From assembly GCF_009689585.1 (NCBI RefSeq), contig NZ_AP018694.1:5571501-5635500 (forward strand): a DNA stretch of 64,000 bases, written 5' to 3'. The notes beneath the pieces were generated by a model. It was not told where the DNA came from and ran no database searches. It saw only the letters and a program-made list of their open reading frames with translations. The DNA comes from Aquipluma nitroreducens. GTDB taxonomy: Bacteria > Bacteroidota > Bacteroidia > Bacteroidales > Prolixibacteraceae. How positions within the stretch are numbered: position 1 is the stretch's first letter; each line of letters opens with the position of its first letter. Position numbers and translations under genes: made by a program. Positions 1 to 64,000 of this stretch are shown here, piece after piece.

Positions 1-276
1 CGAAGCAGCGCTGTCGAGAACCACATTTGACAACTGAAATCCCTTCCGGTAAAAATACATTTGCAGCGAATCTTCCCGATGGTTCTGAAACTGGCTGTTC
101 ATACTACGATTCATCAATGTTATGCTCTGAATTTCAGGAGATAATTCTTCCTTAGCATGTTGTATGTTTTCAATAGTTAGTATCGCATAATTGCTTCTAC
201 ACGAAACCAACAAAAGCCCGGAAAGTAGAAATAGTATCGTTTTATGGGTTGTGATCTTTTTGAAAAATAGCATCAT
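1..276 (-). CDS. Lipoprotein of unknown function, 3' end outside window
   Basis: A reading frame open to the window edge starts with two ATG codons at 276 and 273. It encodes a lipoprotein signal peptide: a lysine-rich start (FFKKITTHK), a hydrophobic stretch, and lipobox LLLVSC with the acylated Cys at about residue 26. The mature part begins SNYAILTIENIQHAKEELSP and includes IQSITLMNRSM, which resembles the N-terminus of the Bacteroidota DUF6340 lipoproteins; that match is from memory and tentative. The gene follows the vWA gene by 19 nt on the same strand, so the two are probably co-transcribed. About 92 residues are visible. Confidence 0.7.
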   Translation of the reverse strand, partial: MMLFFKKITTHKTILFLLSGLLLVSCRSNYAILTIENIQHAKEELSPEIQSITLMNRSMNSQFQNHREDSLQMYFYRKGFQLSNVVLDSAAS

Positions 277-295
277 CTGAATTTCAATTACAGCG

Positions 296-2401
296 TTAAT
301 ATATTCCCCAGTATTTACGGTAAAACCATTCGACACCAAGCAAAAGGATCAACAGAAAGAACAACAATTTCAGATTAATCCACTCGGTTTGGAGTGTCTG
401 CCTAAACTGTTGAACTGCTATCTGTTTGTTTGATTTGATGTCATCAAGTAATGTGCCATAACTTTTGAACGGGTAAAACTGGCCTCCTGACTGTTGAGAC
501 AACTGAAACAAAACGCCAAAATCAGCCTGATTGTTTTGTATCTCAATTTCGTTCTTTACGATACTAAAATTTCCTTTCTCTGTAAATCTCTGATTTCCCA
601 GCTTTGTCTCAGCATCAAAAGTATAATCGCCAGGCTCCAGATTTCCTGCATTCAGGCGGTAATAATCATCCGTACGATCAAACAGATAGGTGAATTCCTT
701 TAAACTGTCGTTTTTTATCCGGAGAGAAACATCCGGAGAGTTTACCAATTGGTAACTGTCGTTATACAATTCTGCAGTAAATTCGATATTGTCAGTTTCC
801 TGAAAAAGCGCTGGATAGTAAACATTGAAGTTGTCTTCGTTTTCCTTGAGGGCCAAATATTGTATGATCTTCTGAATCAATTCGTCAAAAGCTTCGTGAT
901 TTTCGTTTAGCTGAAAATCGTACAACCGCCAGCGCCAAAGTCCTTCACCAACAACAAATCCAACTTTCCTACCTTTGTCAGCCCCAAACGCCATCATCGT
1001 TTTGTTGGTTTTAATATTCCGGATGTTTTGGTAGGCCAGATTCTGCATAGTCGGAGTCAGTTCTGTATTTCCAAAAGGTGAAAGCAAAGGAGGAGAGGAC
1101 TCTATAATTTCTTTGGTTGCATCTGATAGCACGAATAAAGAAAAATTGCTGTCAAATGCTGACTGTACTTCCTCTGTATTCGAACTTGTTGATATTCTCA
1201 AACCCATATCCAAAGAATTCAGTTGTGCAAGCATTGAATTTGGTCCAACAAGAAATAAAACCGGTATCCGGCTCTCTTTAATCTTGGTTAAAAGCTTACT
1301 TGCAACATTTTTTACAGAAGGAAGTTGATTCAAAACAATAAGACTGTACGATGAAAGACTATCCGGCACATTATTACCTGTAAGTACTTTAATTTCATAA
1401 TTTTGTAACTCTTCAAGGCTTGTGCGAATAGCACCCAAATCAGGATGAGGACCGTCGCTGAGCATCAAAATTTTCTGTTTGTTTTCCATAACCTGAATCA
1501 CAAACTCATACTCATTGTTTTTCAAATTGGCTTCGCCATCAAAGGGCCGAATTTTGATTTTGTAGTGCTGCATCCCAACTTCTGAAGCTTCCAGATTCGC
1601 AAATTCAAGCTTAAAATCATCATCAGAAGTAATTGCAACGGTGCTTGAATAAACCGATTTGTTGTTGTTTTCAATATCAATATAGGCAATCTTATTTTTA
1701 AGTTTCAAAAACTTCAATTCGATTTCAACCGGAAATTTATTTTTCAGGAAAGCCATTTTGTTCGTCTTGACATTTCGGATCGAAGCATCTGTTTTGCGGG
1801 TTGTATCTCCCACACCAATCGCATAAACAGGAAATTTAAGCCCGGAAGCAAAATTTTCAGGATCTTGCCCCTGATTGTAAATACCATCGCCAAATAAAAT
1901 TAACGCACCAATGTTTTTATTTAAATAATTGTTCTTCAGCGTCTTTAATATCTGTCCGTAATCCGATCGGTGATCAGTCCCGGTAAAAGATTCGGTGTTT
2001 TCAACTTTTGATCCAAATGACCAAAATTCGAGTTGGTAATCATCGGCAAACCTGTTTTTTAATGCCTTCGTTAATTCGTTGTATGAGGCTTCGTAAGGTT
2101 GTACCGATTGCGAATTATCAAAAGCTACAGCAAGTATGGGCAATTGTTTTATTTTTTTTGATCTCTCAATCAAAGGTGATAGCAAAAACAAGAAAATCAG
2201 GAAAAGAGATAAGCAGCGTAGGATGGCTAAAAATACTTTTTGATAAGTCGTAAGACTCACACTATCAGTATTTTTGAAATAAAGAAAATAACTGATGCCT
2301 GCAGTCATAATGATAGACAATGCAACAAAAAATCCGGAAAAATCAGGCTCAAAAATAATTTCCAAAGTGCTTCTGTTTTTAGAACGTTTCAAAATTAACA
2401 A
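296..2401 (-). CDS. Membrane-anchored vWA-like protein
   Basis: This 701-residue protein has two N-terminal membrane segments (about residues 20-42 and 55-78), a large soluble region and a final membrane helix (about 680-698). After the second helix comes AVAFDNSQSVQ, a DxSxS MIDAS-like motif of von Willebrand A domains, then a LILFGDGIYN strand typical of that fold. A second Rossmann-like block (KILMLSDGPHPD) follows. The architecture is that of Bacteroidota BatA-like or glutamine-amidotransferase-like membrane proteins. The start is a TTG codon: no ATG lies before the first membrane helix, and GGAAGGAG lies about 14 nt upstream. The function is probably envelope-related, but the substrate or partner is unknown. 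Confidence 0.75.
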   Translation of the reverse strand: MLILKRSKNRSTLEIIFEPDFSGFFVALSIIMTAGISYFLYFKNTDSVSLTTYQKVFLAILRCLSLFLIFLFLLSPLIERSKKIKQLPILAVAFDNSQSVQPYEASYNELTKALKNRFADDYQLEFWSFGSKVENTESFTGTDHRSDYGQILKTLKNNYLNKNIGALILFGDGIYNQGQDPENFASGLKFPVYAIGVGDTTRKTDASIRNVKTNKMAFLKNKFPVEIELKFLKLKNKIAYIDIENNNKSVYSSTVAITSDDDFKLEFANLEASEVGMQHYKIKIRPFDGEANLKNNEYEFVIQVMENKQKILMLSDGPHPDLGAIRTSLEELQNYEIKVLTGNNVPDSLSSYSLIVLNQLPSVKNVASKLLTKIKESRIPVLFLVGPNSMLAQLNSLDMGLRISTSSNTEEVQSAFDSNFSLFVLSDATKEIIESSPPLLSPFGNTELTPTMQNLAYQNIRNIKTNKTMMAFGADKGRKVGFVVGEGLWRWRLYDFQLNENHEAFDELIQKIIQYLALKENEDNFNVYYPALFQETDNIEFTAELYNDSYQLVNSPDVSLRIKNDSLKEFTYLFDRTDDYYRLNAGNLEPGDYTFDAETKLGNQRFTEKGNFSIVKNEIEIQNNQADFGVLFQLSQQSGGQFYPFKSYGTLLDDIKSNKQIAVQQFRQTLQTEWINLKLLFFLLILLLGVEWFYRKYWGIY

Positions 2402-2640
2402 ACTTGGGCTAACAAGGGCTCCTTCCTGACTATTTTCTATTCAATAAATCCAGATTTCCGAGCAATTATATTGCCTATTAAACTGCTGATTCTATTACTA
2501 AACGAAATGGCTTTATACACTTTTCTATTTTGCCGCGTTTATTAAATAAATTGATTAGTTTTAAATTTTCACATTAACCCGAATGACGGTCAGAAATCAT
2601 AAAGGAAAGCGAATAAACAGTTATTTTTCAAATTGAATTC

Positions 2641-5550
2641 ATGAAGAAAATTATAATTCTCACAACTATACTTTTTTTAGTAATAGCACATGCGAATGCC
2701 CAGTATTTTCAAACAGGACAAGACCCTTCGTCAATCAAATGGAAACAGATAAATACAACTAATTTTCAGGTTATTTACCCGGAAGAATTTGAATCACAAG
2801 CACAAAGAGTTTCATTTGTGTTGGATAAAGTTTATGAATACGGATCCAAATCGGTGGACTTCCGTCCGCGCAAAGTTTCAGTTATTTTGCACACCCGAAC
2901 AGTAAGTTCTAACGGGCTAGTGGCTTGGGCACCCAAAAGAATTGAACTTTTTACCACTCCAAATCAACAAATTTATGCTCAGGATTGGTTGGAACAACTT
3001 GCTTTGCACGAATTCAGACATCTGGTTCAAATGGATAAAATTCAGAGTGAATTACCTGTATTAGTGAAAGCTATTTTGGGCGAACAAGCCACCGCTATTG
3101 TTGCTGGCGCTTACCTGCCATTTTGGTTTTTGGAAGGTGATGCTGTAGTAACAGAAACCGCCCTTTCACTCAGTGGGCGAGGCAGAATGGCTACTTTCAG
3201 CATGGACTACCGCGCTCAGTTCATTGAAAAAGGAAAATATTCGTTCGACAAAGCATATCTGGGCTCTTACAAAGATTTTGTTACAGACCACTACAAATTA
3301 GGCTATTGGATGGTTGGCAAAAGTCGCGAAAAATATGGGACTAATGTCTGGTCTGATGCAGTACAACGAATCGGGCAACAGCCGTTCTCAATAACTCCAT
3401 TAAATTCATCGTTAAAAGTATCGACCAAACAAACCAGCAAACAGTTGTATTCAGGTATTTTTGACAAACTCACTGACGAATGGAAACAAAACTTATTATC
3501 AAGGTCGATTGATTCTTTATCAGTTGTTTCTCCAGGGAGAAAATCCTATACTCAATATTTGTATCCTGAAGTTTATCACGACTCTATCCTGTTTGCTTAT
3601 CGGACTTCAATTAATGATATTGGCCGGTTTGTGTTAATCAATCCGGATAAAACGGAACGTATAATTTATACCCCAGGAACTATTTTCGAAGAATCAGTCT
3701 CGATGACTGATAACCTGATTATTTGGGCCGAAAACAGAGCTGATTTGCGCTGGACTCATTCCGACCGATCTATTATTCAGGTATATAACATTGAAAGTAA
3801 AACCATTCACGAAATCAAGCCGAAGACCAAATTGTTCAGTCCGGTAATATCTCCAGATTTAAAATCGTTCGCAGCCGTTGAGGTCGATCCTGAAAATAAT
3901 TTTTTCCTTTCGGTCTTTGATGTGAGAACAGGAAAGTTAATTTCAAGGTATAAAACATCTGATAATCAATATTTTTTCACACCTTGCTGGGACGAGAAAG
4001 GGGAAAAGTTGTTTGCAATTTGTTTGGCCTCAAAAGGAAAATATCTGGCTTCACTAGATTTGAAAACCCAACAACTTCAGGAATTGACCGCTAAAACCTT
4101 TGCAAACCTGAAAAATCCGGTCTATTCAAAAGGGAGGGTCATTTTTTCAGCCGATTTCTCCGGAATTGATAATCTGTATTCGTTGAACCTACAAAGTAAA
4201 AAAATTACTACGGTTGCATCCGTTCCATTTGGAGCTGATTATCCTTCTGTCAATAAAGCAGGCAATCAATTGGTTTTCAGCAATTACAATTCCGATGGAT
4301 ATCAACTGGCAAGTATTCAGCTTCAAGATAAAAATAGAAACAAAGAAGTTACGGATATTCAATTAGCAACTGATCATCTTGCTGAAAATCTGGCTGCTCA
4401 GGAAAATGGAGTACCCGATTTTTCTAATCCGGAATCCGACGTTTACCCAGCAAAAAAATACTCAAAGCTTGGGCATTTGTTTAATTTTCATAGTTGGGCT
4501 CCTGCCTATGTCGATGTAAACAGTTATGAAATCAGGCCGGGAGTTTCTGTATTTTCGCAGAACAAATTAGGAACAGCCGAAACCAGATTGGGTTACGATT
4601 ACGATGTAACCAATCGTACCGGAAAATACAAACTGGCATTTAGCTATTTAGGCTGGTTTCCCGAAATAACCACCGAGATATCGGCTGGCAACGAAGCTTC
4701 AAACTATTACCAGATTACAAATACTGTTAATCAGAATCACCAAGTAATTCGGAGCGACACAACTGTACAGCGTTTTGGCTGGAGAGAAATATCCGCCGAT
4801 TTAGATGTGCGATTGCCACTCAATTTTTCAAAAGGCAAATATTCCCGCATATTTTATCCTGAAATAAAATACTCCATGGTGAATACGTCGAAACCGGATT
4901 CTGCTTTAAGAGACTTTTATCCAGGTAATTATCACGCATTATCATACCGAATTTATTTTTACAATTTATTGCATCAATCACACCAAAGCATCATGCCCAA
5001 ATGGGGGCAACAGCTCGATATCATTTTTAGGCATACGCCATTTGTAGGTTCCGATTTAGGTCGGCTTTCTGGAATTCAGTCGGTTTTCTATTTCCCCGGA
5101 TTTTCAAAAAATGATGGGTTCAAAATATATCAAGGATTTCAAAACAAGAGCTATACAAACAGTAGCTATAACTTTGCAAATTTTGTTCGCGTTCCCCGTG
5201 GTTTTTATGGATATCAAAATAATCAAATGTATTCGCTGGCAGCTGATTATAAATTCCCGATTCTCTATCCGGATTTCAGTATCGGGAAATTGGCGTACAT
5301 CAAGCGAATAAAATCATCGTTATTTTATGATTATGCATGGCTTTCAATGCCAACAAGAGATAAGAACGGAACGATTTATCCGAATAGTATCGAAATGAAA
5401 ATGAAATCGTTAGGGGTAGAACTTACCTCAGATCTTCATTTATTTCGATTTTTTGCGCCGATCGAAATTGGTTTCAGATCTATTTATCGACCCGACTATC
5501 AGGATTTCCAATTTAATCTACTATTTTCGATTAATTTCAATGGGTTTTAG
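2641..5550 (+). CDS. Outer-membrane protein with metallopeptidase-like domain and TolB-type propeller
   Basis: The 969-residue protein starts with a Sec signal peptide ending ANAQ at about residue 21. The N-terminal domain carries HEFRH (about residues 123-127), an HExxH zinc motif, followed by WFLEGDAVVTE, where a downstream glutamate could be the third ligand as in gluzincin MA-clan peptidases. A middle region of repeated beta strands (DIGRFVLINPDKTER, SPDLKSFAAVE) resembles a TolB/WD40-like propeller. The C-terminal third is rich in alternating aromatic strands and ends in FNGF, as expected of an outer-membrane beta barrel. Its 3' end overlaps the convergent phosphoesterase gene by 14 nt. 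Protease activity is inferred, not shown. Confidence 0.75.
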   Translation: MKKIIILTTILFLVIAHANAQYFQTGQDPSSIKWKQINTTNFQVIYPEEFESQAQRVSFVLDKVYEYGSKSVDFRPRKVSVILHTRTVSSNGLVAWAPKRIELFTTPNQQIYAQDWLEQLALHEFRHLVQMDKIQSELPVLVKAILGEQATAIVAGAYLPFWFLEGDAVVTETALSLSGRGRMATFSMDYRAQFIEKGKYSFDKAYLGSYKDFVTDHYKLGYWMVGKSREKYGTNVWSDAVQRIGQQPFSITPLNSSLKVSTKQTSKQLYSGIFDKLTDEWKQNLLSRSIDSLSVVSPGRKSYTQYLYPEVYHDSILFAYRTSINDIGRFVLINPDKTERIIYTPGTIFEESVSMTDNLIIWAENRADLRWTHSDRSIIQVYNIESKTIHEIKPKTKLFSPVISPDLKSFAAVEVDPENNFFLSVFDVRTGKLISRYKTSDNQYFFTPCWDEKGEKLFAICLASKGKYLASLDLKTQQLQELTAKTFANLKNPVYSKGRVIFSADFSGIDNLYSLNLQSKKITTVASVPFGADYPSVNKAGNQLVFSNYNSDGYQLASIQLQDKNRNKEVTDIQLATDHLAENLAAQENGVPDFSNPESDVYPAKKYSKLGHLFNFHSWAPAYVDVNSYEIRPGVSVFSQNKLGTAETRLGYDYDVTNRTGKYKLAFSYLGWFPEITTEISAGNEASNYYQITNTVNQNHQVIRSDTTVQRFGWREISADLDVRLPLNFSKGKYSRIFYPEIKYSMVNTSKPDSALRDFYPGNYHALSYRIYFYNLLHQSHQSIMPKWGQQLDIIFRHTPFVGSDLGRLSGIQSVFYFPGFSKNDGFKIYQGFQNKSYTNSSYNFANFVRVPRGFYGYQNNQMYSLAADYKFPILYPDFSIGKLAYIKRIKSSLFYDYAWLSMPTRDKNGTIYPNSIEMKMKSLGVELTSDLHLFRFFAPIEIGFRSIYRPDYQDFQFNLLFSINFNGF

Positions 5551-6757
5551 TCCTGAACAATGTAAGTAAAGTTATTTCCGGATTCATCTCGATGCGGCCT
5601 GAAAATCCAATTGTTCCAAGTCCTCTGTTCACATAAAGATACTGATTATCTGACTTATATAGTCCACCCCAATACTTTTGAACGAAGTACATTGGACTAA
5701 ATTCGATACCAGCTATTTTTAATCCAAACTGTCCGCCATGCGTATGTCCCGAAAGCGTTAAAGGAATATCTGTTTGAGGAAGCACAATCGCTTCCCAATG
5801 AGCCGGATCATGCGACATGAGTATTTTAAACGAGTTCGCCGGGACTCCTTTCATAGCAACGTTTAAATTTGCATACTGAGGAAATGGTTTGTGCCCCCAG
5901 TTTTCTACCCCAATCAAAGCAATAGAGGTATCTTTCACAACTATCCTGTCCCATTGATTTAGAAGCAGTTTAAATCCTGCTTGAGTCAAACCACTTTCAA
6001 TTTTCTCCAGATTTTTCCGCTTACTTATTGAATCAGGCCACTCATAATAGTCGCCATAATCATGATTACCCTGAATGGTATACTTTCCATATCGGGCAGA
6101 AAGTTGTTTTAAGTAAGGCTCAAAGCCTTTCATTTCCTCTCCAAAATTATTCACAATATCGCCGGTAAAAAGCAATAAATCCGGTTGAATCGTTTCAATC
6201 TTCTTAATAGTCTTTTTTAAAACATCCGGATCATTTTTAAAACTACCTAAATGAATATCAGATAATTGAACAATTTTAAAACTGTCGAGTTGTGCTGGCA
6301 AATTATCAAAGTATAAATCCTGCCTGTTAATAATCACTTGATATCGGCCAATGAAAATTCCATAGGAAAAAACTAAAAAGATCCCTAAGCCAATTAGAAA
6401 CGAACCAACCAAAGTAATGATCTGTACCCGAATACCAGTAATCCAACGCATAAAGTAGGAGAGAATGGTCATTAAGGCAAAGAACGATTTGGGCGCCAGA
6501 TTAAGAAAGGAAACGACGATTACAAAATTAAAAAAAGTATAATCTCGACTCTGCCTAATGCTTTCAGGGTTCGAAAAGGAATAAATGAGCATACCTACAG
6601 TAAAAAGGCTAATCAAAAAATAGAGAACACTCAAATACCATTGTATTTTTTTTGTTGCCTGATAAATCAGCTGCCTGAATCCCAGATAGGAGATAAGCTC
6701 TACCAGGAAAACAAAAGCAAAAAATAAAGTTAAAACTGATGAAGGTATCCCTCTCAT
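5537..6757 (-). CDS. Membrane-anchored metallophosphoesterase (YkuE-like)
   Basis: The 406-residue protein has four hydrophobic segments in the first 150 residues, then a calcineurin-type phosphoesterase domain. The full metal-binding set is visible in order: VQLSDIHLGS (DxH), LLFTGDIVNN (GDxx), IQGNHDYG (GNHD), LMSHDP and LSGHTHGGQFG (GHxH). This is the arrangement of YkuE/YaeI-like enzymes that hydrolyse phosphodiesters such as UDP-2,3-diacylglucosamine or other lipids at the membrane. The real substrate cannot be told from sequence. It is convergent with the metallopeptidase/propeller gene and overlaps its last 14 nt. Confidence 0.85.
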   Translation of the reverse strand: MRGIPSSVLTLFFAFVFLVELISYLGFRQLIYQATKKIQWYLSVLYFLISLFTVGMLIYSFSNPESIRQSRDYTFFNFVIVVSFLNLAPKSFFALMTILSYFMRWITGIRVQIITLVGSFLIGLGIFLVFSYGIFIGRYQVIINRQDLYFDNLPAQLDSFKIVQLSDIHLGSFKNDPDVLKKTIKKIETIQPDLLLFTGDIVNNFGEEMKGFEPYLKQLSARYGKYTIQGNHDYGDYYEWPDSISKRKNLEKIESGLTQAGFKLLLNQWDRIVVKDTSIALIGVENWGHKPFPQYANLNVAMKGVPANSFKILMSHDPAHWEAIVLPQTDIPLTLSGHTHGGQFGLKIAGIEFSPMYFVQKYWGGLYKSDNQYLYVNRGLGTIGFSGRIEMNPEITLLTLFRTKTH

Positions 6758-7526
6758 AAACTAAAGTTTTATTGACGTTAGAAAATTACCATTTTACAGT
6801 CGATTTCAACGGTAAAAAGTACATTTTAATAACCTGCAGCTCAAAAAGGGTATTTTTTACACAGAATGCGAAATATTTGCTATTCGTAATTTGTATTGTA
6901 TTGCTTTGATAAAGATACAATTAAGACATATCTTATCTAAACCAAACTGCATTAGAATTCGCTATTTATTTTGAGGTTTAAAAGAGTAGGGGAATTCCGT
7001 TGGGATTTTGATTAAAATCTAATTTCCCATTCATTTTCAATTTTAATTCAATAAATAGAACTCAAGAATCAAAAAAGAAATTTCAATCGCAAAAAAGCTA
7101 GAAGGAAATCTCTGCCAGAATTAATTAACAGCTGCACCAAGAGGAGAGATATCACCAAACTTATGCCTATTCACAAATGTCAACGAAAAGAAAAATAACA
7201 ATTTGATTTACATTTGGACATAATTACAATTCCAACCAAATGTAAATAACATGAATTTACTTAATTATTCAAAAAACGATCATTAATAATTAACATTACT
7301 AATACTCATAACAAACAATTACATTGTTATAAAATTAGCTCATAAAATACACTAAATAAGAATATTATACTATATTTACTAAACTTATAGTTTTAATATA
7401 TGTTTACGTCTGTTAATTATCTCTATATCGTGTTATTTATATTGAGTTAATAGTATTAAATATCAGTAATTTATATCATTTAAATAAAGTTATATATCAA
7501 TTAATTATAATCAAAATTTTCAACTC
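6758..7526. other. Gene-free AT-rich intergenic stretch
   Basis: About 770 bases hold no credible coding frame on either strand. The composition is extremely AT-rich, especially 7250-7520. The only clear structure is a 12-bp inverted repeat at 7206-7247, listed separately. This may be a long regulatory region for the downstream XRE-type gene or a remnant of lost genes. Confidence 0.6.
7206..7247. repeat. 12-bp perfect inverted repeat in gene-free region
   Basis: ATTTACATTTGG at 7206-7217 is followed after 18 nt by its exact reverse complement CCAAATGTAAAT at 7236-7247. Each arm also contains a TACATTTG sequence, which fits the Bacteroidota -7 consensus TAnnTTTG, so the structure could equally be two divergent promoter elements or a protein-binding site. 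Confidence 0.5.
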
Positions 7527-7556
7527 TTTGGTCATGAAGTAACAAATGTAACTTTG
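7527..7556 (+). promoter_or_regulatory. Bacteroidota-type promoter of the XRE regulator gene
   Basis: TTTG at 7527-7530 and TAACTTTG at 7549-7556 are separated by 18 nt, close to the expected TTTG-N19-TAnnTTTG layout. Transcription would start near 7563, giving a leader of about 65 nt before the ATG at 7629. Confidence 0.5.
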
Positions 7557-7606
7557 CAAAATTGCCAATATTGAATCAATGTTTGAAATTTATACATTAC
7601 ATTTGT
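7542..7606. promoter_or_regulatory. Candidate operator: spaced 10-bp inverted repeat around promoter
   Basis: ACAAATGTAA at 7542-7551 overlaps the -7 box, and its exact reverse complement TTACATTTGT lies at 7597-7606, just upstream of the regulator start codon. The placement suits autoregulation of the XRE-type gene, but binding is inferred only. Confidence 0.3.
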
Positions 7607-7628
7607 GCATTATAAAATTTACATATCT

Positions 7629-8126
7629 ATGGAAGACCGGATCAGAAAATTTATGGAGTATAAAGGAATTTCTCCTTCTGAACTTGCAGATACAATAGGC
7701 GTGCAACGGTCGAATGTTACTCATGTTCTGAAAAGCAGAAATAAACCAAGTTTTCAGTTTATCGAAAAAATGCTTCAGGTATATCCAGACCTGAATGCAA
7801 AATGGCTTCTACTTGGAACTGGCCCTATGGTTGAATCTTCCGTTAAGAGCAGAACCCTTTTTGATCAGCTAACAGAACCTGTAACACCCCTGAATCCTTC
7901 ACCAGAGAAATCGAGTCCCAAAACAGAAAAAACAGAAACAAAACCTCTGATTAACGAAACTGAACCTACCGCGACCAGGGAACAAGATACGCAGCCACCA
8001 CCTATCGAAAAAAAGACAACTGACAATACCATTCAGGATCAATTTTTTAGTCCCGAAAAGCCAATTGAACGACTAATTGTTTTCTTCAAAGACCAAACAT
8101 TTAAGGTTTATTATCCTTCCCTGTAA
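7629..8126 (+). CDS. XRE/CI-type helix-turn-helix transcriptional regulator
   Basis: The ATG at 7629 gives a 165-residue protein starting MEDRIRKFMEYKG; a GTG 24 nt upstream adds residues of no evident value. Residues 1-60 form an HTH domain (ELADTIGVQRSNVTHVLKSR is the turn and recognition helix), followed by WLLLGTGPM, typical of a Bacteroidota XRE subgroup. A Pro/Glu/Thr-rich low-complexity linker (about residues 75-140) leads to a short C-terminal block IERLIVFFKDQTFKVYYP that recurs in this subgroup as I remember it. The gene precedes pyrK by 30 nt but appears to have its own promoter. The target genes are unknown; autoregulation is plausible. Confidence 0.8.
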   Translation: MEDRIRKFMEYKGISPSELADTIGVQRSNVTHVLKSRNKPSFQFIEKMLQVYPDLNAKWLLLGTGPMVESSVKSRTLFDQLTEPVTPLNPSPEKSSPKTEKTETKPLINETEPTATREQDTQPPPIEKKTTDNTIQDQFFSPEKPIERLIVFFKDQTFKVYYPSL

Positions 8127-8137
8127 GATTTTTAGAC

Positions 8138-8145
8138 TATCTTTG
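8138..8145 (+). promoter_or_regulatory. Probable -7 promoter element of pyrK
   Basis: TATCTTTG fits TAnnTTTG. A convincing -33 element was not seen. The predicted start at about 8152 would leave a very short leader, so the ATG at 8163 rather than 8157 may be the one used. Confidence 0.35.
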
Positions 8146-8156
8146 CCGGCAAATTC

Positions 8157-8936
8157 ATGTGCATGAAAAAGACGGTAATTGACTTCTTATTGCTTAATAA
8201 CAAGCAACTTAACAAAGATAATTTTCTTCTTGTACTTCAATCTCCGATTCCTGTTTCTGATATTTTTCCAGGGCAGTTTATCAATGTTGAAATTAAGGAC
8301 GCCACTGAAATTTTTCTTCGCCGACCTTTTTCAGTTTTGGATGTTGATTACGAAAAACAAACCATTTCATTACTGGTTAAAATTTTGGGAAGGGGCTCCC
8401 GTAAACTAACTGAAGCCAAGGAAGGCCAAAAGATCAGTGCCATATTTCCTTTAGGAAAGTCGTTCACTTTACCCGATAAAAACGATCGGATCTTGTTGAT
8501 TGGGGGAGGTAGTGGAGTTGCGCCCATGTTATTCCTCTCTAAAATATGTGGATTAGATCCGGACAATGTTACCGTACTCATTGGCGCCAGGTCTTCATCT
8601 GACCACATTGATATAACAGCTTATCAACCGTATGGTAATTTTTTCTTCACAACCGAAGACGGATCGCTTGGCGAAAAAGGATATGTAACCAATCATACGG
8701 TTTTTATCGATCGATTGACTCAGTTTAGTAAAATATATACTTGTGGGCCTGATTTGATGATGAAATCGATTGGAAGAACGGCCATCGGAAAAAGTATATT
8801 TTGTGAAGTTTCGCTTGAAAATATGATGGCATGTGGTTTTGGCGTTTGTTTGTGCTGCGTTGAAGATACGAAAGCCGGCCATAAATGTGTTTGTACTGAT
8901 GGACCCGTATTTAATGTAAACGATCTGAAATGGTAG
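8157..8936 (+). CDS. pyrK: Dihydroorotate dehydrogenase electron transfer subunit PyrK
   Basis: This 259-residue ferredoxin-reductase-like protein passes electrons between the PyrD FMN and NAD+ in the heterotetrameric class 1B dihydroorotate dehydrogenase. The FAD-binding RRPFSV block, the nucleotide-binding [12 protein letters not shown] (about residues 118-129) and the C-terminal [2Fe-2S] cysteines in CGFGVCLCC and KCVC are all present. The frame starts ATG TGC ATG, and either ATG (8157 or 8163) could be used. It overlaps pyrD by 7 nt (ATGGTAG), indicating translational coupling. Role: pyrimidine biosynthesis, cytoplasmic. Confidence 0.95.
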
Positions 8937-9841
8937 ATTTAGGAATAAAAATTCATAATTTGGATTTAAAAAATCCGGTTATGACAGCCTCTGGCACTTG
9001 TGGGTTTGGTGAAGAAATTGCTGACTTTTTTGATTTGTCGAGACTTGGGGGATTGGTGGTTAAAGGAACTACCTTAAAACACCGCGAAGGAAATGCATAT
9101 CCAAGAATGGCCGAGACTCCTTCAGGAATGTTGAATGCTGTTGGGCTTCAAAATAAGGGTGTAGATAATTTTATAGCGAATATCTATCCGAGAATAAAAG
9201 ATATGGACACACATTTGATTGTAAATGTAAATGGTTCTACGATTGAAGAATATGTAGCATTAACTGAACGATTGAATGAACTGGATAAAATACCAGCCAT
9301 TGAGTTAAATATCAGTTGCCCCAATGTAAAGGAAGGTGGAATGGCATTTGGTATTAGCTGTCCTTCAGCCGAAGCAGTGGTTAAAGCCGTAAGAAAAGTT
9401 TATAGTAAAACCTTAATTGTAAAATTATCGCCTAACGTTACCAGCATTGCTGAAATTGCTAAAGCAGTAGAAGGACAAGGTGCTGATAGTGTTTCATTAA
9501 TTAATACTTTACTTGGTATGGCTGTAAATGCCGAAACCAGAAAACCTGTACTTTCAACTATTACCGGAGGTTTATCGGGACCCGCAGTAAAACCAATCGC
9601 CATCAGAATGGTGTGGCAGGTTTATAATGCCGTAAAAATTCCGGTAATCGGAATGGGAGGCATCATGAATGCAACAGATGCGATTGAGTTTATGATTGCA
9701 GGAGCTTCAGCAATTCAGGTTGGTACTGCACTTTTTATCGACCCAACAATCCCGGTTCAAATTATTGATGGCATTACTCAATACATGGAACGACATAAAA
9801 TTCAGTCTGTTAACGAAATAATTGGAAGTTTACAATGCTGA
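8930..9841 (+). CDS. pyrD: Dihydroorotate dehydrogenase class 1B catalytic subunit PyrD
   Basis: The 303-residue TIM-barrel flavoprotein oxidises dihydroorotate to orotate, using FMN and the PyrK partner to reduce NAD+. Family features seen are [10 protein letters not shown] near the start, the active-site loop [13 protein letters not shown] with the class 1 catalytic Cys, and the phosphate-binding C-terminal glycine motifs [12 protein letters not shown] and [11 protein letters not shown]. The start codon overlaps the end of pyrK, and its own stop overlaps a possible ATG of the next gene (ATGCTGA), so the three genes form a tight operon. Confidence 0.95.
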
Positions 9842-11160
9842 ATTACTCAAAGACACATATGTACACTCTAAAAACCATTAGTTGTAGCCTTATTTTCGCT
9901 CTGGTTTTTAGTCAATGTACAAATAATACCTCGAAGCCCGTTGAAGTACCAAAAAAGGTTCAGGAGGTAGATAAAAATAGTTTAAACTACAAAATATCAA
10001 ACGAATTATCCGAATTCTCAGGAAGCAGTTTTATTGCTAAAAAAGCTGATGATTTTCTGAAACAGTGGAATTTAGCCGGGATGACCATGGCCATTGTAAA
10101 GGATGGTAAGCTGGTTTTTGCACATGGTTACGGATATTCGGATGTTGAAGCAAAGACTGTCGTAACTCCCGGGAATCTATTTCGGATTGCCAGTGTTAGT
10201 AAGCTTATTACTGCTGTGGCAATTATGAAATTAGTTGAGAAAAAAGTCATTTCGCTAGATTCGAAAGTGTTTGGACCAAAGGCTATTTTAAAAGATTCGA
10301 TTTTTAATAAAGTAGTTGATAAACGGCTCTATAACATTACTGTAAGGCATTTACTTGCTCATGCAGGAGGCTGGACCTTAACATACGGTGACCCAGCATT
10401 TAATTCATTGGTAGTACTGGAAAAAACAGGTGAAACCGGAGCCGCAACTATGGATTCATATTGCCGCTTTGTGGCCACCCGTAAATTGCATTTTGAGCCA
10501 GGCAAACGTTCATCGTATTCGAACATGGGTTACATGTTCCTGAGCAAAGTAATCGAAGCAGCTTCAGGAAAAAAATACGATGATTTTGTGATTAACGATG
10601 TATTAAAACCTCAGGGAATCCTGGATATGCACATTGGTCGAAGCTATTTGGCCGATAAAAGAATAAATGAAGTAAAATATTATGAAGCGGAAGATAGTCC
10701 AATGATACCTTCGTTTGATGGTTCAGGAACGATGGTTCCAAAACCATACGGAGGCAATCCGATTGAATTGCTTAGTTCTGCTGGGGGATGGATTGCCTCT
10801 TCGGTTGAATTGGCCAAACTGATGGTTTTAATCGATGGCTTCAGAAGTGTACCCGACATGATTTCAGGTCATCTGATTGATCAGATGGTTGTGCATAAAG
10901 ATTTCAAAGGACCGCTTGGATGGAAAGTTGTAAAGAAAAATGGCGACTGGATCAGAACAGGCAGTATGGCCGGAACTTCGGCAATCGTAAAAAGGCAAAG
11001 CAATGGATTTGGCTGGGTAATTATTATTAACTCAAGCAGTTGGAAAGGTCCAAGATTGCCTGCGTATGTTGATTACATGATGAGACAAATTGAAAAGAAA
11101 ATTACTTCGTGGCCCAAAAAAGATCTCTTCAAATATGAGCCGACCAAAAGTTTAAAATAG
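9835..11160 (+). CDS. Serine hydrolase of the class C beta-lactamase family, lipoprotein
   Basis: The protein is 441 residues from the ATG at 9835 or 433 from the ATG at 9859; the second gives a cleaner signal peptide ending in a lipobox-like VFSQC. The beta-lactamase/PBP4-like domain has intact catalytic motifs: SVSK (SxxK) in [15 protein letters not shown] (YxN) in SSYSNMGYM, and a third RTGSMAG box near the C-terminus. Such enzymes act on D-amino peptides or esters in the periplasm; the substrate is unknown. The overlap with pyrD suggests co-transcription without an obvious pathway link. Compare the paralogue at 44290, where these motifs are lost. Confidence 0.85.
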
Positions 11161-11180
11161 ATTGAATTTTGAAATATTGA

Positions 11181-11212
11181 AAAAGGATGACCTACAATGG
11201 GTTCATCCTTTT
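11181..11212 (+). terminator. Intrinsic terminator of the pyrK-pyrD-hydrolase operon
   Basis: AAAAGGATGA at 11181-11190 pairs with TCATCCTTTT at 11203-11212, followed by TT, 20 nt past the hydrolase stop codon. Confidence 0.75.
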
Positions 11213-11415
11213 TTGCTTTCTGCAAAACTCATAAAAGAAAATACGGACTTGCTTATCTATTATTTACCATTTAATCTGTAACTAAGTATCATTCAAAGAG
11301 CAAAATACATTTTCCGTTAGAAAGATTGGCTTTTAAATACTGAACTTTTCAATGTGTATCTTGTTAGTTTGTCTGAAAACTAGAATTTATAAATGTTAAA
11401 TAATATAAGCAAAGT

Positions 11416-12750
11416 ATGTCAGAATTTAAAATCCAGATGCCTAAATTGGGTGAAAGTGTTCAGGAAGCTACCATCACAAAATGGTTTATTAAAGAAGGCG
11501 ATCGAATTGAAGAAGACGAACCTCTTTTTGAGGTTGCGACTGATAAAGTTGATTCCGAAATTCCTTCTCCGGTTGACGGTATTGTAAAGAAGATATTTTA
11601 TCCGCTTAATGCCTTGGTTCCGGTAGGCGAAATTGTTGCAGTTATTACTACCGAAGATGACGACTCATCGGAAAAAACGAATGAAGTTGTAAATGAACCT
11701 GAAAAGACTAAAGTTCAGGAGCAAAAAGCAAAAGCCGAACCAGTTACAGTTAGTTCAGCTGTTCAAGCTATTGAAGAAAAGCCAGTTGTTCAAAGTGAAG
11801 AAACAAAAGCTACACGATTTTATTCACCTCTTGTGCTTTCAATTGCCAATTCAGAACAGGTAAGTTTAACCGAACTGGAGACAATTGAAGGATCTGGTTT
11901 AAATAACCGCCTCCAGAAAAAAGATATACTGAACTACATTGAAGCCCGCAAAAGTGGAAATAGTGTAAAAACTCCTTCTACTCCAAATGTTCAGGCTAAA
12001 GAAACACCTGCACCGGCAAAAGTTTCAGTTTCAGTGAGTGCAAGCGATCAGATTATTGAAATGGATCGGGTTCGTAAAATTATTGCCGATCACATGGTGA
12101 TGTCAAAACAGGTTTCGCCACACGTTACTGCAGTGGTTGAAGCCGATGTGACCAACCTCGTTTTGTGGAGAACCAAAGTGAAAGATGAGTTTGCTTCGAA
12201 ATATGGTGATAAAATCACATATATGCCTGTATTTATTGAAGCTGTAGCTCGTGCAATTACAGAATTTCCATTACTGAATTCTTCAGTTGATGGATATAAA
12301 ATCATTATGCACAAGGATATTAACATTGCTGTTGCTGTTGCCAAACCCGATGGAAATCTGGTAGTTCCCGTCATAAAAAATGCTGAGCAGAAAAATCTGG
12401 TTGGATTGACGAAAAACATGAACCAATTGGCTGAAGCCGCACGCAAGAATAAACTTGGTGTTGAAGATTATCAGGGCGGAACTTTCACGATAACTAACTT
12501 TGGCTCTTTCCGCAATTTGATCGGAACGCCAATCATCAATCAACCCCAGGTTGCTATTCTTGCAACTGGAAGTATCGAGAAAAAACCTGCTGTAATGGAA
12601 ACTCCGACAGGCGATGCAATTGTTGTACGGCATAAAATGTTCCTCTCTTTATCATATGATCACAGAATTATAGACGGCGCATTGGGCGGGGCTTTCTTGC
12701 GGCGAATAGCAGATATTCTTGAAGAATTCAGTATTAATCGCGAAGTGTAA
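11416..12750 (+). CDS. 2-oxoacid dehydrogenase E2 (dihydrolipoamide acyltransferase)
   Basis: The 444-residue protein has the classic E2 order. Residues 1-75 are a lipoyl domain with lipoylated Lys44 in EVATDKVDSEIP. A charged Pro/Ala/Glu linker follows, then a peripheral E3/E1-binding domain (about 135-175, YSPLVLSIANSE and LQKKDILNYIE). The C-terminal acyltransferase domain carries the catalytic motif DHRIIDG, with His416 and Asp420. It transfers an acyl group from E1 to CoA. The next gene encodes the matching E1, 23 nt downstream. A branched-chain or generic 2-oxoacid role is more likely than 2-oxoglutarate because the E1 is of the alpha/beta type. No E3 gene is present here. Confidence 0.93.
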   Translation: MSEFKIQMPKLGESVQEATITKWFIKEGDRIEEDEPLFEVATDKVDSEIPSPVDGIVKKIFYPLNALVPVGEIVAVITTEDDDSSEKTNEVVNEPEKTKVQEQKAKAEPVTVSSAVQAIEEKPVVQSEETKATRFYSPLVLSIANSEQVSLTELETIEGSGLNNRLQKKDILNYIEARKSGNSVKTPSTPNVQAKETPAPAKVSVSVSASDQIIEMDRVRKIIADHMVMSKQVSPHVTAVVEADVTNLVLWRTKVKDEFASKYGDKITYMPVFIEAVARAITEFPLLNSSVDGYKIIMHKDINIAVAVAKPDGNLVVPVIKNAEQKNLVGLTKNMNQLAEAARKNKLGVEDYQGGTFTITNFGSFRNLIGTPIINQPQVAILATGSIEKKPAVMETPTGDAIVVRHKMFLSLSYDHRIIDGALGGAFLRRIADILEEFSINREV

Positions 12751-12773
12751 ACTCAAAAAATAAACTCAGATAT

Positions 12774-14816
12774 ATGACTACAGTTCCTAAAGTATTTTCG
12801 GTAAAAACAACCCCTAAAGAAATACTTGAAAAATGGTACCGGCTGATGACTCTTGGCCGGGCTATTGATGAAAAAGCTCCGAATTACCTGAAACAAGCCA
12901 TTGGTTGGTCGTATCATGCGCCATATGCTGGCCACGATGGAATTCAGTTAGCTATTGGTCAAACCTTTGAAAAAGAGGTAGATCATATTTTTTTGTATTA
13001 CCGTGATTTGCTGACTGCTTTGTCATGCGGATTGACTGCCGAAGAAATTATCCTGAATGGAATTTCAAAAGCTACGGATCCATCCAGCGGCGGTCGCCAC
13101 ATGTCGAATCACTTTGCCAAACCGGCATGGAACATGCACAACGTTTCCTCCTTAACTGGAAATCACACGTTGCATGCTGTTGGAGTTGCGCGAGCTATTA
13201 AATATTACGGAGAAAAAGCTGTTGCAATTAGCGTACAAGGCGAATCGTCCTTGTCAGAAGGATTCGTTTATGAAGCTATCAATGGCGCTTCCAAAGAAAA
13301 ATTGCCCGTTATTTTTGCAATTCAGGATAATGGCTTCGGGATTTCTGTTCCCAAAAAAGATCAAACAGCAAACCGGAAGGTTGCTAATAATTTCACCGGA
13401 TTTAAAAACCTCCGGATTATACATTGCAACGGAAAAGATGTTTTCGATTCGATGAACGCCATGCATGAAGCCAAAAAGCACGCGTTAGAAACTGGAATGC
13501 CAGTAATGGTTCAGGCAAACTGTATTCGCATTCATTCTCACTCCAATTCGGATCGACACGAATTATACCGGTCGGAGGATGAACGGAACTATGTTCAGGA
13601 ATATGATCCGTTATTCAAATATAAAAGGATGTTGATCCGTTACGAACGATTTACTCCTAAAGAACTTGAAAGCATCGAAAATGAGGCTAAAATTGAGCTT
13701 AAAGAGGCTCACAAGCTTGCATTAAAGGCTCCGGATCCAGATCCGAATACTTATCTGGACTTTGTTCTTCCAGAACCTTATATTCCGCAGAAATATCCTA
13801 ATGGAACACATCAGGAAGCAGGCGAAAAGAAAAAGCTGATTACTGCACTTAATGAAACTATAAAAACAGAATTCAGGCTGAATCCGGATACCTTTATTTG
13901 GGGGCAGGATATGGCCAATAAAGACAAGGGTGGTATCTTTAACGTATCGAAAGGATTGCAGCAGGAATTTGGCCCCAAAAGGGTGTTTAATGCCCCAATT
14001 GCTGAAGACTTCATCGTCGGAACTGCAAACGGGATGTCGCGGTATAATGAAAAAATCAGGATTGTAATTGAAGGAGCAGAGTTTGCCGACTATTTTTGGC
14101 CTGCTATGGAGCAATATGTCGATTCCAGTCATGATTATTGGAGATCGAACGGAAAATTTACTCCAAACGTCACCATCCGACTTGCGTCGGGCGGCTACAT
14201 CGGCGGAGGATTATACCATTCGCAGAATATCGAGGGATCTTTAGCGTCAATTCCTGGAGTTCGGATAGTCTATCCATCGTTTGCTGACGATGCTGCAGGT
14301 CTTTTACGAACTGCCATTAGGTCGAGAGGTATGACCATGTTTATGGAACCCAAAGCTCTTTACAATGACCCAAAAGCAGCAACTGTAATTCCTGATGATT
14401 TTGAAGTTCCTTTTGGTAAAGCTAGAATTCGTCGTAATGGCGATGATTTAGTAATGATTACATATGGAAACACGACACATATGTGTCTCGAAGCAGCTGA
14501 AAAATTGTCAAAAGAAGGTGCTTCGGTTGAAGTAATTGACCTTCGTTCGTTAATTCCGCTTGATAAGCAAACAATTCTGAATTCAGTTAAACGGATTGGG
14601 AAAGTGATGGTTGTTCATGAAGATAAAGTTCACTCTGGTTTTGGTGCAGAAGTAGCTTCCATAATCATGGAAGAAGCTTTTGAGTACCTCGACGGACCTG
14701 TTAAACGTGTTGGTTCATCTTTTACCCCAGTTGGATTTCATCGTTCATTTGAACGGATCATACTGCCCAATACCGAAAAGATTTACACTACAGCCAAAGA
14801 AATTTTGGCCTACTAA
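12774..14816 (+). CDS. Fused 2-oxoacid dehydrogenase E1 alpha-beta subunit
   Basis: This 680-residue protein joins an E1 alpha half (about residues 15-330) to an E1 beta half (about 345-680). The alpha half shows the ThDP-binding segment QGESSLSEGF...QDNGFGISVP and the HSHSNSD loop. The beta half shows the transketolase pyrimidine domain (EDFIVGTANGMSR, SGGYIGGGLYHSQ) and the C-terminal transketolase domain (VVHEDKVHSGFGAEVASII). It decarboxylates a 2-oxoacid and acylates the lipoyl arm of E2 encoded upstream. Such fusions are common in Bacteroidota and are usually annotated as branched-chain 2-oxoacid dehydrogenase; the exact substrate is not resolved. Confidence 0.93.
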   Translation: MTTVPKVFSVKTTPKEILEKWYRLMTLGRAIDEKAPNYLKQAIGWSYHAPYAGHDGIQLAIGQTFEKEVDHIFLYYRDLLTALSCGLTAEEIILNGISKATDPSSGGRHMSNHFAKPAWNMHNVSSLTGNHTLHAVGVARAIKYYGEKAVAISVQGESSLSEGFVYEAINGASKEKLPVIFAIQDNGFGISVPKKDQTANRKVANNFTGFKNLRIIHCNGKDVFDSMNAMHEAKKHALETGMPVMVQANCIRIHSHSNSDRHELYRSEDERNYVQEYDPLFKYKRMLIRYERFTPKELESIENEAKIELKEAHKLALKAPDPDPNTYLDFVLPEPYIPQKYPNGTHQEAGEKKKLITALNETIKTEFRLNPDTFIWGQDMANKDKGGIFNVSKGLQQEFGPKRVFNAPIAEDFIVGTANGMSRYNEKIRIVIEGAEFADYFWPAMEQYVDSSHDYWRSNGKFTPNVTIRLASGGYIGGGLYHSQNIEGSLASIPGVRIVYPSFADDAAGLLRTAIRSRGMTMFMEPKALYNDPKAATVIPDDFEVPFGKARIRRNGDDLVMITYGNTTHMCLEAAEKLSKEGASVEVIDLRSLIPLDKQTILNSVKRIGKVMVVHEDKVHSGFGAEVASIIMEEAFEYLDGPVKRVGSSFTPVGFHRSFERIILPNTEKIYTTAKEILAY

Positions 14817-14829
14817 AAACATATCAATC

Positions 14830-15339
14830 ATGAATAAAACAGGCATATTCTATAGTTTTAATTCAACAAAAACGGCCAAAGCTGCCGAAAAAATAATAGA
14901 AGCTTTTGGTTCGGATTTTAACATTGTAAAGGTTAATGCGGAAGAATTAACAGAAGAGTTATTCCTTTCATTTACTAATCTGATTCTTGGAGTTCCTACC
15001 TGGTTTGATGGAGAATTGCCAAACTACTGGGACGAGTTTGTCCCTGCTTTGGAAGATTTAAATCTAAAAGGTAAAATAATTGCAATTTATGGCCTTGGAA
15101 ATCAGGTTGAGTACCCTGAAAATTTTGGTGATGCCGTTGGAATTATGGGCGAATTGGTTCAGGAAAGAGGAGCTAAACTCATTGGTTTTACATCAGCTGA
15201 AGGTTACAAATATGAATCTTCAAGAGCTTTAGTTGAAGATCAGTTTATGGGATTGGTTCTGGATCAGGAAACTCAGCCCCGTCAATCAAAGGAACGAATT
15301 GAAAAATGGGTTGCTGACCTGAAACCGCAGTTTAGTTGA
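14830..15339 (+). CDS. Flavodoxin
   Basis: The ATG at 14830, 13 nt after the E1 stop, gives a 169-residue long-chain flavodoxin; a longer in-frame extension would run back into the E1 gene. The FMN phosphate loop reads YSFNSTKTAKAA, with the usual TGxT glycine replaced, followed by LILGVPTWFDGELPNYWDEF and IYGLGNQVEYPENFGDA, which form the FMN-flanking loops. It is a small low-potential electron carrier. The position in the E2-E1 operon suggests expression with 2-oxoacid oxidation, though a direct electron-transfer link is only inferred. Confidence 0.9.
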   Translation: MNKTGIFYSFNSTKTAKAAEKIIEAFGSDFNIVKVNAEELTEELFLSFTNLILGVPTWFDGELPNYWDEFVPALEDLNLKGKIIAIYGLGNQVEYPENFGDAVGIMGELVQERGAKLIGFTSAEGYKYESSRALVEDQFMGLVLDQETQPRQSKERIEKWVADLKPQFS

Positions 15340-15361
15340 TAAACATTATTTAATTTTAGCG

Positions 15362-15398
15362 TAAGGGCATGATAATTAAAATCATGCCCTTATTTTTT
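15362..15398 (+). terminator. Intrinsic terminator after flavodoxin
   Basis: A perfect 12-bp stem (TAAGGGCATGAT at 15362-15373 with ATCATGCCCTTA at 15381-15392) is followed by six T residues. Confidence 0.9.
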
Positions 15399-15463
15399 AG
15401 TATATAATATAGAGCAATCAATTGAATCGGGAGCTTACAGGTTAAGGTATGCTCAAATAAGTT

Positions 15464-15471
15464 TATATTTG
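15464..15471 (+). promoter_or_regulatory. Probable -7 promoter element of mgsA
   Basis: TATATTTG fits TAnnTTTG and lies 44 nt upstream of the mgsA ATG. No clear -33 TTTG was seen at the expected distance. Confidence 0.4.
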
Positions 15472-15514
15472 TATTAGACCGTTTTTCGGGTATAAATAAT
15501 TTAAGCAAATTGAA

Positions 15515-15991
15515 ATGAAAAAGAAAAAAGTTATAGCAATAGTTGCTCATGATAATCGTAAAAAAGATATGATTGAATGGGTATCCTGGAATTGGAAAGA
15601 GTTTGTGCACCATAGCCTTATATGTACCGGCACAACCGGAAGTTTAGTCGAAGCTACACTTATTGAAAAATGTAAGGAAAACGATGTTGTTCCACCAGAT
15701 ATTGTTCGTTTAAAATCAGGTCCTCTTGGAGGTGACCAGCAATTAGGAGCCTTAATTTGCGAAGAAAAGGTTGATATGCTTATATTCTTTTGGGATCCAA
15801 TGCAACCTCAGCCTCACGATGTAGATGTTAAGGCTTTACTCCGAATTTCGACACTTTATAATATTCCAACTGCAACAAACCGTTCAACTGCCGATTTTAT
15901 CATTTCATCGAAGCTTTTCCATCAGGAATATGATCCAATTCTGAAAGATTACAGCACATACATCAAAAGAGATGTTGATTTCAACCAATAA
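15515..15991 (+). CDS. mgsA: Methylglyoxal synthase
   Basis: The 158-residue enzyme converts dihydroxyacetone phosphate to methylglyoxal and phosphate, a glycolytic bypass that relieves phosphate limitation. The family signatures are complete: VAHDNRKKDMIEW, the phosphate-binding CTGTTGSLVE, SGPLGGDQQLGALI with a catalytic Asp, FFWDPMQPQPHDVDVKALLR with the conserved Asp/His, and TATNRSTADFIISS. It has its own probable promoter and stands apart from the flavodoxin operon behind a strong terminator. Confidence 0.96.
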   Translation: MKKKKVIAIVAHDNRKKDMIEWVSWNWKEFVHHSLICTGTTGSLVEATLIEKCKENDVVPPDIVRLKSGPLGGDQQLGALICEEKVDMLIFFWDPMQPQPHDVDVKALLRISTLYNIPTATNRSTADFIISSKLFHQEYDPILKDYSTYIKRDVDFNQ

Positions 15992-16079
15992 ATTAACTGT
16001 TTTTTAATGGAATAGTAAGCTCATTTAGTTGTGTATAGCAATTTGACTTCATAGCTTTGGTTAAACAAACAATATAGCC

Positions 16080-16259
16080 ATGAAGGAAGACAGATTGAAA
16101 AAGATGATCAAAACAATGTATCTTCTTCGTGAAGTCTTAAGACAGAAACAAGAAGATGACCATGCTTTTAGATTTAAACCAAAATCTAATGTTCTTACAG
16201 AAGTTGACGACATTATCGACCAAAGTCTTGAGGAGTTTTATTCTCTGAGGGTTAGCTAG
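16080..16259 (+). CDS. Small protein of unknown function, 59 residues
   Basis: An ATG at 16080 opens a 59-codon frame (MKEDRLKKMIKTMYLLREV to FYSLRVS), followed after 16 nt by a convincing terminator. The product is highly charged and predicted helical, with the phrase VDDIIDQSLEEFYSLR near its end. A self-contained unit with its own terminator supports a real gene. No family was recognised. Confidence 0.55.
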   Translation: MKEDRLKKMIKTMYLLREVLRQKQEDDHAFRFKPKSNVLTEVDDIIDQSLEEFYSLRVS

Positions 16260-16275
16260 AATTGACTTACTTTTT

Positions 16276-16317
16276 AACGATGATATTCCTAAATTTCATA
16301 GGAGTATCATCGTTTTC
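16276..16317 (+). terminator. Intrinsic terminator after the 59-residue gene
   Basis: AACGATGATA at 16276-16285 pairs with TATCATCGTT at 16305-16314, extended through a G-T pair to TCCTA (16287-16291) with TAGGA (16299-16303). A T-rich tail follows. Confidence 0.8.
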
Positions 16318-16815
16318 ATTTTATATTTTCTGAATCAATATCATCTGCAAAGTAGTCGACTTAATTAATTAACAAATGTAAACATAGATAATCAATTAAA
16401 TACTAGACAGTTAGAATACATCAAATTTATAAAAATTACAAATGTAATGTTATTGAATTTGAGTATTTTCTGAAGTTTTGAAGTTTTTGATAGTGAGAAT
16501 TTGGGTCTTCGAGAATTAAGTAATTACCAAGTGCAATCAAAATTATTTAGGTACAAAACAAATTCAAAGAAATTCCTTTTAAAATCAAATTTTGCTGGTA
16601 GCGTAACCTTAAAACTTTACTATGTAGAATTTGATGAATTCTAATTCGTATTCTGTAGAATTATTCTGAATTATTAGATTTCAATATTTCTTACCAAGTG
16701 TGAATCGGATAGAAAGCAGGCTCAGCATTTTGACTTAATTATGATAATATAAATCAATAATAAAAATCTATATTTTTGTCTTAGAATTAATATTATGTTA
16801 TTTATATACAACTAA
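16318..16815. other. Gene-free AT-rich intergenic stretch
   Basis: About 500 bases show no credible frame. The decamer ACAAATGTAA occurs at 16372-16381 and 16438-16447, the same word as in front of the XRE gene. Nothing else is distinct. Confidence 0.6.
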
Positions 16816-16842
16816 AAAGAAGGAGCAAAAAGCTCCTTCTTT
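16816..16842 (-). terminator. Terminator of the TPR protein gene
   Basis: A perfect 11-bp stem (AAAGAAGGAGC with GCTCCTTCTTT) with a 5-nt loop reads into a T-run on the minus strand, 11 nt past the stop codon of the gene at 16853. Confidence 0.85.
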
Positions 16843-16852
16843 AAAATATCGA

Positions 16853-18034
16853 TTATTGAATGCTTTTCATCTTTTCGATAATCTCAGCATGTTTATCTAA
16901 CATTTTTAAGCGATAATATAAAGTCTTTAATGACTCTAAAGTAAACTTATCGGTAGGATTAATTTCATGAGCTTTTTCCATGTATGGAATTGCTTTCTTG
17001 AATTCAACATCAGCCTTATCTTTTTCTACTTCATATTTTTCGGGTTGATTGCTCGGAACAAGATTTGCAACATCAACTTGTTTTACTCCTTTATTGTAAT
17101 ACAGAGCTCCCAAATTATAATATGCATCAAAATAGTCTTCCTTATATTCAATTGCTTTCAGATAACTAGCTGCTGCTTCTTCAGGTTTCTGAAGTTTGTC
17201 ATACAGTGTACCTTGAGCAAAGAAATACGAAGCATTTTTAGGATCTTGTGCAATAGCGATGTCTAAATACTTCATCGCAGCATCAATTTTATTGGCATTC
17301 AAATAAACATTGATCACTTCAACTAAAAGAATTCCGTTATCTGAATATTCTTTTAACCCATCTTGCAACACCTGTAATGCACCAACTGTATCTTTTTTCT
17401 GGAAATAGCTGTTGGCTATCAACGAATAAGTTTTGGCACCATTGTATTTATACTTAGCTGCTTCTTTGTAATATTCAATAGCCTTGTCATATTTCTGCGC
17501 ATTGTATGCGGCTAATCCGGCATTGAAAATAATCACAGTATCCACAGCATTTGGATCATCAGCTTTGTAAACAGGTAACTGCTCAATAGCCATGATCTGT
17601 TCAAAAGATTTCATTGCTTTTTCATAAGTTTCTTCATTAAAAGCAGCAACTGCCTGATTTGTAAGGTCACCAATCAAAAGAGTAAGTTTAATTTTTACGC
17701 TCTTTGAAAAACGATCTTTGTCGTCAAGTTGTAAGGCTTTCATATAAGAATCATAAGCCACAGTCAACGGATCTGCACTAAGCTTTTTGTAATTTTCATC
17801 TTTCGATTGGAATACAGCTTGGTAGATTTCGCCACGTACTTCCCATGTTCTGGGCCATGTTACAGAGCTCTCTGTTTTAGGGTTACTAGCATCAATAGTT
17901 TCTTCTATTGCTTCAACTGCCTTGTCGAGCTTACCAGATTCTTTATAACTTAATGCACTGGTTACTTTGCCTTTCTGAGCGAACGCGCATGAAACGGCAA
18001 AAAGTAAAACAAATAAAATTGTCGTTCTCTTCAT
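16853..18034 (-). CDS. Exported tetratricopeptide repeat protein
   Basis: This 393-residue protein carries a Sec signal peptide (MKRTTILFVLLFAVSCAFAQ, cleavage after AFAQ). The rest is TPR-like helices; the clearest units are AGLAAYNAQKYDKAIEYYKE, AIAQDPKNASYFFAQGTLYD and AIEYKEDYFDAYYNLGALYY. Such proteins are periplasmic scaffolds. The gene lies 57 nt downstream of gyrA on the same strand and may share its transcript. The specific partner is unknown. Confidence 0.85.
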   Translation of the reverse strand: MKRTTILFVLLFAVSCAFAQKGKVTSALSYKESGKLDKAVEAIEETIDASNPKTESSVTWPRTWEVRGEIYQAVFQSKDENYKKLSADPLTVAYDSYMKALQLDDKDRFSKSVKIKLTLLIGDLTNQAVAAFNEETYEKAMKSFEQIMAIEQLPVYKADDPNAVDTVIIFNAGLAAYNAQKYDKAIEYYKEAAKYKYNGAKTYSLIANSYFQKKDTVGALQVLQDGLKEYSDNGILLVEVINVYLNANKIDAAMKYLDIAIAQDPKNASYFFAQGTLYDKLQKPEEAAASYLKAIEYKEDYFDAYYNLGALYYNKGVKQVDVANLVPSNQPEKYEVEKDKADVEFKKAIPYMEKAHEINPTDKFTLESLKTLYYRLKMLDKHAEIIEKMKSIQ

Positions 18035-18091
18035 TGTGATAAAAAGTTTGTTGTTACGCTATAATATTTAATTAAAAGTTTAAAAAATTTA

Positions 18092-20611
18092 TTATTCTTC
18101 GGGTTGAGATTCATTTTCTTCAGATAATTCAATGCTTTCATCCAAAATTTCAGAAGCTTCGTCTGGATCTTCTGATGTTGGAACAATCGTAATTGAAGCT
18201 ATTTGATCACCTTCTTTAAGATTTATCAAACGTACTCCCTGTGCTGTTCTTCCCAAGATCCTAAGTGCTGAAATTGACATTCTGATTGTTAGTCCTGATT
18301 GAGTAATAATCATCAGATCATTGGAATCGTCAACACTTTTAATTGAAATTACCTGACCTGTTTTTTCAGTAACATTAATGGTTTTAACACCTTTTCCGCC
18401 ACGATTAGTCAATCGGTAATCACCAATTTTAGAGCGTTTTCCATAGCCATTTTCAGAAACAACTAAAATGTCGGCATTTTCGTTTTCAACACAAACCATG
18501 CCAACTACTTCATCCTTATCATGTCCAAGGGTTATTCCACGCACGCCTGAAGCTGTTCTACCTATTGGACGAACGCTACCATCTTCAAAGCGAACAGCTT
18601 TTCCTGAACGAACAGCCATCATGATGTGATGACTTCCATTGGTCATTCTTGCTTCAAAAAGCTGATCATCTTCTCGGATTGTAATTGCATTTACTCCATT
18701 TTGTCTTGGGCGCGAATAAGCCTCAAGAGAAGTTTTCTTAATGATACCTTTCTTTGTACAAAGAATAATAAAGTTGTTGTTAATATACTCAGGATCAGTA
18801 AGATTGTTTACATTAATATAGGCCAAAATCTTATCATCCTGTTCAATATTAATTACATTCTGAATAGCCCGACCTTTTGAAGTCTTCGTCCCTTCCGGGA
18901 TTTCATAAACCTTCAACCAAAAGCATTTACCTTTTTCTGAAAACAGAAGTAAAGTATTGTGCATTGAAGCATTGAACATATGTTCAAGGAAATCGGAATC
19001 TCTTGTAGTACTTCCCTTTGAACCTTTGCCTCCTCTACCCTGAGTTTTGAAATCGGTTAATGGCGTCCGCTTAAGGTATCCCAAATGAGAAATAGTAATA
19101 ACCATTTCTTCATCGGCATAAAAATCCTCTGGGTTGAACTCTTCAGCGTTAGGAACAATCTCCGTTTTACGTCCGTCACCATATTTTTCTTTGATTTCAA
19201 TAAGCTCATTTTTGATTATTTCCATGCGCAAATTGATATCAGCTAATACACTCTTCAGATATTCAATCTGTTTCAGAATTTCCTCGTATTCAGCATGCAA
19301 TTTATCTTGCTCCAGTCCGGTCAACTGACGTAAACGCATTTCAACAATCGCCCTGGATTGAATGTCAGATAAAGTAAACCGTTCCATCAGGTTCATTCTG
19401 GCTTCATCCGGATTTTTTGCAGCGCGGATAATTGCAATAACTTCTTCAATATTATCGCTGGCAATGATAAGTCCTTCCAGGATGTGGGCGCGTTTTTCGG
19501 CCTGATCCAATTCAAATTGTGTTCTGCGGACGACTACATCATGCCGATGCTCAACAAAATAATGAATTAATTCTTTCAGGTTAAGCAGTTTAGGCCTTCC
19601 GTGAACCAAGGCAATATTATTTACACTGAAACTATTCTGAAGTTGTGTAAATTTGTATAGCTTATTCAAAACAACATTCGAAATCTCATCTCGCTTGATA
19701 TCAAAAACGATACGCATACCTTCGCGGTCTGATTCATCGTTTACATTCGAGATTCCCTCAATCTTCTTATCGTTGATTAACTCCGCAGTCTTCATTATGA
19801 GTTCTGCTTTGTTTACCATGTAAGGGATTTCAGTAATTACAATCTTTTCACGACCGTTCGGCGTTACTTCAATGTGTGCTTTTCCTCTGATAACGATGCG
19901 GCCTCTTCCGGTTTCATAAGCTTCCTGAACCCCTCTGTACCCATAAATGATACCTCCGGTTGGAAAATCAGGCGCTTTGATTATTGGAATCAAATCCTGA
20001 ATGTCAATTTCCGGATTATTAATGTAAGCAACGATCGCATCGATGGTATCCGATAAATTGTGGGGAGGCATGTTTGTTGCCATTCCAACAGCAATTCCTG
20101 ATGCTCCGTTAACCAATAATTGTGGAATTCGGGTTGGTAATACTGTTGGTTCTTTCAACGATTCGTCAAAATTAGGTTGATAGTCCACCGTATTTTTCTC
20201 CAAATCGGCAAGTGTTTCTTCCGCTATTTTCGATAATCTGGCTTCAGTATAACGCATTGCTGCAGGGCTATCACCATCGACTGATCCAAAGTTACCCTGG
20301 CCGTCAACCAACGTATAACGTAACGACCAATCCTGAGCCATACGAACCAATGTTCCGTATATGGACGAGTCTCCATGCGGGTGATACTTACCCATTACTT
20401 CCCCAACAATCCTGGCTGATTTTTTATAGGGTTTATTAGAAAAGTTTCCCAATTCACTCATTCCAAATAAAACGCGACGATGTACAGGCTTTAAACCATC
20501 TCTTACATCCGGAAGTGCTCTTGAAACAATAACTGACATCGAATAATCGATGTAAGCTGACTTCATTTGCTCTTCAATATTAATCTTGATAATTTTTTCG
20601 CCTTCAGACAT
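18092..20611 (-). CDS. gyrA: DNA gyrase subunit A
   Basis: The 839-residue protein cuts and rejoins DNA in the GyrA2GyrB2 complex that introduces negative supercoils. Catalytic Tyr121 sits in [10 protein letters not shown], and [16 protein letters not shown] is the conserved winged-helix segment. The GyrA box reads QGRGGKG in the C-terminal beta-pinwheel, which identifies GyrA rather than ParC. The quinolone-determining segment is [17 protein letters not shown]: Ser82 is kept, but the residue matching E. coli Asp87 is Gly86. The protein ends in an acidic tail. A good promoter lies about 45 nt upstream. Confidence 0.96.
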
Positions 20612-20655
20612 TTACTCCTCCTCTAAATGATTTTTGCTTTAAAATTTTTGATTGA

Positions 20656-20684
20656 CAAAAATACAAAAATACTTTATGAATCAA
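20656..20684 (-). promoter_or_regulatory. Promoter of gyrA
   Basis: On the minus strand TTG (20684-20682) is followed after 18 nt by TATTTTTG (20663-20656), a good TTG-N18-TAnnTTTG match. A second tandem TATTTTTG lies at 20671-20664. Confidence 0.5.
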
Positions 20685-20885
20685 GCGATTATTGTGCTTT
20701 TCGTGGGTAAAATGTAAATAAGATTTTAACAATGTAATGTTCGTAAAATCAACAATTTAAAAGTAATGCCTGACTTTTATTGTGTATTTTTGAATAAAGA
20801 AAATGAGATTGAGTATGACAGTACCAACTTTTAGGAATACTTTTTGTTATTTTGGATGCGTAACTTTATTAATGTGACGAAGCAT

Positions 20886-23414
20886 ATGGATTCACAATTT
20901 TCACCACGAATTAAAGATGTTCTTTCATACAGCCGGGAGGAAGCTATCCGCCTGGGGAATGAGAGCATTGGATTAGAACATATTTTCCTCGGAATCCTTA
21001 GAGATGGAGAAGGCGTAGCTATTGAGATTCTCTCTAACCTTAGTGTCAATTTGTCCGAAATAAAACAATCGATCGAAGAAAAACTAAGAACTGGCAAGGA
21101 TATCGACTCACAGGCCTCTGTGCAATTATTAAAATCAGCTGAAAAAGCTTTGAAGCTTGTTTATTTGGAAGCACGTGCTTTCAACAGTCCCACTATAAAT
21201 ACGGGTCATCTTCTCCTCGCCTTAATTAAGGATAAGGATAGCATGATCAGTAATATTCTGAGCGAGTACCACATCAATTATTATATTTTGAAATCAAGAT
21301 TGGAAGATTATAAGAATCCGGAAGCAAAATCGGACTTCGATGATGAAGATTCAGATGATGATAGTTTCTCCAAATCAGCTGGAGGAGCTGCATCATCATC
21401 ATCTGCCAAAAAGCCTGTAAACCCAAAATCAGACACACCTGTGCTTGATAATTTTGGCGTTGATATTACCAAAGCCGCTGAAGAAAATAATCTGGATCCG
21501 ATTGTTGGAAGGGAACGTGAAATTGAGCGATTAGCTCAAATATTATCGCGAAGAAAGAAAAACAATCCAATTCTGATTGGTGAACCTGGTGTCGGTAAAT
21601 CGGCTATTGCTGAAGGACTTGCTTTGCGGATTGTTCAGAAAAAAGTATCAAGAATTCTCTTTGATAAAAGGGTTGTCAGTTTGGATATCGCTTCAATTGT
21701 TGCAGGCACCAAATATCGGGGACAATTCGAAGAACGTATGAAGGCTATTCTGAACGAGTTATCGAAAGTCAGCAATGTTATTTTGTTTATCGACGAAATT
21801 CATACCATCGTTGGTGCCGGAGGTGCAACAGGTTCGCTTGATGCTGCCAACATGCTAAAACCAGCTTTGGCACGTGGCGAAATTCAGTGTATTGGAGCCA
21901 CTACCCTCGACGAATACCGCCAGCAGATTGAAAAAGATGGCGCTTTGGAAAGAAGATTTCAGAAAATAATGGTTGAGCCAACTTCTGTTGATGAGACAAT
22001 TGAAATTCTGAATAATATAAAATCGAGGTATGAAGATCATCACAATGTAATTTTTACGCCAGAAGCGATTGAAGCCTGCGTAAAATTAACAGCCAGGTAT
22101 ATTCCCGACCGTTTTTTACCGGATAAAGCAATTGATGCCCTCGACGAATCAGGTTCGCGCGTACATATTTCAAACATCAATGTTCCGGATCGAATCGTAA
22201 AACTGGAAGAGAAGATAGAGAAAACAAAAGAGGAAAAGATCAAAGCTGTAAAAAGTCAGAACTTTGAACTAGCTGCCAATCACCGCGATAAAGAAAAAAG
22301 CCTGTTACAGTTGCTTGAGCAGGAAAAAGAAGAGTGGGAAAAAGAACTGATCAGCCATCGAGAAACGGTAACCGAAGAAAAGGTTGCTGAAGTGGTTGCC
22401 ATGATGTCGGGAGTACCTGTTCAGCGCATTGCGCAGGCTGAAGGAAAACGATTGATGGATATGGGCAAACAGATTAAGGGAAGCGTGGTTGGACAGGACG
22501 AAGCAATTGTTAAGATTGTAAAGGCCATACAACGAAACCGTGCAGGACTTAAAGACCCCAATAAACCAATTGGCTCATTTGTTTTTCTTGGACCTACTGG
22601 TGTTGGTAAAACACAATTAGCTAAAGTTTTAGCTAAATACTTATTCGACAGCATCGATTCTTTGATTAGAGTTGACATGAGCGAATACATGGAGAAATTT
22701 TCTGTTTCCAGATTGGTTGGTGCGCCTCCGGGGTATGTTGGTTACGAAGAAGGTGGACAGTTGACTGAAAAAGTCAGGAGAAAACCCTATTGTGTCGTAC
22801 TTTTAGATGAAATTGAAAAAGCCCATCCCGATGTTTTCCATTTATTACTTCAGGTTTTAGACGAAGGAAGGTTAACTGACAGCTTGGGGCGTAGTATCGA
22901 TTTCAAAAACACGATAATTATCATGACCTCAAATATTGGCTCACGTCAATTATCGGAGTTCGGTCGTGGAGTTGGCTTCACCACACAAAATAAGAGTGTT
23001 GATGATGGAGAAAATTCGAAATACATCGTTGAAAAGGCATTAAAGAAAGCATTTGCCCCTGAATTTCTGAATCGTATTGATGATGTGATCATGTTTAACC
23101 CATTAACGAAAGAACATATTCACGAAATTATTGATATTGAATTAAAGGGTTTGTATGAACGTGTTAACTCGCTGAATTACAAATTAAAAATTTCAACTGC
23201 AGCCAAAGACTTTATAGCTGACAAAGGATACGACGCTCAATTTGGAGCAAGGCCATTGAAGCGGGCAATACAAAAATATCTGGAAGATGAAATGGCTGAA
23301 GTGATTATTAGAGCTTCAGTTGTTGAAGGAGATACTATTTCTGTAGGTTTCGACAAGAAGACTGAAAAGATAAAAATCAAGATTTTATCTACACTTCAAA
23401 AAAAAATAAAATAG
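20886..23414 (+). CDS. clpC: ATP-dependent Clp protease ATPase subunit ClpC
   Basis: The ATG at 20886 gives an 842-residue protein beginning [20 protein letters not shown], the standard ClpC start; a TTG 42 nt upstream is less likely. It has an N-terminal double Clp repeat (residues 1-145), a Ser/Asp-rich linker, AAA+ D1 with Walker [10 protein letters not shown] and Walker B LFIDEIHT, a UVR-like coiled middle domain ([19 protein letters not shown]) and AAA+ D2 with GPTGVGKTQ and [12 protein letters not shown]. It unfolds substrates for ClpP. The last 60 nt are copied beyond the downstream insertion element. Confidence 0.94.
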
Positions 23415-23421
23415 AAATTCC

Positions 23422-23465
23422 AATAAAACAGAAGACCAGGTTTAAGCCTGGTCTTCTGTTTTATT
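23422..23465. terminator. Bidirectional terminator downstream of clpC
   Basis: A perfect 19-bp stem (AATAAAACAGAAGACCAGG with its complement) has a 6-nt loop and A/T-rich sides on both strands. In the opposite direction the stem encodes the last phosphatase residues KTEDQA. Confidence 0.92.
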
Positions 23466-23617
23466 GAGGTACTTTAAAGCTAAAAGCGAAATATCATCAG
23501 CTTGATTAGACTGTCCTTCAAATATCAGAATGCTTTTTACTAATCTTTCAACAGCCTCTTCAGCGGTTAAATCAGTCAGGTTCTGAATGTTATTTTCCAA
23601 TCGATGAGTTCCGTAAT
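23442..23617 (-). pseudogene. Duplicated 3' fragment of the SpoIIE-type phosphatase gene
   Basis: The frame encodes YGTHRLENN through YLNKTEDQA, identical to the last 58 residues of the intact phosphatase at 25336-27240. It was left behind by the 263-bp duplication and has no promoter or catalytic domain of its own. A chimeric frame that starts inside the insertion element at 23654 (MESATALNVTSQD) reads into it, but nothing suggests that this makes a functional protein. Confidence 0.88.
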
Positions 23618-25248
23618 CCTGACTTGTGACATTTAGTGCGGTAGCAGATTCCATTTGGTAATAAGGTTTGCAAGTTGGCTATTCATGATTTCCTTTGTGG
23701 GGGATCGGAAGACAAATGTTTGTTTGGTCAATCGGTCTTGAATATGGGTTTCTGTTATGTTCCAGACAAGGAACCGGATTTCCCTCAATGATAATTTGGT
23801 GATTATTTCCAGGTATTTTTCTGCTATCAGAGCGACAAAACAAATCAGTACGTGAGCCTTGATCGCTTCTTGTTTTTGATGGTATATTGGGCGGGTTTGC
23901 AAATCAAACTTACTCATGCGGAACGATTGTTCAATGTGCCAGAGCTGGTGGTAACGGTCTATGACCATTTGGTTGGACAGTTGTTGTTCGGGCAAGTTGG
24001 TGCAATACCCCTTAATTCCAAGCAACAGCCTCCTTTTTTCTATCAATGTCGTGTTGAGTTCTATTTTTTCTTTAGTAACCTTCCTGACAAATTGAGCCTT
24101 CACTTTCAGTGACTGCTTTGCCACCAGCTCTTCGGCTTTTTGAACAAGCTTGTTTAGCTCGTTCAATTCCTTTTTATACCGTTTGAGTGAAAAATCGCAC
24201 ACCAAATAACCGTATCGCGATGGAAAGCGGGCTATGGCACCGTGTTTCCCGTTCAATGTTGCATGGATTTGTTTTACCAATCCAAGTTCCGCATTGGCCA
24301 GCCGTGCACCAACAATGTACGATAGTTTCTTTTCCCTGAGTTCGGCAAGCCTTTCTTCATCCAGCATTGCGGCATCGGCTACAATAATTGGCCGTGTCTG
24401 CGGGTGGGCTGAGGTAAACGTTTCCACAACCGGGAGCATTGTCTTTCCTTCGAATGTGTTGCCTGCAAAAACCTGATACGACAGTGGAAACCCTGTTTGT
24501 GTTACCAGCAGCCCGATGACAATTTGGGGTTGCTGTGACTTGTTGTCCTTTGAGAACCCTTGTATTTTAAACTCATCGGCCTTAAACGACTCGAAATACA
24601 ATGTGGTAACATCGTACAGCACAAAATAGAAAGGTTCATTGAACTTCTGTTGTGCCACCCTGTAAGCACATTGCTCAATATCTGCCTTGTATGCTGACAA
24701 CTTTGGAATATTGCGGTAAATCCGTTGAGAATATTTAATGCCGAAGTAATATCCCAGCAGTTCAACAGAGCGGAGTTTTGAAGCAGGCTCGATAAGGCGC
24801 ATAATGGCCAGATCAAGCAACAGGCGGGGAAGATGGGATAAACCGCATTCATCGAAACAGCCCATGAAGAACCGAAAAGCAAAGTGGTGCGTCACCCCAA
24901 TGCATTCGCCCCTGTCTACAACTAAAAGTTTTTGTTTTTGGGCAGGGAACAACGATAACTGGGCGGTTTGTTCATCGATCCATTCCAATGCCCTTTGCCT
25001 CAAAACAGCCTCTTCTATCTGGTCTTTGGCGCTACCAATATGTTTGCCTACAATCGATCTGTGACCAACATACCTGACAACCTGAACCGCAACAGATCCC
25101 GACTTAGTTTTGACTTTTCGTACTGAATACATACCGCAAAATTAGGCGTTAGTGCGGTGAAATCAATAAATATTAATTGCTAAATTGTTAATAATGTGGA
25201 ATTTAAAAATTGATCTCTGTGGAAAAATCAAAAGTGTCACAAGTCAGG
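23618..25248. mobile_element. IS1634-family insertion sequence, 1631 bp
   Basis: The element has one transposase gene and terminal inverted repeats: CCTGACTTGTGACA at 23618-23631 and its reverse complement at 25235-25248, 14 bp perfect. It is flanked by the 263-bp direct repeats 23355-23617 and 25249-25511. IS1634 itself was named from Mycoplasma mycoides for making long, variable-length direct repeats, so the flank fits the family. One mismatch between the flanks suggests a fairly recent insertion. Confidence 0.93.
23633..25132 (-). CDS. IS1634-family DDE transposase
   Basis: This 499-residue transposase starts MYSVRKVKTKSGSVAVQVVR, the usual N-terminus of this family. The DDE catalytic domain is visible as LYDVTTLYFES (first Asp), PIIVADAAMLDEE (second Asp) and the C-terminal LWHIEQSFRMSKFDLQTRP, which carries the Glu in a YREK-like signature. 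The frame is complete and uninterrupted, so the element may still be active. The stop codon lies 15 nt from the left terminus. Confidence 0.93.
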   Translation of the reverse strand: MYSVRKVKTKSGSVAVQVVRYVGHRSIVGKHIGSAKDQIEEAVLRQRALEWIDEQTAQLSLFPAQKQKLLVVDRGECIGVTHHFAFRFFMGCFDECGLSHLPRLLLDLAIMRLIEPASKLRSVELLGYYFGIKYSQRIYRNIPKLSAYKADIEQCAYRVAQQKFNEPFYFVLYDVTTLYFESFKADEFKIQGFSKDNKSQQPQIVIGLLVTQTGFPLSYQVFAGNTFEGKTMLPVVETFTSAHPQTRPIIVADAAMLDEERLAELREKKLSYIVGARLANAELGLVKQIHATLNGKHGAIARFPSRYGYLVCDFSLKRYKKELNELNKLVQKAEELVAKQSLKVKAQFVRKVTKEKIELNTTLIEKRRLLLGIKGYCTNLPEQQLSNQMVIDRYHQLWHIEQSFRMSKFDLQTRPIYHQKQEAIKAHVLICFVALIAEKYLEIITKLSLREIRFLVWNITETHIQDRLTKQTFVFRSPTKEIMNSQLANLITKWNLLPH

Positions 25249-25511
25249 AAGAAGACTGAAAAGATAAAAATCAAGATTTTATCTACACTTCAAAAAAAAA
25301 TAAAATAGAAATTCCAATAAAACAGAAGACCAGGTTTAAGCCTGGTCTTCTGTTTTATTGAGGTACTTTAAAGCTAAAAGCGAAATATCATCAGCTTGAT
25401 TAGACTGTCCTTCAAATATCAGAATGCTTTTTACTAATCTTTCAACAGCCTCTTCTGCGGTTAAATCAGTCAGGTTCTGAATGTTATTTTCCAATCGATG
25501 AGTTCCGTAAT
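25249..25511. repeat. Right copy of the 263-bp duplication
   Basis: This copy repeats 23355-23617 with one mismatch and starts at the base after the right inverted repeat of the insertion element. It carries the true 3' end of the phosphatase gene and a stranded copy of the last 60 nt of clpC (25249-25308). Confidence 0.93.
25316..25359 (-). terminator. Terminator of the SpoIIE-type phosphatase gene (duplicated copy)
   Basis: This is the second copy of the 19-bp perfect hairpin found after clpC. The phosphatase stop codon lies in its loop, so the stem is partly coding. Confidence 0.9.
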
Positions 25512-27240
25512 GTTTCTTGTTAGAATCTCTTGAATCAATTACCCCATCAGTATATAAAATCAACAAATCATTCATCCTAAGTTCGATACTACTGCTTTTA
25601 TATTTTTTATCCTTATATATTCCAAGAGGTAAACCATGACTCTTTGATAACGTTTGTAAAGTACCATCAGCATGTAGTATGTATGGGAAATTATGTGCTG
25701 CATTGCAGTAATCCAATAATCCTGAACGAATATCAAGTATTCCGAGAAAAAGGGTAACAAAATATTGATTCGAATTTCGGTCACTCAATTCGTTATTGAC
25801 ACGCCTGACAATATCTTTAGATGATAATATTTTAGCATGAGTTTTTATGAGTGTGCTGGTAATAGCCATAAAAAGCGAGGCTGGAATTCCTTTTCCGGAG
25901 ACATCACCAATCGCCACTAACAAATGATTTTTATCGATGAAAAAATAATCGTACAAATCTCCACCGATAGTTTCAGCTGGCTTTAGCATGGCGTAAAGAT
26001 CTATCTCTGGATATTCCAGAAATGTTGGTTTTCCGGAAGGAACAATATTTAATTGTATCTCTTGAGCTGATTTTAAATCTTTTTCAAATTTGATTTTATC
26101 ACTAGCCGTTTTCTTTTGATCCTTTATTAGCAATCCATACTTTTCCTGCCAATCTTCCAAACTATTTACAAGCATCATAATTTCATTCTTCGATTCTTGT
26201 TCTCTATCCGCAGAAGAGGTAAACAGTTGAATTGCATGCGTAATTCGAACCAGTGGACCGAGCATCTTCTTGAATACGATAATATTAATCAGAAATAAAA
26301 GAAGAATTCCAAAAACTGAAACTACAATAATTTTTAGAAATATTTCGTGAAGTTCTTTAAACAGTTCCTGCTCAGGAATTACAATAATTACACTCCAGCC
26401 TGAATTGGTGATGGGGGCATGGTAAAACCAGGCAGCCTGATTATTCAGATATTCAGAAATGCCAAAACCAGCTCCACTCCTGCCCTGTTTGATTTCCGAT
26501 TCGATTTCTTGACTATTAGCTTTAAAAATAGTCGAAGTTTTTTCAAAAATATTATGCTGAAGAATCCAGTCAGAGCGCGGATGTGAGATGTAATTACCCA
26601 ATTGGTCCACCATAAAAATATAACCTTTCTCTCCTATTCGAATTTTGGAGAGCATTTGCTTCATCGCATTTAACGAAATCCCGCATGAAACAACCCCGGC
26701 AATCTGATTGCTTTCAGGATAATATATTGGCAATTTGTATGAAACAAATAAATGTGAAGAATCCGTTTTGGAATATGATGGGCTAGTCCAAACTCCTTGG
26801 CTTAATTTTGTATTTCCAGATTTCAGATCGCGAATAAATTGATCAGTAGCTAAACTATCAGGATTACAGCTATCCTGACCTTCCTTGCTTGAAAAAAAAC
26901 TCAAAAGATGTTTTGTGCTCTTTTCAATTAACTGAACATGAATACATTCAATAATACTATTAGATTTGAGAACCTGCCGAAGAAAAAGATCCAGATCGTT
27001 ATTCCTATAATAATATAAAGCCTGGGCTGATACGTTTCGTGCAATCTCTTCGGTTCCTACAGAAACTCTGGAAATCCTTGAAATGACCATATTACTCTGA
27101 TTAACAGCGCCATCTTCAATTTTCTTTACCAACACCTCCTTACTTAAGTGATAATTGATGTATACTATAGATGCGATAATAACAATCGCAATGGTAGTTA
27201 TCTGTGAATTTAAAAGATAGGAGATTCCTCGCTGCTTCAT
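25336..27240 (-). CDS. Membrane sensor with Cache domain and SpoIIE/PP2C serine phosphatase domain
   Basis: The 634-residue protein has a membrane helix at about residues 10-28, an extracytoplasmic Cache sensor (to about 295; MKQMLSKIRIGEKGYIFMVD is typical), a second helix (about 302-325), a HAMP-like linker and helical segment, and a C-terminal PP2C domain. The metal-binding Asp motifs are GGDLYDYF, IGDVSGKGIPASLF, LYTDGVIDS and ADDISLLAL. Such proteins dephosphorylate anti-sigma-factor antagonists in partner-switching. No partner gene lies next to it. The gene is intact despite the adjacent insertion. Confidence 0.92.
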   Translation of the reverse strand: MKQRGISYLLNSQITTIAIVIIASIVYINYHLSKEVLVKKIEDGAVNQSNMVISRISRVSVGTEEIARNVSAQALYYYRNNDLDLFLRQVLKSNSIIECIHVQLIEKSTKHLLSFFSSKEGQDSCNPDSLATDQFIRDLKSGNTKLSQGVWTSPSYSKTDSSHLFVSYKLPIYYPESNQIAGVVSCGISLNAMKQMLSKIRIGEKGYIFMVDQLGNYISHPRSDWILQHNIFEKTSTIFKANSQEIESEIKQGRSGAGFGISEYLNNQAAWFYHAPITNSGWSVIIVIPEQELFKELHEIFLKIIVVSVFGILLLFLINIIVFKKMLGPLVRITHAIQLFTSSADREQESKNEIMMLVNSLEDWQEKYGLLIKDQKKTASDKIKFEKDLKSAQEIQLNIVPSGKPTFLEYPEIDLYAMLKPAETIGGDLYDYFFIDKNHLLVAIGDVSGKGIPASLFMAITSTLIKTHAKILSSKDIVRRVNNELSDRNSNQYFVTLFLGILDIRSGLLDYCNAAHNFPYILHADGTLQTLSKSHGLPLGIYKDKKYKSSSIELRMNDLLILYTDGVIDSRDSNKKHYGTHRLENNIQNLTDLTAEEAVERLVKSILIFEGQSNQADDISLLALKYLNKTEDQA

Positions 27241-27351
27241 TTTATCCGGAATTTAGCTTACCTAATATAGTAAAAAGTTAGTTGAATGCAGTCGGGCAAA
27301 GAACTAAAAAAGGTTAAAGATGAAACTTTCTATTCCTGAAGGACAACAAAA

Positions 27352-27378
27352 AAGGCCGATACAAATGTAACCGGCCTT
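27352..27378 (-). terminator. Terminator of fabG
   Basis: AAGGCCG (27352-27358) pairs with CGGCCTT (27372-27378). On the minus strand the stem is followed by a run of T residues, 27 nt past the fabG stop. Confidence 0.75.
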
Positions 27379-27404
27379 AATTATATCGAATTTGTCTCGT
27401 TTTT

Positions 27405-28151
27405 CTACGTATTCATTGCACCACAAACGTTGATGACTTGTCCACTAACATATGACGAAAGGTCGGATGCAAGGAACAGTGCTACTTTAGCAACCTCTTC
27501 AGGTGTGCCACCTCGTTTCATAGGAATGTTTGCTTCCCATTGTTTACGTGCATCTTCAGGAATTTTAGCTGTCATTTCGGTAATAATAAAACCCGGAGCA
27601 ATTGCATTCGACCGAATTCCACGCGACCCTAATTCTTTAGCGATAGATTTGGTAAAACCAATAATTCCTGCCTTTGAAGCCGAATAGTTTGATTGACCAG
27701 CATTTCCACTGACACCTACTACCGAGCTCATGTTAACTATTGAGCCAGATTTTTGTTTCAGCATAATTTTTTGTGCGGCTTTTGTGAAATTAAAAACTGA
27801 TTTCAGGTTCACATTAATCACAGCATCCCATTGATCTTCAGTCATACGCATTAGCAAGGTATCTTTCGTAATACCAGCATTATTCACCAATGCATCAATC
27901 GCGCCAAAATCGGCTACAATTTCGTTCACCACCCGATCAGTATCTTCAAAATTAGCTGCATTCGATGCATATCCTTTGGCTTTTACACCAAGAGCTACCA
28001 ATTCAGCTTCTGTGTTTTTCATGTTTTCGTCTTCAAAAAGATCGGTGAAGGCGATGTTGCAACCTTCTTCAGCAAATTTGATGGCAATTGCTTTTCCAAT
28101 GCCTCTGGATGCGCCAGTAATTATGGCCGTTTTTCCTTCAAGAAGTTTCAT
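27405..28151 (-). CDS. fabG: 3-oxoacyl-[acyl-carrier-protein] reductase
   Basis: This 248-residue short-chain dehydrogenase has the NADPH-binding GASRGIGKAIA at residues 14-24, NNAG at about 90, catalytic Ser in VNMSSVVG and YSASKAG with the Tyr/Lys pair. The C-terminal GQVINVCGAMNT is typical of FabG. It reduces 3-oxoacyl-ACP in fatty-acid elongation. It stands as a single gene with its own terminator and a likely -7 element (TACTTTTG, minus strand, 28197-28190). Confidence 0.93.
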   Translation of the reverse strand: MKLLEGKTAIITGASRGIGKAIAIKFAEEGCNIAFTDLFEDENMKNTEAELVALGVKAKGYASNAANFEDTDRVVNEIVADFGAIDALVNNAGITKDTLLMRMTEDQWDAVINVNLKSVFNFTKAAQKIMLKQKSGSIVNMSSVVGVSGNAGQSNYSASKAGIIGFTKSIAKELGSRGIRSNAIAPGFIITEMTAKIPEDARKQWEANIPMKRGGTPEEVAKVALFLASDLSSYVSGQVINVCGAMNT

Positions 28152-28189
28152 GTTAAAGTATTTGATTTATGAATTTTCGAATTACCCGC

Positions 28190-28197
28190 AAAAGTAA
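28190..28197 (-). promoter_or_regulatory. Probable -7 promoter element of fabG
   Basis: The minus strand reads TACTTTTG, a TAnnTTTG match 39 nt upstream of the start codon. No convincing -33 box was seen. Confidence 0.4.
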
Positions 28198-28330
28198 CAA
28201 AATATGCTGAATTGATAATTTTAAGCCTCTTTTATCAACTATTTCAGGTCTAATCACCTGAAATGAAATGGAACTTTTAACCGGTATTTTCGAAATCTCA
28301 ACCGGCAATTATTTATAAAAATTAAAGTGC

Positions 28331-28338
28331 TATTTTTG
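28331..28338 (+). promoter_or_regulatory. Probable -7 promoter element of the DUF4422 gene
   Basis: TATTTTTG fits TAnnTTTG and would give a leader of about 37 nt before the ATG at 28382. Confidence 0.4.
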
Positions 28339-28381
28339 GCTGAATATAAAATTACCTCCGCACAACTATTTAAATTGTACA

Positions 28382-29194
28382 ATGTCAGGTCATTCAAGCA
28401 TTAAGGTTTATGTTTTTTATTACAAAAATGGTTCGATCCTACAAATCGATCCAATCTATCAGCCAATAATGGCCGGAAACGCAAGACACGAAGAAAAGTC
28501 TGCTATTACCGGTGATGACTCGGGCGAAAATATTTCAATAAAAAACCCTTATTACAGCGAACTTACCGGTATTTACTGGGCCTGGAAAAACACAAAACAA
28601 GATGTAACCGGAAGTTGTCACTACCGTCGTTTTTTCACTACTCAACCAGAACCATTTCTTTACAAACTGAAACGGCTTCTTTATTTTCCGGCAGGACTAT
28701 ACAAAAAACGATATGGACTGATTTATACTGAAAATACAAATCTTTTTGTTCCAAAAATCCTCAACAAACAGGAGTTAAACGATTTACTGAACCAATACGA
28801 CGCCATCCTGCCACAAGCCCGAAAACTGAAATATACCGTTGAAACTCACTATCGTCGCTATCACGACATCAACGATTTGAGACTGCTTGAAACGATACTG
28901 ATAGAAAAACATCCGGAATATCTGGATGCCTTTCATGAAGTACTCCTGGGTAATAGATTATATGCCAACAACATGTTTATTCTGAAAGATGAACATTTTC
29001 AGGAATTTATGGAGTGGTGGTTTGATTTGCTGTTCGAATTTGAACGAAGAATCGACCTGAATAATTATACTGATTATCAGAAACGAATTCTGGGCTTTAT
29101 GGCCGAACGTTTGCTTACGGTTTGGTTTAAGAAAAAGCAATTGAATTGTATTGAGTTGCCTGTTATCTATTTCAAGAAATTCAAGTTTGAATAA
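28382..29194 (+). CDS. DUF4422 family, putative glycosyltransferase
   Basis: This 270-residue protein carries the DUF4422 signature TGDDSGENISIKNPYYSELT followed by GIYWAWKN and GSCHYRRFF near the N-terminus. The family is found in capsule and exopolysaccharide loci and is thought to be a GT-A-like glycosyltransferase; that activity is inferred. Here it stands alone between fabG and mnmE rather than in a polysaccharide cluster, although the UDP-xylose genes lie about 1.5 kb downstream on the other strand. No membrane segment is evident. Confidence 0.85.
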   Translation: MSGHSSIKVYVFYYKNGSILQIDPIYQPIMAGNARHEEKSAITGDDSGENISIKNPYYSELTGIYWAWKNTKQDVTGSCHYRRFFTTQPEPFLYKLKRLLYFPAGLYKKRYGLIYTENTNLFVPKILNKQELNDLLNQYDAILPQARKLKYTVETHYRRYHDINDLRLLETILIEKHPEYLDAFHEVLLGNRLYANNMFILKDEHFQEFMEWWFDLLFEFERRIDLNNYTDYQKRILGFMAERLLTVWFKKKQLNCIELPVIYFKKFKFE

Positions 29195-29223
29195 CAAACG
29201 ATAGCTAATCCCTTCAAATAGTG

Positions 29224-29231
29224 TATTTTTG
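29224..29231 (+). promoter_or_regulatory. Probable -7 promoter element of mnmE
   Basis: TATTTTTG fits TAnnTTTG, 20 nt before the ATG at 29252, implying a leader of about 14 nt. Confidence 0.45.
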
Positions 29232-29251
29232 TGGCTTTAAATTTTTGATTC

Positions 29252-30646
29252 ATGCTCGATCAGTTAACCATTTGCGCCATAGCTACTTCTCCCGGAATGG
29301 GAGCCATTGCAACCATACGTCTTTCAGGAGAAAAAGCTCTTAAAATTGCCGATTCGGTTTTTCAGTCACCCAAATCGAAAAAAAAACTAGCCGATCAAAA
29401 ACCAAACACGTTGCATTTTGGTAGCGTAACCGACGAAAATGAGTTGATTGATGAAGTTGTCGTTTCTATATTCCGGACGCCACATTCGTTTACAGGCGAA
29501 GATGTGGTCGAAATAACATGCCACGGTTCTGTATATATCCAACAACGAATTCTCCAACTATTGATTAGCAAAGGTGCCAGAATGGCTCTACCAGGTGAAT
29601 TTACCCAACGGGCATTTTTGAATGGGAAAATGGATCTTTCGCAAGCAGAAGCAGTTGCCGATTTGATTGCATCGACCAACCGGGCAGCGCAAAAAGTGGC
29701 CATCAACCAAATGCGGGGCGGATTTTCTTCTGAATTATCGAAACTTCGGGGCGAGTTGTTGCATTTCATTGCAATGATTGAATTGGAGCTTGATTTCAGC
29801 GAAGAAGATGTTGAATTTGCTGACCGCACACAACTTAAAAATCTGGTTTCACGAATTGAAGAAATACTCAGAAAGCTTAAAAATTCGTTTCAATTGGGGA
29901 ATGTAATTAAAAATGGGATTCCGGTTGCCATTGTTGGTGAAACCAATGTAGGTAAGTCTACCCTACTCAATGCTTTACTGAACGAAGAAAAAGCGATTGT
30001 ATCAGATATTCATGGAACCACACGCGATGTAATTGAAGATGTGGTCAATATTCACGGTACTGCTTTCCGCTTTTTCGATACGGCCGGAATCCGCGAAACG
30101 ACAGACGAAATTGAAACATTGGGCATTGAACGTAGCTACAGTAAACTCGATTTGGCAACGATTGTAATTTTAGTTGTTGACACCTTAAATGCGATTGAAA
30201 TCATTACAGAGCGTGTCACTAAAATCAGGAGCAGAATTAATGACCAGCATTTAATTATCGCTGCTAACAAGAGCGATATCGGATTGCCCGAAACCATTGC
30301 TGCTCTTAAAAGTCTAAATCTGCTTTCGAATGAAAAACTGGTTTTTATTGCCGCTAAACAGAAAAGGAACCTCGATGAATTGATTCAGGAAATGCAACAT
30401 GCCGTTTCGCTTGATTCGATTAGCGAAGATGCTGTTATAGTAACCAACCTGCGTCACTTCGAAGCACTATCAAAAGCGCTTGAATCCATTGAGCGTGTGC
30501 AGATTGGGCTCGACAACCTAATCTCCGGAGATTTTTTGGCACAGGACATCCGCGAATGCTTGTATTATCTTGGTGAAATCACCGGTGAGATATCGAATGA
30601 TGAGATATTGGGGCACATTTTTAAGAATTTCTGCATCGGCAAATAG
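29252..30646 (+). CDS. mnmE: tRNA uridine-5-carboxymethylaminomethyl modification GTPase MnmE
   Basis: This 464-residue enzyme works with MnmG to modify wobble uridine 34 in tRNAs. It has the N-terminal tetrahydrofolate-binding domain (TICAIATSPGMGAIATIRLS), a helical domain, and a G domain of about residues 220-380 with G1 GETNVGKST, G3 DTAGIRET and G4 NKSD. The chain ends in the invariant CIGK, whose Cys is required for modification. It is a complete, typical-length single gene. Confidence 0.97.
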   Translation: MLDQLTICAIATSPGMGAIATIRLSGEKALKIADSVFQSPKSKKKLADQKPNTLHFGSVTDENELIDEVVVSIFRTPHSFTGEDVVEITCHGSVYIQQRILQLLISKGARMALPGEFTQRAFLNGKMDLSQAEAVADLIASTNRAAQKVAINQMRGGFSSELSKLRGELLHFIAMIELELDFSEEDVEFADRTQLKNLVSRIEEILRKLKNSFQLGNVIKNGIPVAIVGETNVGKSTLLNALLNEEKAIVSDIHGTTRDVIEDVVNIHGTAFRFFDTAGIRETTDEIETLGIERSYSKLDLATIVILVVDTLNAIEIITERVTKIRSRINDQHLIIAANKSDIGLPETIAALKSLNLLSNEKLVFIAAKQKRNLDELIQEMQHAVSLDSISEDAVIVTNLRHFEALSKALESIERVQIGLDNLISGDFLAQDIRECLYYLGEITGEISNDEILGHIFKNFCIGK

Positions 30647-30740
30647 CCAAGCAATTGTTGTGAATACTGATATTTTCAGCGACGCGCCTTATGGCAGAAT
30701 TATTACAATCCTGATCGATTTTCGAGTATATTCGTCATAA

Positions 30741-31682
30741 TTATTCTGACAATAACTGGTCAAAATATTCAATCGTTTTTGTTAATCCTTCACGCAATGA
30801 AACTTTAGGTTCCCAACCATCAAGTTTTTCCCTGGCTAACGAAATATCGGGTTGTCGTTGAGTTGGATCATCCGAAGGTAACGGCAAAAATACCAATTTT
30901 GATTTTGATCCGGTAAGTTCGATAATATTTTGAGCCAGTTCCAACATTGTAAATTCGCCTGGGTTGCCAATATTTACCGGTCCGGTAAAATCATCACCAG
31001 TTGACATCATCCGGATCATTCCTTCAACCAAATCAGAAACATACTGAAAACTACGGGTCTGATTACCGTCTCCAAAAATAGTAATATCCTGATTTTGTAG
31101 AGCCTGAACAATGAAGTTGGAAACTACACGCCCATCATCTGGTTCCATCTTAGGTCCATAAGTATTGAAAATTCGGATTATTTTAATCCGAACATTATTT
31201 TGAGCATGATAATTAACAAACAACGATTCGGCGCAACGTTTACCTTCATCATAACACGACCTGATTCCAATTGGGTTGACATGCCCCCAATAGTCTTCGG
31301 TTTGCGGATGGATGACGGGATCGCCATAAACCTCGCTGGTTGATGCCTGTAATATTTTGGCCCTGATTCGTTTAGCCAAACCAAGCATATTTACGGCCCC
31401 CATCACAGAGGTTTTAATTGTTTTTATGGGGTTGTACTGGTAATGAACCGGAGATGCGGGGCATGCCAGATTATAAATCTGATCAACCTCAATAAAATAA
31501 GGCATTGTAACATCGTGCCTGATAAGTTCAAAATAAGGATTATCGAGCAAATGAACGATTTTTTGTTTTTTACCTGTAAAGTAATTATCCATACAAACCA
31601 CTTCATTCCCCTCATTCAGTAATCTTTCGCAAAGGTGCGACCCCACAAAACCTGCACCACCGGTTACTAATATTCGTTTCAT
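30741..31682 (-). CDS. uxs: UDP-glucuronate decarboxylase (UDP-xylose synthase)
   Basis: This 313-residue extended SDR enzyme converts UDP-glucuronate to UDP-xylose. The NAD-binding [14 protein letters not shown] is at residues 6-19; the UXS-type segments [20 protein letters not shown] and [17 protein letters not shown] include the catalytic Tyr and Lys. Immediately upstream, 5 nt away on the same strand, is ugd, which supplies UDP-glucuronate, so the pair forms a two-step pathway for cell-surface sugar precursors. Confidence 0.92.
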
Positions 31683-31687
31683 ATGGC

Positions 31688-33022
31688 TTATTTTGAAATG
31701 ACTACCGATTTCCGTCCAATACTGTAATAATTAAATTTAATTTCCTGCATTTCTTCGGGTTCGTATATGTTACGGCCATCAAAGATCGTTTTCGATTTGA
31801 GTAGTTTTTCAATCACTCTAAAGTTTGGCATTCTGAATTCAGGCCATTCAGTAACAATAATCAGTGCATCAACATCTATACAAGCATCGTATTCATCTTT
31901 AGCATATACAATGGAATCTCCTAAAATACGGTGAGCCTCTTCCTGTGCAACTGGATCGAAAGCTACGATTGAGGCTCCTTCCTGAAGTAATTTTTCAATG
32001 ATTACTAGTGATGGTGCTTCGCGCATATCGTCAGTCTTTGGCTTAAATGCCAGACCCCACATTCCGAATTTGAGACCTTCTAGGTTTACACCGAAATGAG
32101 ATTTTATTTTTTTTATCAGAACTTCTTTTTGACGATAGTTTACTGCTTCTACAGCTTTCAGAATATCCAATGAATGGCCATAATCATCGGCGGTACGAAC
32201 TAATGCCTGAACATCTTTCGGAAAGCACGAACCGCCATATCCGGTTCCAGGATAAATGAACTTATTCCCAATCCGGGCGTCAGATCCGATTCCCTTGCGC
32301 ACCTGGCTGACATCGGCTCCAACAAGTTCGCAGAGGTTAGCGATGTCGTTCATAAAGCTGATTTTTGTAGCCAGCATAGAGTTTGCAGCATATTTGGTCA
32401 TTTCTGATGACGAGATATCCATAAACAAAATGGGATGGCCATTTAACAGGAATGCCTTGTATAATTTGCGCATGGTTTTTTCGGCTTCCGGCGATTCAAT
32501 TCCCACCACAATCCGATCTGGCTTTAGGAAGTCATCAACAGCACTCCCCTCTTTCAGAAATTCAGGATTAGATGCAACATCAAAAGGTATATTTTCACCA
32601 CGTTTGGCAAGTTCATCCAAAATAGCAGCCTTGACTTTCATCGACGTTCCGACAGGAACAGTACTTTTGGTAACGATAACCATATAATGGTTCATGTGTC
32701 GACCAATTTCACGGGCAACACCCAGTACATATTTCAAATCGGCACTTCCATCTTCATCAGGAGGGGTACCAACCGCTATAAATACAGCTTCCGAATCGGC
32801 CAAACTATCTTTCAAATTTGTTGTAAAAGAAAGACGCCCCTTTTCAACGTTATATTTAAAGATATCTTCCAATCCAGGTTCATAAATCGGAATTTGACCA
32901 TTATTAAGCATATTAATCTTTCGTTCATCAACATCTACGCAGACTACATCAATCCCAGTTTGCGAAAAACATGTGCCTGAAACTAATCCGACATAACCTG
33001 TACCAACAACTGATATCTTCAT
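31688..33022 (-). CDS. ugd: UDP-glucose 6-dehydrogenase
   Basis: The 444-residue enzyme oxidises UDP-glucose to UDP-glucuronate with two NAD+. It has N-terminal [13 protein letters not shown] (NAD site, residues 7-19), [19 protein letters not shown], and the catalytic Cys in [16 protein letters not shown] (about residue 260), then [13 protein letters not shown]. It is the first gene of a two-gene operon with uxs. Confidence 0.95.
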
Positions 33023-33308
33023 GGGAAATGGGTTAAAAATTTGGTGTTTAAAAATCGATCAGTTACTTTATCATATCAAATGTAATAAATCTTAAGACTT
33101 TTAAGCAATGAGAAATGTTGATCCTCTTACTTTACACATAAAATTTTTATCTGCCTTTGAGTGGTTTTTAATTTCGTCGTCTCAAAGTTGCTAATTTAAA
33201 GTTACATGGGTTTCATTTTTATGACTTGAGACTCTAAACCTAGTATTAACACAAAAATCAAATATTCTTTCTTGAAATAATTGCTCATTTGATAGATTAA
33301 GCTTTACT
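33023..33308. other. Divergent intergenic region between ugd and the ars cluster
   Basis: About 290 AT-rich bases must carry the ugd promoter (minus strand) and the upstream part of the arsR promoter. No coding frame or hairpin was recognised before the operator at 33309. A TACTTTG, one base short of the -7 consensus, abuts the operator. Confidence 0.5.
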
Positions 33309-33335
33309 TTGTTCGTCATTTTACGAACTACGAAC
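33309..33335. promoter_or_regulatory. Candidate ArsR operator upstream of arsR
   Basis: TTGTTCGT (33309-33316), a 6-nt spacer, then ACGAAC (33323-33328) form an inverted repeat; a third half-site ACGAAC (33330-33335) ends one base before the arsR ATG. The same arms and spacer length recur at 35037-35058 in front of the permease gene. Confidence 0.75.
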
Positions 33336-33336
33336 A

Positions 33337-33663
33337 ATGCAGAAAGAAATAATTACAGAAGATCAGCAAAAAGCGGCCCGCTATGCCAAAGCAATGGGAC
33401 ACCCCATCCGGATGTATGTACTTGAATTGCTTTCAAAACAATCATGTTGCTACAGTGGCGATCTGACAGAAGATCTTCCGATCGTAAAATCAACCCTTTC
33501 GCAACACCTGAAAGAATTGAAAGATGCCGGACTTATTCAGGGTGAAATTGAAGCCCCACGAGTTAAGTATTGCCTGAACCGTGAAAACTGGAAAGAAGCA
33601 CAGGATTTATTCCGGAAATTTCTGAAAATGGACAGTGAAGAACCAATACCGAAATGTCAATAA
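33337..33663 (+). CDS. arsR: ArsR-family metalloregulator
   Basis: The 108-residue winged-helix protein has the HTH segment IVKSTLSQHLKELKDAGLI and, just before it, a vicinal cysteine pair in SKQSCCYSGDL suited to binding trivalent arsenic or antimony. It would repress its own operon by binding the inverted repeat directly upstream and release DNA on metalloid binding. The following genes resemble arsenical resistance functions, which supports the call. The inducer is inferred. Confidence 0.88.
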   Translation: MQKEIITEDQQKAARYAKAMGHPIRMYVLELLSKQSCCYSGDLTEDLPIVKSTLSQHLKELKDAGLIQGEIEAPRVKYCLNRENWKEAQDLFRKFLKMDSEEPIPKCQ

Positions 33664-33677
33664 AAACAAATAAAATC

Positions 33678-33911
33678 ATGGAAATCAAAATCTTAGGCAC
33701 TGGATGCCCCAAATGCAAAACACTTGAAAAATTGACCCGCGATGTTGTAGAACAAAATGGCATTGATGCTTCGGTCACCAAGGTGGAAGATATTGTGGAA
33801 ATCATGAAATACGGTGTCATGACCACTCCTGCCCTTGTTGTAAACGGAAAGGTAGAAATCAAAGGTCGTGTGCCTTCTTCTGACGAAATCAAGCAAGTTT
33901 TAACCCGATAA
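33678..33911 (+). CDS. Small thioredoxin-like protein (ArsE-like)
   Basis: The ATG at 33678 gives a 77-residue protein, MEIKILGTGCPKCKTLEKL, with a CPKC redox motif at residues 10-13 and the cis-Pro TTPALVVNG; a start 24 nt upstream would overlap arsR. It belongs to the thioredoxin_3 family of redox-active disulfide proteins. Together with the next two genes it matches the arsE-arsF-arsG arrangement described for nitroaromatic arsenical reduction and export in Shewanella, so an ArsE role is plausible. It is cytoplasmic. Confidence 0.8.
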   Translation: MEIKILGTGCPKCKTLEKLTRDVVEQNGIDASVTKVEDIVEIMKYGVMTTPALVVNGKVEIKGRVPSSDEIKQVLTR

Positions 33912-33920
33912 ACATTCAGC

Positions 33921-34319
33921 ATGAAAAAAATTATTTTTTTATGTATTGTACTGATGACCGTGTTTTTTTGCAATGCTCAAACAGCAAAAAAGGAAACAGC
34001 AACATCCGAAAATCAGGTAGAAGCCTATTATTTTCATAACACTGCGCGCTGTACAACATGTAAAACAGTTGAAGCTGAAGCAAAAGCTGATTTGGAAAGC
34101 CTTTATGGTAATCAGGTTACTTTTAAAGCTTTAAATCTGGAAGATGACGCGACCAAACCGATTGCCGAAAAATTGCAAGTTTCTGGACAAACGCTGTTGA
34201 TTGTGAAAGGTGATCAGAAAATAAACCTAACCAACGAAGGTTTTTTGTATGCCGTAACCAAACCAGCAAAATTAAAATCAATCATCAAAGCAAAAGTTGA
34301 CCCACTGTTCGCTTTATAA
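33921..34319 (+). CDS. Exported thioredoxin-fold protein (ArsF-like)
   Basis: This 132-residue protein has a Sec signal peptide (MKKIIFLCIVLMTVFFCNAQ) and a redox motif CTTC in FHNTARCTTCKTVEAEAKAD. Its position between a CPKC thioredoxin and a CcdA-like membrane protein matches the ArsF-family proteins of arsEFG clusters, which are proposed to take part in nitrophenyl reduction. The gene is separated from its neighbours by 9 and 3 nt, so the operon is compact. The activity is inferred from context. Confidence 0.75.
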   Translation: MKKIIFLCIVLMTVFFCNAQTAKKETATSENQVEAYYFHNTARCTTCKTVEAEAKADLESLYGNQVTFKALNLEDDATKPIAEKLQVSGQTLLIVKGDQKINLTNEGFLYAVTKPAKLKSIIKAKVDPLFAL

Positions 34320-34322
34320 ACG

Positions 34323-35021
34323 ATGGAATTTCTGACCAATATTCTGGAAAACAGCACGATGCCATGGCTATCGGCATTGGTGCTTGGATTAATGACTGCA
34401 ATCAGTCCCTGTCCGCTGGCCACCAACATCACGGCGGTAGGTTTTATCAGCAAGGACATCGAAAACTGCAACCGTGTTTTCGTTAACGGATTGCTTTATA
34501 CATTTGGTCGGGCAATTTCGTATACCGCCATTGCTCTTATCATTTTTTTGGGTGCCGATCAGTTTAAATTTTCAGGCTTTTTTCAGCTTTACGGCGAAAA
34601 AATTGTAGGTCCGTTACTAATTATCATCGGTTTATTTATGCTCGATGTAATTAAAATCAAGTTTCCGGGAATGAGCAAGTTGACCTCTAAAATGGAAACA
34701 AAAACCAAATGGGGTTATTTTGATGCCATTTTACTCGGGATGATTTTCGCACTCGCATTCTGCCCTTACAGCGGGGTCCTGTATTTTGGAATGCTTGTTC
34801 CAATGACCGTTGCAAGCGCATCAGGACTATATCTTCCATTGGTTTTCGCTCTGGCTACCGGCATTCCGGTAATCATTTTTGCATGGATACTGGCCTTTTC
34901 GGTTGGTTCAATTAGTGGAGTTTATAACAAGATGAAGAACTTTGAAATCTGGTTCCGACGAGTGATTGCTGTACTCTTTATTGTGGTGGGTATCTATTAC
35001 ATCATCAGGGTATTCTTCTAA
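34323..35021 (+). CDS. CcdA/DsbD-like membrane protein (ArsG-like)
   Basis: This 232-residue protein has about six membrane helices and the two CcdA-type Cys-Pro motifs, ISPCPLATN (helix 1) and AFCPYSGVLYFG (helix 4). CcdA/DsbD proteins move electrons across the membrane to periplasmic thioredoxins; the ArsG branch is described as an efflux permease for aromatic arsenicals. With the exported thioredoxin encoded just upstream, either role is possible: reduction of the ArsF-like protein or arsenical export. Confidence 0.8.
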   Translation: MEFLTNILENSTMPWLSALVLGLMTAISPCPLATNITAVGFISKDIENCNRVFVNGLLYTFGRAISYTAIALIIFLGADQFKFSGFFQLYGEKIVGPLLIIIGLFMLDVIKIKFPGMSKLTSKMETKTKWGYFDAILLGMIFALAFCPYSGVLYFGMLVPMTVASASGLYLPLVFALATGIPVIIFAWILAFSVGSISGVYNKMKNFEIWFRRVIAVLFIVVGIYYIIRVFF

Positions 35022-35036
35022 AAAAATTTGAAAATA

Positions 35037-35058
35037 TTGTTCGTTGTTTTACGAACAA
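35037..35058. promoter_or_regulatory. Second candidate ArsR operator, internal to the cluster
   Basis: TTGTTCGT (35037-35044), a 6-nt spacer and ACGAACAA (35051-35058) form an 8-bp perfect inverted repeat, the same sequence as in front of arsR. It lies 16 nt before the permease ATG and suggests an independent regulated promoter there. Confidence 0.8.
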
Positions 35059-35073
35059 AATTAGTCTATAAAA

Positions 35074-36096
35074 ATGAAAAATGAAAAAAATACGATCTGG
35101 ATACCACTTGCACTTCTGCCAATCTGGTTCCTGATCTATCACAACCTCCAACCTGTAACCGATTGGATTATTGACTCAATATTTGGCATGACAAAAGGAG
35201 CGCATCTTACTGAAGCACTCCGGTTCTTCGTTTTCGAGTTCCCCAAAGTGATGCTTCTGCTGACACTCATCATTTTCTTTGTAGGAATCATCCGGACTTT
35301 CTTTACTCCTGAACGAACCAGAAAAGCGCTGGAAGGTAAAAAAACATTTACCGGCAATGTGATGGCTGCAACGCTGGGTATCGTTACTCCCTTTTGCTCA
35401 TGTTCGGCCATCCCGCTGTTTTTAGGTTTTGTCGAATCAGGAGTTCCGCTTGGCGTCACGTTTTCGTTCCTGATTGCTGCGCCAATGATCAACGAAGTCG
35501 CCATTATTCTTTTATATGGATTGTTTGGCTGGCAGGTTGCCGCTATTTATGTTGGAACAGGATTAGTCATCGCTATTTTAGCTGGCTGGGTGATTGGCCT
35601 GCTGAAGCTTGAAAAATGGGTAGAACCCTGGGTGTACGAAACTCACATGGGCGATAGCGATTCAGAAGAAGAGAAACTCAGCTTTGAGAAACGAATCAAA
35701 CTCGGATACGATGCTGTGAAAGAAATTGTAGGCAAAGTATGGATTTATGTGGCATTGGGAATCCTTGTAGGCGCTGGCGCTCATGGATATGTTCCTGAAG
35801 ATTTTATGGCCGCGCTAATGGGAAAATCAGCGTGCTACTCTGTTCCACTTTCGATTTTGATTGGTATCCCACTCTATTCAAATGCAGCCGGAATTGTCCC
35901 GATTGTTTCGGTACTGATTGAAAAAGGTGCTTCGCTTGGAACAGCATTAGCTTTTATGATGTCGGTGATCGGGCTTTCATTGCCCGAAATGGTTATTCTC
36001 AGAAAAGTATTAAAACTGCCGTTAATATTTACCTTTATTGGTGTTGTAGGCGTTGGAATAATGATTGTTGGATATTTATTTAATTACATTTTTTGA
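35074..36096 (+). CDS. ArsP-like permease (DUF318/COG0701)
   Basis: The 340-residue protein has about eight membrane segments and the family hallmark TPFCSCSAIPLFLGF with a Cys-Ser-Cys motif, then GVPLGVTFSFLIAAPMINEV. Members named ArsP export trivalent methylated or aromatic arsenicals. A second copy of the arsR operator precedes the gene, which ties it to the same regulon. The substrate is inferred from family and context. Confidence 0.85.
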   Translation: MKNEKNTIWIPLALLPIWFLIYHNLQPVTDWIIDSIFGMTKGAHLTEALRFFVFEFPKVMLLLTLIIFFVGIIRTFFTPERTRKALEGKKTFTGNVMAATLGIVTPFCSCSAIPLFLGFVESGVPLGVTFSFLIAAPMINEVAIILLYGLFGWQVAAIYVGTGLVIAILAGWVIGLLKLEKWVEPWVYETHMGDSDSEEEKLSFEKRIKLGYDAVKEIVGKVWIYVALGILVGAGAHGYVPEDFMAALMGKSACYSVPLSILIGIPLYSNAAGIVPIVSVLIEKGASLGTALAFMMSVIGLSLPEMVILRKVLKLPLIFTFIGVVGVGIMIVGYLFNYIF

Positions 36097-36100
36097 TAAC

Positions 36101-36574
36101 ATGAAAACAACAGATAAACCCATCTTACAGGATTTTCATATTGAAGGAGTGAAGCATATCAATCCTTCGGATGCACTGGAAGCCATAAAAAGCGGTGAAG
36201 CCGTAATGCTTGATGTTCGTGAAATCAACGAAGTTAAACTGGAAAGCGTTCCACTCGATCGTGTTCTAAATCACCCAATGTCGGTGATTATGGATCGGTT
36301 GTCCTATATCGCCAAAGACCAAAATATTATTGTTGCCTGTCCGGGCGGTGTTCGGAGCGTTAAAGTTGCCAACTTGCTCCTCATGCACGGCTATCCAAGT
36401 GTTGCTAATCTGGAGGGCGGATTAACAATGTGGAAAGCAAAAGGATTGCCTTTTGAAAGCAATCTGTCGTTTGGCGGATGTGGCTGTAATTCAGGCACAA
36501 AATTAAATACTAACGATACACCATTGAAAAACAGTTTTACTGCTAACGATTTTAAAAATCTAAAACGGATCTAA
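36101..36574 (+). CDS. Rhodanese-domain protein
   Basis: The ATG at 36101, 4 nt after the permease stop, gives a 157-residue single-domain rhodanese; a longer in-frame start would overlap the permease. The active-site loop is VACPGGVRSVKVANLL, with the catalytic Cys, preceded by AVMLDVREINEV. An unusual Cys-rich tail (FGGCGCNSGTK) could bind a metalloid or carry sulfur. It lies in the ars-like operon and may supply persulfide or act in thiol detoxification. Confidence 0.85.
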   Translation: MKTTDKPILQDFHIEGVKHINPSDALEAIKSGEAVMLDVREINEVKLESVPLDRVLNHPMSVIMDRLSYIAKDQNIIVACPGGVRSVKVANLLLMHGYPSVANLEGGLTMWKAKGLPFESNLSFGGCGCNSGTKLNTNDTPLKNSFTANDFKNLKRI

Positions 36575-36575
36575 A

Positions 36576-36992
36576 ATGAAAACAAAATACCTTCGACAAC
36601 TATTACTGGTGATCCTATTGATTGGTGCTTTAAATACAGGCAATGCTCAAAACACAACGCAGAAAGAGAAACAAAATCCTGCAACTGAACAACAAAACAA
36701 TGCGGCAAAATACAAAGTAACCTTTATTGAGCTTGGTTCAGTACGCTGTATCCCTTGCCAGAAGATGCAACCCGTTATGAAATCGATTGAAAAAAAATAT
36801 GGGAAACAAGTAAAAGTGGTCTTTCACGATGTGTGGACAACTGAAGGAAAACCCTTTGCTGCTCAATACGGCATTGAATCTATCCCAACCCAAGTGTTTT
36901 TAGATGAAAATGGCAAAGAGTTCTCCCGGCATGTGGGTTATTTCCCTGAAGAAGAATTGGTAAAAATATTGAAGCAACAGGGAGTAAAATAA
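36576..36992 (+). CDS. Exported thioredoxin-like protein
   Basis: This 138-residue protein has an N-terminal signal segment (LLLVILLIGALNTGNAQ) and a thioredoxin fold with redox motif CIPC in VRCIPCQKMQPVMK and the cis-Pro loop SIPTQVFLDENG. It is the last gene of the ars-like cluster, 1 nt after the rhodanese gene. Its periplasmic reductant role would fit electrons delivered by the CcdA/ArsG-like membrane protein. A MITE-like element begins immediately at its stop codon. Confidence 0.85.
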   Translation: MKTKYLRQLLLVILLIGALNTGNAQNTTQKEKQNPATEQQNNAAKYKVTFIELGSVRCIPCQKMQPVMKSIEKKYGKQVKVVFHDVWTTEGKPFAAQYGIESIPTQVFLDENGKEFSRHVGYFPEEELVKILKQQGVK

Positions 36993-36994
36993 AT

Positions 36995-37208
36995 GTACTT
37001 AGCCAAATTAAGTAATTGAAATGAAATAATGTCGCATTTTAATTCGTGTTTTTATCCTGACTCACCCCGCGCATCTGCGATGCTTTGCCCCTCTCTCGCG
37101 AGAGAGGGGCGGAACGTCCGCTTTGCGGACGGAGGGGTGAGTACTTTTGAAAATACGACAATAAATTGTTCTCATTACTTAATAGAAGTTATTAGTTTGG
37201 CTAAGTAC
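36995..37208. mobile_element. MITE-like element with palindromic cloverleaf core
   Basis: Terminal inverted repeats GTACTTAGCCAAA (36995-37007) and its exact complement (37196-37208) are flanked by AAAT on both sides (36991-36994 and 37209-37212), a possible target duplication. The arms stay similar further in (TTAAGTAAT and TTGTCG segments). The GC-rich core 37060-37142 is closed by a 9-bp stem (ACTCACCCC) and holds three hairpins: 37071-37083, a 24-bp perfect palindrome 37087-37110, and CGTCCGC-TTT-GCGGACG at 37115-37131. There is no transposase inside, so it would be non-autonomous. Confidence 0.8.
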
Positions 37209-37246
37209 AAATGAAATTACAAAAAATTATAGCTGATTGAGTTAGT

Positions 37247-38686
37247 TTATGCAAACAACAAGTTGAAGGTTGCTATACCTGAAAGATAACCAATTAGAGC
37301 CAGCAAACTGATCTTTTTCAGATACCAGATAAAATCAATCTTTTCGATTCCCATTGCAGCAACACCGGCAGCGGAACCAATAATCAGAATACTACCTCCT
37401 GTTCCGGCACAATAAGCAAGTAATTCCCAAAATGTTCCATCCTGAACGAAAAATGCTTCGTAACCGGTTGCTCCGGGAAGTGCAATATCGTACATCCCCA
37501 TCGATCCGGCAACTAATGGCACATTGTCAACTACCGACGATAAAATACCAATGGCAGAATTGATGAGATAAACGTTGCCCAAGTGATCGTTGAGCCAACC
37601 CGACATAATGTTCAAATGACCTGCAGATTGCAAGCAAGCTACTGCCGATAAAATACCAAGAAAAAAAAGTACTGTTGGGGTATCTACTTTTCGTAAAATA
37701 TTATAAACTTTCAGTTTACTGCTAACTTCGTGTGGTTTCGAACGATGAATAACTTCAGTAAGCATCCACAGTAAACCCAATCCAAGCAGCATTCCCATGT
37801 AAGGAGGCAAATGGGTAACAGTTTTAAAGATTGGCACAAAAAGTAAGGCGCCAACTCCGGCAAAGAAAACAATTATTCGTTCATGATTTGGTGTAGCAGA
37901 TTCTTCATTCTTCATTTTGTGTGGACGTTCAACCACACCTTTCATCCAGAATGAAACAATTGTCAGAGGAACTACAATACTCACGATACTTGGCAAAATC
38001 ACCTTGGCAATAATCGACATTGCCGTTATTTGGCCTCCAATCCATAGCATGATCGTAGTTACATCGCCGATGGGTGACCACGCACCTCCGGAATTTGCAG
38101 CAAGAACAACCATCGACACATAAAACCAACGGGTTTTCTGATCAGCAATTAACTTTTTAAGCAATGCCACCATCACGATTGTGGTGGTTAGATTATCCAA
38201 TACTGCCGACATGAAAAACGTGAGAATTGCAATAATCCAAAGTAATTTAACTTTATTGGTGGTTGTAATCTTATCGGTTATAACTCTAAATCCTTCATGT
38301 TGATCAACTATTTCAACAATTGTCATTGCTCCAAGCAGGAAAAACAAAATCTCGGAAATTTCAATCAAATGATGCTCAAGCTCCTCAATAACAAAATGAT
38401 AAGGAGAATTCAGAATGTTGATTTTATCCGACCATCCGGAATCCAACCATTGACCATCTGAGAGAGCTGGTTTTATGTGATCCAAAATGTTTTTTACCTG
38501 GTTTCCAAATTCCGCCCACGAAGGACTATAACCCAGACTCAGGATACTATCAACATTTAAAATATAAACAGTCCAGGTAAGGACTCCAATAATCAGAGCC
38601 GTTGAGGCTTTATCAACTTTTAAGGGATGTTCGAGAGCTATTGCCACATAGCCAAGCACGAATATCAGAAGAATGAGGTAAAACAT
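37247..38686 (-). CDS. nhaD: Na+/H+ antiporter NhaD
   Basis: This 479-residue protein of the ion-transporter superfamily has about 12 membrane segments. The segments DNLTTTIVMVALLKKL and AANSGGAWSPIGDVTTIMLWIGG carry conserved polar residues of NhaD, repeated later as SSVVDNVPLVAGSMGMY. It exports Na+ or Li+ in exchange for protons. It lies 31 nt downstream of the KamA-family gene on the same strand, so the two are probably co-transcribed. Confidence 0.92.
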   Translation of the reverse strand: MFYLILLIFVLGYVAIALEHPLKVDKASTALIIGVLTWTVYILNVDSILSLGYSPSWAEFGNQVKNILDHIKPALSDGQWLDSGWSDKINILNSPYHFVIEELEHHLIEISEILFFLLGAMTIVEIVDQHEGFRVITDKITTTNKVKLLWIIAILTFFMSAVLDNLTTTIVMVALLKKLIADQKTRWFYVSMVVLAANSGGAWSPIGDVTTIMLWIGGQITAMSIIAKVILPSIVSIVVPLTIVSFWMKGVVERPHKMKNEESATPNHERIIVFFAGVGALLFVPIFKTVTHLPPYMGMLLGLGLLWMLTEVIHRSKPHEVSSKLKVYNILRKVDTPTVLFFLGILSAVACLQSAGHLNIMSGWLNDHLGNVYLINSAIGILSSVVDNVPLVAGSMGMYDIALPGATGYEAFFVQDGTFWELLAYCAGTGGSILIIGSAAGVAAMGIEKIDFIWYLKKISLLALIGYLSGIATFNLLFA

Positions 38687-38717
38687 AGAAATTTATATTA
38701 AATAATGATTTTAAAAG

Positions 38718-40268
38718 TTACTTTTCAATATGACGAGATTTAAAATATTTCGATTTAAGAAATTTTTCCTCTAGTTCAGTTGATATAGTTGCAGGATTAG
38801 TTAATGGCATATCTCCATCAAACAAATCATATCCTAAAAGTTCTGACTTTTTCAATTTCTCGAAAACTGGCAATTTTGTTCTATTTGTAGTTTCAATATG
38901 GTTGCCCTTTTTGTCAATCAGAATAATTTTAGGTAAAAACGCACCTTTTCTTCCAATAAAAGCATCCATAATTTTTACTGCATTGGCAAATTCTTTCTTT
39001 GTGGATCTTCCAAGAGCTTCATAACGTAGCAATTCTTTTCCGTCCCAGGTAGTTACCGTAGCGTAACTTTCAGAGATTTTATTGTCAATATGAGTTTCTA
39101 AATTTAAAGTATCGTATCCTGATGGCATTAAAAGTACTTTACCGCCACCACCTTCAATGTTAACAGCATATCTTGGCATGGTCACACCGGAAATCCATCC
39201 CTGCAAATGTTTCATGTAAATTTCACCAATTTGGATAGGTGTAATAAAGTGCATAATACCCTTTTCTTTATGGCACTGTAAAAGATAATACGGATGAACT
39301 CCAATCCAGAACATTCTTCGGAAGGTCTCAGCCAGGGTTTTATAATAATCATTCACATGATTTAATAATACGGTCTGATTCCGGATGGTGAAACCATGTT
39401 TGCGGATTTTCTTTACGGCAAGCGCTAAATCTTCGGTAATCTCATGATAATGATTAATATGTGTCATGAAATAGACATATTTATCAATGCCCTTATTGTA
39501 TTTATTCGCAGCAGTATTAATTAATTCGAGCAAGTCATCTGTTATTGCCATTGGCAATACAACAGGCACCCGTGTCGCAATTCTTATAACACGCACATGA
39601 GGTATTTTGCTTAATTCTTCGAGCACATATTGAAGACGACTTTTACTTATCATTAATGCGTCACCACCAGTAACAAGCACTTCGTTAATATTTCTATTAT
39701 ATCCGATATAAAACAAACCCTTGTTTATTTCGTCCTTGTTTACGTCGACAGTACCATCTAATGATTTAGCCCGCTGACAATGTACACAATACGAAGCACA
39801 ACTCGTATTTTCGGCAACAAAAAGCGCAACCCGGTTAGGATAGCGCTGATAAGCAGCTCCATAGCTTCTGGAACCTTCACTCATTGCTCCTTCCGAACCG
39901 GTATCGGGAAATAAAAGATTAGCAGGAGTAGGTACACTTTGCCAAAAAATTGGATCCAGCCTTTTGTGCGATTTTTCTCCGGGCAAAAGAACCGGATTAA
40001 AAGGGTCGGCTTGCATAAGGGTTGCATAATACGGTGTAATCCGTAACGCCTCCTTTCCCTCACTTTTTAATGTTCGTAAAGTTCTTTCGATTTCAGATTT
40101 TTGGAAAGGATTTAATTTAATTACTTCCTCCAGAACTTCAATATTTCTTATTGAGTTTTTAATTTGCCAACCTGCATCATTCCATTGATCTACAGTAACA
40201 TTCTTCCAGATCTCAATTGTGTTGTATTTTCTCGGCTCGAAGAATAACTTGTCTTGATTTTTTATCAT
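38718..40268 (-). CDS. KamA-family radical SAM aminomutase, probably not lysine-specific
   Basis: The 516-residue protein has the radical SAM cluster motif C157-x3-C161-x2-C164 (NTSCASYCVHCQR), GGDALM at about 201-206, and the PLP-binding EGGGGK with Lys377. At the two positions that hold lysine-binding aspartates in lysine 2,3-aminomutase it has His333 (QCHKEKG) and Asn370 (AVNIEGG). Glutamate 2,3-aminomutase is reported to have Lys and Asn at these sites, so a beta-glutamate or other beta-amino acid product is more likely than beta-lysine. It is co-directional with nhaD, 31 nt upstream of it, which suggests an osmotic or salt role. Confidence 0.85.
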   Translation of the reverse strand: MIKNQDKLFFEPRKYNTIEIWKNVTVDQWNDAGWQIKNSIRNIEVLEEVIKLNPFQKSEIERTLRTLKSEGKEALRITPYYATLMQADPFNPVLLPGEKSHKRLDPIFWQSVPTPANLLFPDTGSEGAMSEGSRSYGAAYQRYPNRVALFVAENTSCASYCVHCQRAKSLDGTVDVNKDEINKGLFYIGYNRNINEVLVTGGDALMISKSRLQYVLEELSKIPHVRVIRIATRVPVVLPMAITDDLLELINTAANKYNKGIDKYVYFMTHINHYHEITEDLALAVKKIRKHGFTIRNQTVLLNHVNDYYKTLAETFRRMFWIGVHPYYLLQCHKEKGIMHFITPIQIGEIYMKHLQGWISGVTMPRYAVNIEGGGGKVLLMPSGYDTLNLETHIDNKISESYATVTTWDGKELLRYEALGRSTKKEFANAVKIMDAFIGRKGAFLPKIILIDKKGNHIETTNRTKLPVFEKLKKSELLGYDLFDGDMPLTNPATISTELEEKFLKSKYFKSRHIEK

Positions 40269-40412
40269 AACCTGAATTAATTTATCAGTGCTCGAAATTC
40301 ACCGTATCTCCTCAAAATCAAAATGTTAAATATTGATCAAGAGGATCTGCTAAAATTCATTAATACATTGAGATCATCGTTTTAAACCAGATTGTGGGCG
40401 GATATGGTTTCA

Positions 40413-40535
40413 CTAATTGTATAAGAATTCCGGGAAACCGATAAGTTTTAGTATAAAGAAGATAACAGCGACACCGGCAATTAGAACCAAAAAACCAAAT
40501 TTATTCCAGAACTGATTCTTTTCATTTTCTTCCAT
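40413..40535 (-). CDS. Small single-span membrane protein, 40 residues
   Basis: The ATG at 40535 encodes 40 residues: a charged start MEENEKNQFWNKFG, one hydrophobic helix (FLVLIAGVAVIFFILKLIG) and a short tail. The composition is a convincing membrane segment and the frame lies in a gap between the KamA-family gene and the response regulator. A longer in-frame start (40595) adds a second, less membrane-like stretch. The function is unknown. Confidence 0.45.
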   Translation of the reverse strand: MEENEKNQFWNKFGFLVLIAGVAVIFFILKLIGFPEFLYN

Positions 40536-40624
40536 GATATGATATTTTATTGTAATTTGTAACTGATTCAAAATTACCTTAGCCAGCAAGACCATAAATT
40601 AAAGAACGGTTAAAATTGAAACAA

Positions 40625-41314
40625 ATGAATCAACTGAATGCCAAAATACTAGTTGTAGAGGATGAGCCAAAGGTTGCTTCGTTTGTCAAACGAGGACTTG
40701 AGGAGAATGAATTTTATAGCGAAATTGCTTCTGACGGTTTGATGGGCAAACGAATGTTTGATTCCGGAGACTATGACTTGATTCTTCTCGATCTTAACCT
40801 TCCGTACAAAAATGGGATCGAATTGTGTAAAGAGATCAGGAGTAGTGACCAGAAAATACCCATATTAATGCTAACCGCATTGGGAACTACCGAAGATAAA
40901 CTTTCGGGATTTGATTCAGGTGCTGACGATTATCTGGTAAAACCATTTGAATTTCGAGAACTTCTTGCCCGTATTCGCGCACTTTTAAAAAGAACTTCGA
41001 TTGCCGAAACCGGCGGAAACATATTGACACTTCTTGATCTGAGCGTAAACCTTAACACTTATGAAGTGACACGAAGTGGAAAAAAGATTGACCTTACCCA
41101 AAAAGAATTTGCCTTGTTGGTATACTTGCTCCGAAACAAGGGAAAAGTCGTTTCCAGAATGGATATTGCCGAAAATGTTTGGGACATTAATTTCGACACC
41201 GGAACGAATATTATTGATGTTTACGTGAATTTCCTTCGAAAAAAGATGGATAAGGATTTTTCGCAGAAACTAATTCATACACAGACAGGTGTTGGCTACA
41301 TTCTAAAAGATTAA
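40625..41314 (+). CDS. OmpR-family response regulator
   Basis: The ATG at 40625 gives 229 residues. The receiver domain has the acidic pair in LVVEDEPK, phosphoacceptor Asp56 in DLILLDLNLP, Thr in MLTALG and Lys in DYLVKPFEF. The C-terminal winged helix (about 128-229) contains LTQKEFALLVYLLRNKGKVV and NIIDVYVNFLRKKMD. The sensor kinase gene follows 4 nt downstream. The targets are unknown. Confidence 0.95.
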   Translation: MNQLNAKILVVEDEPKVASFVKRGLEENEFYSEIASDGLMGKRMFDSGDYDLILLDLNLPYKNGIELCKEIRSSDQKIPILMLTALGTTEDKLSGFDSGADDYLVKPFEFRELLARIRALLKRTSIAETGGNILTLLDLSVNLNTYEVTRSGKKIDLTQKEFALLVYLLRNKGKVVSRMDIAENVWDINFDTGTNIIDVYVNFLRKKMDKDFSQKLIHTQTGVGYILKD

Positions 41315-41318
41315 ACGA

Positions 41319-42695
41319 ATGAAACTATATATACGCTCACGACTAACCATCCAGTTTACCTATATCGTTTCATTTATTCTAATTCTGTTTTCTTTTATTA
41401 TCTACTATTTTTCGGCCAGTTATCGTGAAGCTGAGTTTTATACCCGATTGGAAAAGAAAGCATTAACGACGGCAAAACTGCTGATAGAAGTTAAAGAAGT
41501 AGATTATGAACTGCTTAAAATTATCGATAAAAATACCTTGAATGCACTTCATAGTGAAAAAGTAATGATATATGATGATCAGGATCGTCAGATTTATAAT
41601 AGCTTGGACGATGATTCCATACAAATCTCAAAACCATTTCTCGATAAAATACGACAATTAAAGAGCATCCGCTACCACGAAGGTGAAAATGAAGCTGTTG
41701 GGCTGATTTTTAATCTAAATTCCGATCACTATGTGGTAATCGCCTCGGCTTACGACAAATACGGAATAATAAAATTGCACAATCTGATTTGGATCATATT
41801 GGTTGGCTTTTTCATTAGCATTGCGTCAACGGTTTTCTTTGGCCGGATTTATGCGATAAAAGCTCTAAAACCGATGTCGGATGTAGTAAAACAGGTCGAT
41901 AAAATTACCATTGCCAGCTTAAACATGCGGGTAAACGAAGGCAATGGAACGGATGAAATAGCCCAACTCGCCATTAAATTTAACCAAATGCTTGAACGGT
42001 TGGAATCAGCTTTCGAAATGCAACGGAGTTTTGTTTCCAACGCCTCGCACGAGTTGCGCACCCCGCTGACTTCAATTACCGGACAAATAGAAGTTTCGTT
42101 AATGAAACCAAGGGCTCAAGTGGAATATGCGGCCATTTTGGAATCGGTGCTTGAAGATATTAAGAACCTGAATGCTCTTTCGAACGGGTTGCTTGACCTG
42201 GCGAAAGCAAGTTCCGATATTTCTGCAATAGCGCTGCACCCTTTACGAATTGATGAAATTCTATGGGAAACAAGAGCTGAACTTATTGAACGGAAAAGCG
42301 ACTATAAAATAGCCATCGAATTCAGTCAACCCATTGATAATGAAAACGAATTAATTATTCTTGGAAACCATCATTTACTTAGGACAGCCATTATTAATCT
42401 GATGGATAATGCGTGTAAGTTTTCAAACGATAAATCGGTTAAGATAGCCTTATCAATAAAAGACGCAGACATTGTTGCCGAATTTATTGATCGCGGCATG
42501 GGCATTGAGCCAACAGATATGGACAGTATTTTTCATCCTTTTTTCAGGGCCCAAAATGCAAAAAATGTAACCGGCAACGGACTTGGTTTATCTCTCACCG
42601 AAAAAATAATCAGCATACACCGGGGAAAAATCGCCATCGAATCGCAGCTTCTGAAAGGTACAAAAGTCACCATCAGCATTCCATTTATTTCCTGA
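41319..42695 (+). CDS. Sensor histidine kinase
   Basis: The 458-residue protein has membrane helices at about residues 12-32 and 153-176, a small periplasmic sensor between them, a HAMP domain (ALKPMSDVVKQVDKI), the HisKA box SNASHELRTPLTSI with phosphorylated His244, and an ATPase domain with NLMDNACKFS (N box), DRGMGIEP (G1) and GNGLGLSLTEKI (G2). It is the partner of the adjacent OmpR-type regulator. The neighbouring antiporter and aminomutase genes hint at ion or osmotic sensing, but that is inference. Confidence 0.95.
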   Translation: MKLYIRSRLTIQFTYIVSFILILFSFIIYYFSASYREAEFYTRLEKKALTTAKLLIEVKEVDYELLKIIDKNTLNALHSEKVMIYDDQDRQIYNSLDDDSIQISKPFLDKIRQLKSIRYHEGENEAVGLIFNLNSDHYVVIASAYDKYGIIKLHNLIWIILVGFFISIASTVFFGRIYAIKALKPMSDVVKQVDKITIASLNMRVNEGNGTDEIAQLAIKFNQMLERLESAFEMQRSFVSNASHELRTPLTSITGQIEVSLMKPRAQVEYAAILESVLEDIKNLNALSNGLLDLAKASSDISAIALHPLRIDEILWETRAELIERKSDYKIAIEFSQPIDNENELIILGNHHLLRTAIINLMDNACKFSNDKSVKIALSIKDADIVAEFIDRGMGIEPTDMDSIFHPFFRAQNAKNVTGNGLGLSLTEKIISIHRGKIAIESQLLKGTKVTISIPFIS

Positions 42696-42735
42696 ACCGG
42701 TCAGATGCAACAGTTTTAATTGGAAAAGAAACAGG

Positions 42736-43938
42736 TTATGATTCTTTGGGGAGGTTCTTATCCAGATTTATCCCCACTTTTCCCAAAAATACATTGCCAA
42801 ATGTCATCATCAGGATGGTTAAAAATATGATCTGAGTTATTAATCCTTTGTTCATGGAAGGAAGTAGTAAATCTTCAGGAATATTCATAAACAACAGAAT
42901 GGTTATCAACCCTCTTGGCGCAAAAAACAACAATGGATTCAACGGAGTTTTAATAACCGTTTTGAAAAATATAGCCCGTAAGATAAAAATCGATACGGTA
43001 ACTAAGGAGGCAAAGATAAGGCTATCTATATCCAACACATCAAAGATATTGGTATAAAAACCAAACATGATGAAGAAGAACGAACGGATGATAAACGTTA
43101 ATTCGCCGGTGATGTGCTTGAAAGAAATCAATTCGGAATCGAAACTCTGAAAATCAATCACTTTAGAGGAAAATTTATTCCGAAAAAGGTGATTGTTATT
43201 CATGACCAACCCAAAGATTAAAACAACCAAAAGCGAAGGCAGGTGCGCCAATTTTGCCAACGAATAAACCAAAATAATGGCTGTGGTTATAATGATATAT
43301 TTAACATGATGATTGATTTTATGAAGGATATACGCCAGCGCGGAACTAAACACAACTGACAGTATTATCGTTGCCAATATCTCGAAGGCAAATCCGACTA
43401 ACCCTTTACCAATTGAAGTCGTATTTGCAATGATAAAATCGAATGCCAGAATTCCAAAAATATCAGAAATTGAACTCTCATAAATCACAAATTCCTTGTC
43501 GGTTTTTATTAAGCCCGAGGCTGATGGAATAGCAACTGCGCTACTGATTATACCCAATGGGATGGAATTAATCAACGATTGCCTCAACGAAAAATGATAA
43601 ATATAAACCAGAACAAGTGTAATGAGAGTCACAAAAACCAAGAGTAATACGATAGAAGAAGTAATTGAATTAGCAATCAGCTTCTTCTTCGAAGAATCAA
43701 TCGTCAAATCCAGACTTCCTTCGAGAACAATTAAAATTAACCCGATTGTTCCCATAATCGGCAATAACACCGACAAATCCGGAATTTTAACATTAAGGTT
43801 ATCGGTTAACGAATTAATCAACATTCCGGTGACAATCAAAAGGATAACCCCAGGTATCTTAGTGTATTTCGCCGACAATTCGAAGATATAGGAGAAAATT
43901 ACAATAACGCAAAGCGCTATAAGTATATAGTAGGTCAT
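42736..43938 (-). CDS. Cation:proton antiporter, CPA family
   Basis: This 400-residue, about 12-helix protein belongs to the Na+/H+ exchanger superfamily. Visible features are IPGVILLIVTGMLINSL, LPIMGTIGLILIVLEGSLDL and the ion-site helix SISDIFGILAFDFI with an acidic Asp, then FAPRGLITILLFM near the end. No cytoplasmic TrkA domain follows. It is convergent with the histidine kinase gene (40 nt apart). It is the second monovalent cation antiporter within 7 kb. Confidence 0.88.
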   Translation of the reverse strand: MTYYILIALCVIVIFSYIFELSAKYTKIPGVILLIVTGMLINSLTDNLNVKIPDLSVLLPIMGTIGLILIVLEGSLDLTIDSSKKKLIANSITSSIVLLLVFVTLITLVLVYIYHFSLRQSLINSIPLGIISSAVAIPSASGLIKTDKEFVIYESSISDIFGILAFDFIIANTTSIGKGLVGFAFEILATIILSVVFSSALAYILHKINHHVKYIIITTAIILVYSLAKLAHLPSLLVVLIFGLVMNNNHLFRNKFSSKVIDFQSFDSELISFKHITGELTFIIRSFFFIMFGFYTNIFDVLDIDSLIFASLVTVSIFILRAIFFKTVIKTPLNPLLFFAPRGLITILLFMNIPEDLLLPSMNKGLITQIIFLTILMMTFGNVFLGKVGINLDKNLPKES

Positions 43939-44289
43939 AAATGATTGGTTAAATGATTAGCCTAATATTGTCACTACAAATAGCAGGTGCTTCAAGTTCA
44001 TTTAGCTTAGTTTTACCGCTCATATGGCATGTATTTGAACAGGCTTGCTTGTAAATTTAATAAAATTCAGCATCCCACAGGCATCAGAGGAATATATCTC
44101 CTTACTTTAGCCAGGTTTTAAGACATTGCCTCATTTATGTTCATTGGTTTCTTCAGACGATTTTAGTTTAGAAAATTTAACATTTTACAACAGCATAATT
44201 TGCCGTCTAATTTTTCATGAAAAAAATTGAAATACTTATTTTCGGCGCATGAGATTATATTCTGAAAACTTAACCGATTAACGACAAAC
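43939..44289. other. Intergenic region without recognised gene
   Basis: About 350 AT-rich bases separate the divergent antiporter and serine-hydrolase-like genes and must hold both promoters. A short direct repeat AAATGATTGG / AAATGATTAG lies beside the antiporter start. No firm promoter, hairpin or coding frame was found. Confidence 0.5.
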
Positions 44290-45462
44290 ATGAAAACACA
44301 AGCCCTTTTTAGAAGTCTGGTCATATTAATCATTTGCGGATTACTATTTTCATGTCAGAAAAAAACAACGAATCCATCGATAGTCCGGTCAGGTAAGTAT
44401 AAACAAAGTGTGGTTGAAGCCTACAAAAAAGTTGGCTTATTCTGCGCGATTAATTACATTCCGGGATTAACAGTTGCAGTTTCAATTGACAATCAATTGG
44501 TTTGGGCCGATGGATTTGGTTATTCCAGTGTCGAATTAAAAACAAAAGCCTCACCTACCCATAGGTTTCGCATCGGGCAGGTTTCTGAATTAATAACTAC
44601 TTTAACAGCATCCAAACTTTACGAAGAGGGCAAATTAAAATTTGATCAGCCTGTAAGCCAACTGTTACCTGAACTGGCACAAAAGCCAACTAATTATACC
44701 ATTTATCAGCTTGGCGTCCATGCCTCCGGAATCAGAACGGAGAAAACTGCCGCCGGAAAAGGCAATACAACGAATTATGAAACGCTGATACCTTCTTTCA
44801 TTAGCGATTCCCTCTTGTACGAACCAGGTATTTACACTTTACATACCGAACTTGGATTCGATCTAATTGGCTACATTATTGAAAAAACGAATAAAGATTC
44901 ATTCACAAGGATAGCAAAGAAGACTCTTATCGACGCACTTAAATTGTCGAATACCATCCAGGATAATCCATACTCGATTATTGAGAATAAAAGCAACACT
45001 TACGACTATGATTATATGGCACAGCCAATGGTTGCCGGTTCAATTGACCTTCGGAGTAAAGAAGCCTCTGCCGGATACCTGAGTTCTGTTATTGACATGG
45101 TTAAGATGGGAAATACACTGTTGTACCCAGGGTTTCTGAAACAAGAAACAATTGATCGGATAACAAAACCATACGTTTTGAAAAACGGTAAAACCTCATC
45201 ATTTGGATTCGGAATAATTGTTAACCAGGATAATGAAGGAAAAACATTTCTTGGACAAAAAGGCTCTGTAAGTGGTGGAAGTTCTGCCCTGTTAATTTTC
45301 CCAGAAGATAAAATCGTGATTGCCATGTCTGCTAACATTGGTGGTGGTTCATGGGAACTTCCGGTATTCGAAGTCGCATCAATTTTTCAGAATCAATTAC
45401 ATCCTGAAAAGAAAGCTAAAACTCCGGAAGACTCAACACCCAAAGATCCTGAGAACAAATAA
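44290..45462 (+). CDS. Beta-lactamase-fold lipoprotein lacking catalytic residues
   Basis: The 390-residue protein has a lipoprotein signal (IICGLLFSC, Cys22) and a full-length class C beta-lactamase/serine hydrolase fold that aligns with the protein at 9835. The catalytic SxxK reads QVSE (Gln97 to Glu100 in FRIGQVSELITT), the YxN motif reads HTE (residues 185-187), and the third box reads QKG in GQKGSVSGG. Structural motifs such as IPGLTVAVSIDNQLVWADGFGY are kept, and the frame is intact. It is therefore a likely pseudoenzyme that binds a ligand or acts as a regulator. Confidence 0.85.
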   Translation: MKTQALFRSLVILIICGLLFSCQKKTTNPSIVRSGKYKQSVVEAYKKVGLFCAINYIPGLTVAVSIDNQLVWADGFGYSSVELKTKASPTHRFRIGQVSELITTLTASKLYEEGKLKFDQPVSQLLPELAQKPTNYTIYQLGVHASGIRTEKTAAGKGNTTNYETLIPSFISDSLLYEPGIYTLHTELGFDLIGYIIEKTNKDSFTRIAKKTLIDALKLSNTIQDNPYSIIENKSNTYDYDYMAQPMVAGSIDLRSKEASAGYLSSVIDMVKMGNTLLYPGFLKQETIDRITKPYVLKNGKTSSFGFGIIVNQDNEGKTFLGQKGSVSGGSSALLIFPEDKIVIAMSANIGGGSWELPVFEVASIFQNQLHPEKKAKTPEDSTPKDPENK

Positions 45463-45488
45463 AGCCAAGTCGTTTCACAATAAAAAAA

Positions 45489-45522
45489 TCCGAAAGATAT
45501 GATCAGTCGATCACCGTCCGGA
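45489..45522 (+). terminator. Terminator after the pseudoenzyme gene
   Basis: A hairpin built on TCCG...CGGA with an inner TGATC-AGTC-GATCA stem is followed by TTTTTT. The sequence closely resembles the hairpin at 46288-46321. Confidence 0.75.
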
Positions 45523-45833
45523 TTTTTTATTGTGCATTGCTTACAACCCGACCTTTACCAGAAAAATCGTGGATCCTGTTTACATCATTGCGTTTCATTC
45601 TGTTGCCCAAAGGTAAACAGCTAAGAATAGTTTACATTACTTTAAACAATTCGCCTACTGAACAACATGAATAAATATTACACTGAAAAACATCAATTCG
45701 TTTGAATAGCCTTAACTTTGAAAACGCTGAAAAACGAAGAAAGGTAGAAGAGTAAACGAATAAAAAAGCACTAATGCTATAACTATTAACTAATTATATT
45801 CCAACGCCATAGACTACATTAAATACAGATAAT
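45523..45833. other. Intergenic region upstream of bacteriohemerythrin
   Basis: About 310 bases have no coding frame. TAACTTTG at 45713-45720 fits the -7 consensus and would give a leader of about 107 nt; no matching -33 box was seen. Confidence 0.45.
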
Positions 45834-46259
45834 ATGGACACAACAAAAAAAATGACTTTGTGGGATCAAATATCAATAGGTAATCCTGAAATTGACCATG
45901 ATCATAAGGAATTATTTGAAATCTATAATGATTTGGTTGACCTAATTGAATTCAAAAAAAATCGCGATAATTTTGCTGGTATTCTTACAAAAATGACAAA
46001 TTATAGTTTGATGCACTTTAAAAAAGAAGAAAGGTATATGAAGAACTTATCTTTTCCGAAACTCAATGAACATATAAAGCATCATCAAAAATATATTTAT
46101 AACGTAGCCATGTATAATGCTGAGCTATTAGGAATAAATCCGCCTGATCCTGAAGAAATTATCACTTTTTTGAAAAATTGGTGGATCAATCATATCTTGA
46201 AAATTGACATTCAATATGAGCAATTTAAAAAGGAAAATGCAATAAATTCTGATTACTAA
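45834..46259 (+). CDS. Bacteriohemerythrin
   Basis: This 141-residue four-helix protein binds O2 at a di-iron centre. The ligand pattern is complete: IDHDHKELFEIY (first His and helix), HFKKEERYM (His and Glu), HIKHHQKY (two His) and the final INHILKIDIQY (His and Asp). It has no extra domain, so it is a soluble O2 store or scavenger, which suits an anaerobe meeting oxygen. Similar hairpin terminators flank it on both sides. Confidence 0.93.
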   Translation: MDTTKKMTLWDQISIGNPEIDHDHKELFEIYNDLVDLIEFKKNRDNFAGILTKMTNYSLMHFKKEERYMKNLSFPKLNEHIKHHQKYIYNVAMYNAELLGINPPDPEEIITFLKNWWINHILKIDIQYEQFKKENAINSDY

Positions 46260-46287
46260 AATAAAAACCTAGGAAGTAATAAAAAAA

Positions 46288-46321
46288 TCCGGAAGGTATG
46301 ATCAGCCGATCACCTTCCGGA
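46288..46321. terminator. Bidirectional terminator between bacteriohemerythrin and glyA
   Basis: TCCGGAAGG (46288-46296) pairs perfectly with CCTTCCGGA (46313-46321), with an inner TGATC-AGCC-GATCA stem. A-rich and T-rich sides serve both convergent genes. Confidence 0.85.
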
Positions 46322-46366
46322 TTCTTTATTATTTTTCGATTGACTTTTTCCGAATGACTTGCTATT

Positions 46367-47647
46367 CTACCAGGCAAATAAAGGAAGATCTTTCATCATT
46401 GCATTCACGCGTTTACGAACCGAAAGAATCACTTCTTCATTGTCTATGTTACTCAATACCTCGTCAATCAGATCAACAATAAGCGACATCGAATCTTCCT
46501 TCAAACCACGAGTTGTAATGGCAGGTGTTCCAACACGAAGGCCTGAAGTCGTGAATGGTGAACGGCTATCGAATGGAACCATGTTCTTGTTGATGGTGAT
46601 ATCGGCACTCACAAGTGCATTTTCAGCCTGTTTCCCGGTTAAATCAGAGAATTTAGTACGAAGGTCAATCAACATCGAATGATTGTCGGTTCCTCCTGAA
46701 ATCACCTTATATCCTTTAGCCATAAAAGCTTCGGCCATAACCGCAGCATTCTTTTTCACCTGAGTTTGGTAAACTTTGTATGAAGGATCGAGCGCTTCTG
46801 CAAACGAAACTGCTTTCGCTGCAATAACATGTTCTAACGGTCCGCCTTGTTGTCCGGGGAATACCGAAAAATCGAGTACCTGCGACATCATTTTGGTAAC
46901 ACCTTTTGGTGTTTTGAATCCAAACGGATTTTCAAAATCTTCGCCCATCAGGATAATACCACCACGTGGTCCGCGCAAGGTTTTATGAGTTGTTGAAGTT
47001 ACAATGTGTGCATATTTAACCGGGTTGTCCAACAATCCGGCAGCAATCAAGCCTGCAGGATGTGCCATGTCAATCATCAGCATAGCGCCAATTTTATCAG
47101 CAATGGAACGCATACGGGCATAATCCCATTCGCGCGAATAAGCAGATGCGCCGCCAATAATCAGTTTAGGTTTGTGTTCCAAAGCCAAGGCTTCCATTTC
47201 GTCGTAATCAACCATACCGGTTTCTTCCTTTACATGGTAAGCAATCGGATGATAAAGTACGCCCGACGAATTAACGGGAGAACCATGAGAAAGGTGACCT
47301 CCGTGAGCCAAATCCAGTCCTAGAAAGGTATCACCAGGATTCAGGATAACAGCTAAAACTGCCGCATTGGCCTGAGCACCAGAGTGTGGTTGAACATTGG
47401 CATAAACAGCGCCAAAAACTTCCTTGATACGATCGATAGCCAGTTGTTCGGTCATATCGACGAATTGACAACCGCCATAATAACGGTGTCCGGGATATCC
47501 TTCTGCATACTTGTTGGTCATAACCGATCCCATCGCTTCCAGAACCTGTTGGCTGACAAAATTTTCAGAAGCAATCAATTCGATTCCGCTGATCTGACGC
47601 TGACGTTCTTTTTCAATGATCTCAAATACTTTGGTATCTCTTTCCAT
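46367..47647 (-). CDS. glyA: Serine hydroxymethyltransferase
   Basis: The ATG at 47647 gives 426 residues starting [18 protein letters not shown]; an upstream in-frame start adds 17 unconserved residues. The PLP-dependent enzyme interconverts serine and glycine with tetrahydrofolate. [25 protein letters not shown] and the PLP lysine in [13 protein letters not shown] are all present, as is the C-terminal [14 protein letters not shown]. Confidence 0.96.
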
Positions 47648-47733
47648 TACGGTAAAATATTGGTTAAAATTGAGGGTGTAAATGTACAATAAAAACAAGC
47701 TGTCGTAAAAATGAAGTTATTCAAAAAATGAGG

Positions 47734-47741
47734 TATTTTTG
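47734..47741 (+). promoter_or_regulatory. Probable -7 promoter element of the small membrane protein gene
   Basis: TATTTTTG fits TAnnTTTG, 21 nt before the ATG at 47763. Confidence 0.4.
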
Positions 47742-47762
47742 AACAATTAATCATTCGTTAAG

Positions 47763-48152
47763 ATGAAGAAAAAACCAATTCTATTCGAGTCTGCCAGTAT
47801 TTTCAGCATAATTGGAAGTAGCATCGGATTTATCAGCATGTTCATATCTACTTTCTTTTCCCGGATTGTTACCGAAAAAATCACTTCGGTTACGAATATT
47901 ACGGCCACTGAAAAGCTAAGTCCGGTTTATTTTGCCACATTGATGGCTGCATTTTGCATTTCCTTGGTTGGAGCAATTAAACTATACCGAATGCAACGGG
48001 CTGGCCTTTATCTTTATCTTACAGCCCAAACAATGATCCTGTTTCTGCCGGTGATCTGGCTTGGAAGTAATTCATTCTCGACCACCAATGCCATTTTCAC
48101 CTTGATCTTCGCGGGAGTTTACCTGGCTTATTACAAATCACTTAAGGATTGA
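47763..48152 (+). CDS. Four-helix membrane protein of unknown function
   Basis: This 129-residue protein has four hydrophobic segments (about 12-33, 56-74, 82-98 and 104-122) and short charged ends. No family was recognised. The gene is divergent from glyA with its own probable promoter. Just after it, at about 48150-48186, is a short tandem repeat of TGGTTGTA-like units with no evident role. Confidence 0.65.
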   Translation: MKKKPILFESASIFSIIGSSIGFISMFISTFFSRIVTEKITSVTNITATEKLSPVYFATLMAAFCISLVGAIKLYRMQRAGLYLYLTAQTMILFLPVIWLGSNSFSTTNAIFTLIFAGVYLAYYKSLKD

Positions 48153-48290
48153 TGGATCGATGGTTGTATGGTTGTATGGTTGGGTGAAAAACAATACTCT
48201 GATATAAATTTCTTAAAACAATTAAACCTAAAACCATTCAATTCCAGCCAACAATCTTGAAACTAGAATCCACTTGCAACTACATAGTAT

Positions 48291-50048
48291 CTATTCAAAC
48301 GACAAATCTGCCATTGTATCGCGGTAAACTGAAAAAACCCTTGCCCTGGAGATAAAACCAATGTATTTACCTTCGTCCAAAACGGCCAGGTTATAACGAC
48401 CACATGATTTGAATTTATCAACAATAACCTCCATTGGATCATTCGGTGATATAAAAAATTCGGGCATATACATCAAGTCGCGAACACTGATCTTTTCGTA
48501 CAAATCCTGCTCAAAAATCAAGTTTTTTATATCATTTAGCTTGATCATCCCTTCGAGCATTCCGTTTTCGTCAACTACAGGAAAAAGATCACGCTTTGAT
48601 CGAGCAATAAAATAAGTCATTTGACCCAGATTCAGATCAGGCGTTAAAATCTCAAAATCAGTTTCAATCAGTTCTTTTGTATTCATAAAGTGCATGGCAG
48701 CCTTGTCCTTATGGTGAGTAACCAAATCGCCTAATTCGGCAAGTCGCTTTGTATAGATTGAATGTGGTTCAAACCGTGTAATTGTTACGTAGGCAACAGT
48801 TGCTGAGATAATTAGCGGAACAAGCAATTGATAACCACCTGTTATCTCAGCAATTAGAAAAATACCAAGCAATGGAGCATGCATAACCCCAGCCATCAGT
48901 GAGCCCATTCCAACAAGTGCAAAATTTGCATCAGACAATTTCAAACCCAAAAAGGTATTCAACGAAAACGATAAAAAGTAACCGCCAACGGCTCCCATAA
49001 ATAAAGTTGGAGCAAAAATACCACCAACTCCCCCACTCGATGTGGTAATAGACATTGCAAATACCTTAAACACTAAAATAAGCACTAAAATAAACATTAA
49101 GAAATAAGGGTCTGATTTCCAATCAAAGAATAGCGAATTATTCAATATATCAGCCCCATTACCATTGAATATCTTATTGATCGACTCATAACCTTCACCC
49201 CACAACGACGGGAAAACGAATATCAATACTCCCAGGGTAATGCCACCAAATAATAGTTTAGTATAAATGTTGCTGATTTTTTTGACAAGACTTTCAACAT
49301 ACATTCCTACTCGTGTAAAGTACAATGAAATGAATCCACTTAAAATACCAAGCAGAATATAATAGAGAAGGTTGTCGTAATTAAACTGATTTTCAAGTGA
49401 AAAATGGAACAAGACTTCGTTACCCATGAAGAAATAAGCCAAAGAAGCAGCCGTGATTCCAGAAATAAGAAGTGGTATCAATGAACCCATTGTAAGGTCG
49501 AGCATCAGAACCTCAAGCGTAAACATGATTCCGGCAATTGGAGCCTTAAAAATGCCAGCAATGGCACCAGTAGCCCCACAACCAATTAACAAACGCATTT
49601 GATTTTCATTCAAACCGAACACTTTTGAAATATTGGAACCGATAGCTGCTCCGGTATACACAATTGGGGCTTCAGCTCCAACAGATCCTCCAAATCCAAT
49701 CGTAAATGCACTGGTAATCATTGAAGAAAACATGTTATGTGCTTTGATATGACTACCTTTTTTGGAGAGAGTAGATAAAATTTTGGAAATCCCGTGACTG
49801 ATATCATCTTTAATCAAGTATTTCACAATCAATACGCTGATCAGGATACCAATCATAGGATAAGCCAGGTAAAAAAAACTTTCAGACGAAGTGCTGAAGT
49901 GTCGAGTCAAAAAATAACTGACGTAATGAATGAAATTTTTCAGCATAAAGGCAGCTGTTCCGCTAACCAAACCAACCAACAGGCTTAAAATATAAATCTT
50001 ATTCTTTTCAGTAGTTTCTGAGAAGAATTTCTGTATTCTTTTTATCAT
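48291..50048 (-). CDS. ClC-type chloride channel/exchanger with CBS domains
   Basis: The 585-residue protein has a ClC transmembrane domain (about residues 15-430) and two CBS domains at the C-terminus (IETDFEILTPDLNLGQM and MEVIVDKFKSCGRYN). The gating-glutamate loop reads GGSVGAEAPIVYTG in place of the usual GxEGP, and GGIFAPTLFMGA matches the GxFxP motif. The GSGIP selectivity loop is replaced by SHGIS, so anion preference may differ from model ClCs. The gene lies 12 nt downstream of PBP1A on the same strand. Confidence 0.9.
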   Translation of the reverse strand: MIKRIQKFFSETTEKNKIYILSLLVGLVSGTAAFMLKNFIHYVSYFLTRHFSTSSESFFYLAYPMIGILISVLIVKYLIKDDISHGISKILSTLSKKGSHIKAHNMFSSMITSAFTIGFGGSVGAEAPIVYTGAAIGSNISKVFGLNENQMRLLIGCGATGAIAGIFKAPIAGIMFTLEVLMLDLTMGSLIPLLISGITAASLAYFFMGNEVLFHFSLENQFNYDNLLYYILLGILSGFISLYFTRVGMYVESLVKKISNIYTKLLFGGITLGVLIFVFPSLWGEGYESINKIFNGNGADILNNSLFFDWKSDPYFLMFILVLILVFKVFAMSITTSSGGVGGIFAPTLFMGAVGGYFLSFSLNTFLGLKLSDANFALVGMGSLMAGVMHAPLLGIFLIAEITGGYQLLVPLIISATVAYVTITRFEPHSIYTKRLAELGDLVTHHKDKAAMHFMNTKELIETDFEILTPDLNLGQMTYFIARSKRDLFPVVDENGMLEGMIKLNDIKNLIFEQDLYEKISVRDLMYMPEFFISPNDPMEVIVDKFKSCGRYNLAVLDEGKYIGFISRARVFSVYRDTMADLSFE

Positions 50049-50060
50049 TTGTTCTATTTA

Positions 50061-52487
50061 CTATTTGCTTTTCTTTTTGAAAATTTCCTTCATACTCTGC
50101 CAGAATGGTTTCTTTTCAGTTTCAGTAGTTGGTTTAGCTTCTTCTTTATTGGGTTCTGCAACTGATTTTCCCTGTTTCTTTTGATCGTAATTCGGATTTG
50201 TTTCTTTCTTCCCGAAGAGATCATGAATAATCCCCCTTAATCCAACCTCCAAAACTTCACGGTAAGGAGGAATATTTAGCATAGCCATGCTTTCTTCCGA
50301 AGGTGATTCAAATGTACTGAACCTCATGTTTTGGTACTTACTTTTATGCAGAATCTGGCTATAAAATTGCCCAACTATTGGCAATGCAGTTTTTCCTCCG
50401 GCACCTTCGCCCAACGATCTGAAATGAATAGAAGGATCTTCTCCTCCAACCCATGCACCGGCTACCAAAGTTGGCGTCATACCAATAAACCAGCCATCAG
50501 CCTGATCCTGAGTCGTACCTGTTTTTCCGGCAAATTCAGAATCTATGCCCCAGACAGAACGAATGGAGCTTCCTGTTCCGTCGTTCACAACCGATTTCAG
50601 CATCTGGGTTATTATTCTGCAATTCTCAGGCGATGCAACTTGTTCGTCAGGCTGAATATTCTGAAATTTTTCCAGCACCTGACCTTTGTTCGATTCAATT
50701 GCTTTTAAATAATAAGGAGTGACTTTTCTTCCGCCGTTAACCAACTCGGAATAGGCACAAACCATTTCCTGCAACGAAACAGAAGCTGTACCAAGCGCCA
50801 GCGAAGGATATGGAGGCAAATCGGAGTCAATGCCCATTCGTTTGGCCAGATCAACCACATTGGATATGCCTGCCTTCATCATCACTTCAACAGCAATGGT
50901 ATTTATTGACTTTGACAATGCTCCTTCCATCGAATAGAACCCGGTATATTCGTCGTGGGAGTTTTCAGGAGACCAATTATCGTAGTCTTCATAAACTTTC
51001 CTTTCGTTCGGAAAATAAGTATCCGGAGAAATACCCGCTTCAAGAGCTGCCAGATACACAATAGGTTTGAACGTAGAGCCTACCTGCCGTTTCGAAGTGG
51101 TATGATCGTATTGAAAGTAACGGAAATCATTTCCGCCAATGTAGGCTTTTAGCTCTCCTGAATTGGGATCCATGGCCATGAAACCGGTATTAATAATCTT
51201 CAAATAGTACTGAATTGAATCCATTGGAGTCATTTCGGCCTGCTTCTTTCCATCCCAGGTAAACAGTGAAACTGAAGTTGGGGTATTAAAAATGGTCTTC
51301 ACCTGATCATCAGGAACACCAGCCTTTTTCAGCGAACGATAACGGTTCGATCGTTTCATGGCACGGGTTACAACCGACTTGTCATTTCCCCATGGGTTCT
51401 TTTTTCCCCAGGCTGCATCAAATACAGCCTGAAGGTTTTTCATCTGGTCAGAAACAGCATTTTCGGCTGCCAGTTGCATGTCGAAATCAATTGTAGTCCT
51501 GATTTTTAAACCATCGGTAAATAAATTATATGGAGTTTCATCTTCTTTCATGTGATTGTCGCACCAATCCTGAAGAAACGGGCGAATTTTCTCCATCAGG
51601 TAGGGAGCCGGTCCTTCGTTGTAAGTAATCAGGTTATACGTAAGATTCAAAGGCTCTGCTTTATATAATTTAGCTTCCCCCACCGAAATGTAGTTGTATT
51701 TCAGCATCTGATCAATCACCACATTTCGCCTGTCAAGCGAACGTTCCGGGTTTTTCCGCGGATTGTAGCTGTTGTTGGCTTTTAGCATCCCAACGAGCGT
51801 TGCAGCCTCAGGAACTTTCAGTTTCGATGGGGGCTTATTGAAGAACCGCTCAGAGGCAACACCAATGCCATACGTATTTTCGGCGAATGGAACGGTATTC
51901 AGGTACAGGGTTAGAATTTCGTCTTTGGTGTAAACCTTCTCCAATCTGTAGGCAATAATTGATTCACGCAGCTTATTAACCGGCATGGTCAACGGGCCAA
52001 ACGATTTACGCGGATAAAGATTCTTTGCAACTTGCTGGCTGAGCGTACTTCCACCACCAGAACTGTGATCCTGAAGCAGTACCGATTTAAGGAAAACACG
52101 TAAAAGGGCTATTTCATCAATTCCAGTATGGTGATAAAAACGCGAATCTTCAGTTGCAATAAGTGCATTAATTACATTAGGCGAAATCTGATCGAAACTC
52201 ACATTGCTGCGGTTTTCGATGTAATAGCGGCCAAGGATACGGCCATCAGCGGCATAAACTTCGGTCGAAACCGGGTTTTTAATTTTTTGCAGTTCTTCAC
52301 TCGAAGGAACCGGGCCGGTAAATCCCACATAGACGATCAGGAACAGCAAAAATCCTAGCAAAAGTAACGCAATGCCTGTTTTTAAAAGAAAGAAAAAAAT
52401 TCTTCGACCTGTGCTTTTGTTTGAGCTACTCTTTTTACGTGTTGATGTTTTTGTTTTAGCTGAAGATATTGGTGTTTTCTTTTTCAT
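50061..52487 (-). CDS. Penicillin-binding protein 1A
   Basis: This 808-residue bifunctional peptidoglycan synthase has a Lys/Ser-rich cytoplasmic start, one membrane helix (about 30-52), a GT51 glycosyltransferase domain (TEDSRFYHHTGID, GGSTLSQQVAKNL) and a transpeptidase domain with GSTFKP (SxxK), SKSINT (SxN) and GKTGTTQDQADGWF (KTG). The C-terminal tail is Lys/Glu-rich. It polymerises and cross-links the cell wall. Confidence 0.95.
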   Translation of the reverse strand: MKKKTPISSAKTKTSTRKKSSSNKSTGRRIFFFLLKTGIALLLLGFLLFLIVYVGFTGPVPSSEELQKIKNPVSTEVYAADGRILGRYYIENRSNVSFDQISPNVINALIATEDSRFYHHTGIDEIALLRVFLKSVLLQDHSSGGGSTLSQQVAKNLYPRKSFGPLTMPVNKLRESIIAYRLEKVYTKDEILTLYLNTVPFAENTYGIGVASERFFNKPPSKLKVPEAATLVGMLKANNSYNPRKNPERSLDRRNVVIDQMLKYNYISVGEAKLYKAEPLNLTYNLITYNEGPAPYLMEKIRPFLQDWCDNHMKEDETPYNLFTDGLKIRTTIDFDMQLAAENAVSDQMKNLQAVFDAAWGKKNPWGNDKSVVTRAMKRSNRYRSLKKAGVPDDQVKTIFNTPTSVSLFTWDGKKQAEMTPMDSIQYYLKIINTGFMAMDPNSGELKAYIGGNDFRYFQYDHTTSKRQVGSTFKPIVYLAALEAGISPDTYFPNERKVYEDYDNWSPENSHDEYTGFYSMEGALSKSINTIAVEVMMKAGISNVVDLAKRMGIDSDLPPYPSLALGTASVSLQEMVCAYSELVNGGRKVTPYYLKAIESNKGQVLEKFQNIQPDEQVASPENCRIITQMLKSVVNDGTGSSIRSVWGIDSEFAGKTGTTQDQADGWFIGMTPTLVAGAWVGGEDPSIHFRSLGEGAGGKTALPIVGQFYSQILHKSKYQNMRFSTFESPSEESMAMLNIPPYREVLEVGLRGIIHDLFGKKETNPNYDQKKQGKSVAEPNKEEAKPTTETEKKPFWQSMKEIFKKKSK

Positions 52488-52768
52488 TTCTTAATTCACT
52501 GAATGATATGATCGACGACTTTCAACAAACTTAACTGAAAAATTTCAAAGTTATTATGGAATTAAATGAAACCCTGTAATCAGAATATCATCTTCAAACA
52601 TTTTTTGGATAATTTCAGGAAAATCTGCTTAGTTGGCAAGTTTTAGTGCCGCAAAATTACATTAAAATGAGTTGAATCCATTTATATTCCTGAAAAGTTA
52701 AACTTAAATTCAACTTAGTTGGTTTTTATCCTTACATTCAACCGAGTACATTTAAAATTCCATCACCT

Positions 52769-53626
52769 ATGAAAATTGCGATCAGTGGATCAAACGGATA
52801 TATTGCCAAAAATCTGATTCCCTTGCTGGAAGGAGCAAATCATGTAGTTACGCGTATTCAACGATCTGAATTAAGAGATGTTGATCAACTGACAAATAAT
52901 CTTTCGGATGTTGATGTTGTAATTAATCTGGCAGGAGCGCCAATTCTGACACGATGGACAAAGGCCAATAAAAGTAAAATTATCAGGAGCAGAATTGATT
53001 CAACTCAAAATATTGTACGTGCAATCAATCGATTGCCGATAGGAAACCGGCCTGATTTATTTATTTCAGCTTCAGCAATTGGGATCTATTCACCGGATAA
53101 AGTCCACACTGAAGAAAGCATCTCTCTCTCAAACGATTTCGTCGCCGAAGTGGTTAAAAACTGGGAAAATGCATCGGCTGATTTAAATCCTGACGTTCGT
53201 AAAGTAATTTTCAGAATTGGACTCATTTTGGGAAAAGAAGCCAAAACCATTCGGAGTCTTGTTCCTGTAATTAAATTGGGAATTGGCGGAAAAATTGGAA
53301 GCGGGAAACAGCCTTTCCCATTCGTTCATATTGCTGATGCTATACGCGCAATACTTTGGAGTATCGAAAACGAAAATGCCCGAGGAATCTACAATCTCGT
53401 CGCTCCTGAAAACATCGACAACAAAACTTTCACCAGAACTTTGGCTAAATCTTTAAATCGGCCTGCAATTTTTACCGTTCCTGAACTTATCCTGAAATTC
53501 GCATTAGGCGAAGCTTCTGCCCTACTCCTTCAAAGTCCTCAGGTCGAACCCGAACGCCTGCTAAACGAAGGTTTCACGTTCAACTTTCCAGATATAGAAT
53601 CATGTATTAACGAAATCGTACAGTAG
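52769..53626 (+). CDS. TIGR01777-family NAD-dependent epimerase
   Basis: The 285-residue SDR-like protein has the Rossmann motif ISGSNGYIAKNL and the family signatures VVINLAGAPILTRWT, RSRIDSTQNIVRAI and FISASAIGIYS, then FPFVHIADAIRAI and GIYNLVAPE. This is the YfcH/SDR39U1 family, whose substrate is not known. It is divergent from PBP1A and precedes the hydrogenase operon without evident link. Confidence 0.88.
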   Translation: MKIAISGSNGYIAKNLIPLLEGANHVVTRIQRSELRDVDQLTNNLSDVDVVINLAGAPILTRWTKANKSKIIRSRIDSTQNIVRAINRLPIGNRPDLFISASAIGIYSPDKVHTEESISLSNDFVAEVVKNWENASADLNPDVRKVIFRIGLILGKEAKTIRSLVPVIKLGIGGKIGSGKQPFPFVHIADAIRAILWSIENENARGIYNLVAPENIDNKTFTRTLAKSLNRPAIFTVPELILKFALGEASALLLQSPQVEPERLLNEGFTFNFPDIESCINEIVQ

Positions 53627-53721
53627 AAGACTGGCGTTTCCTACCTGTTTTCACCACAGAAATTACACTTCTGTTCCGTCCTCAAAGTGCAAATATTTCA
53701 AAACATTTCAAGTCTTCGTAG

Positions 53722-53745
53722 ATGTAAACATATATATGTTTACAT
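53722..53745. promoter_or_regulatory. 24-bp perfect palindrome upstream of the hydrogenase operon
   Basis: ATGTAAACATAT followed by its exact reverse complement forms a gapless 24-bp palindrome 104 nt before the first hydrogenase gene. It does not match the Rex (TTGTGAA-N4-TTCACAA) or FNR (TTGAT-N4-ATCAA) sites as I know them. It is a candidate operator for this operon. Confidence 0.55.
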
Positions 53746-53848
53746 AAGATATTGCACAACATCTAAAGTATTGATTTCTAATGCGAAAAATGATGGAATT
53801 TTTAAATCAAATTCTTTAATTTTCGAAGAACAATCAAAAACTATTTCT

Positions 53849-54361
53849 ATGACAACCCAGACAACTGTAGAATATCAAGATTGTAAAGGGAACCAGGTTC
53901 ATGAAGACGAACTTTATGAGCGACTATTGATTATTGTAAAATCGCAAAGAACCGTGCCAGGGGCTTTGATCCCAGTCCTGCAAACTGCCCAAAATTTATT
54001 TGGGTACCTTCCTGAAAAAGCATTGCGCATGGTAAGCAAAGAATTGAAGCTACCCTATAGCGAAGTTGCCGGAGTCGTGGGTTTCTATTCTTACTTTTCA
54101 ACTACGCCTAAAGGAAAACACACTATTCGTGTGTGTTTGGGAACGGCTTGTTATGTTCGTGGCGGACAAGAGGTGCTAAAAGCAATGACAAAAGAACTTG
54201 GGATCAGTGTTGGAGATACCACGTCAGACCGTAAATTTTCGCTGGAAGTTGGGCGTTGCTTCGGAGCCTGTGGATTGGCTCCCGTGGTTATGGTCGGTGA
54301 TGAAACTTTCCAGCGTGTAAGCCCTTCAAAAGTAAGCGACATCCTCAATAGTTTTGATTAA
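53849..54361 (+). CDS. hydC: NuoE-like [2Fe-2S] subunit of hydrogenase complex
   Basis: The ATG at 53849 gives 170 residues (MTTQTTVEYQDCKGNQ...); the longer frame upstream is AT-rich and unlike the family. The thioredoxin-fold domain binds one [2Fe-2S] cluster through Cys in VCLGTACYVRGG (C-x4-C) and RCFGACGLAP (C-x3-C). The helical start with VPGALIPVLQTAQNLFGYLP is typical of NuoE/HydC/HndA. It is the small electron-transfer subunit that pairs with the NuoF-like subunit encoded next (71 nt). Confidence 0.92.
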   Translation: MTTQTTVEYQDCKGNQVHEDELYERLLIIVKSQRTVPGALIPVLQTAQNLFGYLPEKALRMVSKELKLPYSEVAGVVGFYSYFSTTPKGKHTIRVCLGTACYVRGGQEVLKAMTKELGISVGDTTSDRKFSLEVGRCFGACGLAPVVMVGDETFQRVSPSKVSDILNSFD

Positions 54362-54432
54362 AAACACATCAAACATCTTTCATACCAACAGATTTACCTT
54401 TCAATTGAAAGAACATTGAAAAACCAATTGTT

Positions 54433-57400
54433 ATGCAAAAATTAAATACACCTGAAGATTTCGATCATTATTTTCAGGAAATATCTAAGCAGTATTCAGA
54501 AGAATACAATCAGTATAAAGAAATTATTCAGGTATGCATTGGTGGTGGCTGCATTGCCTGTGGCTCAATCCATCTGAAAAACGAACTCGAAAAAAAGCTT
54601 CTGGAAAAGAACCTTGGGAACAAGTATTTGGTAAGAGGTACCGGATGTTTAGGCCCCTGTTCAAAAGGACCTGCAATTTTGATGAAGAAATCGGATATTT
54701 TTTACGAAAATGTACAAATTGCTGATATCGATACCTTGATTGAAAGCCTCCTGGTGAATAGCGACCCCGTTGAACGCTTATTACACCATAGCGACGAAGA
54801 CGGAAAAGCCATTCCTCAAGTTCGTGATATTAAGTTTTTTAATCATCAAAAGAAAATTGTTCTTCGTCGCTGCGGAACAATTGATCCCGAGAAAATCACC
54901 GATTACATTGCAGAAGGCGGTTATATCGCACTAAAAAAGGCACTTAACGAGTTAACTCCTGATGATATTATCGAACAAATGAAAATTTCAGGCTTAAGGG
55001 GTCGTGGAGGTGCAGGATTTCCAACATTCATGAAATGGGGATTTGCAAAAAGGGAAGTAGCCGATCAAAAATACATGCTTTGCAATGCCGACGAAGGCGA
55101 CCCGGGCGCATTTATGGACCGTAGTATTCTGGAAGGCGATCCACACAGCGTGATTGAAGGAATGGTGATCGGTGCTTACACGATTGGAGCTTCAAAAGGA
55201 TTTGTCTATGTTCGGGCCGAATATCCTTTGGCAGTTGAACGGCTGAATAAAGCCATCGAAGATGCCCGCCAATTGGGTTTATTGGGTCAAAACATTTTGG
55301 GTACGGGCTTCGATTTCGACCTCGAAATTCGGATGGGCTCCGGAGCATTTGTTTGTGGCGAAGAAACCGCCCTGATGGCCTCAATCGAAGGTAAGCGCGG
55401 CGAACCACGACCACGGCCACCCTTCCCTACTACTGCCGGATTGTGGGGAAAACCATCGGTATTAAACAATGTGGAAACATTTGCTAATGTGAATACCATC
55501 ATCGAAAAGGGCGGCGAATGGTTTGCACAATTTGGTACAGGAAAAAGCAAAGGTTCTAAGATATTTGCCTTGACTGGAGCTATTAAAAATTCAGGATTAT
55601 ATGAGGTTCCCGTTGGCACTTCGCTTGGTGATTTAATTTACGATATTGGCGGGGGAACCAGTAGCGGAAAGCCGTTTAAAGCAGCCCAGATTGGTGGGCC
55701 ATCCGGAGGTTGTATTCCCAAACAACATCTAAGCGTATCGCTCGACTACGAATCGCTCAACGAACTTGGTGCCATTATGGGTTCCGGCGGATTGGTAGTT
55801 ATGGATGAGGACTCCTGCATGGTTGATGTAGCCAAATTTTTCCTCGATTTTGTTTTGGAAGAATCATGTGGCAAATGCACTCCATGTCGGGTTGGAACCA
55901 AACGTATGTATGAAATATTAGAACGAATCACCACAGGCTATGGAAAAGAAGGAGATATTGAACGATTGGAACACTTGGGCGAATGGATCAAAAAGACATC
56001 CTTATGTGGATTGGGGCAATCAGCTCCGAATCCTGTACTTTCTACAATTCGTTATTTCAGGAACGAATATGAACATCACATCAGGGAACATAAATGCGAG
56101 GCCGGTAAATGTGCAAAACTGGTCAGGGCGCCTTGCCAAAGCGCCTGTCCTGCCGGAGTAGATGTTCCGGGATTTGTTTCACTTACGGCAGAAAAACGTT
56201 ATGCGGAAGCTCTTCGCCTTCACCGAGAACGAAACCCATTTGCAGCCGTTTGTGCAAGGGTTTGCTTCCATACTTGTGAAGATAAATGCCGAAGAAGCGC
56301 CATTGATGCATCGGTTTCTATCCGGGGGATAAAGCGGTTCATGGTCGATCAGGAAATTACCATTCAATTACCTGAAATGCGTGAAAATACAATCAACGCA
56401 ACCCGGAAAATTGCAATTGTAGGTGCTGGCCCTGCTGGACTTTCGTGTGCCTATTTTCTGGCTCGTTTAGGGTATAAACCCATTGTTTTCGAGGCAGAAC
56501 AACGTCCCGGAGGAATGTTGGTACAAACCATCCCAGCATACCGTTTACCCCGCGAGATACTGGCCCGCGAAATCCGTATGATCGAGAACATGGGTGTTGA
56601 TATTCGCACCGGCATGAAGCTTGGACGTGATTTCACCCTTAATTCGCTCAAAGAAGATGGTTATGAAGTTGTTTTTATCGGAGTTGGTTCTCCTCAGGGT
56701 GTCAGACCTTCAATCCCCGGAATTGAAACAGAAGGAGTTGTCGATGCACTTCAATTCCTTCAAACTTATAATTTAAGGGGTTCTGTCCCGGTTGGAAAGA
56801 AAATTATTGTTGTAGGCGGAGGAAATGCGGCTATCGATGCTGCAAGGTCAGCGGTTCGGTTAGGCGCCGAAAAGGTTGATATTGTTTATCGACGCACACA
56901 GGAAGAAATGCCTGCCTGGGCCGAAGAGATTGATGCTGCCATTGAAGAAAAAATCGAATTACACACCTTGACTAATCCGACAGAGTTTATTACTCAAGAT
57001 GGAAAGATTCAGGGTGTGCGTTGTGTCAGGATGAAGCTTGGCGCATTTGACTCGAGCGGACGCCGCAGTCCGGTTGAGACTGATGAAGAGATTACTTTTG
57101 AAGCAGATCAAGCCATTGTCGCTGTAGGACAAACACTTAATACCAAAGAGATATTAGGAGACACTTCGATGAAACTGGCTGGAAAATCGCAGTTGGCACG
57201 CAATCCTCGGACAGGACAGACCTCTGTTGACTGGATTTTCACTGGTGGTGATGCAGCTACCGGTCCGTCTTCGGTTATTGAAGCCGTTGCCGGTGGAGAA
57301 ATGGCTGCCGTTGGAATTGATGAATTCCTGACCGGAGACAAACACGATTTCTGGAGAAAAGAAAAACACAACGACACTTTCTTCGACCCTGAAGCCATTC

Positions 57401-57546
57401 CGGCAAAATATCCACGTACTCACATGGTTATGTTGGCTCCCGAACGTCGTATGTACAATTTCAATGAAGTGGAACAGGTTTGGCCTGAAGGAGAAGCCAT
57501 ACGACAAGCCCGAAGATGCCTAAGATGTGATTATGGAAGCTGTTAG
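54433..57546 (+). CDS. hydB: NuoF/HydB flavoprotein fused to GltD/NfnB-like NADPH domain
   Basis: In this 1037-residue protein the N-terminal thioredoxin-fold domain holds a [2Fe-2S] set at Cys35, Cys40, Cys72 and Cys76. The NuoF domain (about 140-540) has GLRGRGGAGFPTF and NADEGDPGAF for FMN/NADH, GAFVCGEETALMASIEG, and a [4Fe-4S] site at Cys479, Cys482, Cys485 and Cys525. The usual HydB ferredoxin tail is replaced (about 560-1037) by a glutamate-synthase small-subunit module: Cys-rich PCQSACPAGVDVPG and CARVCFHTCEDKCRR, FAD site IVGAGPAGLSCA (about 662) and NADPH site VVGGGNAAIDAARS with VYRRTQEEMPA. The protein could handle both NADH and NADPH. Confidence 0.92.
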   Translation: MQKLNTPEDFDHYFQEISKQYSEEYNQYKEIIQVCIGGGCIACGSIHLKNELEKKLLEKNLGNKYLVRGTGCLGPCSKGPAILMKKSDIFYENVQIADIDTLIESLLVNSDPVERLLHHSDEDGKAIPQVRDIKFFNHQKKIVLRRCGTIDPEKITDYIAEGGYIALKKALNELTPDDIIEQMKISGLRGRGGAGFPTFMKWGFAKREVADQKYMLCNADEGDPGAFMDRSILEGDPHSVIEGMVIGAYTIGASKGFVYVRAEYPLAVERLNKAIEDARQLGLLGQNILGTGFDFDLEIRMGSGAFVCGEETALMASIEGKRGEPRPRPPFPTTAGLWGKPSVLNNVETFANVNTIIEKGGEWFAQFGTGKSKGSKIFALTGAIKNSGLYEVPVGTSLGDLIYDIGGGTSSGKPFKAAQIGGPSGGCIPKQHLSVSLDYESLNELGAIMGSGGLVVMDEDSCMVDVAKFFLDFVLEESCGKCTPCRVGTKRMYEILERITTGYGKEGDIERLEHLGEWIKKTSLCGLGQSAPNPVLSTIRYFRNEYEHHIREHKCEAGKCAKLVRAPCQSACPAGVDVPGFVSLTAEKRYAEALRLHRERNPFAAVCARVCFHTCEDKCRRSAIDASVSIRGIKRFMVDQEITIQLPEMRENTINATRKIAIVGAGPAGLSCAYFLARLGYKPIVFEAEQRPGGMLVQTIPAYRLPREILAREIRMIENMGVDIRTGMKLGRDFTLNSLKEDGYEVVFIGVGSPQGVRPSIPGIETEGVVDALQFLQTYNLRGSVPVGKKIIVVGGGNAAIDAARSAVRLGAEKVDIVYRRTQEEMPAWAEEIDAAIEEKIELHTLTNPTEFITQDGKIQGVRCVRMKLGAFDSSGRRSPVETDEEITFEADQAIVAVGQTLNTKEILGDTSMKLAGKSQLARNPRTGQTSVDWIFTGGDAATGPSSVIEAVAGGEMAAVGIDEFLTGDKHDFWRKEKHNDTFFDPEAIPAKYPRTHMVMLAPERRMYNFNEVEQVWPEGEAIRQARRCLRCDYGSC

Positions 57547-57556
57547 CTTAGGAAAA

Positions 57557-57617
57557 TGTCATTAGCCATTAGAAAAATCATTTCTTCCAGCCCTTTCCTA
57601 TTGACTAATGACTTTTT
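57557..57617. repeat. Left flank repeats of the four-helix-bundle gene cassette
   Basis: TGTCATTAGCCATTAG (57557-57572) is an imperfect inverted match to the right flank CTAATGACAAATGACTAA (58147-58164). CTATTGACTAATGACTTTTT (57598-57617) resembles ACTATTGACTTTTTT at 58132-58146. They bracket the gene at 57666. Confidence 0.5.
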
Positions 57618-57665
57618 CGGCTTTTCAAATGGATAAAAAGAAAAAGAATCGCAAAAATAGAGAAT

Positions 57666-58139
57666 ATGATACTGGAAGAATTGAAAGTATATCAATTGGC
57701 AATGGAAGTTGGTGAAGAAAGTTGGACGATTGTTTCAAAATGGAATCATTTCGAACGCGATACCATTGGGAAACAATTGGTCAGGGCTGCCGATTCAATT
57801 GCTGCAAACATTTCCGAAGGTTTCGGAAGATTTCATTTTAAGGAAAATCGATACTTCAATTTTGTCGCTCGTGGCTCTCTATTTGAAACTAAAACATGGC
57901 TTGACAAAGCAGTAAAGCGAAACTTGATAACCGCTGAAGAATTTTCTAAACTAAAAATTGAGATGAATGAGCTTGGCAAATTGCTAAATGGATACATCAA
58001 GAAAATCGGAAAAGAGAATTCTGTAGGTGAACCGGAAGCTGTTTATTTCTCAAAGAACTCAATTGCCAATGACCCATATGAGTTTTTCTACAACAATATC
58101 GATTCGATAAACTGGCTACCTTTTCCCAATGACTATTGA
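57666..58139 (+). CDS. Four-helix-bundle protein of the 23S rRNA intervening-sequence family
   Basis: This 157-residue helical protein matches the TIGR02436/IVS family: ELKVYQLAMEVGEESWTIV, the signature IGKQLVRAADSIAANISEGFGR, then ARGSLFETKTWLDKA. Homologues occur inside 23S rRNA genes of some bacteria and, in Bacteroidota, as scattered single genes; the function is unknown. Here it sits between two hydrogenase subunit genes in the same direction and is bracketed by similar TGACTAATGAC-type sequences, so it looks like an inserted unit. Its last codons (PNDY, stop) lie within the right-hand repeat. Confidence 0.88.
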   Translation: MILEELKVYQLAMEVGEESWTIVSKWNHFERDTIGKQLVRAADSIAANISEGFGRFHFKENRYFNFVARGSLFETKTWLDKAVKRNLITAEEFSKLKIEMNELGKLLNGYIKKIGKENSVGEPEAVYFSKNSIANDPYEFFYNNIDSINWLPFPNDY

Positions 58140-58164
58140 CTTTTTTCTAATGACAAATGACTAA
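58132..58164. repeat. Right flank repeats of the four-helix-bundle gene cassette
   Basis: ACTATTGACTTTTTT and CTAATGACAAATGACTAA overlap the stop codon of the cassette gene and end 12 nt before the hydrogenase ATG. They match, directly and in inverted orientation, sequences at 57557-57617. Confidence 0.5.
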
Positions 58165-58176
58165 ATTCAGAACAAA

Positions 58177-59943
58177 ATGACAACAGTATATATAAACAAA
58201 CAACCCATAGAAGTTGAAGCTGGCAGTACCATTTTTGAAGCAGCGGCGGTGGCTGGAATAAAGATTCCAACTCTTTGTCATGTAGAAAATCAACATCCTA
58301 AAGGCGCCTGCCGCGTTTGCATGGTTGATGTTGAGGGTGCAAAATCGATGGTTGCCTCTTGTACAACGCCGGTTAGTGAGGGGATGAAAATTATAACCAA
58401 TTCGAAAAACGTCAGGGAGGCCCGTAAGTTTGTTGTTGAATTACTCTTATCGGAACATTGTGGCGAATGCAAAACCTGTACTCGAAATAACGATTGCGAA
58501 CTTCAAACGCTTGCACTCGAATTGGGCGTCATGGACATTACTTATGAAGGGGAAAAACTAAAGAGTTATATTGACGATTCTACTCCTTCTCTGGTTCGTG
58601 ATTCAGGAAAATGCATCAAATGCCGACGTTGTATAACTGTTTGTAACGAAATACAAGGCGTGGGCTCGTTGTTTGCCCAGGGACGAGGGTTTGAGTCCAG
58701 GGTTGGACCAGCTTTCGATCAGCAGCTTGATGGAGTAACCTGTGTGCAATGCGGTCAATGCGCAGCAATTTGCCCTGTTGGCGCCATTACTGAAAAAGAA
58801 CATATCGACTTTGTTTGGGATGCCATTGAAGACCCCTCAAAATTTGTAGTGGTTCAAACAGCTCCTGCTATTCGCGCAGCACTGGGAGAATGTTTTGATT
58901 ATGAACCAGGAACACTGATTACCGGCAAAATGGTCTCTGCCTTGCGTTTACTTGGATTCGATCGTGTGTTTGACACCAACTTCACCGCCGATTTAACGAT
59001 TATGGAGGAAGGGACTGAACTACTTATGAGATTAAAAAAGGCATTGGTTGATAAGCAGCAGGTAGCATTACCCCAATTTACGTCCTGTTCACCAGGTTGG
59101 ATTAAATATGCAGAATACTTCTATCCCGAATTTCTCGACAATATTTCAACCTGCAAATCGCCACAGCAGATGTTTGGAACAGTAGCCAAAACCTATTATG
59201 CAAAAAAAACCGGGGTCGATCCAAAGGATGTTATCGTGGTCTCGGTGATGCCTTGTACAGCTAAAAAGTTCGAAGCACAACGGCCAGAGATGAACGACAG
59301 TGGATTTCAGGATGTTGATTACGTTCTTACGACCAGAGAACTGGCTCGGATGATCAAACAGTCAGGTATTGATTTTAGAGCCTTGAAAGACGATGTGATG
59401 GATTCGCCCATGGGTTCAGGATCGGGTGCCGCCGACATTTTCGCAAACACAGGCGGAGTAATGGAAGCCGCTATTCGCACAGCCTACGAAATTGTGACGG
59501 GACGTGAACTTCCATTAGAAAATCTACATCTACAACCAGTTATTGGACTGGAAGGTGTAAAAAAAGCTTCATTATTGATTCAAGGCTGTAAACCTGAATG
59601 GAGTTTTCTGGAAGGCGTTGAATTAAAAGTTGGCGTAGCTCACGGCCTGGGCAACGCCAGGAAAATTATTGAAGCCATGCGCGGCGGAGAGGAATTTCAT
59701 TTTATTGAAGTGATGACCTGTCCAGGCGGTTGTATTGGCGGAGGCGGACAACCACGTTTTACGACCAATGAAATCCGACTAAAACGAATTCAAGCCATTT
59801 ATCAGGAAGACGAAGGAAAGCTTTTGCGTAAGTCACATGCCAATCCTGAAGTTCAACAGATTTATGAAGAGTTTTTGGAAAAACCATACAGCCATCTGGC
59901 CCATCAATTACTACACACGAAATATAAACCAAGGCTAAACTAA
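58177..59943 (+). CDS. hydA: Modular [FeFe]-hydrogenase catalytic subunit
   Basis: The 588-residue enzyme interconverts H2 with protons and electrons. From the N-terminus it has a [2Fe-2S] domain (CHVENQHPKGACRVCM), a NuoG-type His-Cys cluster (His94, Cys98, Cys101, Cys107), two [4Fe-4S] motifs (CIKCRRCITVC and CVQCGQCAAICP) and the H-cluster domain with L1 FTSCSPGW (Cys304, Ser305), L2 VMPCTAKKFEAQRPE and L3 EVMTCPGGCIGGGGQP. The domain order is that of HydA in trimeric group A3 HydABC or NADP-reducing HndD complexes. With the upstream subunits it should form a soluble bifurcating hydrogenase. A strong terminator follows. Confidence 0.95.
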   Translation: MTTVYINKQPIEVEAGSTIFEAAAVAGIKIPTLCHVENQHPKGACRVCMVDVEGAKSMVASCTTPVSEGMKIITNSKNVREARKFVVELLLSEHCGECKTCTRNNDCELQTLALELGVMDITYEGEKLKSYIDDSTPSLVRDSGKCIKCRRCITVCNEIQGVGSLFAQGRGFESRVGPAFDQQLDGVTCVQCGQCAAICPVGAITEKEHIDFVWDAIEDPSKFVVVQTAPAIRAALGECFDYEPGTLITGKMVSALRLLGFDRVFDTNFTADLTIMEEGTELLMRLKKALVDKQQVALPQFTSCSPGWIKYAEYFYPEFLDNISTCKSPQQMFGTVAKTYYAKKTGVDPKDVIVVSVMPCTAKKFEAQRPEMNDSGFQDVDYVLTTRELARMIKQSGIDFRALKDDVMDSPMGSGSGAADIFANTGGVMEAAIRTAYEIVTGRELPLENLHLQPVIGLEGVKKASLLIQGCKPEWSFLEGVELKVGVAHGLGNARKIIEAMRGGEEFHFIEVMTCPGGCIGGGGQPRFTTNEIRLKRIQAIYQEDEGKLLRKSHANPEVQQIYEEFLEKPYSHLAHQLLHTKYKPRLN

Positions 59944-59948
59944 AACCG

Positions 59949-59986
59949 AAAGACAGTTTCGAACTAAAAATGAAACTGTCTTTTTT
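59949..59986 (+). terminator. Intrinsic terminator of the hydrogenase operon
   Basis: A 12-bp perfect stem (AAAGACAGTTTC at 59949-59960 with GAAACTGTCTTT at 59972-59983) is followed by further T residues, 6 nt after the hydA stop. Confidence 0.92.
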
Positions 59987-60136
59987 ATGCATCTTCGGTA
60001 TCAGTGACTCCATTTTCGTAAGCCGAATGTATTGGGCTAATTTACAGAGCAACATTCTAACATGTAATAAAAAAAATTGGAAAGTCAATAGTTCATTAGC
60101 AAAAGCTCAAATGAGACTTTCAGACATAAAAAAGAG
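59987..60136. other. Intergenic remnant between the hydA terminator and an insertion element
   Basis: About 150 bases have no convincing gene. A short frame from 59970 runs across the terminator and into the insertion element and is not credible. Before insertion this DNA joined directly to the pckA terminator region at 61410. Confidence 0.5.
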
Positions 60137-61409
60137 GGCAATGTGGTCAAAAATAGTTGGTGATTTTTTGGAAAATAATTAGTAAGCTCCACGCAGTTAA
60201 TCCGAAGAGGAAGCAGGCTCTGATGGAGATCAACCTGCCAGCAATAAGGTTAACGCATAAACAGTAATACAAGGGTAGTCCAACAAGCTGCCCTTTTTCT
60301 GTTATTACTGGTATGCCCACAATGGCTTAAAAAAACTCATTTTGCGTTAGCAAAATAAATGTACCACTTGATGAAGTTTATTCGGTGTTTTACCGTCAAC
60401 CCACGATGGATATCCAGGTGGTTTTTAAGATGACTGAAGTATCCTTCTATCCCGTTTGTAGTCTTGGGTATATCTGGGTTTGATAGGTAATGAAACATGT
60501 TTGGCAAAGCCCGTTTGATGGTTATATAAGAGCGGCGAAGCAGTTTATGTGTGTACCAATATCTTCCGGTTTCTGTGTTGTATGTTTTTTCATTCAAGTA
60601 ATCTTTGTGTGTTTCATGCCATTTTAGAAACTCTCTTGTCCAGTAAATCCGGTCATTTTCTGATTTAATTCGAAGGATAAATAGCACCAGTTTGCGTAGT
60701 TCCTGTCCGGCCTGATGTTTGGGATACTGTGTTAGCCACAGCAGGCACATGCGCTGGATATGAACCAGACAGCGTTGGACGATAGCTTCTGGAACTGACC
60801 TTTTTATCGCTTTTAAGATACTTTTATGACCGTCGGTGGTAATGCTTTCGATCTGAATCCCAAGTTTGAGCAAGTTAGCCAGATCCTCTTTGATTTCCTC
60901 ATAGCGTTCACCGTCAGTAAAGCGATGCAGCTGGGTGTAGCCATCAAAATCGTCTTGATAACAAACCAAACAAAACTGCGCAAAATACGTGGCATCTATC
61001 CGTAAATGAACACGCTCTCGCTTGATTATTTTGACCAATGGCGCTTGTTCTAAAAAATGGTAAAATGTCCGTTGAAGTGTAGCTTGCGATAGGCTGCTGT
61101 CCCTGCTTAAAATTTGATAAGTCTGACGTTCCAATATCCACTTTCTGAACCATACAAACCTGTTTTGAATTCTCTGTTCTGGACGATTTTCAGTTAGAAA
61201 AATTCCGCATCGTTTACATTTGAATCGTTGCTTACCCCCTTGTTTTCCCCATCGAATAACATCTGTATATCCACAGGCCCAACAGCGTTTTTTTTGATTT
61301 TTCCATAAACATAAAAAGTTTGATGAAACCAAGTTCATCAAACTTTCTGTATTATCAATATTGGTGTGCTTTACAAAGCTTTTTACCAACTATTTTTGAC
61401 TAATATGCC
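60137..61409. mobile_element. IS256-family (variant Zn-binding type) insertion sequence, 1273 bp
   Basis: The ends are imperfect 25-bp inverted repeats starting GGCA, with a perfect 16-bp core GTCAAAAATAGTTGGT at 60146-60161 and its complement at 61385-61400. An 8-bp target duplication AAAAAGAG flanks it (60129-60136 and 61410-61417), as expected for IS256-type elements. One transposase gene is inside. The 200 bp beyond the transposase stop hold an imperfect CAGTAATA...TATTACTG hairpin at about 60265-60311. Confidence 0.88.
60337..61341 (-). CDS. IS256-family transposase, variant Zn-binding type
   Basis: The ATG at 61341 gives 334 residues (MNLVSSNFLCLWKNQKK); a TTG start at 61389 would lie inside the terminal inverted repeat. 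A zinc ribbon (CWACGYTDVI and FKCKRCGIF) leads, followed by a DDE domain with RIDATYFAQF (first Asp), ESITTDGHKSILKAI (second Asp), the IS256-like QRCLVHIQRMC and TNGIEGYFSHLKNHLD with the catalytic Glu. The frame is intact, so the element may be active. Confidence 0.88.
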   Translation of the reverse strand: MMNLVSSNFLCLWKNQKKRCWACGYTDVIRWGKQGGKQRFKCKRCGIFLTENRPEQRIQNRFVWFRKWILERQTYQILSRDSSLSQATLQRTFYHFLEQAPLVKIIKRERVHLRIDATYFAQFCLVCYQDDFDGYTQLHRFTDGERYEEIKEDLANLLKLGIQIESITTDGHKSILKAIKRSVPEAIVQRCLVHIQRMCLLWLTQYPKHQAGQELRKLVLFILRIKSENDRIYWTREFLKWHETHKDYLNEKTYNTETGRYWYTHKLLRRSYITIKRALPNMFHYLSNPDIPKTTNGIEGYFSHLKNHLDIHRGLTVKHRINFIKWYIYFANAK

Positions 61410-61413
61410 AAAA

Positions 61414-61442
61414 AGAGGCTGAACGCTTTCGCGACAGCCTCT
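61414..61442 (-). terminator. Terminator of pckA
   Basis: AGAGGCTG (61414-61421) pairs with CAGCCTCT (61435-61442). On the minus strand a TTTTT tract follows, which overlaps the target duplication of the adjacent insertion element. Confidence 0.8.
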
Positions 61443-61466
61443 TCGTTATAGTCAAAAAACTAATGA

Positions 61467-63062
61467 TTACAATTGTGGTCCAGAAGGAATCAATGCTTTA
61501 GCATCATCGTTATCACAGTATTGTTCGAAGTTCTTGATGTATTTGGCAGCAAGCGATTTTGCTTTGGTTTCCCATTCAGCAACATCAGCATAAGTATTGC
61601 GTGGGTCAAGAATTTCGGTGTCAACATTGTTCAAAGCTACAGGAGCTACAAGGTTCAGAATAGGAACTTTAATTGTTTCAACTTCTTCGATTGAACCATC
61701 GATAATAGCATCAATGATCGCACGTGTGTTTTTTAAAGAAATACGTTTTCCTGTTCCGTTCCAACCAGTGTTTACCAGGTAAACTTTAGCATTGTGTTCT
61801 TTAGCTTTACCAATCAATGTTTTTGCGTACATCGTTGGGTGCAAAGTTAAGAATGCTTCACCAAATGCTGGAGAGAAAGAAGGAACTGGTTCAGTGATAC
61901 CACGTTCAGTTCCAGCTAATTTTGAAGTAAAGCCTGAAAGGAAGTGATACTGAGCTGATTGTTCGTCCAAAATAGATACTGGAGGCAATACACCAAATGC
62001 ATCAGCCGACAGGTAAATGATTTTTTTAGCGTGTCCTGCACGTGAAGGAGAAACGATTTTATTGATGTGATAGATTGGATAAGAAACGCGTGTATTTTCA
62101 GTTTTTGAAGCAGCCGCTGAATAATCAGGAGTTCCATCAGCCAATACTGTCACATTTTCCAACAAAGCGTCACGACGGATAGCACGCCAAATATCTGGTT
62201 CTTTGTCTTTTTCCAAATCAATTACTTTAGCGTAGCAACCACCTTCGTAGTTGAATACACCATTGTCGTCCCAGCCGTGTTCGTCGTCACCAATTAAGTA
62301 ACGTTTTGGGTCAGCCGAAAGAGTTGTTTTTCCTGTTCCTGATAATCCAAAGAAAATAGCAACATCACCATCTTTACCAACATTGGCAGAGCAGTGCATC
62401 GAAGCAATCCCGCGTAAAGGCAGGTAGTAGTTTTGTAAAGCAAAAATACCTTTTTTCATTTCACCACCGTACCATGTTCCACCAATAACCTGCATTTTGG
62501 TAGTCAGATTAAAAAGTGTAAATACTTCTGAATTTAAACCTTGTTCTTTCCAGTTAGGGTTAGATGTTTTAGATCCGTTCAATGTTACGAAATCAGGTTC
62601 TCCGTAGTTAGCCAATTCGAAGTGCGAAGGACGGATAAACATGTTAGTCACAAAGTGAGCCTGCCATGCAACTTCCATAATGAAACGTACTTTCATACGA
62701 GTATCTTCGTTGGTTCCGCAGAAAGTATCTACTACATACAATTTTTTTGCAGTAGAAAGCTGTTTGGTTACCAGGTCTTTGCAATGATCGAAAACTTCAG
62801 GAGTAGTTGGACGGTTGATAGTGCCATCCCACCATAAATGCTCTTCGGTTACTGCATCTTTCACAAAATATTTATCTTTAGGTGAACGTCCTGTGAATTT
62901 ACCAGTATCAACCGATACTGCACCTGAAGTTGTCAGTACACCTTTTTCAAAACCTTCATTGGCAGGATCAATTTCGGCCTGAAATAATTCTTCGTAAGTT
63001 GGATTATGCAAAATTTCGGCATTGGTATCAATACCATACTTTAATAGATCTGTGTTTTTCAT
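61467..63062 (-). CDS. pckA: Phosphoenolpyruvate carboxykinase (ATP)
   Basis: The 531-residue enzyme interconverts oxaloacetate plus ATP with PEP, CO2 and ADP; in succinate-forming anaerobic Bacteroidota it usually runs in the carboxylating direction. The P-loop is [18 protein letters not shown] (about 243-260), with TGRSPKDKY near the start, [14 protein letters not shown] for metal binding and [11 protein letters not shown] near the C-terminus. It is a complete single gene with its own terminator. Confidence 0.97.
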
Positions 63063-63114
63063 GATAAGTGTTTATAATTTAATAGTTTCAACAATACAAA
63101 AATTTTCTCGACAC

Positions 63115-63122
63115 CAAAAATA
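63115..63122 (-). promoter_or_regulatory. Probable -7 promoter element of pckA
   Basis: The minus strand reads TATTTTTG, a TAnnTTTG match about 52 nt upstream of the start codon. A TTTG lies further upstream at a longer-than-usual spacing of 27 nt. Confidence 0.35.
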
Positions 63123-63249
63123 CCTTTTTTTAACCGCCGCTCAGATTGGCAAATATTAAATTAAGATCAATTCAGGCTCACTGCACAAACAACATTACCA
63201 TTTTCACACAACAAACTGATTGCCAACAAATAATACCATACGAAACAAA

Positions 63250-63290
63250 AAAAGAATGTTAAGAAATTATTAACTTCCTAACATTCTTTT
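63250..63290 (-). terminator. Terminator of xerD
   Basis: AAAAGAATGTTA (63250-63261) pairs with TAACATTCTTTT (63279-63290), a 12-bp stem. It is followed on the minus strand by a long T-run, 21 nt past the xerD stop. Confidence 0.88.
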
Positions 63291-63311
63291 AAAGTAGAAT
63301 AACTATTTCAA

Positions 63312-64000
63312 CTACGATCTTGGATGAAATTGATTTAAGGTAGTCTTTAAATAATCCCGGTCAAGATGAGTATAAATCTCAGTTGTTAAAATTGATTCAT
63401 GCCCAAGCATTTCCTGAACAGCACGTAAATCAGCTCCACCGTTTATCAGGTGAGTGGCAAATGAATGACGGAAAGTATGAGGACTGATCTTTTTATCAAA
63501 TCCAGCCTTTAAAGCCAGATTTTTAATGATTGTAAAGATCATAACACGACTTAACTTTTTCCCTCTTCGGTTCAAAAATAGTATGTTCTCACTGTCTTTT
63601 GAAACTTTCAGGGTTTTACGGTAAACATCCATATACTTATTGATCTCGTCAACAGCCTTTTCACTAACCGGAACCAATCTTTCCTTATTCGATTTACCTT
63701 CAACTTTAATAAAACCCTGATCAAAAGCTAAATTAGAAATCTTCAGGTTAACAAGTTCCGAAACACGAAGTCCACAACTATACAATGTTTCAAGCATTGC
63801 TTTATTTCGCTGGCCTTCAGGCTTATTTAATTCGACGGTATCGATCATCAAATCAATTTCCTCAATGGAAAGTACATCTGGAAGTTTTCTACCAATCTTT
63901 GGAGATTCCAGTAAAGTGGTTGGATCATTGGTAACCTTTCCTTCCATAAGCAAAAACTTATAGAATGATTTAATACCAGAAATTGTTCTGGCTTGCGTCC
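63312..64000 (-). CDS. xerD: Site-specific tyrosine recombinase XerD, 5' end outside window
   Basis: The reading frame is open to the window edge; the visible part begins TQARTISGIKSFYKFLLMEG, so the start codon lies beyond 64000 and internal TTG/ATG codons near 63950 are not starts. About 229 residues remain, covering the end of the core-binding domain and the whole catalytic domain: Arg in YSCGLRVSELVNL, Lys in VEGKSNKERLVP, HTFRHSFATHLI (HxxR), LGHESILTTEIYTHL (His and nucleophile Tyr). It resolves chromosome dimers with XerC at dif. Confidence 0.93.
   Translation of the reverse strand, partial: TQARTISGIKSFYKFLLMEGKVTNDPTTLLESPKIGRKLPDVLSIEEIDLMIDTVELNKPEGQRNKAMLETLYSCGLRVSELVNLKISNLAFDQGFIKVEGKSNKERLVPVSEKAVDEINKYMDVYRKTLKVSKDSENILFLNRRGKKLSRVMIFTIIKNLALKAGFDKKISPHTFRHSFATHLINGGADLRAVQEMLGHESILTTEIYTHLDRDYLKTTLNQFHPRS

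Follow-up and report, generated by a model that had tools for sequence, protein, structure and literature searches.

A 263-bp target duplication around an IS1634-family insertion sequence between clpC and a phosphatase gene, and the spread of long, variable duplications among related elements

The window, a stretch of 64,000 nucleotides from the Aquipluma nitroreducens genome (NZ_AP018694.1, positions 5,571,501 to 5,635,500), contains two convergent genes, clpC and a gene for a SpoIIE-type phosphatase with a Cache domain, which are separated by an insertion sequence encoding a DDE transposase (Table 1). The initial annotation had described a 1631-bp element with 14-bp inverted repeats, abutting two 263-bp direct repeats with one mismatch, and alignment reproduced these figures (262/263 for the direct repeats, 14/14 for the inverted repeats). 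The sole mismatch lies at offset 207, with A in the left copy and T in the right, and the repeats extend no further beyond either side. Within each repeat, a strong hairpin accompanies the final 60 nt of clpC and the 176 nt that form the 3′ end of the phosphatase gene. Both ends of the element fall in coding sequence, yet clpC and the phosphatase gene stay complete, as had been claimed, because one copy of the duplicated end remains with each gene. The hairpin, with folding energies of −29 and −27.8 kcal/mol on the two strands (z about −9.5), is likely a terminator shared by the two genes; folding on both strands agrees with the earlier proposal to this effect, whereas a simple scan found a terminator-like pattern on the minus strand only.

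Table 1. Features at the clpC–phosphatase locus, numbered by position in the window
Feature	Position	Strand	Remarks
clpC, complete; last 60 nt within left copy	20844..23414	+	ORF ends in left copy
Target duplication, left copy, 263 bp	23355..23617		262/263 identical to right copy; single copy in relatives; derived base at mismatch
Terminator-like hairpin, left copy	23421..23466	-	Terminator-pattern scan; folding
IS1634-family insertion sequence, 1631 bp	23618..25248	-	Nine 100% identical copies in genome
Terminal inverted repeat, 14 bp	23618..23631	+	14/14 matched to opposite end
DDE transposase, 499 aa, D174/D253/E401	23633..25132	-	Pfam DDE_Tnp_1; NCBIfam IS1634
QLSLF, matches beta-sliding-clamp-binding consensus (putative)	24947..24961	-	Residues 58-62 of transposase
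Terminal inverted repeat, 14 bp	25235..25248	-	14/14 matched to opposite end
Target duplication, right copy, 263 bp	25249..25511		262/263 identical to left copy; same base as G017 at mismatch
Terminator-like hairpin, right copy	25315..25360	-	Terminator-pattern scan
SpoIIE-type phosphatase with Cache domain, complete; last 176 nt within right copy	25336..27240	-	ORF ends in right copy

The transposase scored 315.1 bits against the NCBIfam model for IS1634 (NF033559, cut-off 100), bearing out the family assignment made earlier, and 37.2 bits against the IS4 model, below its threshold of 115. Across 104 related rows, conservation is 99% for D174 and D253 and 98% for E401. As tabulated in the accessible part of PMC2266710, members of the IS1634 family are 1500-2000 bp long, end in C-----YT, carry a DDE triad with a long N3-C1 spacer and a YREK signature usually lacking R, and make 5-6-bp target repeats. 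The window element fits by size, by its CCTGACTT ends and by spacers of 78 and 147 residues; its YREK region reads Y394, L397, E401 and K408, with L at position 397 in 98% of the 104 rows. Its target repeats, 9-263 bp in nine copies, do not fit. The same source, as far as it was available, records two exceptions with repeats of 8-514 bp, IS1549 of Mycobacterium smegmatis, after which the family was originally named, and IS1634 of Mycoplasma mycoides; the latter is thus not the only exception, as had been supposed. It states that, as of 2008, a mechanistic model for long variable repeats had yet to be put forward (PMC2266710), and no later paper on such repeats in the family was among the best literature matches, which is weak evidence as few subscription journals were covered. 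Long repeats that vary among copies of one element are what distinguishes the IS1549 and IS1634 type, and they are found here. The window element is therefore an IS1634-family, IS1549-like member of the long-repeat kind, and looks recently active. A sequence search of solved structures with the transposase gave nothing useful (one match, E 0.13).

A search with the phosphatase covered 23 genomes of the same genus, including the element's own, and found the phosphatase or a relative in 22. At 17 loci in the other genomes, the 263-bp segment is accompanied by the end of clpC and the phosphatase gene and is present once; further matches to the segment at these loci are its own palindrome on the opposite strand. 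The segment is present twice as a direct repeat at none of the 17 loci, and the element has no match at any of the other genomes' loci. In G017 (L067), the nearest relative, the three blocks adjoin base for base with identities of 93.1, 90.9 and 89.5%; in G003 (L068) they also adjoin, with 250 bp in place of 263. One locus (L081) has clpC and the phosphatase gene but no match to the segment. At the mismatch position G017 shares the T of the right copy, which makes the left copy the one that changed. The site of a 109-bp repeat elsewhere in the genome is likewise single and empty in G017 (L271), so that empty sites were seen at both of the places compared, out of nine. These comparisons uphold the reading of the repeats as a true target duplication.

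The genome, a single contig of 5.71 Mb, contains nine full copies of the element, 100% identical and at different sites. Each has its own repeat (263, 188, 109, 56, 48, 31, 29, 16 and 9 bp), which disposes of the possibility that the other copies would show short repeats only. Mismatches are confined to the 263-bp pair (one) and the 109-bp pair (two adjacent). All nine repeats start with A and finish with T, and thus the base joined to the element is A at 18/18 ends, for which the chance at the local A frequency is 4e-10. The genome also carries a different element of the IS1634 family (L250), whose 76-bp repeat has one mismatch.

Related elements were collected by protein searches of 101 relatives and of 395 phylum, 393 order and 395 class genomes, and further of 65 genomes of the G128 genus and 128 of the G230 order, all overlapping sets. 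In the large searches up to three candidates per genome were scored and up to 30 loci listed, so counts are given among the matches listed. Chosen genomes (20 and 14), one scan of genome contigs (25 loci) and 24 regions out of 72 matching plasmid records were added. Among the matches listed there were 119 non-redundant elements with CC(C/T/G)G ends; ten (L031, L060, L109, L119, L142, L151, L152, L173, L224 and L243) were dropped because their ends were spurious or because they were fragments or belonged to other subgroups, leaving 109, of which 81 had at least 700 bp on each side. A repeat of at least 5 bp was carried by 64/81 of these adequately flanked elements and was absent from 17/81, again among the matches listed. 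When the left flank of one element was paired with the right flank of another, 296/297 cases had no repeat and the other had 5 bp; the repeats are therefore not due to chance. The relatives, about 30-100% identical, belong to Bacteroidota, Actinomycetota and Campylobacterota, and their repeats range from 5 to 680 bp, the longest on an Aliarcobacter plasmid (L222). A 629-bp repeat was seen at L130, which does not satisfy the flank limit. Four relatives have repeats of 5-6 bp (L041, L227, L228 and L268). One of these, from Rhodococcus, is closely similar to another Rhodococcus element with a 93-bp repeat (5 bp in L268 versus 93 bp in L261), and one transposase type can therefore give either.

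These data support long duplication as general, both for copies of the element itself and for its relatives. The stronger suggestion, that it is general in the family, holds for part of the family only, since the family table gives 5-6 bp. On a quick transposase tree (midpoint root, long-branch warnings, L222 absent), every measured repeat of at least 9 bp falls in one group of 105 rows (SH-aLRT 98). A single clean origin of long repeats does not follow from this: the outgroup is scarcely measured (a repeat in 2/16 rows, 5 bp each), and the four elements with 5-6 bp lie within the group.

Some of the elements that lack repeats can be accounted for. Of the four copies in G221, a complete genome, two are without repeats and lie in opposite orientation; the left flank of each is the other's right flank, over 280 and 155 bp with no mismatch. 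This is an inversion by recombination between the two copies, and all four G221 insertions therefore made long repeats. Among the 17 repeatless elements, L208 is explained by such flank swapping, and in L264 another insertion sequence has displaced an 83-bp match; the remainder, with cases in draft genomes among them, may include deletions. G681 has seven full copies, six of them with repeats, of 88-241 bp. The right flank of L202, in G681, has 75 bp in common with a damaged copy, L200.

Length statistics were computed on 66 repeats, leaving out L151 and L153 (from a looser search), L222 (in no clade list) and L100, for which an 11-bp reading competes with a longer one cut by the contig end. 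The median was 77.5 bp and the mean 110 bp, and with fitted parameters the lengths agreed with an exponential (p 0.70, a rough value) and with a lognormal distribution (p 0.48). Helical phasing was not detected in the 57 lengths up to 200 bp. Lengths in the second Bacteroidota clade (33-406 bp) depart from an exponential (p 0.035) and differ from those of Actinomycetota (p 0.0034); some control of repeat length by the transposase is therefore likely. Transposase length alone does not account for repeat length: the median is 565 aa in the outgroup versus 506 aa, yet L151 and L153, with 577-aa ORFs, are flanked by repeats of about 90 and 407 bp. Melting of an AT-rich target was rejected. The GC content of all nine duplications in the A. 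nitroreducens genome is below that of their surroundings; over 56 sites, the duplicated core differed from DNA further out (p 0.013) but not from adjacent DNA (p 0.61).

The joined base is A at 23/24 right and 23/24 left ends in the window's clade (46/48), and at 22/26 right and 19/26 left ends in the second clade (41/52); in Actinomycetota it is T at 8/15 right and 8/15 left ends (16/30). The same preference at both ends points to the transposase, rather than repair, as the maker of both junctions.

Among known systems, IS1549 and IS1634 share the family of the window element and, in the accessible text of PMC2266710, its long variable repeats. Mycobacterial relatives, standing in for IS1549, have CCTGACTT ends like the window element, repeats of 24-124 bp and proteins 33-37% identical to its transposase, although the joined base tends to T in Actinomycetota and is A here. 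The family's name-giver, IS1634, compared by its description in part of PMC1798306, is 1872 bp long with 60 copies, versus 1631 bp and nine. ISGka5 (Geobacillus) and a member from Acidiphilium are also active IS1634-family elements in the descriptions at hand; ISGka5, unlike the window element, makes 6-bp repeats, and the Acidiphilium member appears to do likewise. Plasmid-borne Geobacillus and Alicyclobacillus relatives have 5-bp repeats and longer transposases. The IS4 family proper has the full YREK and repeats of about one helix turn, against L in place of R and 9-263 bp here. Long variable target duplications have also been inferred by genome comparison for insertions of restriction-modification genes (PMC3031569); unlike the case described here, the available text of that paper makes no tie to a DDE element with inverted repeats.

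The 263-bp duplication almost certainly originated by transposition into the 3′ junction of clpC and the phosphatase gene. A fixed stagger is a usual feature of DDE integration. As the mechanism, we suggest two loosely coupled strand transfers with fill-in, a proposal that we regard as about evenly poised. The two 3′-OH ends of the element would attack the two target strands, with the transposase coupling the positions of attack only loosely, about 5 to several hundred bp apart. Host polymerase would extend both freed target 3′ ends with strand displacement, separating and copying the intervening duplex up to the element 5′ ends, and one copy would thus come to lie on each side. With attack of the opposite polarity the free 3′ ends would point away from the element and may yield no recoverable product, which would explain the observation of duplications; deletions, too, might arise from an uncoupled mechanism. 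Taken whole, transposition into this site with a 263-bp duplication by way of loosely coupled strand transfers is the account we favour as moderately probable. Its extension to a cross-phylum DDE clade, in which each end would select its target phosphodiester independently of the other under a rule of one base, with no helical register and at spacings of up to about 680 bp, is put forward tentatively, at somewhat less than even confidence.

A close rival is a strictly sequential version, in which one end joins before the other: polymerase lengthens the freed target 3′ end and displaces a strand, and the second end then attacks the template strand at the advancing fork, which makes repeat length equal to the distance synthesized. 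It predicts duplications only, a wide range of lengths and no helical phasing, and the pooled lengths fit an exponential, roughly and with a fitted mean. The second Bacteroidota clade, however, misfits the exponential, and the order of the two transfers is not separated by these data; we consider this version possible but on the unlikely side. Replication targeting, in which the beta clamp would bring the transposase to forks or gaps and single-stranded or nascent DNA would set the long spacing, draws on the putative QLSLF motif and on clamp binding demonstrated for the Acidiphilium member in the accessible part of PMC4549789. That member, however, appears in the same text to make 6-bp repeats (the figure legend says inverted repeats). 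The Q..(L/M/I)(F/L) motif is found in 31/32 rows of the window's clade but in 44/104 rows overall, and is absent at that position from the long-repeat actinobacterial rows and many others. With QxxLF conserved in one clade and not across long-repeat transposases, clamp-driven duplication was rejected as a general cause; clamp targeting is not needed for long duplications, and we regard it as improbable.

A standard 5-6-bp insertion whose repeat later grew by recombination or repair, or with one repair-made junction, would have a starting point in the four relatives with 5-6-bp repeats. The repeats, however, stop exactly at the element on both sides, and a joined-base preference common to both ends is unexpected for a repair-made junction, making this course very improbable. 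For a 263-bp tandem duplication already present before the element inserted at its junction, we found no supporting point. The empty-site comparison, proposed earlier as the means of detecting such a precursor, revealed none among the 17 same-genus loci, and nine copies have nine different repeats; its probability is close to nil.

It had also been suggested that long duplication allows harmless insertion between convergent genes. This describes the window site, which is the one of nine at which both convergent genes are fully preserved. ORFs of 80 codons or more contain four of the nine duplications (L003, L005, L006 and L007); Pfam matches at the interrupted ORFs are Exo_endo_phos / RhuM and Fic (L005, L006), with none at L003, and even a 188-bp duplication leaves the L006 gene split. 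The 31-bp duplication (L002) spans the end of one ORF. Because four of nine copies sit inside ORFs, gene survival at the window site is incidental. Long duplication enlarges the set of harmless positions and does not look like a device for gene preservation.

The long repeats on record as an exception are thus regular across a wide range of relatives, and many examples are now available of a habit that was known but lacked an explanation; what is new here is how widely the trait is spread and the rule for the joined base, which holds at either end. Long duplications also record genome history, as in the inversion between two G221 copies. With a length distribution, a two-ended base rule and an element present in nine copies, the question can be put to purified transposase. 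If true, independent two-site integration would break with the norm that the strand-transfer complex imposes a fixed stagger.

Within 749 bp of target duplications in the A. nitroreducens genome, the left and right duplication copies of L001 and L008, two insertions of the element, differ from each other at three bases in all, two of them adjacent, whereas all nine copies of the element itself are identical. The probability of this contrast is 0.0008, assuming three independent differences and equal rates, and rises to ~0.009 when the adjacent pair is counted as a single event. Any one of three causes might account for the contrast: error-prone fill-in, homogenisation of the copies or polishing of the assembly.

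The same genome contains a second IS1634-family element (L250), with termini CCTGTTTT, an ORF of 424 aa and a 76-bp repeat, and a short remnant (L010) with 79% identity to one end of the nine-copy element. At L006, where the duplication measures 188 bp, the inserted copy interrupts and splits a gene of the RhuM/Fic family, and the Fic part is carried by an ORF whose start falls within the end of the element.

Positions of copies, relatives and a remnant of the element
Feature	Genome and contig	Position
L006, copy splitting a gene	G000:C1	2281363
L010, 54-bp remnant	G000:C1	542917-542970
L250, second element	G000:C1	~4.794-4.796 Mb
L205, relative	G221 C1	~2.06 Mb
L208, relative	G221 C1	~2.01 Mb

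Closely similar elements on the Rhodococcus plasmids pNit (L261) and pRJH2 (L268) have repeats of 93 bp and 5 bp, respectively. In genome G681, one copy (L202) has no repeat; on its right side, 75 bp of flanking DNA also occur in the right flank of L200, a damaged copy elsewhere in G681. In G221, L205 and L208 lie in mutually opposite orientation with swapped flanks, and their long repeats (280 and 155 bp) pair crosswise between the two copies, a trace of inversion of the DNA between them.
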